Both the position numbers and the translations under genes were made by a program. Shown here piece after piece: positions 1 through 64,000 of a DNA stretch of 64,000 bases. Origin of the DNA: Alishewanella aestuarii B11 (lineage in GTDB: Bacteria; Pseudomonadota; Gammaproteobacteria; Enterobacterales; Alteromonadaceae); NCBI RefSeq assembly GCF_000280055.1, contig NZ_ALAB01000043.1:1-64000 (forward strand), in the 5' to 3' direction. Position 1 is the first letter of the stretch. Each line of letters starts with the position of its first letter. The notes under the pieces were generated by a model. That model saw only the letters and a list, made by a program, of their open reading frames with translations, searched no databases and was not told where the DNA came from.

Positions 1-100
1 AAATACCGTCCGGAGTGTAAGGACTAAAGTCGCGGAAATCATTAGGGTCAGCGGGGGCGCGCCCCGCATTAATAAGACCGGATATAGTGCCGCAGCCCAT
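1..100 (-). CDS. Possible partial lipoprotein-like ORF, running off the window
   Basis: A reading frame on the minus strand starts with ATG at 100 and stays open to base 1. Its first residues are MGCGTISGLINAG, followed by a charged, proline-containing stretch. The GCG near the start resembles the end of a lipobox. The same frame continues upstream through GTT TGG to a TGA, then another short open stretch beginning with ATG at about 148. This could be a lipoprotein gene whose signal peptide is broken by the in-frame TGA, or the frame may be chance. No good ribosome binding site precedes either ATG. No family is recognised and the rest of the gene lies outside the window. Confidence 0.25.
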   Translation of the reverse strand, partial: MGCGTISGLINAGRAPADPNDFRDFSPYTPDGI

Positions 101-147
101 CCAAACTCAGCACACGTTAAAAACCCTTGCAAAGGAGGCGTTCATAT

Positions 148-178
148 AGTGCTGTGGATAGAAAAGTGCTGTGGATAA
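148..178. promoter_or_regulatory. Direct repeat carrying two DnaA-box-like sites
   Basis: The 13-base unit AGTGCTGTGGATA occurs at 148-160 and again at 165-177, a 17-bp period. The second copy extends to TGTGGATAA (170-178), a perfect reverse complement of the DnaA box TTATCCACA. The first gives TGTGGATAG (153-161), one mismatch away. The pair lies just downstream of the Lrp-type gene. The match is seen directly; DnaA binding is inferred. Confidence 0.4.
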
Positions 179-186
179 GTGCCTGA

Positions 187-615
187 TTAGCGGTGGAACT
201 TAGTTTCCAGGATCACCGAGGAGGTGGTGCGTTCCACACCTTCCAGATTACCAATATCATCCAGCAGGTGACTAAGCTGCTCCGTTGTTTGCGCCTGGAC
301 TATGGCAATCAAGTCATACTCGCCGCTGATCGCATAGAGGGCGGCAATTTGTGGCATTTGCCGTAGCTCGACATTAGTACGGGCGGTGAGTTTTTGTTTG
401 ACCTTAATGCTGACGTGCGCCGATACCAGGTTGCTGAGGTAACTTTCCCCCAATTCAACGGTAAAGCCTTTAATGATGCCGTTATCCTGCAGCTTCTGTA
501 GCCGGTTTTGTACTGTGGTGCGGGATAGCTGCAGCGCACGCGCCAGATCCGAAATACTGGCCCGGGCATCGCGCTGTAACAGTGCTAGCAGTTTTTCATC
601 TTCTTTATTTAGCAT
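187..615 (-). CDS. Lrp/AsnC family transcriptional regulator
   Basis: A 142-residue regulator: an N-terminal winged helix-turn-helix (ISDLARALQLSRTTVQ) followed by the AsnC/RAM effector-binding domain, which contains the typical GEYDLIAIVQA strand. The ATG at 615 (MLNKEDEKLL) was chosen because it gives the usual family length; a longer frame begins at 696 but adds residues unlike the family. The gene is divergent from astA with about 140 bp between them. Lrp-type proteins sense amino acids and bind DNA as octamers or dimers, so control of the neighbouring arginine-succinylating gene is a reasonable inference, but no operator can be proven here. It is a local AsnC-like paralogue rather than clearly global Lrp. 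Confidence 0.9.
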   Translation of the reverse strand: MLNKEDEKLLALLQRDARASISDLARALQLSRTTVQNRLQKLQDNGIIKGFTVELGESYLSNLVSAHVSIKVKQKLTARTNVELRQMPQIAALYAISGEYDLIAIVQAQTTEQLSHLLDDIGNLEGVERTTSSVILETKFHR

Positions 616-673
616 AATGTCAAAATATCTTATCAGAATGCATTTATTATCGATTAAATTGCAAAAAATGCCA

Positions 674-703
674 CTGCAATCTGATTTTTTTGCCAACTAT
701 AAT
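674..703 (+). promoter_or_regulatory. Putative sigma-70 promoter of astA
   Basis: A perfect TATAAT lies at 698-703, with CTGCAA at 674-679 as a weak -35 element 18 bp upstream. It points toward astA, whose start is 50 bp downstream. The promoter sits inside the N-terminal extension of the longer Lrp frame, which supports the shorter Lrp start at 615. Confidence 0.5.
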
Positions 704-753
704 AGCCGACATCCGGACGGCATTGACCGTTGCTATTCTCAGGGCGCCTTTAA

Positions 754-1782
754 ATGTTAGTGATCAGGCCTATTACCGCTGCCGATTTTCCCGCGTTAAA
801 ACGCATTGCCATTGAGTCCGGCCCGGGTTTTACCTCGTTACCTGATCATGATGAGCGGCTGGGGCAAAAAATTGCCCATGCTGAACATAGCTTTGCGGCA
901 CAGGTTAATCAGCCGGGCGATCAGGGCTATTTATTTGTGCTGGAAGACACCAGTAGCGGTGATATCGTAGGCACTACCGGCATCGAAGCGGCAGTTGGCT
1001 TACATACGCCGCTTTATCACTTTCAGCAAAATACCATTATTCATCATAGCGCCGAACTAAATGTCCTTAACCAGCTGAAAACTTTAACGCTATGTAATGA
1101 TTACACCGGCGCGTCAGAAATTTGTACCTTGTTCCTGCGCGAAAGCTATCGTCGTAACCATGCCGGTCGCTTTTTATCGAAAGTACGTTTTCTGTTTATG
1201 GCAGAGCATCCGACACGTTTTGCCAGCAAGGTGATTGCTGAAATGCGGGGTGCGGCCGATGAAAACGGTATACCGCCGTTCTGGAACTGGTTACAAAAGC
1301 TGTTTTTAACCATCGATTTTCCCACCGCTGACAAGTTGATTGGTGTGGGGAAAAAGTCCTTTATCGCTGAGCTGATGCCACGGCACCCGATCTATGTTGA
1401 CCTGTTGCCGCAACAAGCACAGCAGGTGATCGGTTTGGTGCATGAAAATACCAAGCCAGCGTTAAAAATGCTGGAAGCCGAGGGCTTCCGCCATCGCGGC
1501 TATGTGGATTTATTTGACGCCGGCCCCACTGTAGAAGCTCAACTAACCGATATCCGCTCTGTGGCGCAAAGCCGCAAAGTCGCGGTTAAGGTGCAAGAGG
1601 TGCAGGGTGAGTCGACTCTGGCAATTGCCAATACTGCAGTACGGCATTTCCGGGCCAGCTTTGGTAAAGGCGCGCATTACTGCCCGGAGCAACAACTCTT
1701 GCTGCTAAGCCCGGCTATGGCTGAGGTCTTGCAGTTGGAAAGCGGCGATTTCGCCCGTTTTATTAATCTGGATCAGCGTTAA
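754..1782 (+). CDS. astA: Arginine N-succinyltransferase
   Basis: AstA transfers succinyl from succinyl-CoA to the alpha-amino group of arginine, the first step of the arginine succinyltransferase (AST) catabolic pathway in the cytoplasm. The 342 residues match the family length. The start (MLVIRPITAADFPALKRIA) and the conserved block FIAELMPRHPIYV at residues 203-215 are typical. An AGGG precedes the ATG at 754. The downstream DUF1338 gene often accompanies ast genes in Shewanella-like bacteria, but astD, astB and astE are not in this window. The divergent Lrp-type regulator may control it. Identification is firm. Confidence 0.95.
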   Translation: MLVIRPITAADFPALKRIAIESGPGFTSLPDHDERLGQKIAHAEHSFAAQVNQPGDQGYLFVLEDTSSGDIVGTTGIEAAVGLHTPLYHFQQNTIIHHSAELNVLNQLKTLTLCNDYTGASEICTLFLRESYRRNHAGRFLSKVRFLFMAEHPTRFASKVIAEMRGAADENGIPPFWNWLQKLFLTIDFPTADKLIGVGKKSFIAELMPRHPIYVDLLPQQAQQVIGLVHENTKPALKMLEAEGFRHRGYVDLFDAGPTVEAQLTDIRSVAQSRKVAVKVQEVQGESTLAIANTAVRHFRASFGKGAHYCPEQQLLLLSPAMAEVLQLESGDFARFINLDQR

Positions 1783-1849
1783 ACGCGGCCAGTACATTAC
1801 ACTACTACAGCTGATTATATTGAACTACTGAACCCGAAGCGGAGTTGCT

Positions 1850-2653
1850 ATGCATACTGATGTAAAAGCGTTATTCGATAACTTATGGCAAGACTACCTG
1901 AGCGTCACCCCGTCGGCCAAAAAAGTGCACCAACTACTGGGTTCTTCGCAGCAAGATGATGTGATTAACGATCATATCGCGCTGCGCACCTTTAACCTGC
2001 CTAAAGTATCTTTAGACAAGCTGGCTGCCCACTTCCTGGCACTGGGTTATGAAGAGTGTGGTGAGTATCACTTTGAAGCAAAGAAACTCTACGCCAAGCA
2101 TTTTGAGCACGCCGATCGCACCTTACCCAAGGTGTTTATCTCCGAATTGCTGCTGGAAAAATGTTCAGCTGAGTTAAAAGCCACCATTGAGCAGTTAGTG
2201 GCGCAGATCCCTGAGCAAGCGGTCATGGCAGATAATTTCCTGTACTCAGGTACCCACTGGCAAGTCAGCCAGGCGACCTATGAAAAACTGCTGGCAGAAA
2301 GTGAATATGCTGCCTGGGTTGCGGCCTGGGGTTATCGCGCTAATCACTTTACGGTAAGCGTCAATGATCTGCAGAACTTCGATAGCCTTGAGCAGGTGAA
2401 TCAGGCACTGAAAGATGCCGGCTTCCTGCTGAATACGTCAGGTGGCGAGATCAAAGGTACGCCACAGGTGTATCTGGAACAGTCGTCGACGCTGGCGGAT
2501 TTAGTTACCGTTAAGTTCAGCGATACCGAGGCGACCATTCCAAGCTGTTTCTATGAGTTTGCCCGTCGTTACCCCTTGGCGAATGGCTTGCTGTATACCG
2601 GTTTTGTGGCGGCATCGGCGGATAAGATCTTCGAAAGTACCAACGCCCGCTAA
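1850..2653 (+). CDS. DUF1338 protein, 2-oxoadipate dioxygenase/decarboxylase-like
   Basis: A 267-residue member of the DUF1338/HglS family, whose characterised member (Pseudomonas HglS) is a metal-dependent enzyme converting 2-oxoadipate to 2-hydroxyglutarate. The likely metal ligands can be seen: His42 in DHIALRTF, His166 in RANHFTVSV and Glu236 in CFYEFARR, with Arg46 in the position of the substrate-binding arginine. It is the short form of the family. GGAG lies upstream of the ATG. It follows astA by 67 bp and ends in a terminator, so the two are probably co-transcribed. The substrate in this organism is unknown; a role tied to arginine or lysine breakdown is inferred. Confidence 0.85.
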   Translation: MHTDVKALFDNLWQDYLSVTPSAKKVHQLLGSSQQDDVINDHIALRTFNLPKVSLDKLAAHFLALGYEECGEYHFEAKKLYAKHFEHADRTLPKVFISELLLEKCSAELKATIEQLVAQIPEQAVMADNFLYSGTHWQVSQATYEKLLAESEYAAWVAAWGYRANHFTVSVNDLQNFDSLEQVNQALKDAGFLLNTSGGEIKGTPQVYLEQSSTLADLVTVKFSDTEATIPSCFYEFARRYPLANGLLYTGFVAASADKIFESTNAR

Positions 2654-2681
2654 GCGAATATTTCAACCAAAGCTGAACTTT

Positions 2682-2710
2682 GCCCCGGTCCTTGTGCCGG
2701 GGCTTTTTTT
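2682..2710 (+). terminator. Intrinsic terminator after the astA unit
   Basis: A 7-bp GC stem, GCCCCGG (2682-2688) with CCGGGGC (2697-2703), and an 8-base loop, followed directly by seven T. Confidence 0.9.
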
Positions 2711-2830
2711 CGCCCTCGCACTATCCTGACAGCAGCTGCAGCCTTTGCTCGTAGGTAAAACTTCCGCAATTTAGTGCTGTTCTGAGGTACCATTAGCTGA
2801 TGCTCCTGATAAATCTGAACTATTGCCAAG

Positions 2831-3382
2831 ATGACTGAATATCAAAAAATGCTAAGCGGTGCCTGGTATGATCCGCTGGACAAAAACTTGCGCGAGCTGC
2901 GGCTTGAGGCGCGAAAGTTGACGCAGCAGTTTAATAAAACCCAACCCGAGCAGCATAATGTTCGCCGTCGTTTGCAACAGGCGTTATTTGCGACAGTCGG
3001 CGAGCAGGTGTTTATTGAACCGCCATTTTACTGTGATTACGGCAAACACATTTCTTTTGGCGATCATGTTTTTCTGAATTTTAACTGTACCATCCTGGAT
3101 GTTGCGCCAGTCACCTTTGGCCATCATGTGTTTGTTGGCCCTGCGGTGCAGATCTATACCGTTAATCATCCGCTCGATGCTGCAACCAGGCGCAGTGGTG
3201 TGGAGCAGGCACTGCCGGTACAGATTGCTAACGATGTCTGGATTGGTGGTGGTGCCATCCTTTGTCCCGGTGTCAGTATTGGTGAGGGGGCAGTGATTGC
3301 CGCCGGTGCGGTAGTGGTAAAAGACGTACCGGCCCGAGCTGTTGTTGGCGGTAACCCGGCCAGATTATTGAAACAGCTTTGA
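2831..3382 (+). CDS. maa: Maltose/galactoside O-acetyltransferase-like protein
   Basis: A 183-residue left-handed beta-helix acetyltransferase of the Maa/LacA type, which moves acetyl from acetyl-CoA to a sugar hydroxyl. An N-terminal Mac domain ([11 protein letters not shown]) is followed by hexapeptide repeats. The catalytic His lies in YTVNHPLD, and the C-terminal coils ([25 protein letters not shown]) form the CoA site. Length and order fit Maa well. The gene stands alone between two terminators. The exact sugar acceptor cannot be told from sequence; nodulation-type and maltose-type enzymes share these motifs. Confidence 0.9.
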
Positions 3383-3494
3383 TTGTTATTCAATCACTTA
3401 GCTCAAATGTCGGGGATAATTATGCCGCCAATACTGGCAATAACCTATAATGGCGTTATATTCAACTTGGTGTCATAACCCAACAGGACATAAT

Positions 3495-3848
3495 ATGAAA
3501 AAAATGCTTATCGCCACGGCTTTACTGTGCAGTACCAGTGCTCTGGCCAATGATGCAATTTCCGCCTCGCTTTGTGGCTTCGTAGCCGAAGATAATCGTA
3601 ATCAGGTACGCAAGGTACTGGCAGATAATAAGTTAAATCTGCGTAATATCTACAGTGGTGTGCGTTGCAATAACGAAAGTTTGTTACAACTGGCGATCCG
3701 CCGCGATGCCCTGGATACCGGTACCTTTATTGTCAAACAAATGCCGGCAAAGGTTTTGGCTGATGCCAATTATGAGGCCTGGGCAACCGCGAATGGCTTT
3801 GCTGACAATCCGCTGGTTAATATTATCAAGGCGCGTTTAGGCGAATAA
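3495..3848 (+). CDS. Secreted DUF3718 domain protein (copy 1)
   Basis: A 117-residue protein with a clear signal peptide (MKKMLIATALLCSTSALA). The mature part begins near NDAISASLCGFVAEDNR and contains the DUF3718 pattern: two cysteines about 35 residues apart that may form a disulphide, NRNQVRKVLADNKLNLRNIY and CNNESLLQLAIRR. The ATG at 3495 was preferred over an in-frame ATG at 3450 because it begins the signal peptide and has AGGA just upstream. It is a paralogue of the protein at 9655-10026. The function of DUF3718 is unknown; export to the periplasm is inferred. Unlike the second copy, no riboswitch is visible upstream. A strong terminator follows. Confidence 0.85.
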   Translation: MKKMLIATALLCSTSALANDAISASLCGFVAEDNRNQVRKVLADNKLNLRNIYSGVRCNNESLLQLAIRRDALDTGTFIVKQMPAKVLADANYEAWATANGFADNPLVNIIKARLGE

Positions 3849-3882
3849 CGCTGGCGCCTTTTCAGCGCTGCTTGTCGTAACT

Positions 3883-3910
3883 AAGCCCCGCAATGCGGGG
3901 CTTTATTTTG
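3883..3910 (+). terminator. Intrinsic terminator after DUF3718 copy 1
   Basis: A perfect 9-bp stem, AAGCCCCGC (3883-3891) with GCGGGGCTT (3895-3903), has a 3-base loop and is followed by a T-rich run (TATTTTG). Confidence 0.9.
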
Positions 3911-3984
3911 TTAAGGCACTGAACTTTTTCAAACTTTTTTCTGACGAAAGCCGTACTGGAATAGAGTTAATCAGGGAATCCCGT

Positions 3985-5472
3985 ATGTTGAAGCAGAGTT
4001 TGCGTTGGGCACGCTATCTGGTGCTGCCATTGTTGTTGGTCGCGCCATCCTTGTTGGCCTTTCCGCTGGAAAAAATTACCGTGCCTTTGGGGCATCCGGC
4101 TAACGGCAGCCTGGTGCATTTACCGGGACAGCAACAGCTGTGGGTTTCTGGCTTTAGCCAATATGAGCGCTGGCTGACTCAGGTCGATTTAAACTCGTAT
4201 CAAACCCGTAGTATCGAAGTACCGCCGCAGGCACAGTATTTTAGCCGCGGCAAACTGGCTGGCTATCAGGATGAGCAACTGTTGTTGCTGACGACCGATG
4301 GCATTTTGCAGCTGGAGCAGCAGGACGGCCGCTTTAACTGGCGCAAGCTGCTGCAGAGCGAGTCAATGTTTCGGGTGGTTGATGCGGTGCGGTTACGCGA
4401 ACGGCAGTTTACTGTGGATCTTGGCTCTGGCCTGAGTGATATTTTACTGCCGGATTTTCAGTTTTATCACCTGTACCGGCAGCAAGCGGACGGTAGCTTC
4501 CGCCACTTTGCGTTACCTGTTAGCGCCCGGGTGCAAACCTGGAATAATAACCGCGCCGACTACAGTGGTCGCCGCTTTTATACCTTGGATGTTAACCTGG
4601 ACGGCATGACGGATCTTCTCTTTGTGCAGGGCGCTCAGGTGCAGGTTTTTTTACAGCAGGCAGACGGTAGCTTTAGTACCGAGCCCTGGCAACCGGGTTG
4701 GCCGCTGGAGTTATCAACTGAGCAACAAGCCGACCAGCGTTCAGATGCCGGACGTAGCTATAGCGGGCAGCGGATTGTCAGTTTGGAGGAGATCACGGAT
4801 CTCGACGGCGATGGCTTGCCGGACCTGGTGCTGCGGGTCGAGCAAATTGCTGATGCATTGGAACGCAGTGCGCGTTTTCTGGTGTATTTTGCCAGCGCGA
4901 CCGAGCAGGGGCTAAGCTTCAGTGCGGCGCCGGATACCGAGATTGCGGTTGATTCGGTCCCGACCGAAGTAGTGATTGCCGATTTTAACGGCGATGGTCG
5001 TAAAGATTTTTATATTCCAACCACTAAGATTGGTGTCGGCACCATTGTGCGGGTGTTATTGCGTGGCAGCGCTAATCTGGATGTGGATTTCTATCTGTTA
5101 TCTGCAGACAGGCGTTATCCTGCGAAAGCTAACTTCCGGCAACAGGCAAAAATTGAGGTCAGTATCAGTAACCTGCGTTTTGATATGCCGCTATTCGAGC
5201 TGATGGATCTGGCCGGTGATGGCCGTAAACATCTGGTGATGGGGGAAGCGGGCACTGAGTTGCGCTTTTTTGCGCCGGATCGCAGTCGCCTGTTTAGCCG
5301 CAACAGCGACAAGGTGCAGTTAACCTTGCCGCGCGATGCCAGTCGGGTCAGAGTGTTTGATCTGAATGCTGATGGCAAAGCCGATTTGGTGCTGCCTTAT
5401 GATAGTCTCGATGCCGAAGGGCAGCGCAATCAACTGGTGTTGCTATTAACGCCGGTACAAAACACAGACTAA
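3985..5472 (+). CDS. Exported FG-GAP/VCBS-repeat protein
   Basis: A 495-residue protein with an N-terminal signal peptide (hydrophobic core LVLPLLLVAPSLLA). Several Asp-rich calcium-binding-like repeats are visible: DVNLDGMTD near residue 202, DLDGDGLPD near 272, DFNGDGRKD near 333, DLAGDGRK near 408 and DLNADGKAD near 459. These are FG-GAP/VCBS blades, so the protein probably folds as a beta-propeller in the periplasm or at the cell surface. No enzymatic domain is seen. It sits alone, 136 bp after the DUF3718 gene and followed by a hairpin with a T run. Its partner or ligand is unknown. Confidence 0.8.
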   Translation: MLKQSLRWARYLVLPLLLVAPSLLAFPLEKITVPLGHPANGSLVHLPGQQQLWVSGFSQYERWLTQVDLNSYQTRSIEVPPQAQYFSRGKLAGYQDEQLLLLTTDGILQLEQQDGRFNWRKLLQSESMFRVVDAVRLRERQFTVDLGSGLSDILLPDFQFYHLYRQQADGSFRHFALPVSARVQTWNNNRADYSGRRFYTLDVNLDGMTDLLFVQGAQVQVFLQQADGSFSTEPWQPGWPLELSTEQQADQRSDAGRSYSGQRIVSLEEITDLDGDGLPDLVLRVEQIADALERSARFLVYFASATEQGLSFSAAPDTEIAVDSVPTEVVIADFNGDGRKDFYIPTTKIGVGTIVRVLLRGSANLDVDFYLLSADRRYPAKANFRQQAKIEVSISNLRFDMPLFELMDLAGDGRKHLVMGEAGTELRFFAPDRSRLFSRNSDKVQLTLPRDASRVRVFDLNADGKADLVLPYDSLDAEGQRNQLVLLLTPVQNTD

Positions 5473-5473
5473 A

Positions 5474-5513
5474 CTTGACGTTAGCGCTGGCGCTGGTCAA
5501 GATAGGTTTTTTT
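5474..5513 (+). terminator. Hairpin with T run between the VCBS gene and crcB
   Basis: CTTGAC (5474-5479) pairs with GTCAAG (5496-5501), and AGCG with CGCT inside. A run of seven T follows at 5507-5513. It reads as an intrinsic terminator for the VCBS gene, placed only 14 bp before the crcB start. It does not match the fluoride riboswitch consensus. Confidence 0.65.
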
Positions 5514-5527
5514 CAAAGGAGTTGCCG

Positions 5528-5899
5528 GTGCTGTATCTGGCGATGCTGCTGGCCGCTGCTGTAGGCGGCGTGTGCCGCTTTTTATTATCCAATCTGCTTG
5601 CGGCCTATTGGACCAAGCCTTTCCCGCTGCCAACCCTAGTGGTAAATCTGAGTGGCGCCTTTCTGTTTGGCCTGTTATGGGCCGGTAAAGATCTGCAGCA
5701 GCTGAGTCAGGCGCAATGGCAGATCCTGGCATTAGCAGCCCTGGGCAGTTTTACCACTGTCTCTTCGTTAAGTTTACAAACTGTGATCTTGTGGCGCAGT
5801 CGCGCTTTGCGCCAGGCGCTGCTTTATCCTGGCATTAGCGTCGGCGGTGGCCTGTTGCTGTTGCTATTTGGTAGCTGGTGCGGGCAGCAGTTATGGTAA
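5528..5899 (+). CDS. crcB: Fluoride channel subunit CrcB/Fluc, divergent first copy
   Basis: A 123-residue, four-helix membrane protein of the CrcB/Fluc family, which exports fluoride through a dual-topology dimer. The conserved Asn of helix 2 is present (Asn40 in TLVVNLSG). The helix 3 motif is degraded: the family TTFSxF appears here as TTVSSL (residues 76-81), so both pore phenylalanines are replaced by Val78 and Leu81. The start was set at GTG 5528 because AAAGGAG ends six bases before it; an upstream TTG at 5522 would touch the Shine-Dalgarno. The gene overlaps the next crcB by seven bases. A heterodimer with the second subunit is inferred. Confidence 0.85.
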   Translation: MLYLAMLLAAAVGGVCRFLLSNLLAAYWTKPFPLPTLVVNLSGAFLFGLLWAGKDLQQLSQAQWQILALAALGSFTTVSSLSLQTVILWRSRALRQALLYPGISVGGGLLLLLFGSWCGQQLW

Positions 5900-6276
5900 A
5901 GCTGAAAGATACGGCGGCGGTCGCCTTGGGAGCGGGTCTGGGATCGGCCTGTCGCCTTAGTCTTGGCGCCTGGGTCGGGGTAACAGTATGGCCCTTTGCA
6001 ACGTTAATGGTTAATTTACTGGGCTCCTTGCTAATTGGCTGGTTAGCGATCGTCAGTCAGCCCGGTGGTCGTTATCCGATGCCAGCCTGGCAGCAACAAT
6101 TCTGGCTGACCGGCTTTTGTGGTGGTTTTACCACGTTTTCCTTGTTTAGTTTCGAGCTGTTGCAGCTATATAGTGCCGCCAGTTACGGCGCAGCCGGCAG
6201 CTATCTGCTGCTGACTGTTATCGGCGGCTGTTGCTGTTGTTATCTCGGGATGCTCCTGGCTCAGCGGCCAGAATAA
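5893..6276 (+). CDS. crcB: Fluoride channel subunit CrcB/Fluc, canonical second copy
   Basis: A 127-residue Fluc subunit with the full signature: Asn41 in TLMVNLLG, and GFCGGFTTFSLFSF with Phe82 and Phe85, the residues that line the fluoride path in studied channels. Four hydrophobic helices are evident, the last with an unusual CCCC run. The ATG at 5893 overlaps the stop of the first crcB (ATGGTAA), implying coupled translation; a GTG at 5878 is an alternative start. Paired unequal crcB genes are best known from Gram-positive bacteria, where the products work together. One complete and one degenerate subunit point to a heterodimer. Confidence 0.9.
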   Translation: MVKLKDTAAVALGAGLGSACRLSLGAWVGVTVWPFATLMVNLLGSLLIGWLAIVSQPGGRYPMPAWQQQFWLTGFCGGFTTFSLFSFELLQLYSAASYGAAGSYLLLTVIGGCCCCYLGMLLAQRPE

Positions 6277-6280
6277 GCTC

Positions 6281-6304
6281 GCCGGCGGCATTGCTGCCAC
6301 CGGC
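6281..6304. terminator. Hairpin between convergent crcB and amidohydrolase genes
   Basis: GCCGGCGGCA (6281-6290) pairs with TGCCACCGGC (6295-6304), with one internal mismatch and a 4-base loop. It lacks a T run on either strand. It sits between two convergent stops, so a bidirectional termination role is plausible but unproven. Confidence 0.4.
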
Positions 6305-6323
6305 TATCCCACGGTCAACCTGA

Positions 6324-9300
6324 TTAATGCGCTTCAAAGTAGAAGGGTTGGCGTTGCCGCTCACGCAGGCCTATCTCGTGCATGGTTTCGGCATCGAACA
6401 GCCGGCCATTGACCATCGTATAAATCACCTGATCGCTGACCCGGATATCCTGCAACGGATCGCCATTAATCACAATTAAATCAGCCAGTTTACCCACTTC
6501 AATACTGCCCAGCTGATGGTCCATACCAAAGGTGATCGCCGGGTTCAGGGTGGCGGTTCGCAGCGCTTCCAGTGCGGTCATGCCACCCTGGGCAAACATC
6601 CAGATCTCCCAGTGCGCTCCCAGACCTTCGCGCTGACCATGGGCGCCGATATTCGCGACAACACCAACCTCCTTCAGCTCATTCGCGGTTTTTACCACAT
6701 TAAAGTGATTGTAGTGATGCTCGGGAGCGGTGGGCCGGCGCATACTACGGGGTGCCAATTGATCCATAGGTACATAGCGGCTCAGGCGGGGATGTTTCCA
6801 CACCTCGGTTTTGTCATACCAGTAGTTTTCACCCCAGATACCACCGTAGGCCACGTTCAGCGTGGGGGTATAGGCGGTGCCGCTGGCCTGCCACAGCTGC
6901 TTGATATCCTGATACACTCTGGCTGCCGGCAGCGCATGTTCAATGGTGGTGTGACCATCCACGATCATCGTCAGGTTATGCTGCATCAGAGAGCCGCCCT
7001 CCGGCACGACCATCATATTCAGCTCGCGCGCGGCCTGGATCACCTGCTGCCGTTGGTTGCGCCGCGGCTGGTTATAGCTCTTGACGCTAAAGGCGCCCAC
7101 TTTTTGTAACCGGGTTAAGTGAAACCTGGCATCGTCCAGACTATCGATATGTGAAGTATAGCCGGCACCTTCGGCACCGTAGAGGATGGTGCCAGTGGAG
7201 AAAATCCGTGGTCCGACAATCTGACCACTACGCTGTAGCTCGCTGGCACTAAAGATTTCGCGGGTATCATTCGAGGGATCGTGAATACTGGTCACCCCGA
7301 ACGTCAGGGCCGCATAGTTTTGCCAGTTTTGCTGTGGGGTAATTTGTTGCACGCCCTGACTGCCATGCGCATGGGCATCGAACAGGCCAGGCATCAGGGT
7401 TTTACCGCTAATATCAAACACCCTGGCGTCTTTGGGAATAGCGATCTCGTCGCGGCTGCCAACGGCGCTAATCTTGTTATCGCGGACCAATACCACCGCA
7501 TCCTGTAATACCTTATCACCCTGCATGGTGATAACCTGACCACCGACAAAAGCGACGCTACCACGTGGTATGTCAACGGGCGCCGAAAAGCCTAACTGGG
7601 TGATTTTGGGCTCCGGGCTTTTCGCTGCCGACAGATCGAACAAGCCACTGACCTGCTGCTGGTAAAGCTCTGGCCCCAGGCTCCAGTACAGGCTGCTGCT
7701 ATCACCGGCCCAGCTAATGTACTCGCCGGCACGCACCGACAGCTGTTTAACCGGAAATTGCTTATCGTTGGCGGCAATTTCAATTGGCCGGCCGCGTTCG
7801 ACAAAGGGGGTGACAAAGACTTTAAAGCGATCGGCAAAAGCCAGATATTTACCATCCGGCGACAGCTTAAATTCGGTACCAAACTTGGCACTGTACAGGG
7901 TTTGTTGCGTATGTTTGGTCAAATCAATACTGATCAATCTGGGGGCGCTGCCAAAGTCCATCGCATAGACCTTGTCATTACCGGCGCCAAACATCGGAGC
8001 GCGGCCATTGCGGGCAATCAGCTCAGCTTCGCCGCCACGGTTACTGACTTTATACAGACCGGTATTCATTGACCATTGTTTTGGCAGCAGGCTGCCGGCA
8101 CCAATTTTACGGTATACCACGGTGCGGCCATCCGGACTAAAGGTAGGTTCAATAAACTTACCAGGCTCGGTGGTTAGCTTGGTCACCCGGTTATTGCGTA
8201 AATTCAGAATATTGACTGCACCCTGTGTCTGATCATTCCAACTGACATAGACCAGCTCACGGCCATCGCGCGAGAACTGCGGATAGAATTCAAAATCGGT
8301 AGTTTGCCGGGTCAAACGCCGCGGTCTGGGATTGTTCAGTTCGGTGATATACAAATGGCCCAGAGCAGTAAAGACGGCTTGTTTACCATCCGGTGAAACC
8401 TGAACAAAGCGCAACATCTTAGTATCAAACTGTGACTGATCCAGATCCTGTTTTACTCTGAGCGCGGTTTGGATCTGTTTACTGGTATTGACGCTAAACG
8501 GAATAGTGCTGACGCTTTTATCGCTGAGTCGCAGCGTTTTAATCTCGCCACCGGCCCAGAACACTAACTGCTGATTATCGGGTGTCCAGCTTAGGGTAGG
8601 GTAAACGCCGTGAATAGCCCAGGTTTCCTGCATATCACGGTCCAGACCATCGTACAGTTTAATATGCTCGCCACTGGTTAAATCATATAAAAACAAGGTA
8701 CTTTGGAAATCGACCCGCCGGATATAGGCCAGATATTTACCGTCCGGAGATGGGGTCGGACGAATGGCACCACCAGCACCGGCCAGTAATACCTCAATAT
8801 TGCCGGTTGCGCGCTCAAAGCGCTTAATAGCGTAGATACCGCTTTCTGAATCCTGACTGTAATGAAAGGTTTTACCCGGCGTATCGTCCTGCGAAAAATA
8901 GATATATTGGCCATCAGGTGAAAACGCCGGTTCGCCAAGATCTTTCTGATCGTTCGGCCGCTCTGTCAGCATCACACCGTTGCCACCACTGATATGGTAT
9001 TGCCAGACTTCACCGGCACCCAGAGAACGACTGGCAGTAAAGTGCTTACGGGCGACAATAAACTGACCGTCCGGACTCCAGGCTGGACTATTTAACAGAC
9101 GAAAGCTTTCTTTGGTGACGGCTCTGGGTTCGCTGCCATCGGGGCGCATGATCCAAATATTGTCGCCGCCATCGCGATCAGAGGTAAAGGCAATATATTT
9201 GCCATCCGGACTAAATACCGGCTGCATATTCCAGGCGATATCATTGGTCAGGGCAGTCGCGGCTCCGCCGCTGATCGGCATGCTATAGATGTCACCCAGC

Positions 9301-9491
9301 AAATCAAAAACGATGGTTTTACCATCCGGGCTTACACTGACATTCATCCAGCTACCTTGCTGGACCTGAATATCAACCTGGCTAAATTCTCCCTGCGGCG
9401 CATTAACCTGCCAATCGGTGGCCGGGGTGTCGGCCTGTAACGGTAAACTGGCCAGGGCGAGTGCCAGCAGGCTGGGCTTAAAATAAAGCAT
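6324..9491 (-). CDS. Exported amidohydrolase with N-terminal TolB/WD40-like propeller
   Basis: A 1055-residue protein with a signal peptide (LLALALASLPLQA). The first 650 residues or so hold repeated SPDGK/SPDGQ blades (for example SVSPDGKTIVF, FSPDGKYIAF, WSPDGQFIV), a TolB/WD40-type propeller. The C-terminal part is a metal-dependent amidohydrolase: GLFDAHAHG with the HxH zinc motif near residue 705, then SIHDPS, TIEHALP, IGAHGQ and the C-terminal GKLADLIVINGDP. The substrate is unknown; related proteins are annotated as exported imidazolonepropionase-like hydrolases or dipeptidases. It stands alone, convergent with crcB. Periplasmic action is inferred from the signal peptide. Confidence 0.85.
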   Translation of the reverse strand: MLYFKPSLLALALASLPLQADTPATDWQVNAPQGEFSQVDIQVQQGSWMNVSVSPDGKTIVFDLLGDIYSMPISGGAATALTNDIAWNMQPVFSPDGKYIAFTSDRDGGDNIWIMRPDGSEPRAVTKESFRLLNSPAWSPDGQFIVARKHFTASRSLGAGEVWQYHISGGNGVMLTERPNDQKDLGEPAFSPDGQYIYFSQDDTPGKTFHYSQDSESGIYAIKRFERATGNIEVLLAGAGGAIRPTPSPDGKYLAYIRRVDFQSTLFLYDLTSGEHIKLYDGLDRDMQETWAIHGVYPTLSWTPDNQQLVFWAGGEIKTLRLSDKSVSTIPFSVNTSKQIQTALRVKQDLDQSQFDTKMLRFVQVSPDGKQAVFTALGHLYITELNNPRPRRLTRQTTDFEFYPQFSRDGRELVYVSWNDQTQGAVNILNLRNNRVTKLTTEPGKFIEPTFSPDGRTVVYRKIGAGSLLPKQWSMNTGLYKVSNRGGEAELIARNGRAPMFGAGNDKVYAMDFGSAPRLISIDLTKHTQQTLYSAKFGTEFKLSPDGKYLAFADRFKVFVTPFVERGRPIEIAANDKQFPVKQLSVRAGEYISWAGDSSSLYWSLGPELYQQQVSGLFDLSAAKSPEPKITQLGFSAPVDIPRGSVAFVGGQVITMQGDKVLQDAVVLVRDNKISAVGSRDEIAIPKDARVFDISGKTLMPGLFDAHAHGSQGVQQITPQQNWQNYAALTFGVTSIHDPSNDTREIFSASELQRSGQIVGPRIFSTGTILYGAEGAGYTSHIDSLDDARFHLTRLQKVGAFSVKSYNQPRRNQRQQVIQAARELNMMVVPEGGSLMQHNLTMIVDGHTTIEHALPAARVYQDIKQLWQASGTAYTPTLNVAYGGIWGENYWYDKTEVWKHPRLSRYVPMDQLAPRSMRRPTAPEHHYNHFNVVKTANELKEVGVVANIGAHGQREGLGAHWEIWMFAQGGMTALEALRTATLNPAITFGMDHQLGSIEVGKLADLIVINGDPLQDIRVSDQVIYTMVNGRLFDAETMHEIGLRERQRQPFYFEAH

Positions 9492-9605
9492 GGCTGATCC
9501 TTAATCTTATTATTCTGTTAACGAGAATAGCAGAGTGGCATAAAGCGATCATAAAGTTAAGGTAGCGGGGCGGGTGATGCGGCAAAAGTATCGTCTGGAG
9601 GGACA

Positions 9606-9634
9606 GAAATAAAAACGGCACCCAAGGTGCCGTT
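9606..9634 (-). terminator. Intrinsic terminator of DUF3718 copy 2
   Basis: Read on the minus strand, AACGGCACC pairs with GGTGCCGTT across a 3-base loop (9614-9634) and is followed by a T-rich tail. It lies 20 bp after the stop of the DUF3718 gene. Confidence 0.85.
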
Positions 9635-9654
9635 ATTTAAGCAAGATGCCAGAC

Positions 9655-10026
9655 TTAGCCGCCAGCACGGGCTTGCAGAGACTCGATTACCGGTGAGCTA
9701 CCAAAGCCATTACTTTGCGCCCATTCGATATCGCCTGAGGCTGCAACCTGACTACCGGGTAACTGCTTAATAATAAAGTCGGCGGTATCGTTAGCACCGC
9801 TTTTAATCGCGAAACGAACTAAGGTTAAACCGTCGCACTGAATACCTGAGTAAACGTTGCTCAGACGTAAACGGTTATCAGACAGGGTTTTACGCAGGGC
9901 GTTGCGGTTATCAGCGGCAACATAAGAACAAATTGACTGTGCCAGTTGATCGTTTGCGGCAACAGGAGAACTGACGAAAGCTGTAGCAGCAATGGCAGCA
10001 GCAAGGGTTAACAGTTTACATTTCAT
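9655..10026 (-). CDS. Secreted DUF3718 domain protein (copy 2), behind a GEMM riboswitch
   Basis: A 123-residue paralogue of the protein at 3495-3848. The signal peptide (LLTLAAAIAATAFVSSPVAA) is followed by CSYVAADNRNALRKTL, LSNVYSGIQCDGLTLVRFAI and a C-terminal QSNGFGSSPVIESLQ. As in copy 1 there are two cysteines in the mature part. CTAGGAG lies seven bases upstream of the ATG. The transcript has a long leader carrying a GEMM-I aptamer at 10206-10136, so expression is likely tuned by cyclic di-GMP. That suggests a role in the switch between motile and surface-attached life, though no biochemical activity is known for DUF3718. Confidence 0.9.
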   Translation of the reverse strand: MKCKLLTLAAAIAATAFVSSPVAANDQLAQSICSYVAADNRNALRKTLSDNRLRLSNVYSGIQCDGLTLVRFAIKSGANDTADFIIKQLPGSQVAASGDIEWAQSNGFGSSPVIESLQARAGG

Positions 10027-10135
10027 AACAAACTCCTAGGTTGTACCTTACGATCAGGCTTAAGTATAGTTTTAATACCAGCGAAAGACACAATCGACAT
10101 CCGGAGTCGCAGCATATCAGACCAGTTTCGGTCAT

Positions 10136-10206
10136 GGCAGCCCGGCTATCGTAGGTTTCCCCTTAGATCCGCAGCTTTGCGTGTGCACCCTTTCGGATGC
10201 CGTGCC
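10136..10206 (-). promoter_or_regulatory. GEMM-I (cyclic di-GMP-I) riboswitch aptamer
   Basis: Read on the minus strand, the leader contains the GEMM-I landmarks in order: a closing stem GGCA (10206-10203) with TGCC (10139-10136); a first arm GCATCC-GAAA-GGGTGC with a GAAA tetraloop; the invariant ACGCAAAGC; then CTAA and CCTACGATAGCCGGG forming the tetraloop-receptor arm. The order and spacing follow the Vibrio Vc2 class. It lies 110 bp upstream of the DUF3718 start. The expression platform is not obvious: small hairpins (GACC-GGTC, CGAC-GTCG) follow, with no T run. Recognised by eye; a covariance-model search would confirm it. Confidence 0.88.
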
Positions 10207-10220
10207 TTTCGTTGGGGCGC

Positions 10221-10249
10221 ATTTTAAGGAATGCTGAAATTATACGCAA
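10221..10249 (-). promoter_or_regulatory. Promoter of the riboswitch-DUF3718 transcript
   Basis: On the minus strand TTGCGT (10249-10244) and TAAAAT (10226-10221) are separated by 17 bp. Transcription would start just before the GEMM-I aptamer. The IS element lies about 80 bp upstream and leaves this promoter intact. Confidence 0.6.
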
Positions 10250-10329
10250 GAAAATATTACTGCCAAACACGTTGAACAGTGTGCTAATTGCGATAAAGTC
10301 GCGGAAGCTTGTGATCTAAAAGTGATTTA

Positions 10330-10355
10330 CTAGAGCACCATATAGTTTAAAAACT
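10330..10355 (+). repeat. Left terminal inverted repeat of the IS1182-type element
   Basis: This 26-base end is the imperfect inverted copy of 11995-12020, about 20 of 26 matching. The outermost CTAG (10330-10333) is repeated at 12017-12020 and may be the target duplication. The transposase stop codon lies inside this repeat. Confidence 0.75.
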
Positions 10356-12016
10356 AAGCAGCCATGGCCATGCTAATATGTAAATTGGTGATGGCTGCTG
10401 TGCGGTTGAGATCATATTCGTTTAATCTTAATCCAATGTATCTTGCCCTGTGTTTTTTCCGGTTACAAATAGATGCAAGTGCATGTTCTACTTTGGTTCT
10501 TTCCCTTGCTTGAGCACGACCTTCTGGTGTCTCAACGAACCTTCTTAGACCTTGTAACATCTCTTCATTGACATGTAATGTTAGTGTTTTGCCTGTTTTT
10601 GAATCTGTGCATTGTGGTTTCAACGCACATTTATCACAGCGCTCTTTACCAAATCGAATCTGAGTCGGCGTTGCACGACTAAATCCGGCACTATGCCCTG
10701 CGGGACAGACCGCACGGCGGTTAAGTAAATCTATTTCAAACTCCTTTTTACTGAACTTCCCTTTATTGGTCGACGTCCAGGGTTTAGCTATTACCTTATG
10801 ACCAAGATGAAACAATTCCACTGTCCACGACGCGGCTAGATAACCACGGTCAATGCTGAGCTCCTTAACTTCTCCCACCTTTAGTACCTTAGGTTTGAGC
10901 CATTCTGCCGCTTTATGTTCCGGTTCATTAGCTGGCCGCACACAAGTGGCAAGTATCAGCTTCGTGTCTATATCAACGGCTATATGCTGTTTAAAACCAT
11001 TGATTGTTCGGGAGCTGGACTTTTTACCATGTCGCATTGCTCCATCATGAAGCGATATAAGTCTGTCTTCTGCAACACCTTGCTTTATCCTGCTTCCACC
11101 ATCAGGATCGGGCTCAATATTTTGAGATAGCACCGTGTCCAGCAAGGTCAAACAGGCTTGGAGCTCCTTATGCTCGGACACCAAGGGAGCCTGTGTACTA
11201 AGCCACTGCTGAAGCTGTAACACATCCTTGAGTAAGGTATTGATAGCGTTCTGTTTCTCCGCTGCAACTGACCAGTCAATGTCCAGCGCCGCTTTTATAC
11301 TACTTTTCCCGACCAATTGTGTGCCGGCTTCAAGCTGGATTTGCTCTTCTGTCGTCATGCGGATCTTTGCTGCGCAACTGACCAAGAGTTCTAATGCGTG
11401 GCCCACCAGATTGAAGGTATCTTCAACACGCCCTGCGCCTTGTAATGGCGCGGAATCAAGGGCAATCCGAAGTTGTGTGTGACCAAAGCCCCCAAATTCT
11501 CTGGCGATATTCACCGTATGCTCTAATAGCACTTCATCCATATTGTGCCTGACCAGACGATGCCGGAAATCACACAATGTTCCTTGAGAAAAAGGGGCGA
11601 TTTCATCATCAAGTGAGAGACAATTAAGAACCATGCGCCATCGCACATCAAACATGGCTTCAAGCGTGGCTGCCGCATCGGATTTTTGTTCATAACACTG
11701 CAGCAATGAGGCCATCGCAAGTAATGCCGCAGGCACAGGAGGTTTACCGATCGGATGGTCAGCATACAAGGTTAGCAATTGTTGCTCCATTTGAGCGTCA
11801 AAAATTCGATGGCGCTGCTCACGAAGAAACACAAATAATTTGCCGGAGTTCTTAAGTTTAGAGCAGATAAACTTCTCTTTTTTTGACAGTTCTACCGGGC
11901 AATCCCACTGACGTGATGAGGACATAATCAAATACTCTGAATGAAACAATTTGCGCATTTGATCATAGAGACGTTACAAAGTCGATCCCTGTATAATTTT
12001 TAAACTGATCGGTGTT
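10334..12016 (-). mobile_element. IS1182-family insertion sequence
   Basis: A complete element of about 1.68 kb with one transposase gene on the minus strand, bordered by imperfect inverted repeats of about 22-26 bp and flanked by CTAG on both sides (10330-10333 and 12017-12020). Its codon use and base composition are more AT-rich than the neighbouring genes. The open reading frame is intact, so it may be active. Its right end abuts the MITE-like element starting at 12020, and its left end lies about 80 bp upstream of the riboswitch promoter. Family assignment comes from the transposase. Confidence 0.85.
10354..11958 (-). CDS. IS1182-family DDE transposase
   Basis: A 534-residue transposase. 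The N-terminal region (FDAQMEQQLLTLYADHPIGKPPVPAALLAMA) is the DUF772-type domain. DDE landmarks are ALDSAPLQGAGRVEDTFN (first Asp), LSIDRGYLAASW (second Asp) and RTKVEHALASICNRKKHRARYIGLR (Glu). A cysteine cluster (CDKCALKPQC) precedes the last motif, as usual in the IS1182 group. The start at 11958 is the longest frame; an ATG at 11925 (MSSSRQWDC) is also possible. The gene is full length with no frameshift. Confidence 0.92.
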   Translation of the reverse strand: MRKLFHSEYLIMSSSRQWDCPVELSKKEKFICSKLKNSGKLFVFLREQRHRIFDAQMEQQLLTLYADHPIGKPPVPAALLAMASLLQCYEQKSDAAATLEAMFDVRWRMVLNCLSLDDEIAPFSQGTLCDFRHRLVRHNMDEVLLEHTVNIAREFGGFGHTQLRIALDSAPLQGAGRVEDTFNLVGHALELLVSCAAKIRMTTEEQIQLEAGTQLVGKSSIKAALDIDWSVAAEKQNAINTLLKDVLQLQQWLSTQAPLVSEHKELQACLTLLDTVLSQNIEPDPDGGSRIKQGVAEDRLISLHDGAMRHGKKSSSRTINGFKQHIAVDIDTKLILATCVRPANEPEHKAAEWLKPKVLKVGEVKELSIDRGYLAASWTVELFHLGHKVIAKPWTSTNKGKFSKKEFEIDLLNRRAVCPAGHSAGFSRATPTQIRFGKERCDKCALKPQCTDSKTGKTLTLHVNEEMLQGLRRFVETPEGRAQARERTKVEHALASICNRKKHRARYIGLRLNEYDLNRTAAITNLHISMAMAA

Positions 12017-12020
12017 CTAG
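11995..12020 (-). repeat. Right terminal inverted repeat of the IS1182-type element
   Basis: Partner of 10330-10355. Both ends share TTTTTAAACT, a four-base divergent patch, then GGTG-TCTAG. The final CTAG is also the start of the CTAGGGCGTG sequence that begins the MITE-like element, as in the unrelated copy at 31067. Confidence 0.75.
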
Positions 12021-12284
12021 GGCGTGTTGACGTTTGCTGCTTGTTTTTGCAGCCGTTTGGCTGGTGTTTATACAAGGCAGAGCTTGTGATGTGTAGTTAT
12101 TCTACATGAACAAGCGATAACGCAGTAGAAACACCAGCCAAACGCTGCCCGAAGGGTTCGCGCTGGCGACGCTTTGCTCTTTGTCACTCGTCACTTATTT
12201 AGAATGACTAAACTGCGTTCCTCGTTTCGCGACCAAAGCGCCGCCAGTGCGAACAAAATCTAAGCAGTAAACGTCAACACGCCC
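12020..12284. mobile_element. MITE-like palindromic element, full copy
   Basis: About 265 bp with no coding capacity, bounded by 21-bp inverted repeats: GGGCGTGTTGACGTTTGCTGC at the left (12020-12040) and its one-mismatch complement at the right (12264-12284). Inside are two further palindromes. The first pairs 12055-12069 (GTTTGGCTGGTGTTT) perfectly with 12129-12143 and encloses a smaller hairpin. The second pairs 12159-12176 with 12234-12251, 16 of 18 matching. The left 150 bp recur at 31067-31216 with three mismatches. It lacks a transposase, so movement would need one supplied in trans. It ends 40 bp before the DUF3667 start. Confidence 0.8.
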
Positions 12285-12323
12285 TTAGCTGCTATTCAAT
12301 TTTTCATTAATGTTGCTGAAATT

Positions 12324-13238
12324 ATGCCGGAACAAGGATGTTGTGATAACTGTGCGCAACCTTTGCAGGGGGCGTTTTGCCACCACTGTGGCCAGGAAAA
12401 AAAGAGTTATATCCGTAATCTGAGCGGGGTACTTACTGAGTTTTTTGGTGAGTTCAGTAACTGGGATAGCCGGTTGTGGCGAACCTTGTTGCCATTGTGG
12501 TTCTGGCCGGGCTATCTGAGTAAACGTTATTTAAATGGCCACCGGGTACCCTATGTGCCGCCACTGCGGCTGTATTTATTTACTTCAGTGCTGACCTTTC
12601 TGCTGTTTTCATCGTTATTTTCCAACAGTGTGGTGGTAAACCAGCCGCAAGATGCACAGAGTGTGGCGCAGCAACAACAGGTGATGGCCGACGTTAAACA
12701 ACAGCTGGTAGAGCAGGGTGTTTGGCAGGAGGACCATGATTTGGAACTATTCCGTCTGCCGTTTCTGACGTTAGCGCAACAGCAAGCCTATAACGAAAAG
12801 ATGCAACAACTGGCCAATCAGCCTAAGCTGGCGATTAATAAGTTTTTTTCATTAGCACCGCAGATGATGCTGTTGTTCTTGCCGTTGTTTGCGTTAATGC
12901 TAAAGCTGCTTTACTGGCGTTCCGGTCGCTTTTATATGGAGCACCTGATTGTCGCCTTACACAGCCATAGCTTTATTTTGCATATGCTGGCGGCAATAGT
13001 CTTGTTACAACTGGCCGCTGACTATAGCAGCTGGGCCGTGTTAACGACAATCTGTAACAAGCTGATCTGGTTGTTACTGTGCTGGATCCCGCTGTATTTG
13101 TTTTTGTTCCAAAAGATCTACTATCAGCAGGGCTGGGCAAAAACCCTGCTGAAATATGTTCTGACAATTACCATCTATAACAGTATGGCGCTGCTTGGTT
13201 TTATCAGCCTGCTGGTATTAAGTGTGTTATGGGCCTGA
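12324..13238 (+). CDS. DUF3667 membrane protein with N-terminal zinc ribbon
   Basis: A 304-residue protein. The N-terminus is a double CxxC zinc ribbon (Cys7/Cys10 and Cys19/Cys22 in CDNCAQPLQGAFCHHCG). A conserved DUF3667 segment follows (FGEFSNWDSRLWRTLLPL, YLSKRYLNGHRVPYVPPLRLYLF), then about four hydrophobic helices in the second half. The molecular function of DUF3667 is unknown. The MITE-like element sits directly upstream, so the natural promoter may have been displaced or replaced by element sequence. The gene converges on the ArsA-like gene with only 7 bp between the stops. Confidence 0.85.
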   Translation: MPEQGCCDNCAQPLQGAFCHHCGQEKKSYIRNLSGVLTEFFGEFSNWDSRLWRTLLPLWFWPGYLSKRYLNGHRVPYVPPLRLYLFTSVLTFLLFSSLFSNSVVVNQPQDAQSVAQQQQVMADVKQQLVEQGVWQEDHDLELFRLPFLTLAQQQAYNEKMQQLANQPKLAINKFFSLAPQMMLLFLPLFALMLKLLYWRSGRFYMEHLIVALHSHSFILHMLAAIVLLQLAADYSSWAVLTTICNKLIWLLLCWIPLYLFLFQKIYYQQGWAKTLLKYVLTITIYNSMALLGFISLLVLSVLWA

Positions 13239-13245
13239 AGGATAG

Positions 13246-14253
13246 TCAAAGCCCAGCGGCTGCCAGTAGGGTGGCCATGCGGCTTAAGGCGTCAATACCC
13301 TGAATATCGGTGGCTTGTAACGGCACTTTATAACGGCGCAACTGACTAAATTGTTGCTCGATTTGCGCCAGATGCTGCTGTTCCTGTAAACGACGCTGCG
13401 CCAGAAACTCACCATCAGCATGCGCTGGCAGGATGCGGTTCACCACCAGACCTGCCAGCGGTAATTTTTCATCCAACAGCGTTTTTACTGCGCGGCCAGT
13501 CTCCAGAATAGGCAATTTTTCCGGCGTTAATACGAAAAGTAATGCACTACGTTGTTTATCCAGCAGTAATTCGCGGGTGCGTTGTAACAGACGTTGCCGG
13601 CTTAATAAAGTTTCGGTAATGGCTTTATTACGTTCATCCATGCCGGCAGTGGCATGTTCAGCCGGATCTGCCAGTGGATTGGTGATATCGCGGCCGCCTT
13701 TAGGTGTCAGATGCCCTAGTACTTCGCCCAGCTTGGCGGAACGTTGATTGGCATTCAGTAAACCCTGAGTCCAGGCCGCCATGGCTTCGGGTAAGCTAAG
13801 TAATCTAAGCGTGTGGCCGGTTGGGGCTGTATCAAAGATCACTAAATCATAGTCGGTCAGGCCAAGCTCAATGGTATGCGCAATCCGCTCCAGCATTGCC
13901 GCTTCCTGTGCGCCAGGCGATTGACGGGTAAGCCGCATCTGTCGCTCAATCTCGCTAAACATCTCTGGCCGGGTAAAGCGCTTTAACTGCGCAGTCACTT
14001 TCGCCAGATGTTGCTCGACTTCCCGATCCGGGTCCAGTTCCAGGCCGTCCAAATTAGGGGCCAGGCGGGTGATTCGGTCACCAAAAGGCTCGCGGCCAAA
14101 GGCATCGGCCAGGCTATGCGCCGGATCGGTCGAGACCAACAACACCTTTTTGCCACGTTCACTGGCCAATACGGCCAGCGCAGAGGACACCGTGGTTTTG
14201 CCAACCCCACCTTTACCGCCGACCAGCAGGACTTTTTTATCGGTTAACAGCAT
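13246..14253 (-). CDS. ArsA/Get3-like (TRC40) ATPase, cysteine-free
   Basis: A 335-residue deviant-Walker ATPase: P-loop GKGGVGKT at residues 13-20, switch I region STDPAHSLADAFG, and switch II DTAPTGHTLRLL. There is only one ATPase domain, unlike the tandem ArsA of arsenite pumps. The protein has no cysteine, so it lacks both the arsenite-binding cysteines of ArsA and the zinc CxxC of eukaryotic Get3. No arsB or arsD is nearby. It overlaps the cory-CC-star gene by 10 bp and belongs to the cstA operon. A role in targeting or assembling the membrane partner is inferred rather than arsenic resistance. Confidence 0.88.
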   Translation of the reverse strand: MLLTDKKVLLVGGKGGVGKTTVSSALAVLASERGKKVLLVSTDPAHSLADAFGREPFGDRITRLAPNLDGLELDPDREVEQHLAKVTAQLKRFTRPEMFSEIERQMRLTRQSPGAQEAAMLERIAHTIELGLTDYDLVIFDTAPTGHTLRLLSLPEAMAAWTQGLLNANQRSAKLGEVLGHLTPKGGRDITNPLADPAEHATAGMDERNKAITETLLSRQRLLQRTRELLLDKQRSALLFVLTPEKLPILETGRAVKTLLDEKLPLAGLVVNRILPAHADGEFLAQRRLQEQQHLAQIEQQFSQLRRYKVPLQATDIQGIDALSRMATLLAAAGL

Positions 14254-14528
14254 TTAAAATTATCCAGTGGCGAGTGTTCCATACCCATCCGCAGATGCCA
14301 GTCATGGAAGCGCTCCAATAACAAAGGTTGCAGCTCCAGCGTGTAATAACTGGCGGGATTGGGCACACCCATCATTTCAGAGAAGATCAGTAACATAAAG
14401 AGGTCATCCTGCTTCCGCTGCGCCCGGGCGATCGCCGAGCGGTAGGGGGCATTGTAAACCTCCTCGACGTAGAAGTTGGCCTGGCGGAACCAGGCCTTAA
14501 GGTTGTCGAGCTTTAAATCCAGTTTCAT
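14244..14528 (-). CDS. Cory-CC-star protein
   Basis: A 94-residue protein ending in two cysteines immediately before the stop (NFKCC), the defining feature of the cory-CC-star family. The body contains FRQANFYVEEVYNAPYRSAIARAQ and LFMLLIFSEMMGVPNPASYYTLEL, the latter hydrophobic. It overlaps cstA by four bases (ATGA type) and the ArsA-like gene by ten, so all three are translationally coupled. Known members occur beside cstA and ArsA-like genes; no molecular function has been shown to my knowledge. The invariant C-terminal Cys-Cys could be a lipidation, metal or client-recognition site, which is inference. Confidence 0.85.
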   Translation of the reverse strand: MKLDLKLDNLKAWFRQANFYVEEVYNAPYRSAIARAQRKQDDLFMLLIFSEMMGVPNPASYYTLELQPLLLERFHDWHLRMGMEHSPLDNFKCC

Positions 14529-16201
14529 GCTTTCGCTGTTTTGTTGGCTTTGATCTGTTTAGTCAGGGTTGAGCCTGACTCCAGGATCACCAGTATCGCG
14601 GCTACCAGGATAATAATATCCAGCGTAAACAGGAACCAGTCGCCTTTATCATAGAAGGCTTTTAACTGGATTAACAAGCCCAGGGTAGTCATGGTAAGCA
14701 GAAACATCAGTGGTGCTAGCGTGTACCACATCGGACGTCCCAGCTTGACCAGCATCACAGTGATCACCAACAGGGTCAGACCGGCCAGTAACTGGTTAGT
14801 GGTACCGAATAAAGGCCAAATCAGCATACCGCCTGAGCCGTCGCCACCGGCACCAAAGGCCAGCAGTAAACAGCTACCTACAGCCAGCAGTGTAGCGGGG
14901 GCAGCTTTTTGCATCCAACTGATATTGTAGATGCTACCCCATTCCTGGAAGATATAGCGCTGTAAGCGCAGACCAGTATCCATAGTGGTACCGGCAAACA
15001 GCACGACCATTACCGTCAACAGCGTTTGCGCCAGCACCATGTCTAAACCGATACCGTCCTGTAAAATATTTGCACCGCCACGGATAAAGGCGCCGACGCC
15101 ACCCTGACCGAAGCTGTGATAAATTGCCTGCCAATCTGCCAGGGTCGCGAAACCAGCGGTTGCGGCAATAATGGCAGCCAGAGCTAATGAACCTTCACCA
15201 ATAGCGCCGAAGTAGCCAACGAAACGCACATCCGGCTCTTTATCCAGTTGCTTGGACGTGGTGCCGCTGGAAACCAGGCCATGGAAACCGGAAATGGCAC
15301 CACAAGCAATAGTGACAAACAGCAGCGGGATCAGAGACGGCGTACCTTCCGGTACCTCGGTGTTAAACGCAGGCGCGACAATATCCGGGCTGGCGAAAAT
15401 AACCGCTGCATACAGCAGACCCAGACCGATAAAGAGTTGAATACCGTTAATATAATCCCGTGGCTGCAGTAGGGCCCAAACCGGTAACAGCGAGGCAATG
15501 GCAGCATAGACAAATAACAGGATAATCCAGCTCTGACGGTCATTCAGGCCAAACATCACTTCAGTGGGTAAGGCCAACGGGAACATCGGACCGGCATAAA
15601 TCATGGCATAGAGTGCGACGACACCGATGATTGTCACCATCAGCAGGCCAATTAATTTACGATAAATCAGCTGGCCGATAATCAGCGCGACCACTATCGC
15701 CCCCCAAACCGGCACCGTAGCACTGGGGAAGCTAATTAGCTGGTTGGCGATTACGACGGCAAATACCGCGTTGACCATCAGCAGCACCAGGAAGATCACA
15801 ATCATAAAAATGCTGCGGGCACGGTTGCCAACGATATCGCCGGTTAAAGCGCCAATCGACTTAGCTTTATTGCGGCTACTGGCCCAGATAGCACCGGCAT
15901 CGTGTACACCGGCAAAGAAGATAGTACCAAATACCACCCACAGGAATGCCGGCACCCAACCCCAGATCACGGCGATAGCCGGGCCGATAATCGGTGCTGC
16001 ACCGGCAACAGAGGTAAAATGGTGACCCCACAGGATATATTTATTGGTGGGTACATAGTCCACGCCATCCTGCATTTCATGCGCTGGCGTACGGAAATTC
16101 GGATCGACTTTAAAGATTTTTTCGCAGATAAACTTTGAATAGACGAAATAGCCAAGTGCCATGGCACCCAGGCCCATTAACATCAAGAAAATAGCATTCA
16201 T
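14525..16201 (-). CDS. cstA: Carbon starvation protein CstA, peptide/pyruvate transporter family
   Basis: A 558-residue polytopic inner-membrane protein of the CstA family; Escherichia coli CstA and BtsT take up peptides or pyruvate. Characteristic sequences are YVPTNKYILWGHHFTSVAGAAPIIGPAI and VFGTIFFAGVHDAGAI near the N-terminus, and GFHGLVSSGTTSKQ in the middle. It is about 140 residues shorter than E. coli CstA, lacking much of the C-terminal extension, as in other short-form members. The start at 16201 follows AGAGG by seven bases; an upstream ATG at 16231 lacks that support. First gene of the cstA-cory-ATPase operon. The transported substrate cannot be told. Confidence 0.92.
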   Translation of the reverse strand: MNAIFLMLMGLGAMALGYFVYSKFICEKIFKVDPNFRTPAHEMQDGVDYVPTNKYILWGHHFTSVAGAAPIIGPAIAVIWGWVPAFLWVVFGTIFFAGVHDAGAIWASSRNKAKSIGALTGDIVGNRARSIFMIVIFLVLLMVNAVFAVVIANQLISFPSATVPVWGAIVVALIIGQLIYRKLIGLLMVTIIGVVALYAMIYAGPMFPLALPTEVMFGLNDRQSWIILLFVYAAIASLLPVWALLQPRDYINGIQLFIGLGLLYAAVIFASPDIVAPAFNTEVPEGTPSLIPLLFVTIACGAISGFHGLVSSGTTSKQLDKEPDVRFVGYFGAIGEGSLALAAIIAATAGFATLADWQAIYHSFGQGGVGAFIRGGANILQDGIGLDMVLAQTLLTVMVVLFAGTTMDTGLRLQRYIFQEWGSIYNISWMQKAAPATLLAVGSCLLLAFGAGGDGSGGMLIWPLFGTTNQLLAGLTLLVITVMLVKLGRPMWYTLAPLMFLLTMTTLGLLIQLKAFYDKGDWFLFTLDIIILVAAILVILESGSTLTKQIKANKTAKA

Positions 16202-16284
16202 GCTACTACCTCTTAGTGGGTTTAAGACCAACTAAGCATGGTACAGCATAAGCGACAGGGCAAATATGCGACTAAAGTCGAATG

Positions 16285-16307
16285 CCCGGCAGGATTTTTC
16301 TGCCGGG
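16285..16307. terminator. Hairpin between cstA promoter region and ydbL end
   Basis: CCCGGCAG (16285-16292) pairs perfectly with CTGCCGGG (16300-16307) around a 7-base loop. It lies 20 bp after the ydbL stop (minus strand) without a clean T run, so termination of the ydbH operon is likely but weakly supported. Confidence 0.45.
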
Positions 16308-16327
16308 AGTTTGATCTGGCGCAAAAA

Positions 16328-16702
16328 TCAGCGTTTTTGGATCCAGTTGCCATCCAGCAGTATAAAGTGACCACGCACGGTGCGCTCTATCGCTTTTTGA
16401 CCGGCCATCGCTTCGACATCACTGACCGCAATATTATTTTCACGGGCCAGCCGGTTATACTCAGCGCGGCGGGCATCGTTAATCAGCTTGACCAGCAGCT
16501 CTGTATCAGTGCCAGCCTGTACCACGCCCAGATAGCCATTCGGTTGCTCGCCAACCAGGCCCTGCGCCTTAGCATTAGGCAGTGCCGCCATCGCCTGTTG
16601 CAAATTCATCGCCAGTACTGGCAAGCTAAAGGCCAGCAGCAGGCTGAGGAAGAGTAACCGGCTGTGTTGCAACGCTCTCGTTATTAACTTATGCATTTGC
16701 AT
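16328..16702 (-). CDS. ydbL: YdbL, DUF1318 periplasmic protein
   Basis: A 124-residue exported protein: signal peptide with core LLFLSLLLAFSLPVLA, then the DUF1318 domain (MNLQQAMAALPNAKAQGLVGEQPNGYLG and INDARRAEYNRLARENNIAVSDVEAMAGQKAIER). In E. coli the product is proposed to help the YdbH-YnbE bridge as a periplasmic chaperone-like factor. It is the last gene of ydbH-ynbE-ydbL, 12 bp after ynbE. The operon order matches E. coli, which makes the assignment firm despite the small size. Confidence 0.9.
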   Translation of the reverse strand: MQMHKLITRALQHSRLLFLSLLLAFSLPVLAMNLQQAMAALPNAKAQGLVGEQPNGYLGVVQAGTDTELLVKLINDARRAEYNRLARENNIAVSDVEAMAGQKAIERTVRGHFILLDGNWIQKR

Positions 16703-16714
16703 CTTCAGGTTTCC

Positions 16715-16903
16715 TTAAAATAGGCCACTGGCATCGCTAAACAACTCATCTAGTTGCTTGTCGACCTTGATAAAAATCTCATGCTGAATTTTTACATTCA
16801 GGTTGATGTTGATCGGTTCATTGGCCAGTGCAACCTCAACTCTTGGGGTGCAGGCTGTGGCCAGTCCCAGTAGTATCAGCGCTGGCAGCGCTTGCCTCTT
16901 CAT
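16715..16903 (-). CDS. ynbE: YnbE outer-membrane lipoprotein
   Basis: A 62-residue lipoprotein. The signal peptide ends in the lipobox LATAC, giving an acylated Cys18. The short mature part, NEPININLNVKIQHEIFIKVD, is the conserved YnbE strand. In E. coli YnbE multimerises and joins the C-terminus of YdbH to make an intermembrane lipid bridge. Its start codon overlaps the ydbH stop by four bases, so the two are co-translated. Confidence 0.92.
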   Translation of the reverse strand: MKRQALPALILLGLATACTPRVEVALANEPININLNVKIQHEIFIKVDKQLDELFSDASGLF

Positions 16904-19458
16904 GGTTTGTCTCCTGCCGCCTTGCGGGCTGCCTGTTGTTGTTGAATATACTGTTGCACTCTTTTAGTCAGGGTATCATTAAGTTTACTTGCCAGCTGCA
17001 GGCTGGCCAGCATCGCTGGTAAATCCTCTTCCAGGGTGATATTCAGGTTGATAGCGCGACCTTGCTGTACTGCTGGATTATAGCCCTGAAGTTTTAACGC
17101 CAGCTGAAGCCGGCCGCTACCACTGTAACTGACCTCAGATTGTAACTCACTGAAATGAAAATCATCCAGTGCTTCAAAAACCAGCTTCATGCCGGGGTTG
17201 TTGCTGGCGGCTGCCGCTGGATTTTTGTATTGCAGCCAGCCACCGGGTTGCTCGGCCGCCAGCACGCCGGCGGCAACTTCAAATTGCTGTTGCTGCCAGC
17301 GTAGCGGAATTTCACCGCTGATTTTACCGCGGGCTTTTACTTCAGTGCTTGGGTGTTGGCGCAGCAGTTCCGTCAGATCGAGCTGATTCAGTTGCAGCAC
17401 CACCTGTTGCTCGTCTGCTGCCAACTGAAACTGCTGCGGACGGATTTGCACTTTGCCGAGTAAAAAATCGGTTTCAAACTGTTGCAGGCTGAGCGTGCCG
17501 GCGCCAGGTGCCGTCAAACTTGCCTGATAGTCGGCTGCGGCCAGCAGCGGGCCCAGCTCAATACCGTGATTTAATTGCGCAATTCTCAGCTGCGGTAAGT
17601 GCAGCTGTAGCGAGTCCGCGTCGCTTTGCGCGGTTAAACGGGCGGTTAGACCATTAAACAGGGTACGATCGTAAAGCCCGGCTAGCTCGCGTAATTCTGC
17701 TTGCAGCTGCAACCGCGGTCGTTGCGCTGTGACCGCCAGCTCGCCGGACGCCAGGATCCGGCCGCGCTGCAGGCTTAATAGCTCAGGCCAATCTTTCAGC
17801 GTCGCTGCTAATGGATTGCCGGCCAGTAAAAAAATATCGGCTAATTGCCAGTGCAGTTGCAGTTGCGGTGTGGCGCTAATAAAAGCAGCCTGTGCTTGCA
17901 GTTGAGCACTTAAGCCGGCGCTATTTTCCAGCTTGCCGTTAAGCGCCAGATTATTGCTGTTACCACTGAACGTGCTTTCCCACTGCCAGTCCTGTCGCTG
18001 TAATAAGGGATGAACGAGTTGTCCCAGCTTTACGCTAAGCTGACTGTTCAGATTAAGCGGCGTGTTGTTGCCATGCTGACTCAGGTTGAGTTCACTGGCA
18101 CTAAGCTCAAGCTGGCTTTGGATATCGGCGTAATCCAGCTGACTGTGCAGACTGAGAGGTGTCAGGTTGCGAAGCTGCCAGTTATCGGTTTGCCATAGCA
18201 GACTGAAGCGTCCTTTAAGCGCTGTGCCGGCTAACTTTAGCTCAGGCGAGGGCGTGAATTGTGCCAGTGCCACAGCCAGCTCCGCCTCCGGTACACTTAA
18301 TTTAAGCTCAGGACTTAAACTAAGCTCTGCGGTAAGCTGCGCATCAAGTGCCAGCGGTGCAGCAGCGCTTAGCGTCAATTGCAGCGGAAGTGACGCCAGG
18401 CTGGCGGAGTCGCCTGAGGTGTTTAGCCTGATATACAGCGGTGCAGCCGTTTCTGGCAGGGCAGCCTGCAGCGCCGGTGGCAGATAATGACTCAGCTGGA
18501 GATCGCCACTGAGCTGCCAATTCTCGATTTCACCCTGCGTAATAGCCAGCGCAAGCCCGGCCTCGCCCTGGACTGTGCCAAATGGCAGGGCAAAGGCACT
18601 TGGCGCTCTTAACAGGGCGTTGACCTGTGCATCTTGCAGCGGTATTCCGCTATTGCGCTGTAGCTGTTGTGGTAATTGCCAGTTTGCATTCACAAAAAAT
18701 TGTAGCGGCTGGGTAAACTCGGCCAACCATTCTGCCGGAGGTAACAATTGCCAGCTGGCCAGCCAGTTTTGTAGCTCAGTTGGTAGTGGCGAGATGGCCA
18801 GTGCCAGTTCAGTGTTCGCCTGACGTTCGCTATCGAGTTGTTGTTTCAGACTAAGGGCCAGCACCTCGGGATATAGCAGTGTAGCCTGCAGTGCTTGCTG
18901 GTTGTCTTGCTGTTGATACTGCACATCGAGCCGCAGCGCCTGAGCGAGCTCTGGTGAGCTGGCCTGTACCTGCAGCAAATACTGTTCGTTGTCCGTATTA
19001 CTGAGCGATGCGGCTGCACTGACTTCACATTGTAGCGCCGGGCAGGGTAGCAGCAGTTGGATATCTGGCAGGGTGATCTGCTTTGGTAACCAGGCAGGTA
19101 GCCGCCAATCTGTATTCAGACTAAACGGGTGTTCAGGCGGTGTTGCGGGGCTAGCCGGGGCAAACAGCTGTAAGCGGGTTTCAGCGATATGGACACTTTC
19201 AGCCTGTACCCGGAAAAAAGCGGGCCAGGACCAGCTGAGCTGCACATCCTGCAGCTGAAGTGTCGCGGGCTGGGGGGCGTCGAGTCGAAAGCTAAGTTCA
19301 GACAGATGCAGCTGATGCAGCGATACCTTCTGGAGCTGGAAAGACAGATCTCGCACGCCGGCTTTATCCAGTTGCCATTGCAGATAGGCGAACGCCAGTA
19401 CCGCCAGCAGCGGTAACCCTAATAGCAATAGCAAAACGGATTTTAGCAGACGACGCAT
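16900..19458 (-). CDS. ydbH: YdbH, AsmA-like intermembrane lipid-transport protein
   Basis: An 852-residue protein with one N-terminal membrane anchor (LLKSVLLLLLGLPLLAVLAFAYL) and a long Leu/Gln-rich beta-strand region typical of AsmA-like bridge proteins. The C-terminal part (INLNITLEEDLPAMLASLQLASKLNDTLTKRVQQYI) carries the YdbH domain that contacts YnbE. In E. coli YdbH acts with TamB and YhdP, redundantly, to move phospholipids to the outer membrane. The size is close to the E. coli protein (879). The high glutamine content is a property of this strain's proteins in general. First gene of the operon. Confidence 0.9.
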   Translation of the reverse strand: MRRLLKSVLLLLLGLPLLAVLAFAYLQWQLDKAGVRDLSFQLQKVSLHQLHLSELSFRLDAPQPATLQLQDVQLSWSWPAFFRVQAESVHIAETRLQLFAPASPATPPEHPFSLNTDWRLPAWLPKQITLPDIQLLLPCPALQCEVSAAASLSNTDNEQYLLQVQASSPELAQALRLDVQYQQQDNQQALQATLLYPEVLALSLKQQLDSERQANTELALAISPLPTELQNWLASWQLLPPAEWLAEFTQPLQFFVNANWQLPQQLQRNSGIPLQDAQVNALLRAPSAFALPFGTVQGEAGLALAITQGEIENWQLSGDLQLSHYLPPALQAALPETAAPLYIRLNTSGDSASLASLPLQLTLSAAAPLALDAQLTAELSLSPELKLSVPEAELAVALAQFTPSPELKLAGTALKGRFSLLWQTDNWQLRNLTPLSLHSQLDYADIQSQLELSASELNLSQHGNNTPLNLNSQLSVKLGQLVHPLLQRQDWQWESTFSGNSNNLALNGKLENSAGLSAQLQAQAAFISATPQLQLHWQLADIFLLAGNPLAATLKDWPELLSLQRGRILASGELAVTAQRPRLQLQAELRELAGLYDRTLFNGLTARLTAQSDADSLQLHLPQLRIAQLNHGIELGPLLAAADYQASLTAPGAGTLSLQQFETDFLLGKVQIRPQQFQLAADEQQVVLQLNQLDLTELLRQHPSTEVKARGKISGEIPLRWQQQQFEVAAGVLAAEQPGGWLQYKNPAAAASNNPGMKLVFEALDDFHFSELQSEVSYSGSGRLQLALKLQGYNPAVQQGRAINLNITLEEDLPAMLASLQLASKLNDTLTKRVQQYIQQQQAARKAAGDKP

Positions 19459-19525
19459 AGTAACTCCCTGACAGAGGCGTCTTTAGACTTTAGGCAATGC
19501 TAACTGAATCTGCTCTGAACTGATA

Positions 19526-19549
19526 GCAAAGCAGCTTGCGCTGCTTTGC
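19526..19549. terminator. Hairpin after the M28 peptidase gene
   Basis: GCAAAGCAGC (19526-19535) pairs perfectly with GCTGCTTTGC (19540-19549) around a 4-base loop. It lies 17 bp after the peptidase stop. No strong T run follows on either strand, so terminator function is probable rather than certain. Confidence 0.5.
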
Positions 19550-19565
19550 CTGCTGGATAAAGGTG

Positions 19566-21257
19566 TTATTGCCGGGCAGCCGCTGAGGCGTCACGGATGG
19601 CGCGGAACTCATTGCCCTGATACCAGTTTGGCCAATGCCGGCTGTTTGCCAGTTCATGACCGACCCGGAAATACAGGAACAGGTCCTGCTGTGCACCGCG
19701 CAGATCCCAGTTGTCGTCCCATTCGTCAGTGACTTTATGGTAACAACAGCTGTTAAATTCGGCCCGCTGTTTGGCGCCCCACTCAGCGCCATGCTGGTAA
19801 TGATCATTACCGCCTTTGGCATACAGAATAGGCACGCCTTTTTTCGACAGGCTAAAGTGATCAGAGCGGTAAGCAATACCGGCTTCCGGATTGGGCTCTT
19901 TTACCGCATAGCGGCCTTGCTGTTCGGTATATTTGACCAGGATTTCCTCTAAATCGGTATTGCCCAGACCAACCACCACCATATCTTTCATTGGGCCGTA
20001 CACATTCATCACATCCATATTAATGGCGGCGACGGTTTTCTCCAGTGGGAATACCGGGTTTTCGGCATACCAGGCCGAGCCGAGTAAACCACGCTCTTCT
20101 GCTGTCACCAACATAAAGACCACCGAACGCTCAGGCTGCGGTTGCTGGGCAAAGTACTCAGCCAGCGCAATGACTGCACCGGTGCCACTGGCATTATCCT
20201 GGGCACCATTAAATACTTTGTTGGTTGGATTGGAGAAATCCATGCCCAGGTGATCCCAATGCGCCATATACAGAATGTACTCATCCGGATATTTGCTGCC
20301 TTCGATATAGCCAATCACGTTGCTGGACTGCAGCTCGCGCAGATTATTTTCAACACTGATTGACGCCTTAACGTTTAACGGCACAGGTTTAAATTCGCCA
20401 GACAACGCCTGTTTACGCAAGGTCTCAATATCGCTGCCAATATTGGCAAACAGTTTTTGCGCCGTTTCGGTGGTTACCCAACCCTCAACCTTGGCACGGT
20501 CCATATTTTTGTTTTCTTTGATTAAATCAAATTTTACCGGTGAACCATGGGCGACGACGCCCCAGCCATAGCTGGCAGCGTCAGTTTCATGGATAATTAA
20601 CGCCATCGCCGCGCCCTGACGGGCCGCTTCTTCAAATTTATAGGTCCAGCGACCGTAGTAGGTCATGGCGTTGCCATTAAACAGCTCAGGGTTCTGGGTG
20701 GCAAAGCCCGGATCGTTGACAAACATCACTACGGTTTTGCCGGCGACATCCAGGCCTTCGTAATCGTTCCAGTTATATTCCGGCGCCACTATGCCGTAAC
20801 CGACAAATACCATCTCACTGTCAGTAACACTGATATTTTCCGTTACCCGGGTGGTCCAGGCAAACATGTCGTCCCGGTATGCAAGACTGGCAGGCAGAGC
20901 CTCACCACCACCGCTCAAGGTCATGGCAGAAACCTGTTTCGGATCGATCTGTACCAGGGATACCGGCTGCTTGTAGCTGTCAGCATCGATACCCTTTAAG
21001 CCGATCCGCTTAAAGTTTTCTTCCAGATAAGCGACGGTCAGCTCTTCGCCCTTGGTGGCGGGCGCCCGGCCCTGGAATTTATCATCAGACAGGGTTTTAA
21101 TATATTCCGCCAGCTTGGGGTTAAAGTCGGTATCGACCAGCTCCGCGACGGTAGGTTGCACGGCCTTGGTTGGCGGCTCTGCCGGTTTGCCACAGGCCGA
21201 CAGCGCAACAGCTGCAGATACAGCAAGCAGCAGTGCAGGGTGTTTCAGGTTCAACAT
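19566..21257 (-). CDS. M28 family zinc peptidase with PA domain, lipoprotein
   Basis: A 563-residue protein with lipobox LSAC (acylated Cys22), a PA-type insert in the first half (VFVGYGIVAPEYNWNDYEGLDVAGKTVVMFV) and an M28 zinc aminopeptidase domain. The metal ligands are visible: His and Asp in MAHWDHLG near residue 330, Asp in AQDNASGTG, Glu-Glu in TAEERGLLGS, Asp in AINMDVMN and the final His in YRSDHFSLSKKG. It probably trims amino acids from peptides while anchored in the periplasm or on the outer membrane. AAGGA precedes the ATG. The substrate preference is not predictable here. Confidence 0.9.
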   Translation of the reverse strand: MLNLKHPALLLAVSAAVALSACGKPAEPPTKAVQPTVAELVDTDFNPKLAEYIKTLSDDKFQGRAPATKGEELTVAYLEENFKRIGLKGIDADSYKQPVSLVQIDPKQVSAMTLSGGGEALPASLAYRDDMFAWTTRVTENISVTDSEMVFVGYGIVAPEYNWNDYEGLDVAGKTVVMFVNDPGFATQNPELFNGNAMTYYGRWTYKFEEAARQGAAMALIIHETDAASYGWGVVAHGSPVKFDLIKENKNMDRAKVEGWVTTETAQKLFANIGSDIETLRKQALSGEFKPVPLNVKASISVENNLRELQSSNVIGYIEGSKYPDEYILYMAHWDHLGMDFSNPTNKVFNGAQDNASGTGAVIALAEYFAQQPQPERSVVFMLVTAEERGLLGSAWYAENPVFPLEKTVAAINMDVMNVYGPMKDMVVVGLGNTDLEEILVKYTEQQGRYAVKEPNPEAGIAYRSDHFSLSKKGVPILYAKGGNDHYQHGAEWGAKQRAEFNSCCYHKVTDEWDDNWDLRGAQQDLFLYFRVGHELANSRHWPNWYQGNEFRAIRDASAAARQ

Positions 21258-21285
21258 CGGTTTTTCCTTGGTGTTGTGTGATGTT

Positions 21286-21310
21286 AAAAAGCGCTGGCAT
21301 TAGCCAGCGC
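21286..21310 (-). terminator. Intrinsic terminator of the secreted hypothetical gene
   Basis: On the minus strand GCGCTGGC pairs with GCCAGCGC across a 4-base loop (21291-21310), then a T run (21290-21286). It lies directly after the stop of the gene at 21319-21915 and before the M28 start. Confidence 0.8.
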
Positions 21311-21318
21311 CGGGTAAC

Positions 21319-21915
21319 TTAGTCGGCATAGCCCCAGGGCGTTGGCGGCAGTGCGACCGGCTTGGTCAGGTCAAAGTCTACCCGAAATTCGCGGCCTTCG
21401 CGCACCAGACGGTAACTGAATTGTTGCGGATGGATAAACATCTGCCAGGTATTGCCAATGGATTGTGGGATGCCACGGGCGGCAAATAACTCTTTTGAGT
21501 ACTGGTCGGCCGGAAAGGATTGCGCTGTTGGCCAGCCGGCATCGACGGTATGGCCGCCATACATGGTTTGGTCATCGTGCGAACCATCTTTATTACGGTG
21601 ATCATGCTTTAATGACAAGCCAGAACCGGTTTTGGTGATAATCCAGGTGCGGGAGTGGTTATCGCCAACGTGAAAAGGGATCTGTAATTCAGTGTCAGTA
21701 CAGCGGCGTACATGCATAATCAGTGCGCCTTCGAAACCCGGTGCCGGTGGGTTATCCACCGCCAGCTTGCCAGCAAAGGCCTGACCGCATAAGGCTTTTA
21801 AGTTATTAAAAAAGGCATCATGGGTGGGAATTGACACCAGCGGCGCTGGTTGCACAATGTTAGCCTGAGCAGAGCAGGCTGTGGCCAGGGCGGCCAAAAG
21901 CAGGGTTTTTTTCAT
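21319..21915 (-). CDS. Secreted protein of unknown function
   Basis: A 198-residue exported protein. The start at 21915 begins a signal peptide (MKKTLLLAALATACSAQA) preceded by AAGGAG; the longer frame from 21969 has no such support. The mature part has two cysteines (ALCGQAF and VRRCTD), a HVGDNHSRTWII segment, LKHDHRNKDGSHDDQTMYGG rich in His and Asp, and a C-terminal RLVREGREFRVDFDLTKPV. The pattern suggests a small periplasmic protein, possibly metal-binding through the His/Asp cluster. I do not recognise a named family with confidence. It is monocistronic with its own terminator. Confidence 0.8.
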   Translation of the reverse strand: MKKTLLLAALATACSAQANIVQPAPLVSIPTHDAFFNNLKALCGQAFAGKLAVDNPPAPGFEGALIMHVRRCTDTELQIPFHVGDNHSRTWIITKTGSGLSLKHDHRNKDGSHDDQTMYGGHTVDAGWPTAQSFPADQYSKELFAARGIPQSIGNTWQMFIHPQQFSYRLVREGREFRVDFDLTKPVALPPTPWGYAD

Positions 21916-21998
21916 GTTATTCTCCTTGATTAGGGGCCAAACTATACCGCGGATGCGTATTGGGTTCAAACCGCAACGACCGACTCAGGACCATGACC

Positions 21999-22271
21999 AT
22001 GCAAAATGAGATAGATGGAAAGTTTTTACTTAATCTGTATGCCAAGATTGAAAAGTACGGCCAGCCCCAGCAAACGGTACATGGCGCCGGCTTTGTGTTG
22101 GATGGTATTAGCGTCAGCCAGGGCTTTGACGGTTATGAAGCCTATTTCTCGGATGGCGTAGTGCAGCTGACGCTGGGTTTTCATAATAAATGGCACGCCG
22201 ACGCGACAGATGAGCAGCAGATGGAGCGCTTTTTAGCGCGTTTACAACAGATCCAAAAGCAGTATGCCTAG
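21999..22271 (+). CDS. Small conserved-looking protein of unknown function
   Basis: A 90-residue cytoplasmic protein (no signal peptide or membrane segment). The start at 21999 (MQNEIDGKFLLNLYAKIEKYG) is eight bases from AGGA; an ATG at 21993 and a longer frame from 21960 are less likely. It has FDGYEAYFSDGVVQLTLGFHNKWH in the middle and a C-terminal helix (MERFLARLQQIQKQY). It is divergent from the secreted protein gene and ends in a strong terminator. No family is recognised. Confidence 0.7.
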   Translation: MQNEIDGKFLLNLYAKIEKYGQPQQTVHGAGFVLDGISVSQGFDGYEAYFSDGVVQLTLGFHNKWHADATDEQQMERFLARLQQIQKQYA

Positions 22272-22321
22272 GTTGAGCCAGGCCCTTACCAAAGATAAAG
22301 GTAAAGGCGCCAACCTTTTTG
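22270..22321 (+). terminator. Intrinsic terminator of the 90-residue protein gene
   Basis: A long hairpin: AGGTTG (22270-22275) pairs with CAACCT (22311-22316), GCC with GGC, and CCTTACC with GGTAAAG inside. A T run follows at 22317-22321. It begins on the stop codon. Confidence 0.85.
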
Positions 22322-22491
22322 CTTGTATTGTCGCCTGTTGTTAACCCTGCTGGCGCCAGGATACAAATTATTTACTGATTACACTTGACGGCACCCAAAA
22401 TAAAAGGCATCTTTACGTTTAGATGGCTAAAAGGCCGTTTGCTTTTAGTTGCAGAACGCGTTAAAGTACGCACCGTCAATCGTATTCGATA

Positions 22492-22662
22492 GACCAGAAG
22501 AGGCGCGCTAGCCAGGTATTCTATGTCAGAGCACTATCACTCGTAGCATAGAAGAGGGGGTTTAGCGCCGAGGGTAAGCAACAGATAGTGGTTGTGCACC
22601 CGGTTGCTAAGGCTGAATCCTTAGGACTGTCACCTGATGTTTTGGTGGAGAGCTTCTGGCCT
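22492..22662 (+). promoter_or_regulatory. Lysine riboswitch (L box) of lysC
   Basis: The P1 stem pairs CCAGAAG (22494-22500) with CTTCTGG (22653-22659). Inside are the diagnostic conserved pieces in order: AGAGGCGCGC, a GAAGAG-GCGCCGAGGGTAGCAA-like stretch, GTTGCTAAGGCTGAATCC, ACTGTCACCTGATG and GGAGAGCTTCTGG. These form the five-way junction that binds lysine. The lysC start is 93 bp downstream. No T-run terminator is visible after the aptamer. GGTCT at 22680-22684 could pair with AGACC by the ribosome binding site, so control of translation, as in E. coli lysC, is the likelier mode. Confidence 0.95.
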
Positions 22663-22755
22663 TTGTTAGTTACAGCAACGGTCTGTTTCATTTCTCGTTT
22701 TGCTCGTTAGCAAATGCCATGCTCTGCTTATCTGTTTTGTTAAGGAGAGACCCCC

Positions 22756-24105
22756 GTGTCCAAACTCATTATTGCCAAATTTGGTGGTACCAGCGTAGCT
22801 GATTTCGAAGCGATGTCGCGCTGTGCTGATATTATTCTTGCCAACGAGCATATCCGTGTCGTGGTAGTCAGTGCCAGCTCTGGCGTGACCAACCTGCTGG
22901 TGGATATAACCAAGACTACCGAGGTACAGCAGCGCTACGATGCTTACGCCGGTATTGAACAGATCACGCTCAAAGTATTAAACCGCTTGCAGCAGCCGCA
23001 CGCCGTTGCCGCTCAGATTGAGCTGCTACTGGGCGAGTTAAAAGCCCTGATTGAAAACGGTGGCGCAGTTTATAGTAGTGCCCACAAAGACTTAATCCAG
23101 TCTTTTGGTGAACGCTTAAGTTCGGTACTGTTTGCTCAGGTTCTCACCGAACGCGGTGAGGCAGCGCTGTGTTTTGACGTGCGCCGGGTGATGCGCACCG
23201 ATAGCCGCTTTGGTAAGGCGGAGCCGCAAATCGACGCTCTGGCTGACTTAGCCGCGGTGCATCTGGCACCGCTGTTACAGGAGCAGCGGATCGTGACTCA
23301 GGGCTTTATTGGTGCCGACGAGTTTGAACAAACGACAACGCTGGGGCGTGGCGGCTCTGATTATAGCGCCGCATTGCTGGCCGAAGCCTTGCAGGCTGTC
23401 ACGGTACAGATCTGGACCGATGTGGTTGGCATCTTTACAACGGATCCGCGCCTAACTGCAGAGGCTCGTTGTATCCCGGAAATCAGCTTTGATGAGGCGG
23501 CTGAAATGGCGACCTTTGGTGCCAAGGTGCTGCATCCGGCAACCTTGTTACCGGCGATGCGGCAGAATATCGCGGTCTTTGTCGGCTCCAGCCGGGAGCC
23601 GGAAGCGGGGGGCACCTGGATCGCGAAAGAGGTACAGCAGAGGCCGCCGTATCGCGCGATAGCGCTGCGTAAATCACAAACCTTAATTACGGTAAAAAGC
23701 CCGGCAATGCTGCATGCGCCCGGTTTTTTGACCCGGGTGTTTGATACGCTGAGCCGGCATCAGATCTCAGTGGATCTGGTTACGACCTCTGAAATCAGCG
23801 TGGCACTCACCTTAGATCAGGGCGGCATGACCAGTGCTTTTAGCAACAATCTGGAGCCGGCTCTGGATGAGCTCAGAACCTTTTGTGAAGTCAGTGTGGA
23901 AACCGGCCTGAGTCTGGTCGCGGTTATTGGCAATCATTTACACAGCAGCAAAGGGGTGTCGGGTGAGCTGTTCAGTACGCTGGAACGCATTAATATGCGG
24001 CTGATTTGCCATGGTGCCTCAAAACATAACCTGTGTTTTCTGGTCCAGGACAGCGATGGGCCGGGTGTGGTGAAACAACTGCATCAGCGCTTATTTGCCG
24101 CTTGA
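22756..24105 (+). CDS. lysC: Lysine-sensitive aspartokinase III
   Basis: A monofunctional aspartate kinase of 449 residues, the length of E. coli LysC. It phosphorylates aspartate, the first step toward lysine, methionine, threonine and diaminopimelate. KFGGTSVADF at residues 6-15 is the nucleotide-binding start; TLGRGGSDYSAALLAEAL and FGAKVLHPATL complete the kinase domain; two ACT domains (VDLVTTSEISVALTL region) give feedback control. The GTG start follows AAGGAG. The lysine riboswitch upstream makes the assignment to the lysine-regulated isoenzyme firm. Followed by a terminator. Confidence 0.97.
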   Translation: MSKLIIAKFGGTSVADFEAMSRCADIILANEHIRVVVVSASSGVTNLLVDITKTTEVQQRYDAYAGIEQITLKVLNRLQQPHAVAAQIELLLGELKALIENGGAVYSSAHKDLIQSFGERLSSVLFAQVLTERGEAALCFDVRRVMRTDSRFGKAEPQIDALADLAAVHLAPLLQEQRIVTQGFIGADEFEQTTTLGRGGSDYSAALLAEALQAVTVQIWTDVVGIFTTDPRLTAEARCIPEISFDEAAEMATFGAKVLHPATLLPAMRQNIAVFVGSSREPEAGGTWIAKEVQQRPPYRAIALRKSQTLITVKSPAMLHAPGFLTRVFDTLSRHQISVDLVTTSEISVALTLDQGGMTSAFSNNLEPALDELRTFCEVSVETGLSLVAVIGNHLHSSKGVSGELFSTLERINMRLICHGASKHNLCFLVQDSDGPGVVKQLHQRLFAA

Positions 24106-24127
24106 TAACTTAGCCGCAAATAAAGAT

Positions 24128-24160
24128 AGCGCCGGCGCAAGTGCCGGCGCTGTTATTTTG
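24128..24160 (+). terminator. Intrinsic terminator of lysC
   Basis: AGCGCCGGC (24128-24136) pairs perfectly with GCCGGCGCT (24143-24151), followed by a T-rich tail (GTTATTTTG). Confidence 0.85.
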
Positions 24161-24192
24161 TTTGGTGCGGTTATTGAATTTGGTGCAGTTAT

Positions 24193-24630
24193 TTAGTTTG
24201 CTGCAAATGCCAAGGTCGCGTGCAGCTCACCTTTAACGCAAAGCCTGTTACCTTGTTCCAGCGCAATCGGCGCGCTAAACCAGACCATAAGCGGCGTCAG
24301 TTCTGTCTCAAGTTGCAGCAGGGCACTGTCGGCGCTGAGCTGCCCGGCCACCTGGCCTTGCAGCCAGACTTCAGGTAACGCCGCCAGTGGCTGGTACAGC
24401 GCTGCGGCGTCCTCAGGTAAGCTTTCAGTCGCAGCAAGTTCAGCCTGCCACAAACTCAGAGTTAACAGCACCGGCAGTTGCTGTTCTTGTTGCTGTTGCA
24501 GCTGGTCCAGCTCAGTTTCATCAGCGTCGATGATCAGGCTATACAGGCCGGGGTAGCTGCTGTTTCGCAGCACGGCGGCGGCCTGATACGGCAGGCGGCT
24601 TAGCGACTTAATGCCAACACTAATTCTCAT
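24193..24630 (-). CDS. Unknown protein coupled to the dicarboxylate symporter
   Basis: A 145-residue soluble protein whose ATG (24630) overlaps the symporter stop by one base (TGATG), so it is translated together with it. It begins MRISVGIKSLSRLPYQAAAVLRN, contains a Gln run (QQQQEQQ) and ends VKGELHATLAFAAN. The composition is Leu/Ala/Glu-rich, with no signal peptide or membrane segment. No known domain is recognised. A tie to the transported dicarboxylate or amino acid is inferred only from coupling. A longer frame starting at 24975 is an out-of-frame shadow of the symporter. Confidence 0.7.
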   Translation of the reverse strand: MRISVGIKSLSRLPYQAAAVLRNSSYPGLYSLIIDADETELDQLQQQQEQQLPVLLTLSLWQAELAATESLPEDAAALYQPLAALPEVWLQGQVAGQLSADSALLQLETELTPLMVWFSAPIALEQGNRLCVKGELHATLAFAAN

Positions 24631-25868
24631 CAGGCTGGCTCTGCGGAATTGGTGGCTGCATCGTCCGTTTCCAGCAAGCCTTCTTGCTGGCCAATCACTC
24701 TGGCCACCATCAGATCGCCGGTGACATTGGTGGCGGTGCGCATCATATCGACAATCCGATCGACAGCTGCAATAAAGGCAATGCCTTCCAGTGGCAGACC
24801 GACCACACTCAGCGTCACAGTCAGCATCACCATTGCGGTACCCGGCACGCCGGCAGTACCAACCGACGCCAGGGTTGCGGTACCGGCAATCAGCAGGTAG
24901 TCGGTGGTTTGTAACGGGATCCCATACAGATGGGCAATAAAGATCGCGGCAATGGCCGGGAAAATACCGCCACAACCATCCATATTGATGGTTGCGCCCA
25001 GCGGCAGTACAAAGCTGGCGTAATTTTTGGATACTTTCAAATCTTCGGTTGCGACTTTAAAGCTCACTGGTAAGGTGCCATAACTGCTGGCACTGCTGTA
25101 CGCGACCAGCTGCGCCGGTAATACCGCCTTAAAAAAGGCGCGCCAGCCCATACCGCCGTATAGCTTGACCAAACCACCGTAAACGATGGCCATATGCAGC
25201 AGACAGGCCAGATAGATAGCGACAATAAACTTGGTTAGTGGCAGCAGGGTGGCTAAACCAAAGCTCCCGACAGCCCAGGCCATCAGACCGAAGACGCCAA
25301 AGGGAGTCAGTTGCAGTACCATCCGGGTAATGGCGTACATAATCTCGGCACCGGCATTAACCAGTTTTTTCATCGGTTCGGCTTTTTCGCCCACCTGATT
25401 GATGGCAATACCAAACAGCACCGCAAATACGATGATCTGTAATACCTTGGCTTCCGCCAGTGCCTCTACCGGGTTCGTGGGGATCAGGCTGGTGATTACT
25501 TCAGATACCGGCGGGATCACCCGCTCGCGTACTTCAACCGCGGTCAGTTGCAGATCTGAGCCCCATTGCATCAGGCTACCCACTGTCAGGCCAATTAAGC
25601 TGGCGACCAAGGCCGTTGCCAGAAATAAGGCAACAGTTTTTAGTGCCAGCCGCTGCATCTTGTGCTGATCGGCTAACGAGGTAATGCTATTGATCAGTGC
25701 AAAAAACACCAGCGGCACGACCAGCATCCGGATGGCGTTGATAAACAGCGTTCCCAGCGGTTTAAACAGCGTAGCCTGCTCGCCCAGGGCGACGCCGGCC
25801 AGTACACCCAACACCAGCGCTCCTAATACCCGTTGCCAGAAAGGGATCGCAAACCAGAATTTAAACAT
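24630..25868 (-). CDS. Dicarboxylate/amino acid:cation symporter (DAACS/SLC1 family)
   Basis: A 412-residue inner-membrane transporter of the GltP/DctA family, importing C4-dicarboxylates or acidic amino acids with protons or sodium. Signatures: the serine-rich SSASSYGTLPVSF hairpin, NMDGCGG in helix 7, AGVPGTAMVMLTV in hairpin 2 and DRIVDMMRTATNVTGD in helix 8, whose Arg-Thr-Asn residues contact substrate. The start was set at ATG 25868, six bases after GAGG; an adjacent ATG (25871) and a GTG (25898) are alternatives. A 22-bp tandem duplication lies in its promoter. Substrate cannot be settled, though the Arg in helix 8 supports an acidic substrate. Confidence 0.92.
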   Translation of the reverse strand: MFKFWFAIPFWQRVLGALVLGVLAGVALGEQATLFKPLGTLFINAIRMLVVPLVFFALINSITSLADQHKMQRLALKTVALFLATALVASLIGLTVGSLMQWGSDLQLTAVEVRERVIPPVSEVITSLIPTNPVEALAEAKVLQIIVFAVLFGIAINQVGEKAEPMKKLVNAGAEIMYAITRMVLQLTPFGVFGLMAWAVGSFGLATLLPLTKFIVAIYLACLLHMAIVYGGLVKLYGGMGWRAFFKAVLPAQLVAYSSASSYGTLPVSFKVATEDLKVSKNYASFVLPLGATINMDGCGGIFPAIAAIFIAHLYGIPLQTTDYLLIAGTATLASVGTAGVPGTAMVMLTVTLSVVGLPLEGIAFIAAVDRIVDMMRTATNVTGDLMVARVIGQQEGLLETDDAATNSAEPA

Positions 25869-25887
25869 CATTGACCTCAAGTCAGCT

Positions 25888-25931
25888 AAAAACGACACAG
25901 TATAAAATGAAAAACGACACAGTATAAAATG
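25888..25931. repeat. Tandem 22-bp duplication upstream of the symporter
   Basis: The 22-bp unit beginning AAAAACGACACAG occurs at 25888-25909 and 25910-25931 without mismatch, and the first seven bases recur again at 25932. Each unit carries TATACT on the minus strand, so the promoter -10 element is duplicated. Confidence 0.9.
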
Positions 25932-25948
25932 AAAAACGGCCCTAACAA
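25921..25948 (-). promoter_or_regulatory. Putative promoter of the symporter operon
   Basis: On the minus strand TTGTTA (25948-25943) and TATACT (25926-25921) are 16 bp apart. The -35 lies in the loop of the queC terminator. A second TATACT occurs 22 bp downstream through the tandem repeat. Confidence 0.5.
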
Positions 25949-25957
25949 GGCCGTTTT
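25932..25957 (-). terminator. Intrinsic terminator of queC
   Basis: On the minus strand AAAACGGCC pairs with GGCCGTTTT around a 7-base loop, and the T run continues. It begins 15 bp after the queC stop. Confidence 0.8.
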
Positions 25958-25972
25958 GCTCTAAGTTATAAG

Positions 25973-26629
25973 CTATTCATATTGAAGTGGATCAGTCGCC
26001 TGATTCAGTGCGAAGGCTTCCAGCCGCTCCTGACAGGAACCGCACTTGCCGCAGGCTTTCTCGCGGCCGTTGTAACAGGTCCAGGTTTTGCTGTAATCCA
26101 GGCCCATCGCCAAGCCGTCTTTTAATATTTCGATCTTGGTTTGATGTAGGTACGGGCTGACAATATCGACCGGCTGATAGTTGGCGATCTGGCAAACATC
26201 ATTCATCTTCTGCACGAACTCCGGCCGACAGTCCGGGTAAATAAAGTGGTCACCACTATGAGCGCCATAATAAACAGCGCGGGCACCAATAGAGTCAGCA
26301 TAACCGACGGCCAGCGATAACAGGATCATATTGCGGTTTGGCACCACGGTCGACTTCATATTATCGGCGGCGTAATGGCCTTCCGGGACCTCGATATCAC
26401 TGGTTAGCGAGGAGCCGCTTAATAGCTGGTTAATTGCTGAAATATCGACAATTTTATGCTTAACACCCAGTTCACGGCAGACCTGTTCAGCACATTTCAG
26501 CTCTTTGACATGACGCTGACCATAGTTAAAGGACAACGCATAGACGTCATGACCATCCCGCAGCGCCCTATGTAACACCGTGTAGGAGTCCATACCACCG
26601 GAATAAATCACTACAACTTTTTGCGTCAT
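25973..26629 (-). CDS. queC: 7-cyano-7-deazaguanine (preQ0) synthase
   Basis: QueC turns 7-carboxy-7-deazaguanine into preQ0 using ATP and ammonia, in the queuosine tRNA-modification pathway. The 218-residue protein has the PP-loop SGGMDS at residues 10-15 and four zinc-binding cysteines near the C-terminus (Cys185, Cys193, Cys196, Cys199 in [15 protein letters not shown]). It is divergent from queE, the preceding enzyme in the pathway, with about 100 bp between the starts. GAGAG lies upstream of the ATG. No preQ1 riboswitch was seen in the shared intergenic region. Confidence 0.97.
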
Positions 26630-26733
26630 CAGCAGCTCTCTCTTGTATAATGCCGGAAAATCGGGCCGCGTAGTATAGCTGAAGAATGCTGTGGCTGCAT
26701 CAGCTGTGGCGGATTAACACAAGGTTGGGTAGG

Positions 26734-27399
26734 GTGTATCAGGTAAACGAAGTATTTCAGACCATTCAGGGCGAGGGCCGCTACACTGGTAAGCCTTCGA
26801 TTTTTGTGCGGCTACAGGGTTGTCCGGTAGGCTGTAGCTGGTGCGATACCAAACATACCTGGACCCTGGATCCGGAACTGAAAACCAGCCCTGAGGCTAT
26901 GTTGGCAAAACGCAGTGATACACCCGCCTGGGCTGAGCTGAGCCCGGCACAGTTGCTGGCGTTGTTTGCTGCTGAAGGTTATCAGGCCCGGCACGTAGTT
27001 ATTACCGGTGGTGAGCCCTGTCTTTATGATTTATATCCGCTTTGTGAAGCCTTGCATCAGGCCGGTTACAGCACTCAGATTGAAACCAGCGGCACCTTTG
27101 AGGTGAAAGCGCCTGACAGCACCTGGGTCACAGTGTCGCCGAAAATTAATATGCCGGGCGGTTATAAGGTACTCGCCAGTGCGTTAGCGCGTGCCAATGA
27201 AATTAAACATCCGGTGGCGATGCAAAAGCATATAGAGGAGTTGCAAGCCTTGCTGTCTGAGCATCAGTTGCAGGATAAGCTGGTCTATCTGCAGCCAATT
27301 AGTCAGCAAAAACGCGCTACTGAACTGGCCATCGCCAGCTGCATTGCCAATAACTGGCAGCTCAGTGTGCAGGTCCATAAATATCTGGGTATTGAGTAA
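26734..27399 (+). CDS. queE: 7-carboxy-7-deazaguanine synthase (radical SAM)
   Basis: QueE rearranges 6-carboxytetrahydropterin to 7-carboxy-7-deazaguanine. The radical SAM cluster is CPVGCSWC (Cys31, Cys35, Cys38 when started at GTG 26734), the same positions as in E. coli QueE, and GEGRYTGKPSIFVRLQG precedes it. The GTG start gives 221 residues, near the E. coli 223; an in-frame ATG at 26686 would add 16 residues not seen in the family. AAGG lies upstream. Divergent from queC. The stop is 3 bp from the convergent LonN-like gene. Confidence 0.95.
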   Translation: MYQVNEVFQTIQGEGRYTGKPSIFVRLQGCPVGCSWCDTKHTWTLDPELKTSPEAMLAKRSDTPAWAELSPAQLLALFAAEGYQARHVVITGGEPCLYDLYPLCEALHQAGYSTQIETSGTFEVKAPDSTWVTVSPKINMPGGYKVLASALARANEIKHPVAMQKHIEELQALLSEHQLQDKLVYLQPISQQKRATELAIASCIANNWQLSVQVHKYLGIE

Positions 27400-27402
27400 G
27401 GC

Positions 27403-27981
27403 TCAGGCGTTATGAGCCAGCCAGTGCTGTAATTGCTGTAAACAGCTTTGCGGGTCCTGAGTCGCCAGTTTAAGCTTCAGCGCCGGCTGCATGGGCAATA
27501 ACTCCAGCCAGCGGCCAGCCAGCCAGGCGCCATCGGTTAGCTGCGGCTGCGGGTAGAGTGCGGCTAGCTGCGGATACTCCTGCAACAGCTCGGCAAAGGC
27601 AGCAGATAATTGGTTAAGCTCAGTGCTAAGCTCAACGCTGTGCCAGTCTGTTTCCGGCGCTACTTCGGCCACATGCAGTTTATCGTCTTCCTGCCAGCGC
27701 CGGATGATACGCTGTCGGCTGATACCACTGATGGTGATCCCCAGTAAGCCGTCGGGCAGGGTTTCAAAATCATCAACGCTGACTTTACAGACCAGTGGCA
27801 GGATCCGATCCGGGTGCTGTTGACTGACCAGCGGATTCAGCGTGGCCATAGCAAAAGGCCGTTTGCCACTGACGGCCTCTTTTACCAACCGCACATAGCG
27901 CGGCTCAAACACCCGCAACTTCATTTTGCCGCGTGGCAACAGAAAACTTCCTAAAGGAAACAGAGCCAGTTGTTCGTTCAT
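27403..27981 (-). CDS. LON peptidase N-terminal (substrate-binding) domain protein
   Basis: A 192-residue protein made only of the Lon N-terminal domain, without the ATPase or protease parts. Visible landmarks are LALFPLGSFLLPRGKMKLRVFEPRYVRLV at the start and TISGISRQRII in the middle. Such stand-alone domains are widespread and their role is not settled; a function in binding unfolded substrates is assumed from Lon. No Shine-Dalgarno is evident. It converges on queE. Confidence 0.88.
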   Translation of the reverse strand: MNEQLALFPLGSFLLPRGKMKLRVFEPRYVRLVKEAVSGKRPFAMATLNPLVSQQHPDRILPLVCKVSVDDFETLPDGLLGITISGISRQRIIRRWQEDDKLHVAEVAPETDWHSVELSTELNQLSAAFAELLQEYPQLAALYPQPQLTDGAWLAGRWLELLPMQPALKLKLATQDPQSCLQQLQHWLAHNA

Positions 27982-28053
27982 CGTAATAGCTTAATAATGA
28001 GACACTGCATCTGTTACGCTTTGCAGCAGCCTGCAGATCGCAGGCCGGTTAAA

Positions 28054-28500
28054 TTAATTGCGCCGTACCGGATCGTCTTTTAGTTTCGGAATTTTCAGCC
28101 CCAGTTCTTTGCCTCTGTTGCGGGCATAATAAGTACAGCCATAAAACATCAGACAAGCCAGCAACAGCTCCAGCAGCGAAAACCAGAAATAACTACCAGT
28201 GCTGACCCATAAATTGGTCAGGCTGTGCAGAAAGTACAACATGACAATAAAATTCGCCCAGGCAAAGGTATAGGCATGGCCTTTGATAATACCCCACATC
28301 GGTAACCACAGCGGCAACCACAGTAACAGTAAGGTACTGAGCAGACTTGGTTTTAACGCTTGATCGTCACCATAGCTGACCGGGGAGAGCCAAATTTGCC
28401 AGAGCGGGATCAACAGCCAAAGCCCCCAATACCCCAGGCGGCCTAGTAATAAATAACGCTGCGTATCAGCAGCCATCGGGATGGCAGCGGGTGCTGTCAT
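28054..28500 (-). CDS. DUF2069 membrane protein
   Basis: A 148-residue inner-membrane protein with four hydrophobic segments and several Trp-rich stretches (LLLLWLPLWLPMWGI, WANFIVMLYFLHSLTNLW), matching DUF2069. A basic C-terminal tail faces the cytoplasm. It overlaps wrbA by four bases, completing arsC-wrbA-DUF2069, an arrangement also known in Shewanella-like genomes. Function is unknown; linkage to WrbA suggests a role near quinones or redox stress. Confidence 0.85.
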   Translation of the reverse strand: MTAPAAIPMAADTQRYLLLGRLGYWGLWLLIPLWQIWLSPVSYGDDQALKPSLLSTLLLLWLPLWLPMWGIIKGHAYTFAWANFIVMLYFLHSLTNLWVSTGSYFWFSLLELLLACLMFYGCTYYARNRGKELGLKIPKLKDDPVRRN

Positions 28501-29081
28501 AAGGTTAATCCTTGTTGTTTTACCGCCAGGCTCAGCTGCGCCAGGCGTTTGCCAAATGCCAGCGCCAGCCGCTGCTCGTCAACGGTCAGTTGGGGATCCT
28601 GTTGCATACCGCTGACATGGCTTGGACCATAAGGGGTGCCACCACTTTGCGTTTTATGCAGTTCGGGTTCGGAATAGGGGATCCCCATTAGCAGCATACC
28701 GTGATGTAATAATGGCAACATCATACTTAGTAAATTGGCTTCGTTGCCACCATGTAAGCTGCCGGACGATGTAAAGACACCGGCCGGCTTATTAATCAGC
28801 TCACCTTTCAGCCAGCTGGCGGTCGTGCCATCCCAAAAGGCTTTGGCTTCAGCCGCCATATTACCAAAGCGCACCGGGCTGCCGAAGGCCAGGCCATCAC
28901 AGATTGTCAGCTCGCTGGCTTGCACCTGGGGGTGTCGTGCACTGTCCTGCTGCCCGAAGCCAGGAATACTGCGTAGCAGCGCTTCGGCGCCGGCTTGCTG
29001 CACGCCGATGGCGATTTTTTCTGCCAGGGCAGCGACTGAGCCATGGCGTGAATAATACAAAACCAGAACCTGAGCACTCAT
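28497..29081 (-). CDS. wrbA: NAD(P)H:quinone oxidoreductase, WrbA flavoprotein
   Basis: A 194-residue flavodoxin-like enzyme reducing quinones by two electrons. The FMN phosphate loop is VLYYSRHGSVAALAEKI near the N-terminus; GSPVRFGNMAAEAKAFWD and TSSGSLHGGNEANLLSMMLPLLHHGML are typical WrbA segments, with PYGPSHVSG near the C-terminus. It overlaps arsC by four bases and DUF2069 by four, so all three are coupled. Confidence 0.93.
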   Translation of the reverse strand: MSAQVLVLYYSRHGSVAALAEKIAIGVQQAGAEALLRSIPGFGQQDSARHPQVQASELTICDGLAFGSPVRFGNMAAEAKAFWDGTTASWLKGELINKPAGVFTSSGSLHGGNEANLLSMMLPLLHHGMLLMGIPYSEPELHKTQSGGTPYGPSHVSGMQQDPQLTVDEQRLALAFGKRLAQLSLAVKQQGLTL

Positions 29082-29425
29082 TGCAGCAAGGCCTGAAGTT
29101 GCTCAAGTGGCCGACCGATAGCGGCACGCTCTGCCACGACCAGCACCGGTCTTTCCATCAAACGCGGATGAGCGGCGATGGCGGCAAGCAGCGCCTTATC
29201 ATCGAGACTGGGATCAGCCAGACCCAGTGCCTGGAATTCTTCTTCCTTACTGCGCAGCAAGGCGCGGGCCGGCAGCTGCAATTTCTGCAGTAAAGTAGTC
29301 AATTCAGCCAGCGTCAGCGGGTTTTTCAGATACTCAACCACCGTAAAGGCTTTGCCGCTTTGTTCCAGCAGTGCCAGGGCATCGCGGCTTTTTGAGCAGC
29401 GTGGGTTATGGTAGAGGGTAATCAT
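29078..29425 (-). CDS. arsC: ArsC-family arsenate reductase (glutaredoxin type)
   Basis: A 115-residue thioredoxin-fold protein of the glutaredoxin-dependent ArsC family. The catalytic Cys10 is in YHNPRCSKSR, and the arginines expected to bind arsenate occur in LLRSKEEEF, LMERPVLVV and AAIGRP. E. coli ArsC is longer (141), so this is the shorter ArsC/YfgD type. No arsB or arsR is nearby; it heads an operon with wrbA and DUF2069, so a general redox role is as likely as arsenate resistance. Confidence 0.88.
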   Translation of the reverse strand: MITLYHNPRCSKSRDALALLEQSGKAFTVVEYLKNPLTLAELTTLLQKLQLPARALLRSKEEEFQALGLADPSLDDKALLAAIAAHPRLMERPVLVVAERAAIGRPLEQLQALLQ

Positions 29426-29470
29426 AGGATACTCTTTTTATTCAAATTACAGTTAACGGGATAACCGCGA

Positions 29471-30919
29471 TCACATCCGTTGTAAGCGCTCAAATTCAGC
29501 CTGCCACTGGCGCTTTTTGGCTTCCAGGCGCCGGTTCTCCAACCGGGCTTCCGGCTTAAGATGATTTAGCGCCTCGTTCAAATCGTCAATCGCTTTCGGA
29601 TAATTGGCCATCTGATAGAACAGATCGGCTCGTGCCTCATAGTAACGGGCGAAATCTTCCTGCTTTTTATAGGCTTCAGCTAATAAGTCATAGGCCAGAA
29701 TATTATCGTCTTTATGATACAACAAATTCCGAAGCAGATGGATGGCCAGCGGATAGCTACCGGCTTTAACCGCGACATTAGCGTAATTTAGCGTCACAAC
29801 CTGGTTGTTGGGGCGCAGCAGATACTCCTGCTGTAAGCGCTCCAGCGCCTCATCAAAACGCTGTTGGCCAATTAAGATATCGGTGTAAACGTCCAGATAA
29901 TAGAGATTATGCGGATCTTGTTCCATTAAAGGTTTTAGCATCTCCAGCGCGGCGGCATAGTCTTTGCCGTCCAGTAAGGCAATGGCCAGGGCATAGCGGT
30001 TCGCCCGGGTATTTCCCCCAGGTTCAGCCAGCCGGCGCTTGAAAATCACCAAGGCATCCTGGGTATTGTGATGATAACGGGCTAACACCCGGGCCTGGCT
30101 TAGCGTAAAGTCCATGCTATCGGGTACAAAACGCTGTGGGAACTGCTGGGCGCGTAAGCGGGTATCGGCCACCCGCGCTTGGGACAGCGGGTGTGTTTGT
30201 AAAAATGCCAGCTGCTGGTTGGCAAAGCGGCTTTGCTCGGCCAGACGACCGAAAAAGGTCGGCACTGCATTGGGATCAAAGCCCGCTTCCGCCAGGATCG
30301 TCATGCCGATCCGGTCTGCTTCCTGTTCATTACTGCGGGTAAAGTTAATGGCACTTTGCTGCGCCGCGCCCTGTGACGCCATCATTGCGGCCATACCCGC
30401 TTCCGGGTTAACGGTCGCCAGTACTATGGCGCCAAGTAAACCGGCAATGGTTAGCGGCGCCCGCTGATTTTGTGCTTCGACAAAGCGGGCAATATGACGC
30501 TGGGTAACGTGAGCAATTTCATGCGCCATCACCGAGGCAAATTCACTCTCGCTCTCCGCTACTGCCAGGGTGCCGGTATGAGAGGCGATATTGCCACCCA
30601 GCGTAGCAAAAGCATTAATTTGACGATTATTGACCCAGTAAAACTTAAACGGGAATTTGACATCATTAGCCCGTGCCACCAGGCGGTTACCCAATGCATT
30701 AATATATTCATCGAGCAGCGGGTCATAAACCATCGGCAGTCGGCCGCGGGTTTGTCGCATCAGGACATCACCTAGCTGCTTTTCTTTCTCCGGGGTCAGA
30801 GTAGAGAAGGCGCTACCACCGATATCCGGTAACTGACTTTGCGCCTGCGCAAAAGGGGCGTATGAGCTCAGACTGAGTAAACAGATGGCAAAAAAAGTTT
30901 TTACTGCGGGGTTTTGCAT
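29471..30919 (-). CDS. bepA: Beta-barrel assembly-enhancing protease BepA
   Basis: A 482-residue periplasmic M48 metalloprotease with a signal peptide and a C-terminal TPR region. The HExxH motif is HEIAH (residues 133-137), the third zinc ligand is Glu200 in NEQEADRIG, and a later His in FLQTHPLSQAR matches the regulatory zinc ligand of E. coli BepA. BepA assists outer-membrane protein assembly by chaperoning LptD and degrading misfolded barrels. The gene is single; its upstream region carries the truncated MITE. Confidence 0.93.
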   Translation of the reverse strand: MQNPAVKTFFAICLLSLSSYAPFAQAQSQLPDIGGSAFSTLTPEKEKQLGDVLMRQTRGRLPMVYDPLLDEYINALGNRLVARANDVKFPFKFYWVNNRQINAFATLGGNIASHTGTLAVAESESEFASVMAHEIAHVTQRHIARFVEAQNQRAPLTIAGLLGAIVLATVNPEAGMAAMMASQGAAQQSAINFTRSNEQEADRIGMTILAEAGFDPNAVPTFFGRLAEQSRFANQQLAFLQTHPLSQARVADTRLRAQQFPQRFVPDSMDFTLSQARVLARYHHNTQDALVIFKRRLAEPGGNTRANRYALAIALLDGKDYAAALEMLKPLMEQDPHNLYYLDVYTDILIGQQRFDEALERLQQEYLLRPNNQVVTLNYANVAVKAGSYPLAIHLLRNLLYHKDDNILAYDLLAEAYKKQEDFARYYEARADLFYQMANYPKAIDDLNEALNHLKPEARLENRRLEAKKRQWQAEFERLQRM

Positions 30920-31066
30920 AATAAGGCAACCCTTTCTCCGGAGAATGCTGCTACAAGCTGAAGCTTTGGCAATGTCACCGGCGTTAAGTTCAGTGTAATC
31001 GCGGCTTCGGCAACAAAAAACCAGGGGGCATACTAACCTGCCTACTTTATCTTATTCAATCACTTG
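30920..31066. other. Intergenic stretch upstream of bepA
   Basis: About 150 bp between the bepA start and the truncated MITE. It should contain the bepA promoter, but I see no convincing -10/-35 pair and no gene or strong hairpin. Confidence 0.5.
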
Positions 31067-31216
31067 CTAGGGCGTGTTGACGTTTGCTGCTTGTTTTTGC
31101 AGCTGTTTGGCTGGTGTTTATACAAGGCAGAGCTTGTGATGTGTAGTTATTCTACATGAACAAGCGATAACGCAGTAGAAACGCCAGCCAAACGCTGCCC
31201 GAAGGGTTCGTGCTGG
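31067..31216. mobile_element. MITE-like element, truncated copy
   Basis: This stretch matches the left 150 bp of the full element (12017-12166) with three mismatches and no gaps: CTAGGGCGTG start, the 15-bp palindrome with one changed base in its second arm, and the enclosed hairpin. After 31216 the sequence diverges and no right-hand inverted repeat is found before the permease gene. It therefore looks like a deletion remnant or a variant with a different right half. It ends about 105 bp upstream of the permease start. Confidence 0.75.
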
Positions 31217-31321
31217 TGGTTGGAACGCAAAATGGCTGCGTTGAATTGTTAATACTGAGCGATGTATTCTTAGCGGAACTTGTTATACTGGCAGGCACTT
31301 AACTTACAGGTTTTGGCGATT

Positions 31322-32392
31322 ATGCTCGACTGGCTAAAAAAGTGGTACACCAATAAGTTTTCTGATCCGCAGGTTGTTACTTTATTTCTGATCCTGGTTT
31401 TGGGTTTTCTTGGCATCTACTGGTTAAGCGGGATGCTGGCGCCAGTACTGGTATCGATTGCTGTTGCTTATCTGCTGGAGTGGCCGGTTTCAAAATTATG
31501 CCGCATGGGACTCAGCCGTACTCTGAGTACATCCGTTGTGGTGCTGGGGTTTATGGGGGTACTGACATTAGTATTAATGTGGATAGTGCCGCTGGCCTGG
31601 TATCAGGGCCGGAACCTACTAAAAGACTTGCCGCAGATGATTGAGCTGGGCCGGACCTATTTGCTCGAGCTGCCAGAGTTACTGCCTGGCATGGTCAGTG
31701 ACGAGCAGATCCTGTTACTGATGCACTCGGTTGAAGAGCGGGTGATGGCCTTTGGCCGTCAGATGCTGTCGATGTCACTGGCGTCACTGGTCAATCTGGT
31801 AGCGTTGCTGATTTATCTGGTGCTGGTGCCGGTAATGGTGTTTTTTATGTTAAAAGATAAAGCACAGCTGATCAGTGGCTTTGTGCAGTTCCTGCCGAAC
31901 GAGCGTAAGCTGATTGGCCAGGTCTGGCATGAAATGAACGTGCAGATCATGAACTATATCCGCGGCAAGATGCTTGAGATCCTGATTGTCGGCGCCGTCA
32001 GTTATCTGGTGTTTTACTTGTTTGGGCTGAACTACGCACTGTTACTGGGGATCCTGGTTGGTTTATCCGTCCTTATTCCTTATATCGGTGCTGCCGTCGT
32101 CACCTTACCGGTGGCAGTGGTGGCGCTGTTCCAGTGGGGCTTTACCGCGGAATTTGGCTATCTGATGCTGGCCTATGCCATTATTCAGGCGCTGGATGGT
32201 AATGTACTGGTACCGTTGCTATTTTCCGAAGTGGTCGATCTTAATCCGGTTTATATTATCGTGGCGGTGCTGTTTTTTGGCGGCTTGTTCGGCTTCTGGG
32301 GGGTATTCTTCGCTATCCCGTTGGCGTCTTTGGTCAAAGCCACGGCCAAAGCCTGGTCTGAGCGGCTGCATCCGACCGAATCTGCCGCCTGA
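31322..32392 (+). CDS. perM: PerM/AI-2E family permease
   Basis: A 356-residue inner-membrane protein of the AI-2 exporter-like (PerM/TqsA) family with about eight hydrophobic segments. The start MLDWLKKWYTNKFSDPQ at 31322 matches the E. coli PerM N-terminus; an in-frame ATG at 31280 would add 14 residues without support. Conserved parts include APVLVSIAVAYLLEWPVSKL and LIPYIGAAVVTLPVAVVALFQWG. Function in this subgroup is uncertain: family members export autoinducer-2 or act in ion homeostasis. In Shewanella-like genomes perM is often beside bepA and bcp, as here. A long hairpin follows. Confidence 0.88.
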   Translation: MLDWLKKWYTNKFSDPQVVTLFLILVLGFLGIYWLSGMLAPVLVSIAVAYLLEWPVSKLCRMGLSRTLSTSVVVLGFMGVLTLVLMWIVPLAWYQGRNLLKDLPQMIELGRTYLLELPELLPGMVSDEQILLLMHSVEERVMAFGRQMLSMSLASLVNLVALLIYLVLVPVMVFFMLKDKAQLISGFVQFLPNERKLIGQVWHEMNVQIMNYIRGKMLEILIVGAVSYLVFYLFGLNYALLLGILVGLSVLIPYIGAAVVTLPVAVVALFQWGFTAEFGYLMLAYAIIQALDGNVLVPLLFSEVVDLNPVYIIVAVLFFGGLFGFWGVFFAIPLASLVKATAKAWSERLHPTESAA

Positions 32393-32406
32393 CCGGCTCC
32401 TGTCGC

Positions 32407-32438
32407 AGCATAAGCAGTGCGTTGGCACTGCTTATGCT
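32407..32438. terminator. Bidirectional hairpin between perM and the TonB receptor gene
   Basis: A perfect 14-bp stem, AGCATAAGCAGTGC (32407-32420) with its complement at 32425-32438, and a 4-base loop, between convergent genes. It lacks a T run, but its length and position suggest termination. Confidence 0.6.
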
Positions 32439-32520
32439 CATGATGCGTTGCTAAGCCTTATCATACCTGAGGTGTTATCAGGCGACTTAGCAAAAAGTAC
32501 TTACCATGGCTTGCCACAAT

Positions 32521-34536
32521 TTACCACAAGTAATCCAGATTGATACCGGCACTGAGCTGCCGGCCAGGCGCGCTTTCAAAGGCCCGGCCATTGCTTTGAT
32601 TCACCACCACAGCGCCGACATTATTGCGGTCGGTCAGATTCTGCAGTTGCAGCCAGCTGCGTACTTGCCATTGCCCCAGTTGCTGCGTGCTGTGCAGTGA
32701 CAGATCGAAGCTAAGGCTTGCCGGGGCGAAGTCGCTGTTTTGATCATTAATCGCGATCTGATCGCGGTAACGGCTGGTCCACTCCAGAAACAGCGGCCTG
32801 GTTAACCAGGGTTGCCAGCTTAATTGCCAGTGGCTATCCAGCCTGGCGACACCGGGAATACGCTTGCCGGCAAGTTCGGCACTATCGAATTGTGCATCCA
32901 GATAGGTTAGTGCGACTTGCTGTGATAAGGCCGGTGTAAGTTGTTGCTGCCAGTAAAACTCCAGTCCCTGGCGGGCGGTCGCACCGGCGTTACGAAAGCT
33001 GGTACGGCCGTTGTCTGAGCTGGCAACCAGTAACTCATCGCTGCTGCGGATGCTAAAGGCACTGACACTAAAACGCGCTCGGCTGGCAGCATATTTGACA
33101 CCGCTCTCCCACTGGCGGTTTTCGCTGGCCAGCAGTGCCAGATTCAGGCCACTTCCCTCAGGTTTATATGCCAGCTCTGCCAGGGTCGGGGCTTCAAACC
33201 CCAGTCCTGTGCTGATAAACCAGGACAACGAGTCATTGAGCCGGTAATTCAAGCCCATAGCGGCCGCCTGTTGATAGTAATTTTTACGGCCACTATCATC
33301 CGGGTTAGCACCCTGAATAAAACGGTCCCGGATCTGATAACTCAGCTCGGTATAACGCAAACCAGCATCAACACTTAGCTTTGCTGTTGCTTGCCAGTGC
33401 AAACGCCAGAACAGATCGCGATTCTCCGCCAGATTGGTTTCATCGCGGCGCAAATCACCACGTTGCCCAAAATTGTTGACGAAACCCTGGCGCTCATCAT
33501 CACTACTTACCCAGGCACCACCTACGGTACTTTGCAGGACGTCTGTAAGGCGCCAGCTATATTGACCATTCACGCCCTGATATTGCCTATCCAGTGCTAT
33601 ATCACCGCCAGCTGAGGTAATGGCTGCCCCGGTAAAGGCGAGGCGTTGCGTGACTTCACGCTCACCGCGCCATAGCGCCAGTTGCCAGGGGCTGTGACCG
33701 CTTTGTTGCAGAGCCAGGCTAAGTTGGCGTTGCCGGGTGCTTTTCGTGGTATCGAATTGTTGTGCCTGGCTCACGGTTTGTTTCGGATCGGCGCGCCACT
33801 GTGTTGGCGTGAGGCTGAGCGGATCCTGTAATAAGGGGTCGTAGGCGAAGTCCAGTCGCAGACTGGCGCTTAGCGAGTCTGAAAGCTGTGTTTGCCAGAG
33901 ACCCTGCAGTTGTTGCTTGCGGGCGGCAGAATGCGGGCGAAAGCCATCGCTTTCAAAGTGCTTTGCCGCCAGGCTAAGCTGATGCTGGCCGAGCTGTTGT
34001 CGGCCCGCTAACTGGTATTGCTGATGCTGCTGACTGACTGCCAGCGCTGTCCCGGCGCGTGCCGTGGCCTCAGTTGCGGTGCGCAAGGCAATGACCCCGC
34101 CAGCGCCATTACCATAAAGTACTGCCAGTGGCCCGCGTAACACCTCGATTTCGGCAATATTATCCAGTAACACACTGGATAATTGCCCCTGACCATCGGG
34201 CGCGGAAATTGGAATACCATCCTGTGACAAATAGATCCCGCGCACGCCAAAGGCGCTGCGACTGCCAAAACCGCGAATACTCAGCCGGGTGTCCTGCGCG
34301 AAGTTCGCGCGGCTGTCGACCTGTAAGCCCGGAATACCCTGCAGTAACTGGCCACTATCAATTAACAGGCCACTGCGGGGCAGAGCGCGGACTTCGATAC
34401 TTGCTGCGGCATCCAGCCAGCGTTGCTGCTGGGCATTGGCGGTAATAACAATGACTTCAGGCGTCTGAGCCAGAGCGCCAGACGATACCGCCAGCATAAT
34501 GCTGGCGGTAACAGGTTTTAGACTAGGCCCCGGCAT
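32521..34536 (-). CDS. pqqU: TonB-dependent receptor, PqqU/YncD-like
   Basis: A 671-residue outer-membrane receptor with a signal peptide ending near SSGALAQ, a plug domain (LLQGIPGLQVDSRANFAQD, LSIRGFGSRSAFGVRGI, DGIPISAPDGQGQ, IEVLRGPLAVLYGNGAGG) and a 22-strand barrel ending NLDYLW. By memory the segments GFGSRS, DGIP-PDGQGQ, DDSG, GFEAPTLAELAY, GRTSFRNAGATARQG and VNQSNGRAFESAPGR closely follow E. coli YncD, recently shown to import pyrroloquinoline quinone and renamed PqqU. It overlaps by one base with the PQQ-dependent dehydrogenase gene upstream, strong context for PQQ uptake. Alternatively it takes up another small cofactor or siderophore. Confidence 0.85.
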   Translation of the reverse strand: MPGPSLKPVTASIMLAVSSGALAQTPEVIVITANAQQQRWLDAAASIEVRALPRSGLLIDSGQLLQGIPGLQVDSRANFAQDTRLSIRGFGSRSAFGVRGIYLSQDGIPISAPDGQGQLSSVLLDNIAEIEVLRGPLAVLYGNGAGGVIALRTATEATARAGTALAVSQQHQQYQLAGRQQLGQHQLSLAAKHFESDGFRPHSAARKQQLQGLWQTQLSDSLSASLRLDFAYDPLLQDPLSLTPTQWRADPKQTVSQAQQFDTTKSTRQRQLSLALQQSGHSPWQLALWRGEREVTQRLAFTGAAITSAGGDIALDRQYQGVNGQYSWRLTDVLQSTVGGAWVSSDDERQGFVNNFGQRGDLRRDETNLAENRDLFWRLHWQATAKLSVDAGLRYTELSYQIRDRFIQGANPDDSGRKNYYQQAAAMGLNYRLNDSLSWFISTGLGFEAPTLAELAYKPEGSGLNLALLASENRQWESGVKYAASRARFSVSAFSIRSSDELLVASSDNGRTSFRNAGATARQGLEFYWQQQLTPALSQQVALTYLDAQFDSAELAGKRIPGVARLDSHWQLSWQPWLTRPLFLEWTSRYRDQIAINDQNSDFAPASLSFDLSLHSTQQLGQWQVRSWLQLQNLTDRNNVGAVVVNQSNGRAFESAPGRQLSAGINLDYLW

Positions 34537-35657
34537 CAGTTAGCGGCTGCCCGTAACCGTAACAGTTGACCATTGGCCTGATCGGTTAACAGATAAACAG
34601 CGCCATCGGGACCCTGACGGACATCGCGGATCCGCTGCCCGATCATAATACGTTCCTCATGACTGACTTTGTCGCCATCCAGCTCTAAGCGCACCAGTTG
34701 CCCGAAACGCAGCGAGCCTACCAGCAGGTTGTTTTGCCAGCCCGGAATGGCGTCGCTTAAGTAGAACGCCATACCACTTGGTGCAATCGAGGGTGTCCAT
34801 TTATGCAGTGGTTGTTCCATACCGTCTTTCTCGGTTTGGCCGATTTTGCCGCCACCGTATTCTTCACCATAGGTGATCACCGGCCAGCCATAGTTTAGTG
34901 TTGCCCGGGCGATATTAATTTCATCGCCACCCTGAGGACCATGCTCATGGGTCCAAAGCTCGGCGGTCGTCGGATGCAGCGCTGCGCCCTGAATATTGCG
35001 ATGACCATAAGACCAGATGTCATCCAACACCGCGCTGTCCTTTACATAAGGGTTATCCGCCGGGATCTGGCCATCCAGTTCCAGGCGTACTACCTTGCCG
35101 TGATGGGTATCAAAGGTCTGGGCATCATGGCGCCGGGCACCGCGATCACCTAAGGTCACGAACAGCTTACGATCCGGTGTTACCACCAGACGGCTGCCAA
35201 AATGATGCCGGCTGGCGAATTTTGGCTGGGCACTAAAGACGACTTTAACATCACTCAGGCCCGTCTCACCGAGGGTAGCAAGCGCTACGGCTGTGCTACT
35301 GGTATTTTCGGCGCCTGGCTCGGTATAGCTAAGATAAATTTGCCGGGTGGTCGCAAAGTCCGGATGTAAAATCACATCCAGTAAACCACCCTGACCAGCG
35401 GCCAGTACGGTAGGAACACCCGTTAACGGCTTGCTCAGCTCGCCATTGGCGCTGACATAACGAAGATTGCCGTTACGTTCGGTGACCAGCATGCGACCGT
35501 CTGGTAAAAAGGCTAATCCCCACGGATGTTCCAGACCCGTTGCTACGGTATCCATTTGCAGTGTGGCCTTTTCGGTGTTCAGCTGTTGCGCCACTGCGCT
35601 TAGTGAGGTGACGAGTAAACCTAAAGAGAGTAGTGAGAGACGTAACGTCTTGTTCAT
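34536..35657 (-). CDS. yliI: PQQ-dependent soluble aldose sugar dehydrogenase (YliI/Asd type)
   Basis: A 373-residue exported six-bladed propeller enzyme that oxidises aldose sugars with PQQ in the periplasm. A signal peptide (LLSLGLLVTSLSAVAQ) is followed by PWGLAFLPDGRMLVTERNG, SRHHFGSRLVV with the catalytic-type His, VTLGDRGARRHDAQ, YGHRNIQGAALHP and TYGEEYGGGKIG. The length matches E. coli YliI (371). No PQQ biosynthesis gene (pqqA-E) is seen here, so the cofactor may be scavenged, and the PqqU-like receptor gene immediately downstream (one-base overlap TGATG) would supply it. Confidence 0.92.
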   Translation of the reverse strand: MNKTLRLSLLSLGLLVTSLSAVAQQLNTEKATLQMDTVATGLEHPWGLAFLPDGRMLVTERNGNLRYVSANGELSKPLTGVPTVLAAGQGGLLDVILHPDFATTRQIYLSYTEPGAENTSSTAVALATLGETGLSDVKVVFSAQPKFASRHHFGSRLVVTPDRKLFVTLGDRGARRHDAQTFDTHHGKVVRLELDGQIPADNPYVKDSAVLDDIWSYGHRNIQGAALHPTTAELWTHEHGPQGGDEINIARATLNYGWPVITYGEEYGGGKIGQTEKDGMEQPLHKWTPSIAPSGMAFYLSDAIPGWQNNLLVGSLRFGQLVRLELDGDKVSHEERIMIGQRIRDVRQGPDGAVYLLTDQANGQLLRLRAAAN

Positions 35658-35772
35658 ATTCAGCTCCTGTTGCGAGCAGCCAGGCTGCCATTTGATATCG
35701 TTTCAGATACTAGCAGCAGGGTGAACTGCTGCCCAAGCAAGATCCGGTAACTTGACCCGGTTTAGCGGCGAA

Positions 35773-36240
35773 TTAAGACTTCAGGTAGTCCAGCACCACC
35801 TGGTGATGGTTACTGGTTTTGAAATTATCAAATACCTTAGCGATGCTGCCGTCCTGATTGATCAGGAAACTGACACGATGCAGGCCATCATACTCTTTGC
35901 CCATAAACTTCTTGGGTCCCCAAACACCAAAGGCTGCTGCAACCTGATGCGTTTCATCGCCGAGCAGCAGAAAATTCAGCTGGTCGCGCTGGGCAAACTT
36001 GGCAAGTTTGGCGGGGGCATCGGTGCTGATACCCACCACAGTGACACCGAGCGCCTGTAGTTCGGCGTTGCTATCGCGCAGCGCACAGGCTTGTACTGTG
36101 CAACCCGGGGTCATCGCTTTCGGGTAAAAATACAGTAACACTCTGCTTTGTTGCAGTAAGGCTGACAGCTTGGTTGGTTGTTGCTGTTGATCGGGCAGCG
36201 TAAAGTCGGGCGCCTGCTGGCCGGCAGTCAGTGTTTGCAT
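35773..36240 (-). CDS. bcp: Thioredoxin-dependent thiol peroxidase Bcp
   Basis: A 155-residue peroxiredoxin of the BCP/PrxQ type that reduces peroxides using thioredoxin. The peroxidatic Cys is in YPKAMTPGCTVQACALRD, and the second cysteine five residues later is the resolving one, as in E. coli Bcp. It follows gcvR by nine bases and is probably in one operon with it; this gcvR-bcp pair, divergent from dapA, is conserved in gammaproteobacteria. Confidence 0.95.
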   Translation of the reverse strand: MQTLTAGQQAPDFTLPDQQQQPTKLSALLQQSRVLLYFYPKAMTPGCTVQACALRDSNAELQALGVTVVGISTDAPAKLAKFAQRDQLNFLLLGDETHQVAAAFGVWGPKKFMGKEYDGLHRVSFLINQDGSIAKVFDNFKTSNHHQVVLDYLKS

Positions 36241-36249
36241 AATGTATCC

Positions 36250-36771
36250 TTATTGTTGGGCCTGAAAGTGTCCGCTCAGGCCAAGTTGCTGCATTAAACC
36301 GGTTAATTCTGTTGCAATAATGCTGGCGTTTACGCCTTCGGGTAGCTCCAGTGTCATCTGGGTGTGCATCATTATTTTGTCTTGCTCGGTAAAGGTTTCA
36401 GATTGCAGTGAGCCGATATAAATATTGTGGCTGGCTAGCAAACCGGTAATAGCGCCGAGCGTACCAACCCGATCTGGACCGCTATAGTCCAACACATAAT
36501 GTGCAACCACCTGGGTGCGCGGACGGCCTGTTGTACGTTTTGTCATGGTAGTCAGATCAAGCTCTAAGCCCAGAGCGGGTAATAAATGCTCAATGCGACT
36601 GATGGCGGCCAGATCGCCGGCCAGTAACATAATAAAGGTAAACTCACTACCAAAGATTGCCATCCGGCTATCGATTATATTGCAGTTACATTCGGTAACC
36701 AGTCGCGCCAGTTTACTGACAATGCCGGTGCGGTCTGGGCCAATGGCGGTCACAACCAGTTGTTGGGGCAT
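36250..36771 (-). CDS. gcvR: Glycine cleavage system repressor-like protein GcvR
   Basis: A 173-residue protein of two ACT domains without a DNA-binding domain. The first begins VVTAIGPDRTGIVSKLARLVTECNCNI, the second VLDYSGPDRVGTLGAITGLLASHNIYI. In E. coli GcvR binds GcvA and glycine to repress gcv genes. The position beside bcp and divergent from dapA is the standard one. Whether a GcvA exists here cannot be seen. Confidence 0.9.
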   Translation of the reverse strand: MPQQLVVTAIGPDRTGIVSKLARLVTECNCNIIDSRMAIFGSEFTFIMLLAGDLAAISRIEHLLPALGLELDLTTMTKRTTGRPRTQVVAHYVLDYSGPDRVGTLGAITGLLASHNIYIGSLQSETFTEQDKIMMHTQMTLELPEGVNASIIATELTGLMQQLGLSGHFQAQQ

Positions 36772-36938
36772 AGTTTTCCTATGGTGTCGCTGGAAATAAA
36801 GGTGTCGCAGTTTAGCATAGTGTCATCTAAAGTCACTGCTCGAAGCGGCAATGCAAGCCGGTAAACAGTCTCCTTGTGTTTCCGGGGTTCTGTCTTTAAC
36901 ATAGGCGGCCGTAAATTTATTCGTGGAGCCAACTTAAG

Positions 36939-37826
36939 ATGTTCAGAGGTAGTTTCGTTGCACTGATCACCCCCATGACCGCACAGGGGCAGGTAGATTA
37001 TGACAGTTTACACACACTGGTCGATTTTCACCTGAAGCAGGGTAGCGATGGTCTGGTCATTATGGGAACCACAGGTGAAGCCGCGACGCTGAGTCTGACA
37101 GAGCAGCATGCGGCATTAAAGCAGGTGTGTCAGCAGGTTGCCGGACGGATCCCGGTGTTGGTCGGAAACGGCGCTATGTCGACTGCTGAGGCGGTTGAGA
37201 AAACCCGGTTTTTTGCTGATCTTCCGATAGACGGTTATCTTACGGTTACGCCTTTTTACAACAAGCCAACCCAAAAAGGCATGCTGGCGCATTTTCAGGC
37301 GGTAGCTGCGGCTACTGATAAAGCGATTTTCTTATATAACGTGCCAGGGCGGACCGGTGTCGACTTGAAAGCCGAAACGGTTGCCGAGCTGGCGAAGGTG
37401 CCTAATATCGTCGGTATTAAAGAAGCAACGGGCTCGCTGGCCCGTTTGGCTGAGTTGCAGGCCCTGTGTCCGGCCGACTTTTTGTTGTTCAGCGGTGATG
37501 ATGCCAGTTTCGCCGAATTTATGTTACAAGGTGGTCATGGCGTGATCTCGGTGACTGCCAATGTCGCACCGGCGGCGATGGCAGCAATTTGCCGTGCTGC
37601 GGCGCAGGGTGATGCCGCAACGGCTAAAGCACTGGATAGCCGGCTGCAGGCGTTACATCGCGATCTTTTTATCGAATCCAACCCGATCCCAACCAAGTGG
37701 GCTTTGCTGCAGATGGGGCTGATCCAGTCAGATTTTCTGCGCTTGCCGTTGACGCAGTTGGAACCAATTTATCAAAGTACAATCGAACAGGCATTACAAC
37801 AAGCCGGTATTGAGAAGCAGGAGTAG
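36939..37826 (+). CDS. dapA: 4-hydroxy-tetrahydrodipicolinate synthase
   Basis: DapA condenses pyruvate and aspartate semialdehyde, the first committed step to diaminopimelate and lysine. The Schiff-base Lys161 is in IVGIKEATGS, the catalytic Tyr133 in FLYNVPGRTG and the Thr44-Thr45 pair in GTTGEAATL, all at the expected places in a 295-residue protein. GTGGAG lies upstream. It heads dapA-bamC, with five bases between the genes, and is functionally tied to lysC and dapE in this window. Confidence 0.97.
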   Translation: MFRGSFVALITPMTAQGQVDYDSLHTLVDFHLKQGSDGLVIMGTTGEAATLSLTEQHAALKQVCQQVAGRIPVLVGNGAMSTAEAVEKTRFFADLPIDGYLTVTPFYNKPTQKGMLAHFQAVAAATDKAIFLYNVPGRTGVDLKAETVAELAKVPNIVGIKEATGSLARLAELQALCPADFLLFSGDDASFAEFMLQGGHGVISVTANVAPAAMAAICRAAAQGDAATAKALDSRLQALHRDLFIESNPIPTKWALLQMGLIQSDFLRLPLTQLEPIYQSTIEQALQQAGIEKQE

Positions 37827-37831
37827 TATAG

Positions 37832-38890
37832 GTGCAAAAGTGGGCTAAAGGATGTGTGGCGGTCAGCGTGCTGTTAGGTGGCTGCGCCTTTTTTGACAAA
37901 GAAACAACAGAAACCCCAAGTACCTCGCAGGTTAGTTTGCGTATTCCTGAAGGTTTAGCCAAACCGAATCAGCCTGCTGCTTTTGATATCCCTGCGGTGG
38001 CACCGGTATCGGGTCAGATCGCTAACAAGAAACCACCTACCTTGATCCTGGCTACCGCCAGTAGCAGCCGGTTGGAAGAGGAAGAAAAACTGTCGCGGGT
38101 GTGGTTTGAACGTAACGATCTTACCGGCGATTTATTGCCCTTTATTCAGCAACAATTACGGGATTTTTTTGCGGCACAACAGGTTGAGTTGACCCAACTC
38201 GACGACGCCGGCTTACGTTATGAAACCGGTTGGATCCAGCGTTCACGTAGCTCAGGCTTCTGGTTATGGAAGAGTGAGAATCCGGTTGATCAGGTTCGCT
38301 ACCAAATTGAGTTGGCGCCGCGGCCACATGGCCGCTCATTGAGCATGACCTCGACATTACTGGAACATCAATATTTTGTCGCCGGTGAACAACTCAGCGT
38401 TCAGGACGCCAAGGCTAACGAAGTGAACGTATTAAACCGCATTATTAATCAGGTTGCGATTGCCGAAGTGCAAGCTGCCCGTGAGCAACGTCTGGCCGTA
38501 GCGGAAGTATCGCTGGAGCCGGGCTTGGATCAGGCGGGTAACCCGGCGCTGATCACACGCCAGCCAACAGATGTGACCTGGTCACAGCTGGAGTTGTTAT
38601 TCCCGGAATTAAACCTGACGGTAACGGATTTTGACCGCTCGGTGATGACTTATTATGTCAGCTATACCAAACCAACACGCGGCATCTGGCGCACTATTAC
38701 CTTCCGGGATGCGCCGCTGAGCCTGCCGCTGGAAGATGGCGAATATCAGTTAGTGCTGAGTCGCCACAACGGCACAGGTACGGCGATTTCCTGGCAGGAT
38801 AAGAGTGGCGAGCCACTGCCGCCGGCACTGGTTTCCGCGTTGTATGAACCTATGGTGGCGGCAATCCGCGCTGCCGGTTTAGAATTCTAA
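37832..38890 (+). CDS. bamC: Outer-membrane assembly lipoprotein BamC
   Basis: A 352-residue lipoprotein (lipobox LLGGC) of the BAM complex, formerly NlpB/DapX. After the acylated Cys there is an extended lasso-like segment, then two helix-grip domains (SRVWFERNDLTGDLLPFIQQQL and ESGFWLWKSE-like SGFWLWKSENPVDQVRYQIEL). The GTG start follows GGAGTA. It is immediately downstream of dapA as in E. coli. BamC helps stabilise BamD in outer-membrane protein insertion. Confidence 0.94.
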   Translation: MQKWAKGCVAVSVLLGGCAFFDKETTETPSTSQVSLRIPEGLAKPNQPAAFDIPAVAPVSGQIANKKPPTLILATASSSRLEEEEKLSRVWFERNDLTGDLLPFIQQQLRDFFAAQQVELTQLDDAGLRYETGWIQRSRSSGFWLWKSENPVDQVRYQIELAPRPHGRSLSMTSTLLEHQYFVAGEQLSVQDAKANEVNVLNRIINQVAIAEVQAAREQRLAVAEVSLEPGLDQAGNPALITRQPTDVTWSQLELLFPELNLTVTDFDRSVMTYYVSYTKPTRGIWRTITFRDAPLSLPLEDGEYQLVLSRHNGTGTAISWQDKSGEPLPPALVSALYEPMVAAIRAAGLEF

Positions 38891-38976
38891 GCTGCGGTGA
38901 AAAAGTCATTTGCGAACAGGCCAAAGCCCATTATACTTTGCGCCTGATTTTCAGTGCCCGCCGTCCGGAGTAAAAA

Positions 38977-39693
38977 ATGGTTCAAAAGACAACAGAGCTG
39001 TACCGTGGAAAAGCCAAGACTGTGTATCACACTACAGACGAGAATCTGCTGGTATTACACTTTCGCAACGATACCTCAGCCTTTGATGGTGAGCGTATTG
39101 AGCAGCTCGATCGCAAAGGCATGATCAACAACAAGTTTAACTTCTTTATCATGCAAAAGCTGGAGCAGGCCGGGATCCCGACGCAAGCCGAGCAGTTACT
39201 GAGTGACGATGAAGTACTGGTAAAAAAATTAACGATGATTCCGGTAGAGTGCGTGATCCGCAATTATGCTGCCGGTTCTTTAGTGCGCCGTCTGGGTGTC
39301 AGCGAAGGGCAGCAGTTGACGCCGCCGACTTTTGAGCTGTTTTTAAAGAACGACGCGTTGCACGACCCTATGGTCAATGAGTCACTGGCGGTGTCCTTCG
39401 GTTGGGCCACGGCGGAACAACTGGCAGAAATGAAGCGTCTGACCTACAAAGCTAACGAAGTATTATCTGCGCTGTTTGATGCGGCCGGTATGCTGTTGGT
39501 TGACTTTAAACTGGAATTTGGTTTGTTTAAGGGCCAAATCGTGCTGGGTGATGAGTTCTCACCAGACGGTTGCCGGCTGTGGGATAAAGCAACCCGCAAA
39601 AAACTGGATAAAGATCGCTTCCGCCAGGGCCTTGGCGGCGTAGTTGAAGCCTACGAGGAAGTGGCGCAACGCTTAGGCGTGAATCTCGGGTAA
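38977..39693 (+). CDS. purC: Phosphoribosylaminoimidazole-succinocarboxamide synthase
   Basis: PurC joins CAIR and aspartate with ATP in purine synthesis. The 238 residues match the E. coli length (237). [57 protein letters not shown] and [12 protein letters not shown] are standard motifs. It follows bamC after 86 bp, completing the conserved dapA-bamC-purC order. A long hairpin follows the stop. Confidence 0.97.
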
Positions 39694-39700
39694 TACCGTC

Positions 39701-39732
39701 AGAATAAAGCCACCGTCAGGTGGCTTTATTCT
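39701..39732 (+). terminator. Hairpin terminator after purC
   Basis: A perfect 14-bp stem, AGAATAAAGCCACC (39701-39714) with its complement at 39719-39732, and a 4-base loop. The descending arm is T-rich, though no long T run follows. Confidence 0.7.
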
Positions 39733-39788
39733 ATCGTGCTTAGCTAGTCGGTAACACCGTTGCTGAAGTAAAGAAAACAGGAGTGTGC

Positions 39789-40853
39789 ATGGTGCAGAAA
39801 ATTTGGTGTGTGCTGTTAAGCAGTTGGTTGCTGTTCAGCAGCGCTGTAATGGCTAAGCCTGAGCTGTATCAGGCTGAAGTGAGTGCCGAGCAAACTCAGC
39901 AACAATGGCAACGGGAAGCACTGACACAGATCCTGGCTCGGGTCACTGGTAACCCGGATATTATGCAGCGTGCCGAGCTACGTGCTGAGCTGAATAATGC
40001 CGCCAGCTATGTGAAACAGTTTGAAGCCGTCAGAGGCGAAGCCGGTAACAGGGTGCGGGTACTGTTGGATGCCGACCGGATCCGGACTTTGCTGCAGCAA
40101 CTTCAGATCCCGATCTGGGGCGGTCAGCGGCCGGAAATGTTGTTCTGGATCGTTGAGCAAGCCGGCAGCGAGCGCCGTTTTGTACGGCAGAGTGATGATC
40201 CCTGGCTGCAAGCCCTGACCCAGGTGATGGCAGAGCAGGCGCTACCTTTAACCTTGCCGCTTTATGATATCGATGACTTATTAAACCTAACCGAAAATGA
40301 CGTCTGGGGCGGCTTCTGGGAGCCGATTTTATTGGCCAGCAGTCGTTATCGGGTCAATGAAGTGGTGCTGTTATTACTGGAGCAGAGCAGCGATACCGAG
40401 TGGCGCCTGACAGCGATCCGCCAGCAGGCCGGGCAACAACAGCGTGATGAGCTAACCGGCACCGATCAACAGAACTTACTGCGTGACTATGCCGCCTTGC
40501 TCAGTCAGCAGTTGGCGCGGCAATATGCCATTTTATTGGATCCGGCGGCCGAGCAGCAGGTGCGGATCCGGGTGCAGGGTACCAGCAGTTTGCGGGATGT
40601 AGTGCTGTTGGAGCGGACCTTGGCTGCAACCCTGGGCATTAAGCAGGTAAAGTTGCTCAGTCAGGGCCAGCAACAAACCGAGCTGCAGCTGACGATTCAG
40701 ATATCACCAGCGCAATTACTGCAACTGCTTAACTTTGAACCCAGCCTGCAGCTGTTAACCGACAATAGTGCACCGCCAGCTTTTGACTGGGCTAATCCGG
40801 CGCCGGTGGTTACAGATGCGCCCCTGGCCGTTTATCAGCTAACTCGTCCCTGA
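39789..40853 (+). CDS. DUF2066 exported protein
   Basis: A 354-residue protein with an N-terminal signal peptide (VLLSSWLLFSSAVMA) and the DUF2066 domain (WQREALTQILARVTGNPDIMQRAELRAELNNAASYVKQF). The ATG at 39789 is five bases from AGGAG; a GTG at 39783 overlaps that site. It ends directly before hda with no gap, a pairing also seen in Shewanella and Vibrio. Function is unknown; periplasmic location is inferred. Confidence 0.85.
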   Translation: MVQKIWCVLLSSWLLFSSAVMAKPELYQAEVSAEQTQQQWQREALTQILARVTGNPDIMQRAELRAELNNAASYVKQFEAVRGEAGNRVRVLLDADRIRTLLQQLQIPIWGGQRPEMLFWIVEQAGSERRFVRQSDDPWLQALTQVMAEQALPLTLPLYDIDDLLNLTENDVWGGFWEPILLASSRYRVNEVVLLLLEQSSDTEWRLTAIRQQAGQQQRDELTGTDQQNLLRDYAALLSQQLARQYAILLDPAAEQQVRIRVQGTSSLRDVVLLERTLAATLGIKQVKLLSQGQQQTELQLTIQISPAQLLQLLNFEPSLQLLTDNSAPPAFDWANPAPVVTDAPLAVYQLTRP

Positions 40854-41555
40854 ATGCAGCCATTGCAGTTTACGCTGGCGGTGACGCTGCCAGAGGATGA
40901 AACCCTGGATAGCTTTTATGCGGCGGCAGAGAGCCCGGCGGTCAATTTTTTAAAGCATTACCTGCGACAACCCGCTGGCCAGGCACCGGTTTATCTGTTC
41001 GGTGCCAGTGGCAGCGGCAAATCGCGTTTGCTGTATGCCGCTTGTGTGCAGGCGCAGGAGCAGGGCCTTACCAGTCAGTTACTGACCTTGGAGAATATGG
41101 CAGAGCTCAGTCCCCGGCTGCTGGATAATCTGGAGCAGTTGGATTTGGTCTGCCTGGATAACATTCAGGCCATTGCCGGCGAGCTGCACTGGCAGGTCGC
41201 GATCTTTGATCTCTACAACCGCCTGGTGGAACAAGGCAAAGCCCTGATCATTGTCGGTAATCAGGCGCCACAACAGCTGGGGATTACCCTGCCGGATCTG
41301 GTGTCGCGCTTACATGCCTGCACCAGCTTTCAGCTGCGGTTATTAAGTGATGACGATAAACAGAAACTGCTGCAACAAAAGGCCCGCTTGCGCGGTATTG
41401 AGTTGCCGGATGAAGCGGCGCGTTATCTGCTGAATCATCATGATCGGGATATCCGCTCGCTGGTCAGTATCCTGGATCGGCTGGATAAAGCTTCCATCGT
41501 GCATCAGCGTAAGCTGACCATCCCCTTTATCCGCGAAACCCTGCAAGCCGGTTAA
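40854..41555 (+). CDS. hda: DnaA regulatory inactivator Hda
   Basis: A 233-residue DnaA-like AAA+ protein that, with the DNA-loaded beta clamp, drives hydrolysis of DnaA-bound ATP after initiation. A short N-terminal clamp-binding-like segment (MQPLQFTL) precedes the AAA+ module: Walker A GASGSGKS at residues 50-57 (closer to consensus than E. coli Hda), Walker B LVCLDNIQ, and the C-terminal ELPDEAARYLL and RKLTIPFIRETL. The ATG follows the DUF2066 stop immediately, so the genes are coupled. Confidence 0.93.
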   Translation: MQPLQFTLAVTLPEDETLDSFYAAAESPAVNFLKHYLRQPAGQAPVYLFGASGSGKSRLLYAACVQAQEQGLTSQLLTLENMAELSPRLLDNLEQLDLVCLDNIQAIAGELHWQVAIFDLYNRLVEQGKALIIVGNQAPQQLGITLPDLVSRLHACTSFQLRLLSDDDKQKLLQQKARLRGIELPDEAARYLLNHHDRDIRSLVSILDRLDKASIVHQRKLTIPFIRETLQAG

Positions 41556-41646
41556 ACGCCGTTTTACTGAAAAAGTCCAAAAAAATCCTTAACGTGCACT
41601 GCGTGGCGGCCGCTTTTTATTGTATGATTAGCGGCTTTGAAATTGA

Positions 41647-42654
<1,008 letters not shown>

Positions 42655-42669
42655 GCGGAGTAGCAAGCA

Positions 42670-45057
42670 ATGAAATTTAGTGAATCCTGGTTACGGGAAT
42701 GGGTGAATCCGGCACTGGATAGCACAGCCTTATCTGAACAGTTGTCGATGGCCGGCCTGGAAGTGGACGGCATGGACAAGGTTGCTGGTGATTTCCACGG
42801 TGTGGTAGTGGGCGAAGTCGTCGAGTGTGGTAAGCATCCGGAAGCGGATAAACTGCAGGTAACTAAAGTAAATATCGGTGGCGCCGAGCTACTGGATATC
42901 GTATGCGGTGCTAGAAACTGCCGTCTTGGTCTTAAAGTGGCTGTTGCTACCGTTGGTGCCGTGTTACCGGGTAACTTTGAAATTAAACAGGCTAAGTTAC
43001 GCGGTCAGCCATCGCATGGCATGCTGTGTTCGTTCTCTGAGCTTGGCATGGCGGATGATTCAGACGGCATTATTGAGTTACCGGCCGATGCGCCAATCGG
43101 TCAGGACCTGCGCCAGTATTTAGCGCTGGATGATTTGAGTATCGAAGTAGACCTAACGCCAAACCGTGCCGATTGTCTGGGCATTAAGGGGCTGGCGCGG
43201 GAAGTCGCAGTACTGAATAAACTGAGCGTCTGTGAGCCGGAAATTACCGCGGTGCCAGCCACTATCAGTGATAGCAAAGCCATTCAGCTGCTGGCACCGG
43301 CGGCTTGTCCACGCTATTTAGGCCGGGTGATCCGTAATGTTAACCTCAGTGCATTAAGTCCGCTCTGGTTAACCGAAAAACTGCGCCGCTGTGGTGTCCG
43401 CAGTATTGATCCGGTAGTGGATGTCACCAACTATGTGCTGCTGGAGCTCGGTCATCCGATGCATGCCTTTGACCTGGCGAAGCTGGACGGTGATATTCAG
43501 GTGCGCTTTGCTCACAGCGGTGAAAAACTGACGTTACTCGATGGCAACGAGGTCACGCTGCAAGACAATACCTTACTGATTGCTGACCAGCAGAAAGCAC
43601 TGGCGATGGCCGGTATTTTCGGTGGCTTGTACAGTGGTGTAACGGCGGAAACGACGGATATTTTCCTGGAAAGCGCCTTCTTTGCACCGCAGCTGATTGC
43701 TGGTAAAGCACGGCAATACGGTTTGCACACCGATGCGTCACATCGTTATGAGCGCGGTGTTGATCCTGAGCTGCAACGCACGGCGATGGAGCGGGCAACG
43801 GCGCTGTTACTGCAAATTGTCGGTGGCGAAGCCGGTCCGGTGGTCGAAGCGGTGGCGCCTGAGCATTTACCACAAAAAGCCCCGATCCTGTTAACGGAAG
43901 CTAAGCTTGACCGTATTCTGGGGCATCAGATCGCGAAAACAGAAGTCAGCGATATTCTAAGCCGGCTGGGTTTAAAGGTCACTGAGACAGTGGACGGCTG
44001 GCAGGTTCTGGTACCGGGCTATCGCTTTGATATCAGTATCGCTGAAGATCTGATTGAAGAAGTGGCGCGGGTGTATGGCTATAACAATATTCCGAATGTT
44101 GCGCCGGTAGCTGCCCTGAAAATGCGCAGCTTTAAAGAAGCCGCCTTAAGTGTTGACACCATGCGCCAGCTACTGGTTGACCGTGGTTATCAGGAAGCCA
44201 TCACTTATAGCTTTGTCGATCCTAAGGTCCAGCAAAGCCTGTTCCCGGGCGTAGATGCGTTGGTATTGCCCAACCCGATTTCAGCCGATATGTCGGCAAT
44301 GCGGCTTAACCTGTGGCCAGGTTTACTGCAGGCCGTGCAATATAACCAAAGCCGGCAGCAAAACCGTTTACGCTTATTTGAATATGGCCTGAAGTTTATT
44401 CCTGATGCGACAGCAGAAGGTGGTGTGCGTCAGGTACCGGTGATTGGCGGTGTGATTGTCGGTTCACTGGCCAATGAGCACTGGAGTATTGCTGAGCGGC
44501 CAGTAGACTTCTTTGATATCAAAGGCGATGTAGAAGCCTTATTGGGCTTACTGTCAGCCAATGAGCAGGTACGCTTTAGCGCCGCTGAGCACAGTGCACT
44601 GCATCCGGGGCAAACCGCGCAAGTGTGGGTCAATGATCAGGCGGCAGGTTATCTGGGGGCCTTACATCCGGAAGCCGAGCGCAAGCTGGGGATTAAAGGC
44701 AAAGCCTATCTGTTTGAATTAGAACTGGCTGCACTTGGCGAGCGGCACATAGTACAGGCGCAGGAGCTGTCGAAGTATCCGGCGAACCGTCGCGATCTGG
44801 CGATTGTCGTGAAATCTGATGTGCATTTTGCCGATATTGTTGCTAGTATAAAAAAAGTTGGCGTAAATCAGTTAGTTGACCTAAAATTGTTTGACGTATA
44901 CACCGGTCAGGGTGTCGCAGACGGCTTTAAGTCACTGGCGATCGCGCTGACCTTGCAGGATAAGGCGCGTACCCTTGAGGATAAAGATATCCAACAAGTG
45001 GTAAATCAAGTGGTTAGCGTGCTTAAAGATGATTTCGACGCAACGTTGAGGGATTAA
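42670..45057 (+). CDS. pheT: Phenylalanyl-tRNA synthetase beta subunit
   Basis: A 795-residue beta subunit, same length as E. coli PheT. It contains the EMAP/tRNA-binding domain ([28 protein letters not shown]), B3/B4 editing region, B5 ([31 protein letters not shown]), the class II-like core and the C-terminal anticodon-binding fold ([16 protein letters not shown]). It follows pheS by 15 bp and precedes ihfA by 2 bp, the standard operon. Confidence 0.97.
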
Positions 45058-45059
45058 AG

Positions 45060-45356
45060 ATGGCGCTTACCAAAGCTGATTTAGCAGAACGTCTGTTTAC
45101 CAAATTTGGCGTGAGCAAACGCGATGCCAAGCTGATAGTGGAAGCTTTTTTTGAAGAAATCCGGACGGCACTGGAGTCGGGCGAACAGGTTAAGCTTTCC
45201 GGCTTTGGTAATTTCGACCTGCGGGTGAAGAATGAACGACCGGGACGCAATCCGAAAACCGGTGAAGACATTCCGATCTCGGCCCGCTGCGTGGTGACTT
45301 TCCGCCCGGGACAGAAATTAAAGTCGCGGGTTGAGACAGGCACCAGTAAGAAGTAG
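45060..45356 (+). CDS. ihfA: Integration host factor alpha subunit
   Basis: A 98-residue HU/IHF-fold DNA-bending protein; with IhfB it makes the IHF heterodimer. Motifs: [34 protein letters not shown], the beta-arm [31 protein letters not shown] with the intercalating Pro. Placed 2 bp after pheT as in other gammaproteobacteria and followed by a strong terminator. Confidence 0.97.
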
Positions 45357-45375
45357 GGCTTGTTCTTCGACAAAG

Positions 45376-45409
45376 ACGGTAGTTAGGTAACTAACTACCG
45401 TTTTTTTTT
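45376..45409 (+). terminator. Intrinsic terminator of pheST-ihfA
   Basis: A perfect 11-bp stem (45376-45386 with 45391-45401), a GTAA loop, and nine T at 45401-45409. Confidence 0.95.
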
Positions 45410-45427
45410 GCTTTTTTTCAAGATGAT

Positions 45428-45457
45428 TGATCCGTTTGCACTACAGTGCTGTAAAGA
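45428..45457 (+). promoter_or_regulatory. Putative ECF-sigma (RpoE-ChrR type) promoter
   Basis: TGATCC (45428-45433) and TAAAGA (45452-45457) are separated by exactly 18 bp. This resembles the TGATCC/TAAGA-type promoters used by the Rhodobacter singlet-oxygen sigma factor RpoE (with anti-sigma ChrR), whose known targets include a photolyase, CFA-synthase-like and oxidoreductase genes, the very content of the operon here. It lies 28 bp upstream of the first gene's ATG. The elements are seen; the sigma factor is inferred and its gene is not in the window. Confidence 0.55.
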
Positions 45458-45484
45458 AAACAAGTCAGTTATGGGTTAAAGAAT

Positions 45485-46426
45485 ATGGCAGTTAAAATTG
45501 GCATCAGTGCCTGTGTGCTGGGCGCGCAAGTGCGCTTTGATGGCGGGCATAAAGCTTCAACCTTTTGTACGCAGCAGTTAAAGCCACTGGTGGAGTATGT
45601 GCCGGTGTGTCCGGAGCAAGCCATTGGCATGAGTGTGCCGCGACCGCCAATTCGCCTGCAGTATAATGCTGAGCAGCAGATCCGTTTAGTGCAAACCCGC
45701 GATAATAGTCTGGATTACACCGAGCAGATGTTGAGCTTCACCGCTAAACTGCTGCCGCAGTTGGCAGATTTAAGTGGTTACATTGTGTGCGCCAAGTCAC
45801 CAAGCTGTGGCATGGAGCGGGTAAAACTTTATGATGCCGAAGGTAATAACCTGGGGAAACAAGCGGTCGGGCTTTATACCCGGCAGCTGATGCAGCATTA
45901 TCCCTGGTTACCGGTGGAGGAAGATGGCCGCTTGCTGGATCCGGCGTTAAAGGAGAATTTTATCGCCCGGGTTTTTGCTTGTTATGACTACCAGCAAAGT
46001 ATGCGCGATGGCTTTAGTATTGGTAAGTTGGTGGCGTTTCACAGCCGCTATAAATTCCAGCTGTTGGCGCATAGTCCGCAAGCATACCGGCAACTGGGGC
46101 GTCTGGTCGCTGAAGCCAAGTTATTTCAGCCGCAAGAGTTGCAGCTGCGCTATCTGACGGAGTTAATGCAGGCGATGCGGCAAATTGCCAGTCGTAAACA
46201 GCATACCAATGTGCTGCAGCATTTACAGGGCTTTTTTAAGAAAGTGCTGGAGCCAGCCAGCCGTGCTGAATTAAGCGAACTGATTGATCGCTACCGCCGT
46301 GGCTTCGTACCACTGTTAGCGCCGGTGACCTTATTACAGCATCATCTGCGGCGCTATCCAAACCAATACTTACAACAGCAAAGTTATTTTGCCCCTTATC
46401 CGGAACAATTAGGATTACGCGCCTGA
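45485..46426 (+). CDS. ybgA: YbgA-like DUF523/DUF1722 protein
   Basis: A 313-residue fusion of DUF523 (GISACVLGAQVRFDGGHK, CPEQAIGMSVPRPPIRL, VCAKSPSCGMERVKLY with conserved cysteines) and C-terminal DUF1722 (FHSRYKFQLLAHSPQAYRQLGRLVA). E. coli YbgA, next to phrB, has just the second domain. Its function is unknown, though its cysteines could bind a metal or cluster. It is first in the photolyase operon, overlapping phrB by one base. Confidence 0.9.
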   Translation: MAVKIGISACVLGAQVRFDGGHKASTFCTQQLKPLVEYVPVCPEQAIGMSVPRPPIRLQYNAEQQIRLVQTRDNSLDYTEQMLSFTAKLLPQLADLSGYIVCAKSPSCGMERVKLYDAEGNNLGKQAVGLYTRQLMQHYPWLPVEEDGRLLDPALKENFIARVFACYDYQQSMRDGFSIGKLVAFHSRYKFQLLAHSPQAYRQLGRLVAEAKLFQPQELQLRYLTELMQAMRQIASRKQHTNVLQHLQGFFKKVLEPASRAELSELIDRYRRGFVPLLAPVTLLQHHLRRYPNQYLQQQSYFAPYPEQLGLRA

Positions 46427-47868
46427 TGCAAACACCTGTACATCTGGTCTGGCTGAGACATGATTTGCGTGTCTATGATAATCAGGCACTCCATACCGCC
46501 TGCAGTGCTGCAGCGCATGACAAGGGCATTGTGCTGGCACTGTTTATCGCCACACCACTAAGCTGGAACGCGCATCAGATGGCGCCGCTGCGTCAGGACC
46601 TGCTGCGTCGTCGCGTGCAGGCGATGCAAACAGAGCTGGCGGCGTTGAATATTCCTCTGCTGGCAGTTGAGGGCACTGACTATGCCAGCTGCGCGCCACT
46701 AATCGCAGCGTTATTGCCGCTTGGTGTTAAGGCGCTGTATGCGCAAGTTGAATATGAACTGCGCGAGCAGCGGCGCGACCAGCAGGTTAGCGCCTTATTA
46801 GCACAGCAGGGTGTCGCCGCACATTGGTTTGACCGGCTTTGCATTATGCCGCCTGGTAGTATCCGCACCCAGCAAGGCGAGATCTATAAGGTCTTTACCC
46901 CCTTTAAGCGCAACTGGTTACAGCGCCTGGCGTCCGACGGTATTCAGTGTTATCCGAAGCCTACGCTGCAGACGGAACACACATTGTCGCTACCGGCATT
47001 AGCGCCGATGCAAGCGCCGGATCAGAGCTCAGGCGACTGGCCGGTTAGCGAAGCGGAGATCCTGACGCGGATGCGCAGTTTTTGTCAGCAGCGGGTCAGC
47101 GCTTATCAGCAAGAGCGGGACTTTCCGGCCATTGCCGGTACCTCACAGTTATCGCCTTATTTAGCCATCGGCGTGATATCAGCACAGCAGTGTGTCGCCC
47201 GGTTGCAACTGGAGGCCAAAGAGGCGATGTGGCAGGAGAAAAGCGGCGCGGCGGTCTGGCTGTCTGAGCTGATTTGGCGCGATTTTTATAAGCATATCCT
47301 GGTCGCCTTTCCTCACTTAATCAAACACCGCGCGTTTCAGGCGGAGACCGATCTGATCCGATGGCCAAACGAGCAGGCACGCTTTACTGCCTGGTGTCGC
47401 GGCGAAACCGGTTATCCGATCGTGGATGCCGCCATACGCCAGCTGAATCAAACCGGCTGGATGCATAACCGGCTGCGGATGATTACTGCCAGCTTTCTGG
47501 TTAAGGATTTACATATTGATTGGCGCTGGGGCGAGCAATATTTTATGTCAAAGCTACTCGATGGTGACTTTGCGGCCAATAATGGCGGTTGGCAGTGGGC
47601 CGCGTCTACCGGCACGGATGCGGCACCTTATTTCCGGATCTTTAATCCGGTAACCCAAAGTGAGCGTTTTGACCCTAGCGGTGACTTTATCCGGCGATTT
47701 GTGCCAGAGCTCTCGGCGAAAACTGGCAAGGATTTACATTGGCCACACCGGCTGGTTACCCCCAAAGGCTACGTAAAGCCAATAGTTGATCATAATGAGG
47801 CCCGTAAACAGACGCTGGCGCTGTTTGCAGCAGTAAAAGGTAAGGCGGCGGAGGCAGTCGATGCTTGA
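46426..47868 (+). CDS. phrB: Deoxyribodipyrimidine photolyase
   Basis: A 480-residue class I cyclobutane pyrimidine dimer photolyase that repairs UV damage using blue light. N-terminal antenna-binding Rossmann domain (HLVWLRHDLRVYDNQAL) and C-terminal FAD domain (LIWRDFYKHILVAFPHL, GYPIVDAAIRQLNQTGWMHNRLRMI, NNGGWQWAASTGTDAAPYFRIFNP). Length matches E. coli PhrB (472). The preceding ybgA overlaps by one base (TGATG) and the next gene by eight. Confidence 0.96.
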   Translation: MQTPVHLVWLRHDLRVYDNQALHTACSAAAHDKGIVLALFIATPLSWNAHQMAPLRQDLLRRRVQAMQTELAALNIPLLAVEGTDYASCAPLIAALLPLGVKALYAQVEYELREQRRDQQVSALLAQQGVAAHWFDRLCIMPPGSIRTQQGEIYKVFTPFKRNWLQRLASDGIQCYPKPTLQTEHTLSLPALAPMQAPDQSSGDWPVSEAEILTRMRSFCQQRVSAYQQERDFPAIAGTSQLSPYLAIGVISAQQCVARLQLEAKEAMWQEKSGAAVWLSELIWRDFYKHILVAFPHLIKHRAFQAETDLIRWPNEQARFTAWCRGETGYPIVDAAIRQLNQTGWMHNRLRMITASFLVKDLHIDWRWGEQYFMSKLLDGDFAANNGGWQWAASTGTDAAPYFRIFNPVTQSERFDPSGDFIRRFVPELSAKTGKDLHWPHRLVTPKGYVKPIVDHNEARKQTLALFAAVKGKAAEAVDA

Positions 47869-48292
47869 CCCTAAACTACAAGCGTTTTTAGATTTTTATA
47901 ACAGTCTGTCTGCGAATGGTCTGGATGCCATCGCTGACTATTATGCGGAACAGGTACAGTTTATTGATCCGGTGCATGAAATTAATAGCCGCTCGGCGTT
48001 ACAACACTATCTGGCTCATGGTTATCAGCGCTTAAATTATGCCCGCTTTACGCCGGTAAGCGGCCTGTGTCAGGGCGAGCGGGGTTTTCTGAGCTGGCAG
48101 ATGCGCTTTAGTCACCCGGCCTTTGCCAAAGGGCAGGAAATTCTGGTGCACGGTAGCACCGAGCTGGCCTGGCAGGATGGCCGGATTTGTTATCACCGCG
48201 ATTACTATGATCTGACTGAAATGGTCTATCAGCATATTCCGCTGTTGGGCTGGTTAACCCGGCAGGTTAAACAAAAAATCGCTGCGAGCTAA
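47861..48292 (+). CDS. SnoaL-like (NTF2-fold) protein
   Basis: A 143-residue NTF2/SnoaL-type protein: FLDFYNSLSANGLDAIADYYAEQVQFIDPVHEI, then LSWQMRF, VHGSTELAWQDGRICYHRDYYDLTEMVYQHIPLLGWLTRQVKQKI. The fold usually binds hydrophobic ligands or acts as a small isomerase. It is commonly found between photolyase and lipid-modification genes in light-response clusters. It overlaps phrB by eight bases. Its substrate is unknown; a membrane lipid or carotenoid-like molecule is inferred. Confidence 0.85.
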   Translation: MLDPKLQAFLDFYNSLSANGLDAIADYYAEQVQFIDPVHEINSRSALQHYLAHGYQRLNYARFTPVSGLCQGERGFLSWQMRFSHPAFAKGQEILVHGSTELAWQDGRICYHRDYYDLTEMVYQHIPLLGWLTRQVKQKIAAS

Positions 48293-48345
48293 TAGTCGCA
48301 GCTTATGTCACTTAAATTGATGATAAGTATTTCATAAGGGATCTT

Positions 48346-49599
48346 ATGCGTATAGCAGTAATAGGTGGCGGTATCGCCGGTATGCTCAGCTGGTATTTAC
48401 TGAAGCAAAAATACCAGGTGACCTTGCTGGAAGCCAATGATTATCTGGGCGGCCATACCGCGACCAAGCTGGTGGAATACCAAGGTAAAACCTATCCTAT
48501 CGATACCGGTTTTATTGTGTTTAATAACTGGACCTATCCGGTGTTTAATAAGTTTATTGCCGAACTTGGTGTGGCATCGCTGCCTACTGAGATGAGCTTT
48601 TCCGTTAAAAATACCCAACATAATCTGGAATATAACGGCAATAACTTCGCCTCGTTATTTGCGCAGAAGCGAAATATCCTGCGGCCATCGTTCTGGAAAA
48701 TGCTGCTGGAGATTGTGCGCTTTAACAAGCTTGGTAAGCAGTTGGTTGCTGAAGATCATGCGGATCTAGATTTGGATCTCGGTACCTTTCTGGATAAACA
48801 TGGCTTTGGTAAAGGTATTCGAGATAACTATTTAATGCCGATGGGCGCGGCGATTTGGTCAGCCGGTTTGACCGAAATGCCAAAATTTCCGGTGCGCTTT
48901 TTCCTGCGTTTCTTTAACAATCATGGTCTGCTTAATGTCAATGAACGGCCACAGTGGGCGGTCATTAAAGGCGGCTCTAAAAGCTATGTTGACGCACTGC
49001 TGGCAAAGGCAGGCACTGATAGCATTCGCTTAAATCAGCAGATCAGCGGTGTACGCCGTGACGAGACGGGCGTGACCATTCAATTTGCGGACGGTCATAC
49101 CGAGCAGTATGACAAAGTCGTGTTTGCTTGCCATAGCGATCAGGCATTAAAGCTGTTGCAGGATCCAAGTAACGAGGAGCAGCAAATTCTCGGCGGTATT
49201 GCCTATCAGGAAAATGAGGTGGTGTTGCATACCGACACCTCTTTGTTGCCGGTGCGTAAAGCCGCCTGGGCCTCCTGGAACTATAACCTGGACAGCCAGC
49301 ATAGCGATCGCGCTACCCTGACTTACAATATGAATATTCTGCAGCGTTTGCAGGCACCGGTCACCTTTTGTGTTACGCTGAATAATACCCAACGTATTGC
49401 TAAGGATAAGATTTTGGGGATCTATCACTATGCCCATCCGGTGTATAACCATATGACCCTGGCTTGTCAGCAGCAACGCAGCCAAATTAACGGTCAGCGG
49501 CATAGCTATTTCTGCGGTGCCTACTGGTATAACGGCTTTCATGAAGATGGCGCCCGTAGCGCAGTTGACGTTGCCGCCCTGTTGGGAGTGGACTATTGA
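48346..49599 (+). CDS. FAD-dependent amine-oxidase-like oxidoreductase
   Basis: A 417-residue flavoprotein with the N-terminal dinucleotide motif IAVIGGGIAGMLSWYLLKQKYQVTLLE and the amine oxidase/desaturase-like follow-up GGHTATKLVEYQGKTYPIDTGFIVFN. It resembles the flavoprotein encoded beside cfa-like genes in singlet-oxygen regulons; in Rhodobacter such a protein (UfaO) takes part in making furan fatty acids. This specific activity is inferred by family and context. AAGGG lies upstream. It overlaps the DUF1365 gene by one base. Confidence 0.87.
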   Translation: MRIAVIGGGIAGMLSWYLLKQKYQVTLLEANDYLGGHTATKLVEYQGKTYPIDTGFIVFNNWTYPVFNKFIAELGVASLPTEMSFSVKNTQHNLEYNGNNFASLFAQKRNILRPSFWKMLLEIVRFNKLGKQLVAEDHADLDLDLGTFLDKHGFGKGIRDNYLMPMGAAIWSAGLTEMPKFPVRFFLRFFNNHGLLNVNERPQWAVIKGGSKSYVDALLAKAGTDSIRLNQQISGVRRDETGVTIQFADGHTEQYDKVVFACHSDQALKLLQDPSNEEQQILGGIAYQENEVVLHTDTSLLPVRKAAWASWNYNLDSQHSDRATLTYNMNILQRLQAPVTFCVTLNNTQRIAKDKILGIYHYAHPVYNHMTLACQQQRSQINGQRHSYFCGAYWYNGFHEDGARSAVDVAALLGVDY

Positions 49600-50333
49600 T
49601 GCAGCCCGGTCACGCTGTCTATTGTGGCCGGGTCGGTCATAAACGCTTTTTGCCAAAGCAGCATGGTTTTGATTATCCCTATGCTGCCTACTGGCTGGAC
49701 TGCAGCCAACTGACCCCTGCCAGCTTAACCGCGGTGGGTATTCAGGCTGAGCGGTTTGGTGCCATTAGTTTTCGCCGTGCCGATTATCTGGCGGGTGATG
49801 CTGATTTAGCGCAGGCGGTACGCGATAAGGTGCAGCTGCTGGGTGGTATTGAACCAATCGCCAAGGTATTTTTACTGTCACCACTGGCCAGTTTGGGGCT
49901 TTATTTTAGCCCGCTGACGCTGTACTACTGCTATAACGACAGTGGTGAGTTGCGTTATTTGCTCTGTGAGGTCACCAATACGCCGTGGAATGAGCGGCAC
50001 TATTATCTGCAGACGCTAAGTAGCGAACAGCAGCAGTATCAGCATCAAAAAGCTTTTCATGTCTCGCCGTTTAATCCGCTGGATATGGAGTATCGCTGGC
50101 AAATTGAGGCGCCTACCGAACAGTTGTTTTGCAGTATTACCAATTTAAAGCAACAGCAGGCGGTATTTAGCGCCTGGTTTAAATTACAACGCTTTGCGCT
50201 GACCCAGGCGGTACGCCGGCGGATCCTGATCCGGCAGCCGTGGCAAAGCGTACAGATTATGAGTCGCATCTACTGGCAGGCATTGAAGCTTTTGATAAAA
50301 CGCGTTCCGGTGTATGCCTATCCTAAATCCTGA
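49599..50333 (+). CDS. DUF1365 protein
   Basis: A 244-residue DUF1365 member: YCGRVGHKRFLPKQHGFDYPYAAYWLDC at the start, then SLGLYFSPLTLYYCYNDSGELRYLLCEVTNTPWNERHYY and KAFHVSPFNPLDMEYRW. The true ATG is at 49599, overlapping the oxidoreductase stop (TGATG); a TTG in the longer frame is not needed. DUF1365 always travels with the FAD oxidoreductase and CFA-like genes, and its role is not established. Confidence 0.88.
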   Translation: MQPGHAVYCGRVGHKRFLPKQHGFDYPYAAYWLDCSQLTPASLTAVGIQAERFGAISFRRADYLAGDADLAQAVRDKVQLLGGIEPIAKVFLLSPLASLGLYFSPLTLYYCYNDSGELRYLLCEVTNTPWNERHYYLQTLSSEQQQYQHQKAFHVSPFNPLDMEYRWQIEAPTEQLFCSITNLKQQQAVFSAWFKLQRFALTQAVRRRILIRQPWQSVQIMSRIYWQALKLLIKRVPVYAYPKS

Positions 50334-50344
50334 GGTTCTGAGTC

Positions 50345-51589
50345 ATGAGTTTATCGCTAAGCGAAAAAGCGGTGTTTGATAATTTAGGCTGGTTTGACCG
50401 GCTGTGTCGCAAATTTACCCTGAATTTTTTAAGTCAGTTACGCCATGGCAGTATTACCGTGATAGAAGCCGGTGAAGCACAGCAGTTTGGTGATGCTGAT
50501 GCCGAATTAAACACAACTATTACGGTCACCGATCCGGCTTTTTATCAAAAACTGGTGCTGGCCGGTTCAGTGGGCGGGGGCGAGGCCTATATTCACGGTT
50601 TTTGGCGCTGCGATAACCTAACTGCGCTGGTGCAAATCTTTGCTCGTAACCTTGATGTTCTGGATAAGATGGATTCCACCTGGGCGCGCTTAAGCCGGCC
50701 AATGCTTAAGCTGCTGAATTTCCGTAACCGCAACACGATTTCACAGTCCAGACGCAATATTGCTGCCCATTATGATCTGGGTAATGCCATGTATCAGCTG
50801 TTTCTGGATCCGAGCATGATGTATTCCAGCGCGGTCTATCCAACGGCAGACAGTACACTAGAGCAGGCACAACAGCATAAGTTACAGCAGATCTGTGAAC
50901 GTTTGCAGTTAAAAGCCTCTGATCACCTGCTTGAAATTGGTACCGGTTGGGGCAGTATGGCGATCTATGCCGCCCAGCACTATGGTTGTAAAGTCACCAC
51001 CACCACGATTTCACAGCAACAATACGATTATACTAAGGCGCGGATAGCTGAGCTTGGCCTGCAGGATAAAATCACCTTACTATTTGAAGATTATCGCTTA
51101 CTAACCGGTACCTACGATAAGTTAGTCTCCATTGAAATGATCGAAGCCGTCGGCGATGATTTCCTGGATAACTACTTTGAAAAGTGTAGCAGCCTGTTAA
51201 AGTCAGACGGCATTATGGTGCTGCAAGCGATTACGATGGTCGATCACCGTTATCAACAGTATGTGCGTGAGGTCGACTTTATTAAACGCTATATTTTTCC
51301 GGGCGGTTGTTTACCCTCAATTAGCCGGATGGCCAGTGCCGTAGCCAATAAAACCGATCTGGTGATCCGTCAGGTACAGGACATCGGTTTTGACTACGCC
51401 AGAACGTTAAAAGACTGGTGTGATAATTTTATGGCACAGCGTGATGCAGTGCATCAGCTGGGTTATGACGATAATTTTATCCGGCTGTGGCACTTTTACC
51501 TGTGTTACTGCGAGGGGGGCTTTCGTGAGCGCGCCACCAGTGCGGTGCATTTAGTGCTCAGTAAACCGCAGAACCGCAGTGTGTTTTAA
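50345..51589 (+). CDS. cfa: Cyclopropane-fatty-acyl-phospholipid synthase-like methyltransferase
   Basis: A 414-residue SAM-dependent methyltransferase. The SAM loop is LLEIGTGWGSMAIYAA near residue 196; IAAHYDLGNAMYQLFLDPSMMYSSAVYP and WHFYLCYCEGGFRER are standard. By alignment from memory, the E. coli active-site HTI (His266, a bicarbonate ligand) is QAI here, while the Glu of MIEAVG is kept. The Gln form is common in CFA-like proteins of light-response clusters, so the product may be a methylated or furan precursor rather than a simple cyclopropane. Last gene of the operon. Confidence 0.9.
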   Translation: MSLSLSEKAVFDNLGWFDRLCRKFTLNFLSQLRHGSITVIEAGEAQQFGDADAELNTTITVTDPAFYQKLVLAGSVGGGEAYIHGFWRCDNLTALVQIFARNLDVLDKMDSTWARLSRPMLKLLNFRNRNTISQSRRNIAAHYDLGNAMYQLFLDPSMMYSSAVYPTADSTLEQAQQHKLQQICERLQLKASDHLLEIGTGWGSMAIYAAQHYGCKVTTTTISQQQYDYTKARIAELGLQDKITLLFEDYRLLTGTYDKLVSIEMIEAVGDDFLDNYFEKCSSLLKSDGIMVLQAITMVDHRYQQYVREVDFIKRYIFPGGCLPSISRMASAVANKTDLVIRQVQDIGFDYARTLKDWCDNFMAQRDAVHQLGYDDNFIRLWHFYLCYCEGGFRERATSAVHLVLSKPQNRSVF

Positions 51590-51601
51590 CCCACTTTAAA
51601 G

Positions 51602-51639
51602 AAACAACAACGCCGGCATTATTGCCGGCGTTGTTGTTT
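51602..51639. terminator. Bidirectional terminator between cfa and cvfB
   Basis: A perfect 16-bp stem (51602-51617 with 51624-51639) with a 6-base loop; the ends are T-rich on plus and on minus, fitting two convergent genes. Confidence 0.9.
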
Positions 51640-51652
51640 AAAACTAACCCTG

Positions 51653-52504
51653 TCAGGTATCAGCAGCCGGTTGTTCCGGTACTAACAGCAAACCTTGTTC
51701 AGTGATCACAATTTTGCGCTCTTTATACAGGGTGCCGATGGCTTGTTTAAAGGCTTTCTTGCTGGCGCCAAACTGCTGATAAATCAGCTCAGGCGCGCTC
51801 TTATCGGTTAACGCCAGTTTACCGCCGTTCGCTTTTAACTGCTTTAAGATCTGGTTACCCAGCACGTTAGCTTGCTCAAAAGTGGCTTTGTTTAGCCGTA
51901 AATCGAGCTTACCATCATCACGAACCTTCACAACATAAGCGGTCAGCTTGTCACCGCGGCGCAGCGGCTTAAATACTTCATTTTTATATAACACGCCAAA
52001 ATGCTGATGATTAACGACGGCTTTGTAACCGAGATCGGTCTGCTCACTGATAATCACTTCCACCTTGTCACCCTCTTTATAGGGGGCAGCGGTTTTATGC
52101 AGATGGCGATCCAGCTTGGTTGAGGCGACAATGCGGTTACTGACATCAACATAGCAATACACCAGATAGTGCTGGCCGACTTTTAGTGGAGTTTGTTGTT
52201 CACTAAAGGGCACCAACAAATCTTTTTTCAGGCCCCAATCTAAAAAAGCACCGACTTTAGTGCTGGCGACGACCGGTAAATAGGCAACCTGGCCCACCAT
52301 CACTTTCGGACGCTCGGTAGTGGCGATTAATTGATCTTCGGAGTCGAGATACAGAAACACATTCAGTTGCTGACCTGGCTGTAAACCCGCAGGCGCGACA
52401 TTGTTGGGCAGTAAAATTTCGCCCCAGCTTGCGCCATCCAAATAAAAACCGAACTTAACCTGTTTCTTTACGGTTAGGGTATTAAGGGTACCCAGTGACA
52501 TCAT
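51653..52504 (-). CDS. cvfB: CvfB-like S1 RNA-binding protein
   Basis: A 283-residue protein with three S1-like domains and a C-terminal winged helix (LIYQQFGASKKAFKQAIGTLYKERKIVI), the CvfB/YitL architecture. GFYLDGASWGEILLPNNVAP and VVASTKVGAFLDWGLKKDLLVPFSEQ are typical. CvfB in Staphylococcus aureus affects virulence through RNA binding; the role in gammaproteobacteria is not known. Monocistronic. Confidence 0.9.
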   Translation of the reverse strand: MMSLGTLNTLTVKKQVKFGFYLDGASWGEILLPNNVAPAGLQPGQQLNVFLYLDSEDQLIATTERPKVMVGQVAYLPVVASTKVGAFLDWGLKKDLLVPFSEQQTPLKVGQHYLVYCYVDVSNRIVASTKLDRHLHKTAAPYKEGDKVEVIISEQTDLGYKAVVNHQHFGVLYKNEVFKPLRRGDKLTAYVVKVRDDGKLDLRLNKATFEQANVLGNQILKQLKANGGKLALTDKSAPELIYQQFGASKKAFKQAIGTLYKERKIVITEQGLLLVPEQPAADT

Positions 52505-52587
52505 CGCTATTTTTGCCTTATTACAATCAAATAGCGGCTAGTATAGCGGTTTTAGCGCTTTGCTGCTGCATAATCGCAGCAGCAGGG

Positions 52588-52806
52588 CTATAACTTGATA
52601 AAACCTTTAGTCAATAACGGCGTAGCGGGTGCTTTTTTCCGATCAAACTTCTGCCAGATTTTCTCGTGAAAGAAGTAGCCCACGGTGTTAACAGCCGGCT
52701 CGATAATGGCCACCAGACCGCCTAACACCAAATCACCGGTGATCAGGTAAGTTACGCCAAAGGCAATACTAAAATGCATAATGGCAAAGGTAATGGTTTT
52801 AATCAT
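52588..52806 (-). CDS. DUF2061 membrane protein
   Basis: A 72-residue protein with two hydrophobic helices (TITFAIMHFSIAFGVTYLITGD and VLGGLVAIIEPAVNTVGYFFHE) and a basic C-terminus, matching DUF2061. The family is widespread and uncharacterised. It is single and points away from the small gene at 52977. Confidence 0.85.
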   Translation of the reverse strand: MIKTITFAIMHFSIAFGVTYLITGDLVLGGLVAIIEPAVNTVGYFFHEKIWQKFDRKKAPATPLLTKGFIKL

Positions 52807-52976
52807 AACGGGTCTCCCGAATCATCTGCTTAAGTAAATGATAGCGGTTCTCATTATTAATTAAAGTGAATAAATAAAATTGTGTTAATCAGAAAATGTG
52901 ATGAATCTTTCGTGCTCGGGCAGCGTAAAATGGCAAGGTTCGCGCAGGTTCGTGCAATAGAGAAAAAGGTGGCAAG

Positions 52977-53267
52977 GTGGATTGTCGGCAATTACTGGAT
53001 ATTAAGCAGTACGAGTTTTTGATGAATTATTTTATGCGCCGCCAGCAGGAGCTGAAAGTGGCAGAGCTAGATGAGCCTTTTAGCTACGACGGCTTTAGTG
53101 TGTATGATCAAATTTTTCAGCAACTGACCAAGGAAGCAGAAGTCGCTTATATCGAATGTTTTGCCGAGCCACCACCGCCAATTGCGTTAACCAACCTGTA
53201 TCATTTGGCTGAATTAGAGCTGGCGGGGCGCCGGCCAAGAATTAAGGCTCCGACCTCGTTACAGTAA
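52977..53267 (+). CDS. Small protein of unknown function
   Basis: A 96-residue acidic cytoplasmic protein. The GTG at 52977 follows AAGGTGGCAAG; an ATG at 53022 (MNYFMRRQQ) is an alternative. It contains FSYDGFSVYDQIFQQLTKEAEVAYIECF, a PPPP stretch and LTNLYHLAELELAGRRPRIK. No signal peptide or membrane segment is present. I do not recognise the family. It converges on yejM with four bases between the stops. Confidence 0.65.
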   Translation: MDCRQLLDIKQYEFLMNYFMRRQQELKVAELDEPFSYDGFSVYDQIFQQLTKEAEVAYIECFAEPPPPIALTNLYHLAELELAGRRPRIKAPTSLQ

Positions 53268-53271
53268 CGGC

Positions 53272-54780
53272 TTATTCCTCGAGTCGCTTTAAGGCGTCCA
53301 CCAGCATAGGCACATTGAGCGGATCGTTAAGCGGCACCAGGGTACCCGCCGACCAGACGCCGTAGCTGCCGTCCTGGCGCAAGATCATCATCTTATCTTT
53401 GCGGATACTGATAATATCCTGCTGACTGATATTCAGTTTGGGCAGGGTTTCCGGCTGAAATAAATTGTCTCCCAGCCAGCGGTTTTCCGTTTCACAGCCA
53501 ATACTGCCCAATAAGGTCGGTAACCAGTCCAGTTGCTGACTACCATGTTGCCGGGCCTGACTTAACAGCGCCGGCCAGCGCAGATAGGCTGTAACCGGCG
53601 CCAGCTGAAACTTGGCATTTTCACTATGTAACGGCACGACGATTAGCCGGCTAAATTGCTGGTATTCTGACCAATGCCGGGAAAAGTCCGCATCAAATAC
53701 GATATTTAGCCTGGCAGGGGTAAGCGCTGTGTTGGCCCAGGGTAATAACGAATTCAGCTCTGGCGTGCGGTTAACCACTTGCACATCAGAGGTATTAACG
53801 CTGTTGAGCCAGGCCGGTATCGTCTGCAGTGCGCTGGCGGCATCCGCTGTTGCTTTAAACTGACCGTACAGCAGGTTTAACAGCGCTTCAGCAGCGTTGT
53901 TTGGAGCGAAATGCTGATCATGGCTGCGCAGGCCTTGTTGCTGTAATAAGGTCAATTGCTCCGCTGTGATGCTGGCCGTAACCAATAATAAGGTCGGTTC
54001 GGTAGCGCCGGCCTGGCAGCTTAACAGCTGACTGCTGCGATTAGCGTGTTCCAGACTGAGCTTATCGGCCTGGCGTTTGGCGCGTTCGGTTAAATCTACC
54101 AACTGATAGCGTGCCAGTAAGCTTTTCGCTGTGGCCGGGTAGGAAAACGGCAGCACATTATCCTGGCGGGTAATATCAAAATTCAAGCGGGCATCGGCGT
54201 AGATGTGCAGCAGATGGCTAAGCATAAAACTACCAAAGAACAGAGCCAAAGCCGGTTGACCGATACCTGAGGCCGAAAGGCGGCTGATTTTTTTCCAGCA
54301 AAAGTTACTTAACCAGATCTGCAGCGTTAGCAACAGCGCACCGACCAGCGTGACAATTAATACAAAATTGCGCAAGTTAGTGACCACCTGCGCCCTGAGT
54401 AAGGCCAGGGTTTGGTCGAAAGATGCACTACCAAGATGATACCCAAGCTGGTTATAGACATAGGCATCAAAAATCAGCAATACCATGCCAATGGTGGCCA
54501 GAGTTGCGCCCAGGCCGCGGACATGTTTTTGATAAGGAAAGATCAGCGACAGTGGGAATATCGTCAGAATAAAGAACATAAAGCACAGAAATGCGGTATG
54601 CCCTAACCAGTTAACCAGCAGATACACACTGCCCAACACCGTTTGTGGCAGGGGCTCTGACCACCAGAAACTGCTAGTTATCACCAGTGCCAGCAAAATA
54701 TTGAAAAAGGTAAACCAGTGTCCCCAGTTTAGTAACCGGTTAACTTTTTTGACTAAGGACAGGTTTTGTTCCAGCACCAT
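53272..54780 (-). CDS. yejM: YejM/PbgA/LapC-like inner-membrane protein, shortened periplasmic domain
   Basis: A 502-residue protein with five N-terminal helices that match DUF3413 (LNWGHWFTFFNILLALVITSSFWW, LGHTAFLCFMFFILTIFPLSLIFPY) and the linker LPFSYPATAKSLLARYQLVDL. The C-terminal sulfatase-like domain is much reduced compared with E. coli YejM (586 residues) and lacks recognisable sulfatase metal motifs, though DNLFQPETLP and MILRQDGSYG near the end remain. YejM/LapC regulates LpxC turnover by binding LapB and lipopolysaccharide. It is next to yejL, six bases apart, and near yejK, as in E. coli, supporting the call. Confidence 0.85.
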   Translation of the reverse strand: MVLEQNLSLVKKVNRLLNWGHWFTFFNILLALVITSSFWWSEPLPQTVLGSVYLLVNWLGHTAFLCFMFFILTIFPLSLIFPYQKHVRGLGATLATIGMVLLIFDAYVYNQLGYHLGSASFDQTLALLRAQVVTNLRNFVLIVTLVGALLLTLQIWLSNFCWKKISRLSASGIGQPALALFFGSFMLSHLLHIYADARLNFDITRQDNVLPFSYPATAKSLLARYQLVDLTERAKRQADKLSLEHANRSSQLLSCQAGATEPTLLLVTASITAEQLTLLQQQGLRSHDQHFAPNNAAEALLNLLYGQFKATADAASALQTIPAWLNSVNTSDVQVVNRTPELNSLLPWANTALTPARLNIVFDADFSRHWSEYQQFSRLIVVPLHSENAKFQLAPVTAYLRWPALLSQARQHGSQQLDWLPTLLGSIGCETENRWLGDNLFQPETLPKLNISQQDIISIRKDKMMILRQDGSYGVWSAGTLVPLNDPLNVPMLVDALKRLEE

Positions 54781-54785
54781 AAGGC

Positions 54786-55010
54786 TTAATGCTTGTCGCT
54801 TTGAATGGCGTCAGTCAGAGCCTGACTAAAGCTGCTGGCGACCGCAGCACGTTGCGCTGCCGGCACAGAGGTATTGATAATATGGCTAACCGCATTACCC
54901 AAACACATCAGGCTTAGCTCAGTGGTGGCGTGTTGCTGGTGCAGGGTGTCGAGCAGTTGATTGACCAGCTTTTCAATCTGGCTACTGGAATATTTTGATA
55001 CAATCGGCAT
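54786..55010 (-). CDS. yejL: YejL, DUF1414 protein
   Basis: A 74-residue cytoplasmic protein (MPIVSKYSSSQIEKLVNQLLDTLHQQHATTELSLMCLGNAVSHIIN) matching YejL. Its function is unknown. It precedes yejM in the same operon and is divergent from yejK, the conserved order in enterobacteria. Confidence 0.92.
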   Translation of the reverse strand: MPIVSKYSSSQIEKLVNQLLDTLHQQHATTELSLMCLGNAVSHIINTSVPAAQRAAVASSFSQALTDAIQSDKH

Positions 55011-55079
55011 GGATTACTCAGATTAAAGACGCATAAACAGATAGAATAGTAACAGAATTCAGAATAAACAGGAAAATTT

Positions 55080-56111
55080 ATGTCGGTAGAGATGCAGCAT
55101 CTGGCCATTAATTATATTGCGCTAACAGACAGTGGTGAGCATCAGGCCCACTATCGGGAAGCACTGATAGGGCGTAGTGGTGCCGTAGCGAATTTGGTCG
55201 AGCAGCTTCACCTGGCTTATAACGGCAAGCCGGCCAAAGGCTACGCTGCCTTTGAAACTGAAAAGTCACCCAAGGTGGCTTTGGCGCTGGCTGACTGGCA
55301 AAGCGGCAACAGTGATTATCTGGGGTTTAGCCGTGCTACCACCGACGCGCTAGTGCAGGAGTTATCCCAGCATCAACTGCCGGAGACCGGTTATTTACTG
55401 CTGGCACATTACCGCTACCTGGCCAGCGAATTCTTATTGATCTGCCTGCTGGGCAGCAAAGATCACTTTGAATTAACTGAGCAGCTGGAGCTGGCAACTT
55501 CCCGCCATTTGGATATCAGCCGGATGCAGCTGGCAGCGCGGTTGGATCTGACCGAATATGCGGTAAATCGTGAGCAGGGGCATTACATCAGTTTTATCCG
55601 CGGCCGCGCCGGACGTAAGGTCGCGGATTTCTTTCTGGATTTTCTGGGTTGTGCCGAAGGCACTGATGCCAAAGCAAACAGTCAACTGGTGTTAGCTTCG
55701 GTGGAGGAATATCTGGGGGCGGCAGAATTTGCGCCGGAAGAAAAAACCGCAGCAAGGCGCCAGGTATTTGATTATTGCGAAGAGCGTGCGAAAGCCGGAC
55801 AAGAAGTGGTGTTAGCTGAGCTGTCTGCCGTGGTCGATCCGGAGCAGGAAAACGGCTTCCTGCACTATTGTGCCGAGCAACAGCTGGCAGTAGCGGAGCA
55901 GTTCCCGGTAGAGGTTAAAGAGCTGAAAAAGCTGGTAAAATTTAACGGTGCCGGCGGTGGCTTATCGCTCAGCTTTGATGAAAAGCTGCTCGGCGAGCGA
56001 ATTAGTTATGATCTGAAAACCGATACCCTGGTGATCAAAGGCACCCCGCCTAATCTGCGCGATCAGCTGCAGCGCTTTCTTCAGGGCTACTCGGCTTTTG
56101 AGCAGTCGTAG
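55080..56111 (+). CDS. yejK: Nucleoid-associated protein YejK (NdpA)
   Basis: A 343-residue cytoplasmic protein of the 37-kDa nucleoid-associated family (NdpA). Starts MSVEMQHLAINYIALTDSGEHQAHYRE, contains GHYISFIRGRAGRKVADFFLDFLGC and ends VIKGTPPNLRDQLQRFLQ. In E. coli it sits on the nucleoid and affects topoisomerase IV. Its 3' end overlaps the convergent DUF2897 gene by 62 bp. Confidence 0.93.
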   Translation: MSVEMQHLAINYIALTDSGEHQAHYREALIGRSGAVANLVEQLHLAYNGKPAKGYAAFETEKSPKVALALADWQSGNSDYLGFSRATTDALVQELSQHQLPETGYLLLAHYRYLASEFLLICLLGSKDHFELTEQLELATSRHLDISRMQLAARLDLTEYAVNREQGHYISFIRGRAGRKVADFFLDFLGCAEGTDAKANSQLVLASVEEYLGAAEFAPEEKTAARRQVFDYCEERAKAGQEVVLAELSAVVDPEQENGFLHYCAEQQLAVAEQFPVEVKELKKLVKFNGAGGGLSLSFDEKLLGERISYDLKTDTLVIKGTPPNLRDQLQRFLQGYSAFEQS

Positions 56112-56313
56112 CGGATGCGGCTGGTGCTGAAGCAGAGGTGGCAGAGTCTGACGCTGCCGCCGTGGTATCGGCTGGCATCGGTTGTTTCGGTAAGGCTTCT
56201 GGCAGGGCTTTTAACGGCGGCATTTTCATTTTGGCTGAGTGCTTAACCAACAGCACATTGCCGATAATAAAACCAAAGGCCAGTAACAGCGCCCAGAATA
56301 ATGGCCAGTTCAT
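56050..56313 (-). CDS. DUF2897 small membrane protein
   Basis: An 87-residue protein: one hydrophobic helix ([31 protein letters not shown]) followed by a low-complexity Ala/Ser/Thr/Pro tail. The membrane part matches DUF2897. GAGG is six bases before the ATG at 56313; a start at 56328 is less likely. It overlaps the M15 peptidase gene stop by four bases and its own 3' end overlaps yejK by 62 bp in convergent direction. Function unknown. Confidence 0.8.
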   Translation of the reverse strand: MNWPLFWALLLAFGFIIGNVLLVKHSAKMKMPPLKALPEALPKQPMPADTTAAASDSATSASAPAASATTAQKPSSPEESAAADRAD

Positions 56314-57002
56314 TTTGGTGCCTCGCAAATGTTACAGATAAAGCGCCGGTACAGCTCGGGTAAATGTGCCAGTACAGTCTGTTGTTCGGCAATAGGGTGC
56401 TGTTGCAGCACTAAGCGCAGTTGTTCCAGCGTCAGCGCCCGTTGGCAGCGCGTGGCCAGCGGTTGATAGCTCAGATGCCAGGGTTCAGCCGCGACCCCGC
56501 CCTGAAACTCGCGATACGGTAAAAAGAAACCATACTGCGCAGCATGCTGCGTCAACCATTGACTTAAGCGATAGAACGGGCCGCCGGCGCTATATTCACT
56601 CTGTTGCAGTTGTACCTGGTAGTCGTTACTGACCGCAGCGGCATCATAAATATCCAGGTCACTGCCCCAATGATGACGACTGGCGCCGGGCAGGGCAGAG
56701 TACAGCATAATGGCCTCCAGTTTCGCCAGACCCTGATAATGTTCAATCTTTAGCGGACGCTGCCAGCGGTCAAATACCGGGCGGCGACCTTCGCATTTGG
56801 CTTGCCAGATCGCCGCCTGGCGTTCAAAGCTGCGCCAACCGGATACCAATCTGATTGCGATCCCCTGCTGCGCGGCTGCCTGCTGCATTTGCCGGTAAGC
56901 GGGTATCACGGCCTGATGCAATTGCTGGTTATGTTCGACCAGTTGCATCGGGCCGGCATCCTGCCCGGTAAGAAGCGCCGGGCTCAGTTCAGTTAACTGC
57001 AT
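56310..57002 (-). CDS. M15 family D-alanyl-D-alanine carboxypeptidase-like protein
   Basis: A 230-residue VanY/LdcB-type zinc peptidase that would trim peptidoglycan peptides. Metal motifs are visible: [15 protein letters not shown] (His and Asp ligands) and AEPWHLSYQ (catalytic Glu and His), with [14 protein letters not shown] before. No signal peptide is evident, so localisation is uncertain. The start overlaps the end of dapE by 14 bp; dapE also works in peptidoglycan precursor supply. Confidence 0.9.
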
Positions 57003-58161
57003 GGCTGAGCCGTTGTTGCAGGTTAACCAGCAGGGCGTGATAAATATCCGTCAGCTGCGTCAGATCGGCTATGGCCACGCATTCATTGATTTTATGAATA
57101 GTGGCATTAATTGGGCCGAGCTCTATTACCTGAGCTCCGGTCGGCGCAATAAAGCGGCCATCCGAGGTACCGCCAGTGGTTTCCAAACGTGGTGTTAGAC
57201 CACGAACCTGTTCTACCGCCGCGACAGTTGCCGCGACTAAATCACCGCTGGCAGTTAAAAATGGCAGACCGTTCAGTGTCCAGTCCAGCTGATAGTTCAG
57301 GCCGAAGCGATCCAAAATGGCGTAGACCCGCTTTTGTAAAATATCGGCCGTGACTTCAGTACTGTAGCGGAAGTTAAACATCACCTTAAGTTCACCCGGG
57401 ATCACATTTGACGCACCGGTACCGGCATGAATGTTGGCAATCTGGAAACTGGTAGCCGGAAAGAAGGCATTACCCTGATCCCAGATCTCTGCCGCCAGTG
57501 CCGCTAAAGCGGGAGCGGCTTTATGCACCGGGTTATCCGCCAGTTGCGGATACGCAACATGGCCTTGAATACCCTTAACGGTTAAATGGCCGGTTAAGGA
57601 GCCGCGGCGGCCATTTTTAATGACATCGCCAAGTTGCTTACCACTGGACGGCTCACCGACCAGACACCAGCGGATTTTCTCCTGTCGCGCTTCCAGCGTT
57701 TCCACTACTTTCACGGTACCATTGATAAAGGGGCCTTCTTCGTCACTGGTGATCAGATAGGCCAGATCAAAGGCAGGCTCCGGATATTCAGCGATAAAAC
57801 GCTCTGTTGCGACCACCATCGCCGCTAAGCTGCCTTTCATATCGGCCGCGCCGCGCCCAAACAGGGTGTCACCGATAATGGTTGGCGTAAAAGGAGGAGT
57901 ATGCCATTGTTCCAGCGGGCCAGCAGGAACCACATCAGTATGTCCGGCAAAACAGAACAGCGGCTTACCCTGGCCGCGGCGAGCCCACATATTTAACGTA
58001 TCGTGAAAGGGCAACATCTCAATCTGAAAACCAAGTTGTTGCAGGCGCGCTGCCATTAACGGTTGGCATCCCGCATCCTCCGGTGTGACTGACGGCCGGG
58101 CCATCAGATCCATTGCCAGCGCTAAGGTTGGATTTGCGGCTGGATCTACTAGATTACTCAT
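56989..58161 (-). CDS. dapE: Succinyl-diaminopimelate desuccinylase
   Basis: DapE hydrolyses N-succinyl-LL-diaminopimelate in lysine and peptidoglycan synthesis. A 390-residue M20 dizinc enzyme: His74 and Asp76 in [12 protein letters not shown], Asp108 in [14 protein letters not shown], Glu-Glu in [11 protein letters not shown], and the C-terminal [14 protein letters not shown]. The N-terminus is about 10 residues longer than E. coli DapE. It follows yffB by 15 bp. Confidence 0.96.
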
Positions 58162-58176
58162 ACTGCTGCCTTAGGA

Positions 58177-58521
58177 TTAGTTAGTAAAATCTTGATAACT
58201 CTGCTCGGAAAAACCGAGTAAATAGCGCTCGCCCGCGACCAGCAATGGTCTTTTGATTAAGGCGGGCTGCGCCAGCATCAGACGTAGCGCTTTTTGCTCG
58301 TCCAGCTCCGCTTTGTCAGCGTCGTCCAGGGCGCGCCAGGTGGTACCTCGGGTATTTAGCAACGCTTGCCAACCAAGCTGGGCAGCAAACTGTTCTAACA
58401 GTTCTGCACTTAACCCATCCTGCCGGTAATCGTGAAACTGATAGGGTTGGCTGCGTTGTTCGAGAAAGCGGCGGGCTTTTTTTACGGTGTCGCAATTTTT
58501 AATTCCATATAGTGTCATCAT
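58177..58521 (-). CDS. yffB: YffB, ArsC-family protein
   Basis: A 114-residue thioredoxin-fold protein: [23 protein letters not shown] with a single active-site Cys in the NCDT loop, and [30 protein letters not shown]. It is the Spx/MgsR/YffB branch of the ArsC family and usually precedes dapE. The start codons (58521 or 58518) overlap the stop of the EIIA-like gene, so it is coupled to it. Function in gammaproteobacteria is not settled. A longer frame from 58737 is overlapping noise. Confidence 0.92.
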
Positions 58522-59030
58522 GCTGAGGTTCTGCTCGTTTGAATAATAAAAAGAGGGTCTTGGGCAGCGTTGACCTTGGCTTGCCGGCAAAATACTTTGC
58601 TCTCTGCCGGTTTGGGCAAATCGAGCACCAGCGCACAGTACAGGGCATCCAGTTCCAGTTCTAATTCCAGAAATGCCAGATCCAGCTGCAGTAATGGTTG
58701 GCCGGCATTCACCTGCAATTGCCGATTGCTTAGCCAATGCAAGCCGCGACCTTGCAAATCAATGATGTTTGCCGGTAACTCTAATAATAACCGCAGCCCG
58801 GAAGCATGGCGCAATACCAAGCGGCGTTCGGTATCAAGCTGGGTGGTGAACAGACCGGCAAAGGGGGCGACGATCAGACCATGTTGTAGCTTTGCCGTAA
58901 TCGCAACCGGTAACAGGTTCTGCTGGTACAGTGGTTCGGGATGTTGCTCTGCTGGCAACACAGCCCCGGTGAACGGGCTTTTGATCGGGGCGCCTGTTAT
59001 TCTTCGCCAGTCTTGCTGCCAACTGATCAC
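58518..59030 (-). CDS. EIIA-Glc-like protein without phospho-histidines
   Basis: A 170-residue protein whose first 120 residues follow the glucose-type PTS EIIA (Crr) fold: [81 protein letters not shown]. In EIIA-Glc two histidines (75 and 90 in E. coli) handle phosphate; aligned by eye they fall on Arg69 and Glu84 here, so the protein cannot be a phosphocarrier. It is translationally coupled to yffB, upstream of dapE. It may be a regulatory binder or a repurposed structural domain. The call rests on motif alignment, not on a database search. Confidence 0.6.
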
Positions 59031-59557
59031 AGTATCACCGTAACTCCATCAATCTGATGTGCTGATAATAACGTAAAGGATCAACAGATGCAGTAGTTTG
59101 TGCTGAAATCCGTGAGTCAAGGTAAGGTGTTTTAGCGATAATAGCGTGTTTCAACGCTTTGATAATAATTAGCGTCGAAAGACGTTATTTTTGATAGTCA
59201 AAAATAGACCAGAGGCCGGCGGGGTCTGAATTTATCTTACAAAGGTTGTCCACAGTTTCTGTGGATAACTTTGTTGAAAACCTCTGCTGTTAATCGCCAT
59301 GCTATTGTATTTAATCTGTATTATTCGATGGCATGAATTTTGATAGCCTGTTAGTTGGCAAGAATACTGTCAAAAAGCGACAAAAATGAAGCTTTCGATT
59401 TCTGAATAGTAGCAAATGCCGTTGTAACAAAAATGTATCTGGTTTAATGCGCTGGCGGGAACGCATGACCGAAAAAGCCGGCAGCTATCAGCTGGCAACT
59501 ATGCTAGAGTAAAGAGAGTCTAATCCTGAGTAATGGTCGTTAGAGAGGGGAGATGTT
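59031..59557. other. Noncoding region with palindromes, 527 bp
   Basis: No reading frame is convincing. Several inverted repeats are present: CGTC-GAAA-GACG at about 59173-59184, TTTTTGA-TAG-TCAAAAA at about 59190-59206, AGACC-GGTCT around 59207-59226, and the DnaA-box palindrome at 59245-59269. The stretch is AT-rich compared with its neighbours. It could hold the promoters of the EIIA-like gene and yfbV, a small RNA or a DnaA-titration site. Confidence 0.4.
59245..59269. promoter_or_regulatory. Head-to-head DnaA-box palindrome
   Basis: GTTGTCCACAG (59245-59255), TTT, then CTGTGGATAAC (59259-59269): an inverted repeat with one mismatch. The right arm holds a perfect DnaA box (reverse complement TTATCCACA) and the left TTGTCCACA, one base off. 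Confidence 0.5.
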
Positions 59558-60004
59558 ATGCGGATTACCTGGTTTGCAACCCTGAATACCGGCTGGAAGT
59601 ACAGCCAGACCTGGCCGGCGAAACCTGAGCTTAATGCGATCTTCCCGGAAAACAAAGTTATTTTTCTGACTAAGCAAGCTGCCCGCTACTTGCCGGTGCT
59701 GGCGATAGTCACTGCGATACTGCAGATTAAATTATTAGGTGTTAGCTTTCTTGGGCCGGCAGTGGCGATGATGCTGCTGTTGGCATCAATGCCACTGCAA
59801 GGCTGGTACTGGCTTGGGATCAGAGCTAACAGCGCGTTACCGCCGGCACTAATCAACTGGGGTAATGAAATCCGGGATCAGATCCAGCAGCACGCAAAAA
59901 CCACCGCTTTGCCGGGCAGCCCTAAGAATTACTTCGATCTTGCCCGTTTGTTACAGCTGGCGTATCAACAGCTTGATAAAACCGTGATGCGGCGCTGGAT
60001 TTAA
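59558..60004 (+). CDS. yfbV: YfbV, UPF0208 membrane protein
   Basis: A 148-residue inner-membrane protein with two central helices (YLPVLAIVTAILQIKLLG, VAMMLLLASMPLQGWYWLGI) and typical ends: GWKYSQTWPAKPELNAIFPENKVI and LINWGNEIRDQIQ, LAYQQLDKTVM. It matches YfbV/UPF0208. In E. coli YfbV is reported to help keep the Ter macrodomain separate from its neighbours. The start ATG at 59558 is preceded by GGGGAG. Confidence 0.88.
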   Translation: MRITWFATLNTGWKYSQTWPAKPELNAIFPENKVIFLTKQAARYLPVLAIVTAILQIKLLGVSFLGPAVAMMLLLASMPLQGWYWLGIRANSALPPALINWGNEIRDQIQQHAKTTALPGSPKNYFDLARLLQLAYQQLDKTVMRRWI

Positions 60005-60075
60005 CATAGCCCGGGCCGTTACAAAAGGTCCGGAAGCCGGGCGGGGGAGGTCAGAGCCAGCAGTCGGAATTTTGG

Positions 60076-60888
60076 CTAGAGTGCAAACACCGACCAAACC
60101 GGTGCATGATCTGACGGGCGATCCAAGCCACGGATCTGATAATCGATTTCAGCTTCAGTACAAAGCGCAGCCAAGGGTGGCGTGGCCATAACGACGTCGA
60201 TGCGCAGGCCGCGATTGTCGTCAAAACCCTTAGAGCGATAATCGAACCAGCTATATTGTGCGTCACGCTCTGGATGTAGCGCGCGGAACGTATCGACCAG
60301 ACCCCAGTCTTTCAATTGTTGTAACCAGGCCCGCTCTTCCGGTAAGAAGGAGGTTTTGCCTTCCCGTAACCAGCGTTTAGCGTTGGCTTCACCAATGCCG
60401 ATATCAAGGTCAATTGGTGAAATATTAATATCACCAATCACCGCCAGATAGTCTTTACTGCTGTCATGGTATTGCTCAAGATATGCCTGTAAATCGGCAT
60501 AAAATTTGGTTTTAGCGGGAAACTTGGTCTCATGGCTACGGTTCTCTCCCTGTGGGAAATAGCCGTTTAACACCGTGAGCTGTTTACCGTCAGCCAGTGC
60601 GAACTGGCCAATCAGCATGCGCCGCTGCGCGTCCTCACTGTCAGTAGGGAAGCCATACTGCATCGACAATGCCGGCACTTTGCTTAAGATGGCAACGCCA
60701 TAATGCCCTTTCTGACCAAAGTGATATACCTGGTATCCCATGGCCTGTACCTCGGCCAGCGGAAACTCGCTATCCTGTACTTTTATTTCCTGCAAGCCGA
60801 TAATGTCGGGCTGATGTTTGTCGATCAGCGCTTGCAGCTGATGCAGGCGTGCGCGAATGCCGTTAATATTAAAAGAGATGATCTTCAT
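60076..60888 (-). CDS. xthA: Exodeoxyribonuclease III
   Basis: A 270-residue AP endonuclease/3'-5' exonuclease (E. coli Xth: 268). The start [18 protein letters not shown] at 60888 is the family N-terminus; the frame to 60942 is too long. Metal ligand Glu34 in [36 protein letters not shown] and the catalytic His in RPSDHAPVW are all present. It repairs abasic and oxidised DNA ends. Confidence 0.96.
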
Positions 60889-61007
60889 TGTTATTCCAGA
60901 TAATTTTTTCGTTGCGCGAATAGGCTGCCTCGATAATAGCACGCATCAGACAAGCGGCGAAACGCCGTGACCGTTAGTTCCGTAACAGTGACGACTAAGT
61001 AGACAAC

Positions 61008-61691
61008 ATGCAGGACATTAAATACCAGATTTCCTTTAGTCAGCGGCGGCGCACTGTGCAGCTGGCGATCCGTAATGGTGAGGTCTATGTCAGAGCACCG
61101 GCTACGATCTGCCGACACTGGCTAAGCGCCTGGTTACAGCAAAAAGAGCACTGGGTTCAGCAAAGACTGGCGCGCATTACAACACCGCCGGTGTTGCCGT
61201 GGTTACAGCGGGATAGGATCCTGGTATCGGGACAGGCAGTGCCATTTCGCTGGCAGCTGGCGGCAAAAAGTAGCGTCAATTTTAGCGCCAGCGGGCTTGA
61301 GCTTAGGCTATCCACAAAGATCGCTGCAGCGAGACAGGACCACTATGCGCGAAAATTGGTACAACAGCATTTTACTAAGCAAGCCTTACTGGAGTTGCCG
61401 GTGTTGGCAAACGAGCTCGTCGCGCAGTTACGGCAGACATTAGGTCAGGTTGTGGTCGGTAACTGGCGCAGCCGGTGGGGGCATTGTAAACAAAACGGCG
61501 AGCTGGGCTTTAACTGGCGTTTAATGCAAGTGCCACTCTGGGTCAGGCGCTATGTAGTGATCCACGAGCTGGCGCATTTGCAGCATATGAATCATTCACC
61601 TGCATTCTGGCAGTTGGTGCAGCAACATTGTCCACAGTATAGAGAAGCAAAAGCCTGGCTTAAACAACACCAAGCCGAACTGTTGAATTAG
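61008..61691 (+). CDS. ygjP: YgjP-like DUF45 metallopeptidase
   Basis: A 227-residue protein of the YgjP/DUF45 (M48-like) family: the N-terminus ISFSQRRRTVQLAIRNGEVYVRAPA, the block GNWRSRWGHCKQNGELGFNWRLMQVP, and the zinc motif VIHELAHLQHMNHSPAFW (HExxH plus a third His). Activity is inferred. It is divergent from xthA. A hairpin and A-run follow immediately after the stop. Confidence 0.9.
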   Translation: MQDIKYQISFSQRRRTVQLAIRNGEVYVRAPATICRHWLSAWLQQKEHWVQQRLARITTPPVLPWLQRDRILVSGQAVPFRWQLAAKSSVNFSASGLELRLSTKIAAARQDHYARKLVQQHFTKQALLELPVLANELVAQLRQTLGQVVVGNWRSRWGHCKQNGELGFNWRLMQVPLWVRRYVVIHELAHLQHMNHSPAFWQLVQQHCPQYREAKAWLKQHQAELLN

Positions 61692-61695
61692 GGGT

Positions 61696-61721
61696 AAAAA
61701 AAAGCCGACCATCAGGTCGGC
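61696..61721 (-). terminator. Intrinsic terminator reading on the minus strand
   Basis: On the minus strand GCCGACC-TGAT-GGTCGGC (61721-61704) is followed by eight T (61703-61696). It has the right polarity to end a minus-strand transcript from the region 61722-61980, where no minus-strand gene is known. For the plus-strand YgjP gene the hairpin would lack a T run. Confidence 0.7.
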
Positions 61722-61748
61722 AACATAAGGACATCGATTAAAGGAGAG

Positions 61749-61811
61749 ATGTTCACCAGCTTTACTTCACTTAGTCAGACTCTGCGCGTAGCAAAAAATT
61801 CCCGCAGGTAG
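61749..61811 (+). CDS. Possible 20-residue small ORF or leader peptide
   Basis: ATG at 61749 follows AAAGGAGAG, one of the best ribosome binding sequences in the region, and encodes a 20-residue, serine/threonine-rich, basic-ended peptide. Its stop TAG (61809-61811) is followed by eight T at 61815-61822, and CTGCG (61782-61786) can pair with CGCAG (61803-61807). The arrangement looks like a leader peptide with a weak attenuator before deoC (170 bp downstream), but the spacing of the Shine-Dalgarno to ATG is short and the hairpin is weak. Confidence 0.25.
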   Translation: MFTSFTSLSQTLRVAKNSRR

Positions 61812-61981
61812 CGATTTTTTTTAAAACATTTTGGCATTAGGCTGCCAGTTCTGGTTTAAACTAATGCGCTTCAGTTAATTCCGACTGAATCATTCATAAT
61901 TAACTGGAAAGAGCACTAGCGCCTAAACCGTGTCGCTATAGCAACCAAACTCAATAATAAGCTCAGACAGAGTACCCGACA

Positions 61982-62713
61982 ATGACCAATCCGTTACGTT
62001 TATTACAACTGTTGAAACTACTTGATCTCACCCGGCTGACTGAAGCGGATAGTCAGGCTGAGATGGCCGCCTGGCTGAATGCCATCCCCACTTTGCCTGC
62101 ACCGGTTGCCGCGCTCTGTGTTTATCCGGAGTTTTTGTCTCAGACTTCGGACTATCTGGCCGCAGCCGCTAAGGCAACCGAGTTGGCGACAGTTGTTAAT
62201 TTTCCTGGCGGTGACCAGCCGCTGGCACAGGTTCTGGCTGATATTGCACACTGCCGGGCCTTGGGCGCCACCGAAATTGATTGTGTGTTGCCGTACTCAC
62301 AATTACTGGCAGGTAACGAGTCTGAGGTGAGTGCTTTTCTGACCGCAGTCAGAGAGGCCAGCCTGGGGTTGGGGCTGAAAATAATTATTGAATCAGGTGA
62401 GTTACTGACGGCGCAGCAAGTGACTAAGGCTACCGAACTGGTTATTGCCAGTGGCGCCGATTTCGTTAAAACCTCGACCGGTAAGGTACCAGTGGGATGC
62501 ACACTGGAAGCGGCCAGAATTATTCTGACCAGTATTGCGGCAGCCGATCGTCCGGTGGGCTTTAAAGCCTCTGGTGGTGTAAAAACAGTTGAGCAGGCAC
62601 TGCAATTACTGGAGCTGTATGAAGAAATCACCGGACTGACGGCGACCAGGCAAGGTATGCGCATTGGTGCCAGCAGCTTATTAACCGAGTTATTACAGCA
62701 GTTACCCCGTTAA
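61982..62713 (+). CDS. deoC: Deoxyribose-phosphate aldolase
   Basis: A 243-residue class I aldolase splitting 2-deoxyribose 5-phosphate to glyceraldehyde 3-phosphate and acetaldehyde. Schiff-base Lys163 is in GADFVKTSTGK, the proton-relay Lys195 in VGFKASGGV and Asp100 in EIDCVLPY, as in E. coli DeoC. It lies alone; deoA, deoB and deoD are not in the window. Confidence 0.95.
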   Translation: MTNPLRLLQLLKLLDLTRLTEADSQAEMAAWLNAIPTLPAPVAALCVYPEFLSQTSDYLAAAAKATELATVVNFPGGDQPLAQVLADIAHCRALGATEIDCVLPYSQLLAGNESEVSAFLTAVREASLGLGLKIIIESGELLTAQQVTKATELVIASGADFVKTSTGKVPVGCTLEAARIILTSIAAADRPVGFKASGGVKTVEQALQLLELYEEITGLTATRQGMRIGASSLLTELLQQLPR

Positions 62714-62904
62714 CCGATATAGGGCAGCACCGTGCGGCTTGCTGTGTGGTGATTGCCCTGACACCATGACGAAAAAGTCTAAGCGTCACTATGTTCCGCT
62801 GTTCAATGCTACGCATTGTCGAACCTGACGAAGGTTCTCACCTTCCCCTGAGTCGTACTTGCTAAGAGTGGTTTAACTTAGGAATTTGGTGCTCAGAAGA
62901 AGAA
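62714..62904. other. Structured noncoding region downstream of tRNA-Tyr
   Basis: On the minus strand (after the tRNA) there are hairpins GAACCT-AGGTTC, CAATGC-GTA-GCATTG and TGACG-CGTCA, with a TTTTTCG run. This may be the processed 3' trailer and terminator region of the tRNA-Tyr transcript, or a separate RNA. The deoC terminator, if any, is not clear. Confidence 0.4.
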
Positions 62905-62989
<85 letters not shown>

Positions 62990-63001
62990 ACGAGTGCGCG
63001 C

Positions 63002-63029
63002 ATCTTATCAAACTGAAGTTTGATGTAAA
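63002..63029 (-). promoter_or_regulatory. Promoter of tRNA-Tyr
   Basis: On the minus strand TTTACA (63029-63024) and TAAGAT (63007-63002) are 16 bp apart, followed by a GC-rich GCGCGC discriminator typical of stringently controlled stable RNA promoters. The spacer itself is a palindrome, TCAAACT-TC-AGTTTGA. Confidence 0.7.
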
Positions 63030-63095
63030 GCATTTTGCTAAAGTTTTTTGACCGTTTGCCGATTAACTCAGCAGTCGTTGTCTGATGGCATCAGT

Positions 63096-63569
63096 ATGCA
63101 GCCTATTATCAATGAATGGCAGTTAGGGGATCGTTTAGGTAAGGCACTGCAGCATCAGCAGCGGGCTGATTTTGCCCTGTGGTTAGCGTTCTTATCTCCT
63201 GCAGTTGAGGAGATGGCAGAATTTCAAACGCCTGTAAATCAGGCTGCGCAACCCAAACATGATCTTTACCAGCAGCTGGCGGTCAGTAGACGCCGCCCGT
63301 TCGCTTATCAAACCACAGACGACCGGGCCTTATTGCAACAGAGCCAGGCCGCGCAGCAAGGTTTGGCGCAATTAAAGCTGTACAGCTATCTGCAGGAACA
63401 GCCCTGGGTGTGGCAGGAAGATAAGCGTAAACTCGAGCCTCAGGTGTTTGCCGACCTGGATTTGCACTGTCGCCGTCGGTTGGCTGGGGATAAAATGCCC
63501 CCCTCTGTCAGTGATGAAACTGCACTTTACGAGATCCTGGAACAGCTATCAGCGACGCAGCTGTTGTGA
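63096..63569 (+). CDS. VC2046/SO_2500-like protein of unknown function
   Basis: A 157-residue soluble protein. The start MQPIINEWQLGDRLGKALQHQQRADFALWLAFLSPAVEEMAEF at 63096 fits what I remember of the VC2046/SO_2500 family in Vibrio and Shewanella; a longer frame from 63048 begins inside the tRNA promoter region and is unlikely. A central SRRRPFAYQTTDDRALL and C-terminal helices are seen. Function unknown. The name is from memory and moderately certain. Confidence 0.65.
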   Translation: MQPIINEWQLGDRLGKALQHQQRADFALWLAFLSPAVEEMAEFQTPVNQAAQPKHDLYQQLAVSRRRPFAYQTTDDRALLQQSQAAQQGLAQLKLYSYLQEQPWVWQEDKRKLEPQVFADLDLHCRRRLAGDKMPPSVSDETALYEILEQLSATQLL

Positions 63570-63668
63570 GCTGTAACGACCCGTGCTGATAACCACAAAA
63601 TCACGCGACAAAGCACGGCGTGCTCGATCAAGCCCTTTCTCTATTGCATCCTTTATCCTACTGCCGTT

Positions 63669-64000
63669 TTAGCGCAATTGACCGCTTGGTAAATGAGCTT
63701 GGCAGCGCTTAAATTTTTTACCGCTACCACAGGGGCAGGGATCATTAGCGCCCAATTTAATCGCCGGCAACGCAGTAAGCTTACCGCTGGTATAATACCA
63801 ACGATCCTGAAAGATAAAGTCCGAGATTTCCGCGATAAACTCCAGCTTGTTGTGCTGAATAAAGCTGGCAATAAAACTAACCTGTCCCTGCTTCGGCTCG
63901 GATATGGCGTGTTTCACTTCTAGTTTGCAAAAATGTACCGCCTTGGCAAAAGCTTCCAGCGCGGCAGCAGATTCGCTGGCCCGTTGCTCTGCGGCAAGGG
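63669..64000 (-). CDS. ychJ: YchJ-like SEC-C protein, partial (5' end outside window)
   Basis: The frame is open from the stop at 63669 through base 64000, so at least 109 C-terminal residues are seen. It has the YchJ middle strand (ISDFIFQDRWYYTSGK) and a C-terminal SEC-C motif GANDPCPCGSGKKFKRC. The usual fourth ligand (Cys or His right after the last Cys) is Gln here, with a His two residues later (CQAH), so zinc binding may be shifted. An in-frame ATG at 63917 is not the real start. Function of YchJ is unknown. Confidence 0.8.
   Translation of the reverse strand, partial: LAAEQRASESAAALEAFAKAVHFCKLEVKHAISEPKQGQVSFIASFIQHNKLEFIAEISDFIFQDRWYYTSGKLTALPAIKLGANDPCPCGSGKKFKRCQAHLPSGQLR

Follow-up and report, generated by a model that had tools for sequence, protein, structure and literature searches.

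The two adjacent genes described here, in a window of 64,000 nucleotides from Alishewanella aestuarii B11 (the whole stretch of DNA that was analysed), are best explained as an operon for scavenging PQQ, an explanation that we hold with high confidence. At the cell surface, a PqqU-type pocket of the receptor would capture trace amounts of PQQ, with arginines binding the carboxylates and one aromatic residue stacking on the cofactor, and TonB would power the transfer of PQQ into the periplasm. There PQQ, together with a metal (Ca2+ by analogy), would activate the apo-dehydrogenase, an exported product of the gene directly upstream. The active enzyme would oxidise aldose sugars and hand the electrons to an acceptor. 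The cell itself is probably unable to make PQQ and lives on PQQ released by others. An earlier note on this DNA had argued for such cofactor piracy from the direct coupling of importer and user. The argument is supported by the receptor signature, the retained histidine and arginine residues of the enzyme, the lack of pqqB, pqqC and pqqE above cut-off in the genome and the conserved pairing of the two genes, and neighbouring cells are presumed to supply the PQQ because the synthesis genes are missing. The features are listed in Table 1.

Table 1. Features of the predicted operon (positions in the window).
Feature	Position	Strand	Remark
pqqU-like TonB-dependent receptor, predicted PQQ importer	32521-34536	-	operon gene 2, 671 aa
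asd/yliI-type GSDH (PF07995), predicted periplasmic PQQ-dependent aldose sugar dehydrogenase	34536-35657	-	operon gene 1, 373 aa
dehydrogenase TGA stop	34536-34538	-	shares its final A with the receptor ATG (34536-34534)
presumed promoter region, bcp to dehydrogenase	35658-35772	-	115 bp between the two genes

The dehydrogenase and its linkage to the receptor gene

The overlap of the receptor start with the dehydrogenase stop, already claimed in the earlier note, was confirmed: both open reading frames are present and the junction reads ...AAC TGATG CC, in which stop (TGA) and start (ATG) have a single A in common. This one-base overlap suggests translational coupling, by which the synthesis of the importer would probably be tied to that of the enzyme. 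A promoter scan of positions 32300-36300 returned one promoter-like site, on the + strand within the receptor gene (mean of the shuffles, 2.1), and no consensus promoter in the presumed promoter region.

In the Pfam profile search, the dehydrogenase matched PF07995 (GSDH) at 2.1e-137 with 458.3 bits (gathering cut-off 25). Among solved proteins its best relative is YliI of E. coli (2g8s, 9.1e-100), to which it is 47% identical, and its N-terminus, judged by eye, resembles a signal peptide. The enzyme keeps in the alignment the catalytic His152 (sGDH His144), Arg220/Asn221 (sGDH Arg228/Asn229) and Arg342/Arg344 (sGDH Arg406/Arg408). The reading of the gene as a YliI-type dehydrogenase stands, with a need for PQQ as its predicted property. 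Arg228 of sGDH is a PQQ arginine. In the excerpted text of PMC6881789, His144 is the catalytic residue, Arg408 is a PQQ arginine and Lys377 forms an ion pair with a PQQ carboxylate. The Lys377 position is occupied by Arg317 in our enzyme, which was counted against the PQQ-scavenging operon. Judged from 21 aligned sequences, this position is not a strict mark of the PF07995 family, because it is Arg in 9 of them (our own included), Lys in 8 (YliI included) and Ala in 4 (the second copy of our own genome included).

YliI (Asd) and the dehydrogenase have in common the PF07995 family, the catalytic His, the Arg/Asn residues and the EHGP motif; they differ at the sGDH D163 position (Glu in YliI, Asp here) and at the 377 position (Lys in YliI, Arg here). 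YliI reconstituted with PQQ oxidises glucose, as described in the part of PMC13088180 drawn on here. The Acinetobacter sGDH (1c9u) belongs to the same family by sequence (1.1e-37) and the His144 and Arg406/Arg408 positions are kept, whereas the sGDH chain is of 454 aa with longer loops. Against the sGDH model TIGR03606, the dehydrogenase scored 155.9 bits, did not reach the cut-off of 434.55 and hence falls outside that subfamily.

The linked dehydrogenase is not the sole candidate PQQ user, because the genome has another PF07995 gene at G000:C12:14465-15451. The receptor could therefore import PQQ mainly for this second enzyme or for some other protein, with the adjoining dehydrogenase as one client among several or a bystander. 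This we regard as unlikely, although besides the second gene it is favoured by the 33 of 38 pqqU genomes of the class that have no Asd-type gene beside pqqU in the stretches fetched, and by two relatives in which a dehydrogenase without pqqU occupies the bcp-perM site and pqqU lies elsewhere (G081: L098/L099; G042: L103/L112). What makes a bystander unlikely is the linkage within the family. Among 98 family genomes, 13 carry pqqU, and in 12 of these the dehydrogenase gene is directly upstream of it in the same order, with a gap of at most 8 bp or an overlap in 11 of the 12 pairs and with several dehydrogenase lineages involved. Chance adjacency was also rejected, on the 12 of 13 adjoining pairs and the recurrence of the linkage in four other families of the class, where the order is the same in G275, reversed in G419 and G221, and divergent in G360.

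On the other hand, a strict pqqU-dehydrogenase rule is spoken against by the 53 of 98 family genomes with a dehydrogenase (E <= 1e-80) and neither pqqU nor pqqC, and by the class as a whole, in which an Asd-type gene neighbours pqqU in only 5 of 38 pqqU genomes within the stretches fetched. In view of these 53 genomes, the enzyme may use PQQ that diffuses in, or may not always require PQQ. A hidden receptor beside the dehydrogenase was rejected as an explanation: the surroundings of the best dehydrogenase gene were viewed in 40 of the 53 genomes, no PqqU-type receptor was found there, and the one neighbouring receptor (L151) lacks the signature. This receptor begins about 45 bp after the dehydrogenase and has no NF041535 match at 1e-20. 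At another locus (L118), a receptor lies about 1.5 kb from the dehydrogenase.

The receptor and its putative PQQ pocket

The Pfam profile search placed both the plug (PF07715) and the barrel (PF00593) of the receptor above cut-off, which is the architecture of a TonB-dependent receptor, and TonB C-terminal domains were found in the genome. The nearest solved relatives are the E. coli YncD/PqqU structures 6v81 and 9c4o (about 1e-107), while the next solved protein follows at 1.5e-10; 238 of 663 aligned columns are identical to E. coli PqqU (36%). The resemblance in plug and barrel that had been noticed from the letters alone is thus borne out. NF041535, the NCBIfam equivalog model of PqqU, is the best NCBIfam model of the receptor by 358 bits, but the score of 458.2 bits does not reach the cut-off of 1200 and was counted against the PQQ-scavenging operon; E. 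coli PqqU itself scores 1311.7 bits. By its residues, the receptor is a PqqU in the sense of the signature and lies outside the narrow NF041535 equivalog.

This signature, as defined by Munder et al. (2025) in the excerpted text of PMC12124388, consists of an aromatic residue at 99 and Arg at 304 and 365 in E. coli numbering. The aligned residues of the receptor are F96, R293 and R349 (E. coli Y99, R304 and R365), and further pocket residues are K265, R511, Q81, Q118, Q297 and Y457 (E. coli K274, R536, Q84, Q121, Q308 and Y481). Altogether, 9 of 11 PQQ-contact positions agree when F is counted for Y, out of 12 contacts in the count given in that excerpt. Two positions differ, Q310 being L here (a gap in one alignment) and N477 being A. 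Receptor family and length are the same as in E. coli, whereas the gene neighbours are not: E. coli pqqU adjoins mcbR and yncE and is unlinked to yliI, and the receptor gene here adjoins the dehydrogenase gene. The signature is present in 13 of 13 family receptors and in 49 of 52 aligned rows overall, E. coli included.

These residues also bear on another reading of the pair, as transporter and catabolic enzyme, in which the receptor imports a sugar acid or an oligosaccharide as substrate for the dehydrogenase, and not its cofactor. Adjacency by itself cannot separate substrate from cofactor, and the L151 locus demonstrates that a TonB-dependent receptor of non-PqqU type can adjoin the enzyme. 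However, E. coli PqqU mutants at K274, R304, R365, R536 and the aromatic 99 are impaired (same excerpt of PMC12124388), and all these positions are kept in our receptor and in 13 of 13 family receptors. The nearest homologue of known ligand is, moreover, a PQQ importer. Import of the substrate was judged very unlikely on this residue signature.

PQQ synthesis genes in the genome

The genome search that the earlier note had proposed for pqqABCDE covered the three genes pqqB, pqqC and pqqE and was performed on 3.59 Mb of sequence with a completeness rating of 100%. No pqqC was found above cut-off in the whole genome, while the same search was positive in 5 of 98 family genomes and 51 of 369 class genomes. 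For pqqB and pqqE there was likewise nothing above cut-off in the genome, in searches that were also blank in all 14 control genomes and so have no positive control. The statement that no PQQ synthesis genes are visible therefore holds genome-wide for these three genes, and a complete PQQ pathway was looked for without success. Recapture by a PQQ-producing cell, whose receptor would take back the PQQ lost by leakage, as proposed for producers in the excerpt of PMC12124388, is extremely improbable here: pqqC accompanies pqqU in 14 of 38 pqqU genomes of the class, so that pqqU alone is no proof of scavenging, but none of the three genes was found above cut-off in this genome rated complete, and pqqC is in none of the 13 family genomes sampled that carry pqqU.

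An eight-bladed quinoprotein, defined as a TIGR03075 match at 1e-30, was not found in our genome among the 3 of 6 candidates scored. The Pfams PF01011, PF13360 and PF13570 also describe eight-bladed quinoproteins.

Co-occurrence in the class and relation to earlier work

Across 369 class genomes, the PF07995 family is present in 33 of 38 pqqU genomes, compared with 98 of 331 without pqqU (Fisher p 7e-12). Shared descent makes such genome counts interdependent, an effect lessened, and not removed, by counting families (26/29 vs 62/153, p 9e-7; 182 families, taken from numbering). Three of the 38 genomes (G236, G241 and G361) fail the signature at position 304; when they are moved to the non-pqqU side, the counts become 30/35 vs 101/334 (p 2e-10). 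Of the pqqU genomes, 18 have no TIGR03075 quinoprotein, and 17 of these carry PF07995, a count in which members may be missed since the best three candidates per genome were scored for PqqU and TIGR03075. This count is unchanged by the move of the three genomes and falls to 16/18, vs 54/282, at E <= 1e-80.

As a control, a BtuB-type receptor (TIGR01779, E <= 1e-60) was scored in 203 genomes, apparently the subset G000, G001 and G098-G298 of the 369, and was present in 96, with 22 above the curated cut-off. Its association with the dehydrogenase is weak (41/96 vs 30/107, p 0.04) and was counted against the PQQ-scavenging operon. Nevertheless, pqqU still matters among the BtuB-type carriers (dehydrogenase in 10/12 with pqqU vs 31/84, p 0.004), and the proposal that genomes rich in TonB receptors all carry the dehydrogenase was rejected on these two results.

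PqqU and PQQ scavenging are already known, whereas the dehydrogenase-pqqU linkage of the family, the PF07995 co-occurrence in the class and the 17/18 count were not found in the literature searched. According to the excerpt of the 2025 PqqU survey of 1861 genomes (PMC12124388), 67% of PqqU carriers have a predicted PQQ-dependent dehydrogenase, and in the groups without one the survey proposed that the cofactor has another role, for example as an antioxidant, or that the enzyme was overlooked. The excerpted methods list PF01011, PF13360 and PF13570, together with a profile taken from a separate study. Since the named Pfams are others, the survey may have overlooked a PF07995 user, although its extra profile may cover that family; the Asd-type six-bladed enzymes have no sequence homology to the eight-bladed quinoproteins (excerpt of PMC6881789). 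We lean slightly towards the view that, in many pqqU bacteria recorded as quinoprotein-less, the missing users of PQQ are six-bladed Asd-type PF07995 enzymes and that the dehydrogenase-pqqU operon is a self-contained scavenging cassette assembled more than once in the class. If these enzymes do use imported PQQ, much of the gap of carriers without a dehydrogenase may close, and the operon would offer a simple genetic system to probe dependence on a cofactor obtained from other bacteria. The synteny reported for four Burkholderiales genomes in the excerpt of PMC12124388 resembles ours in that pqqU is linked to PQQ-related genes: there these are the synthesis genes, while here, with synthesis genes not found, it is the presumed using enzyme.

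Gene pair and its products

The window contains a dehydrogenase gene and, downstream on the same strand, a TonB-dependent receptor gene (see the table), and the TGA of the former ends on the base that opens the ATG of the latter. The earlier note had described a YliI-type enzyme and a YncD/PqqU-like receptor joined in this way, which was confirmed. Both N-termini are signal-peptide-like as judged by eye, and the locus of Alishewanella jeotgali KCTC 22429 is 99-100% identical.

Positions of the gene pair and of related genes (G numbers, genomes, with G000 the genome of the window; L numbers, DNA stretches taken from genomes)
Feature	Position	Strand	Size or spacing	Source
PF07995 dehydrogenase	34536-35657	-	373 aa	
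TonB-dependent receptor, PqqU-like	32521-34536	-	671 aa	
Second PF07995 dehydrogenase, own genome	G000:C12:14465-15451 (L110:7840-8967)			PF07995 search
Asd-type neighbour, G275	upstream of pqqU		27 bp	
Asd-type neighbour, G419	downstream of pqqU		3 bp	
Asd-type neighbour, G221	downstream of pqqU		4-bp overlap	
Asd-type neighbour, G360	divergent to pqqU		66 bp	
PF07995-type dehydrogenase, then TonB-dependent receptor	L151:2855-6481		~45 bp	

The dehydrogenase belongs to the glucose/sorbosone dehydrogenase family PF07995 (2.1e-137), and its nearest solved structure is E. coli YliI (2g8s, 9.1e-100; 47% identity). When aligned with YliI and the Acinetobacter soluble glucose dehydrogenase (sGDH, whose numbering is used), it keeps the catalytic His144, Arg228, Asn229, Arg406 and Arg408, as well as the Gly-Pro part of the EHGP motif. 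It differs from sGDH in having Arg for Lys377, while Gln246 is replaced by His in the window enzyme and YliI alike. We take Arg228, Asn229, Arg406, Gln246 and the EHGP motif to have roles in PQQ dehydrogenase function. As described in PMC6881789, His144 of sGDH is catalytic and Arg408 and Lys377 contact PQQ. According to PMC13088180, E. coli has two known PQQ enzymes; YliI is one of them and, once reconstituted with PQQ, acts on glucose as an oxidase-type dehydrogenase substrate is acted on, by oxidising it.

For the receptor, the nearest solved structures are those of E. coli YncD/PqqU (6v81 and 9c4o, ~1e-107), the next structure being at 1.5e-10. Munder et al. (2025, PMC12124388) report the structure of PqqU with PQQ, assays of pocket mutants, and a signature of Y/F/W99, R304 and R365; in our alignment with E. 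coli PqqU these positions are F96, R293 and R349. K274, R536, Q84, Q121, Q308 and Y481 (E. coli numbering) are also common to both proteins, whereas the window receptor has L for Q310, a column with a gap in a second alignment, and A for N477. The same paper, which spells the latter position both N477 and N447, describes E. coli variants at these two positions as growing like wild type. The signature is kept in all 13 family receptors and in 49 of 52 aligned rows, the E. coli row counted. The best NCBIfam match by a wide margin is the PqqU model NF041535, but the score of 458 bits is below the cut-off of 1200, which E. coli PqqU exceeds (1311.7 bits). Therefore, we name the receptor PqqU by signature only; judged from these residues, it is a PqqU outside the narrow NCBI equivalog. 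Three other signature-bearing receptors tested match the model with 375-453 bits. In the class sample, the K274 position of many remote PqqU proteins is occupied by Glu or Gln, and R304 is replaced by Lys or Thr in three; the Glu is already remarked on in PMC12124388.

Linkage in the family and association in the class

PqqU was found in 13 of the 98 genomes of the family sample (own genome included), all with PF07995 and none with pqqC. Twelve of these 13 genomes have the dehydrogenase gene immediately upstream of pqqU on the same strand, and 11 of the 12 pairs overlap or have a gap of at most 8 bp. The sole unlinked case is G081, with a dehydrogenase at a bcp-perM site (L099) and pqqU elsewhere. 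G042 also has a dehydrogenase at bcp-perM without pqqU (L112), and its pqqU is elsewhere, beside a second, different dehydrogenase. These two sites suggest that a dehydrogenase may stay in place while pqqU is gained or lost next to it. The pair adjoins bcp in five genomes (own, G017, G063, G083 and G045); around the other seven pairs, none of nine other tested window genes was found in the stretches fetched. When 61 dehydrogenases were placed on a tree, those linked to pqqU grouped together but required six state changes, at least two of them forced by well-supported branches. Thus, gain or loss of the linkage happened repeatedly. In G097, from the same genus, neither pqqU nor PF07995 was detected, the pair being either lost or never gained there.

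Among the 369 class genomes, 38 have PqqU; three best candidates per genome were scored for this count and for that of the eight-bladed quinoprotein profile TIGR03075, and members may be missed. PF07995 (E <= 1e-40) is present in 33/38 genomes with PqqU vs 98/331 without (p 7e-12), and at E <= 1e-80 in 29/38 vs 77/331. The values are 30/35 vs 101/334 when three strict-signature failures are counted as lacking PqqU, 26/29 vs 62/153 when counted by family (p 9e-7), and 17/18 vs 72/282 in genomes without TIGR03075. A BtuB-type receptor, taken as control, is weakly associated with PF07995 (41/96 vs 30/107). Since pqqC occurs in 14/38 vs 37/331 genomes, PqqU goes with PQQ synthesis too in the class.

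Asd-type neighbours of pqqU were found in our own genome and four others of the class (see the table), and two more, G136 and G204, have a remote PF07995 neighbour; from ~3,000 genes a genome, chance adjacency would be roughly one per thousand genomes. In G135, a TIGR03075 quinoprotein gene lies, by coordinates, ~0.5 kb or less from pqqU on the same strand (L088, G135:C310), the same logic with another presumed PQQ user. The remaining 30 pqqU genomes have no PF07995 neighbour within the stretches covered (up to ~8 kb each side, several ended by the contig). The receptor in L151 has none of the three signature residues (G, M and L instead) and no PqqU-model match at 1e-20; it is possibly another importer type beside the same enzyme type.

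PQQ supply and proposed function

The own genome (3,588,054 bases, 43 contigs) is rated 100% complete. The earlier note's remark that no PQQ synthesis genes are visible holds genome-wide for pqqB, pqqC and pqqE, the three genes covered by our profile search: pqqB reached a best E of 0.38, under the cut-off, pqqE scored at most 54.8 bits where the cut-off is 381.35, and pqqC gave no match. The same pqqC search was positive in 5/98 family and 51/369 class genomes, while those for pqqB and pqqE exceeded the cut-off in 0/14 control genomes, so a positive control exists for pqqC only.

The operon most likely serves PQQ loading and sugar oxidation, as homology and E. coli genetics suggest. It would provide both the apo-enzyme and its cofactor supply, with the receptor importing PQQ that is present at low concentration and the dehydrogenase using this PQQ to oxidise sugars in the periplasm. 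PqqU is required by E. coli solely at low PQQ concentration, as stated in PMC12124388. Dependence of the enzyme on the receptor is made less certain by 53 of the 98 family genomes, in which a gene closely matching PF07995 (E <= 1e-80) occurs with neither PqqU nor pqqC; in the 40 of them examined, no PqqU was found beside the best dehydrogenase gene. In these 53 genomes, either PQQ diffuses in sufficiently, or another importer acts, or some of the enzymes are PQQ-independent.

Relation to published work and a second dehydrogenase

Earlier work has established PqqU, the residue signature and scavenging by cells that lack synthesis; in the survey of PMC12124388, only 23% of PqqU carriers have synthesis genes and 67% a predicted PQQ-dependent dehydrogenase, and four Burkholderiales genomes show synteny between pqqU and the synthesis genes. 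Its main text does not mention 'adjacent', 'Asd', PF07995 or YliI, and no pqqU-dehydrogenase operon was found described in the open-licence PMC papers searched, so the conserved arrangement appears to be new relative to those papers. PF07995 enzymes may be the PQQ users that are missing in some PqqU carriers, a proposal that can be tested.

Our own genome has three TonB C-terminal domains, one PqqU and two PF07995 genes; a TIGR03075 search at 1e-30, with three of six candidates scored and the E. coli control positive, gave no eight-bladed alcohol-dehydrogenase-type quinoprotein. The second PF07995 enzyme has 44% identity to the linked one and carries Ala in place of Lys377. A 10.3-kb stretch around its gene showed no TonB-dependent receptor, and the enzyme is a candidate for another user of imported PQQ.
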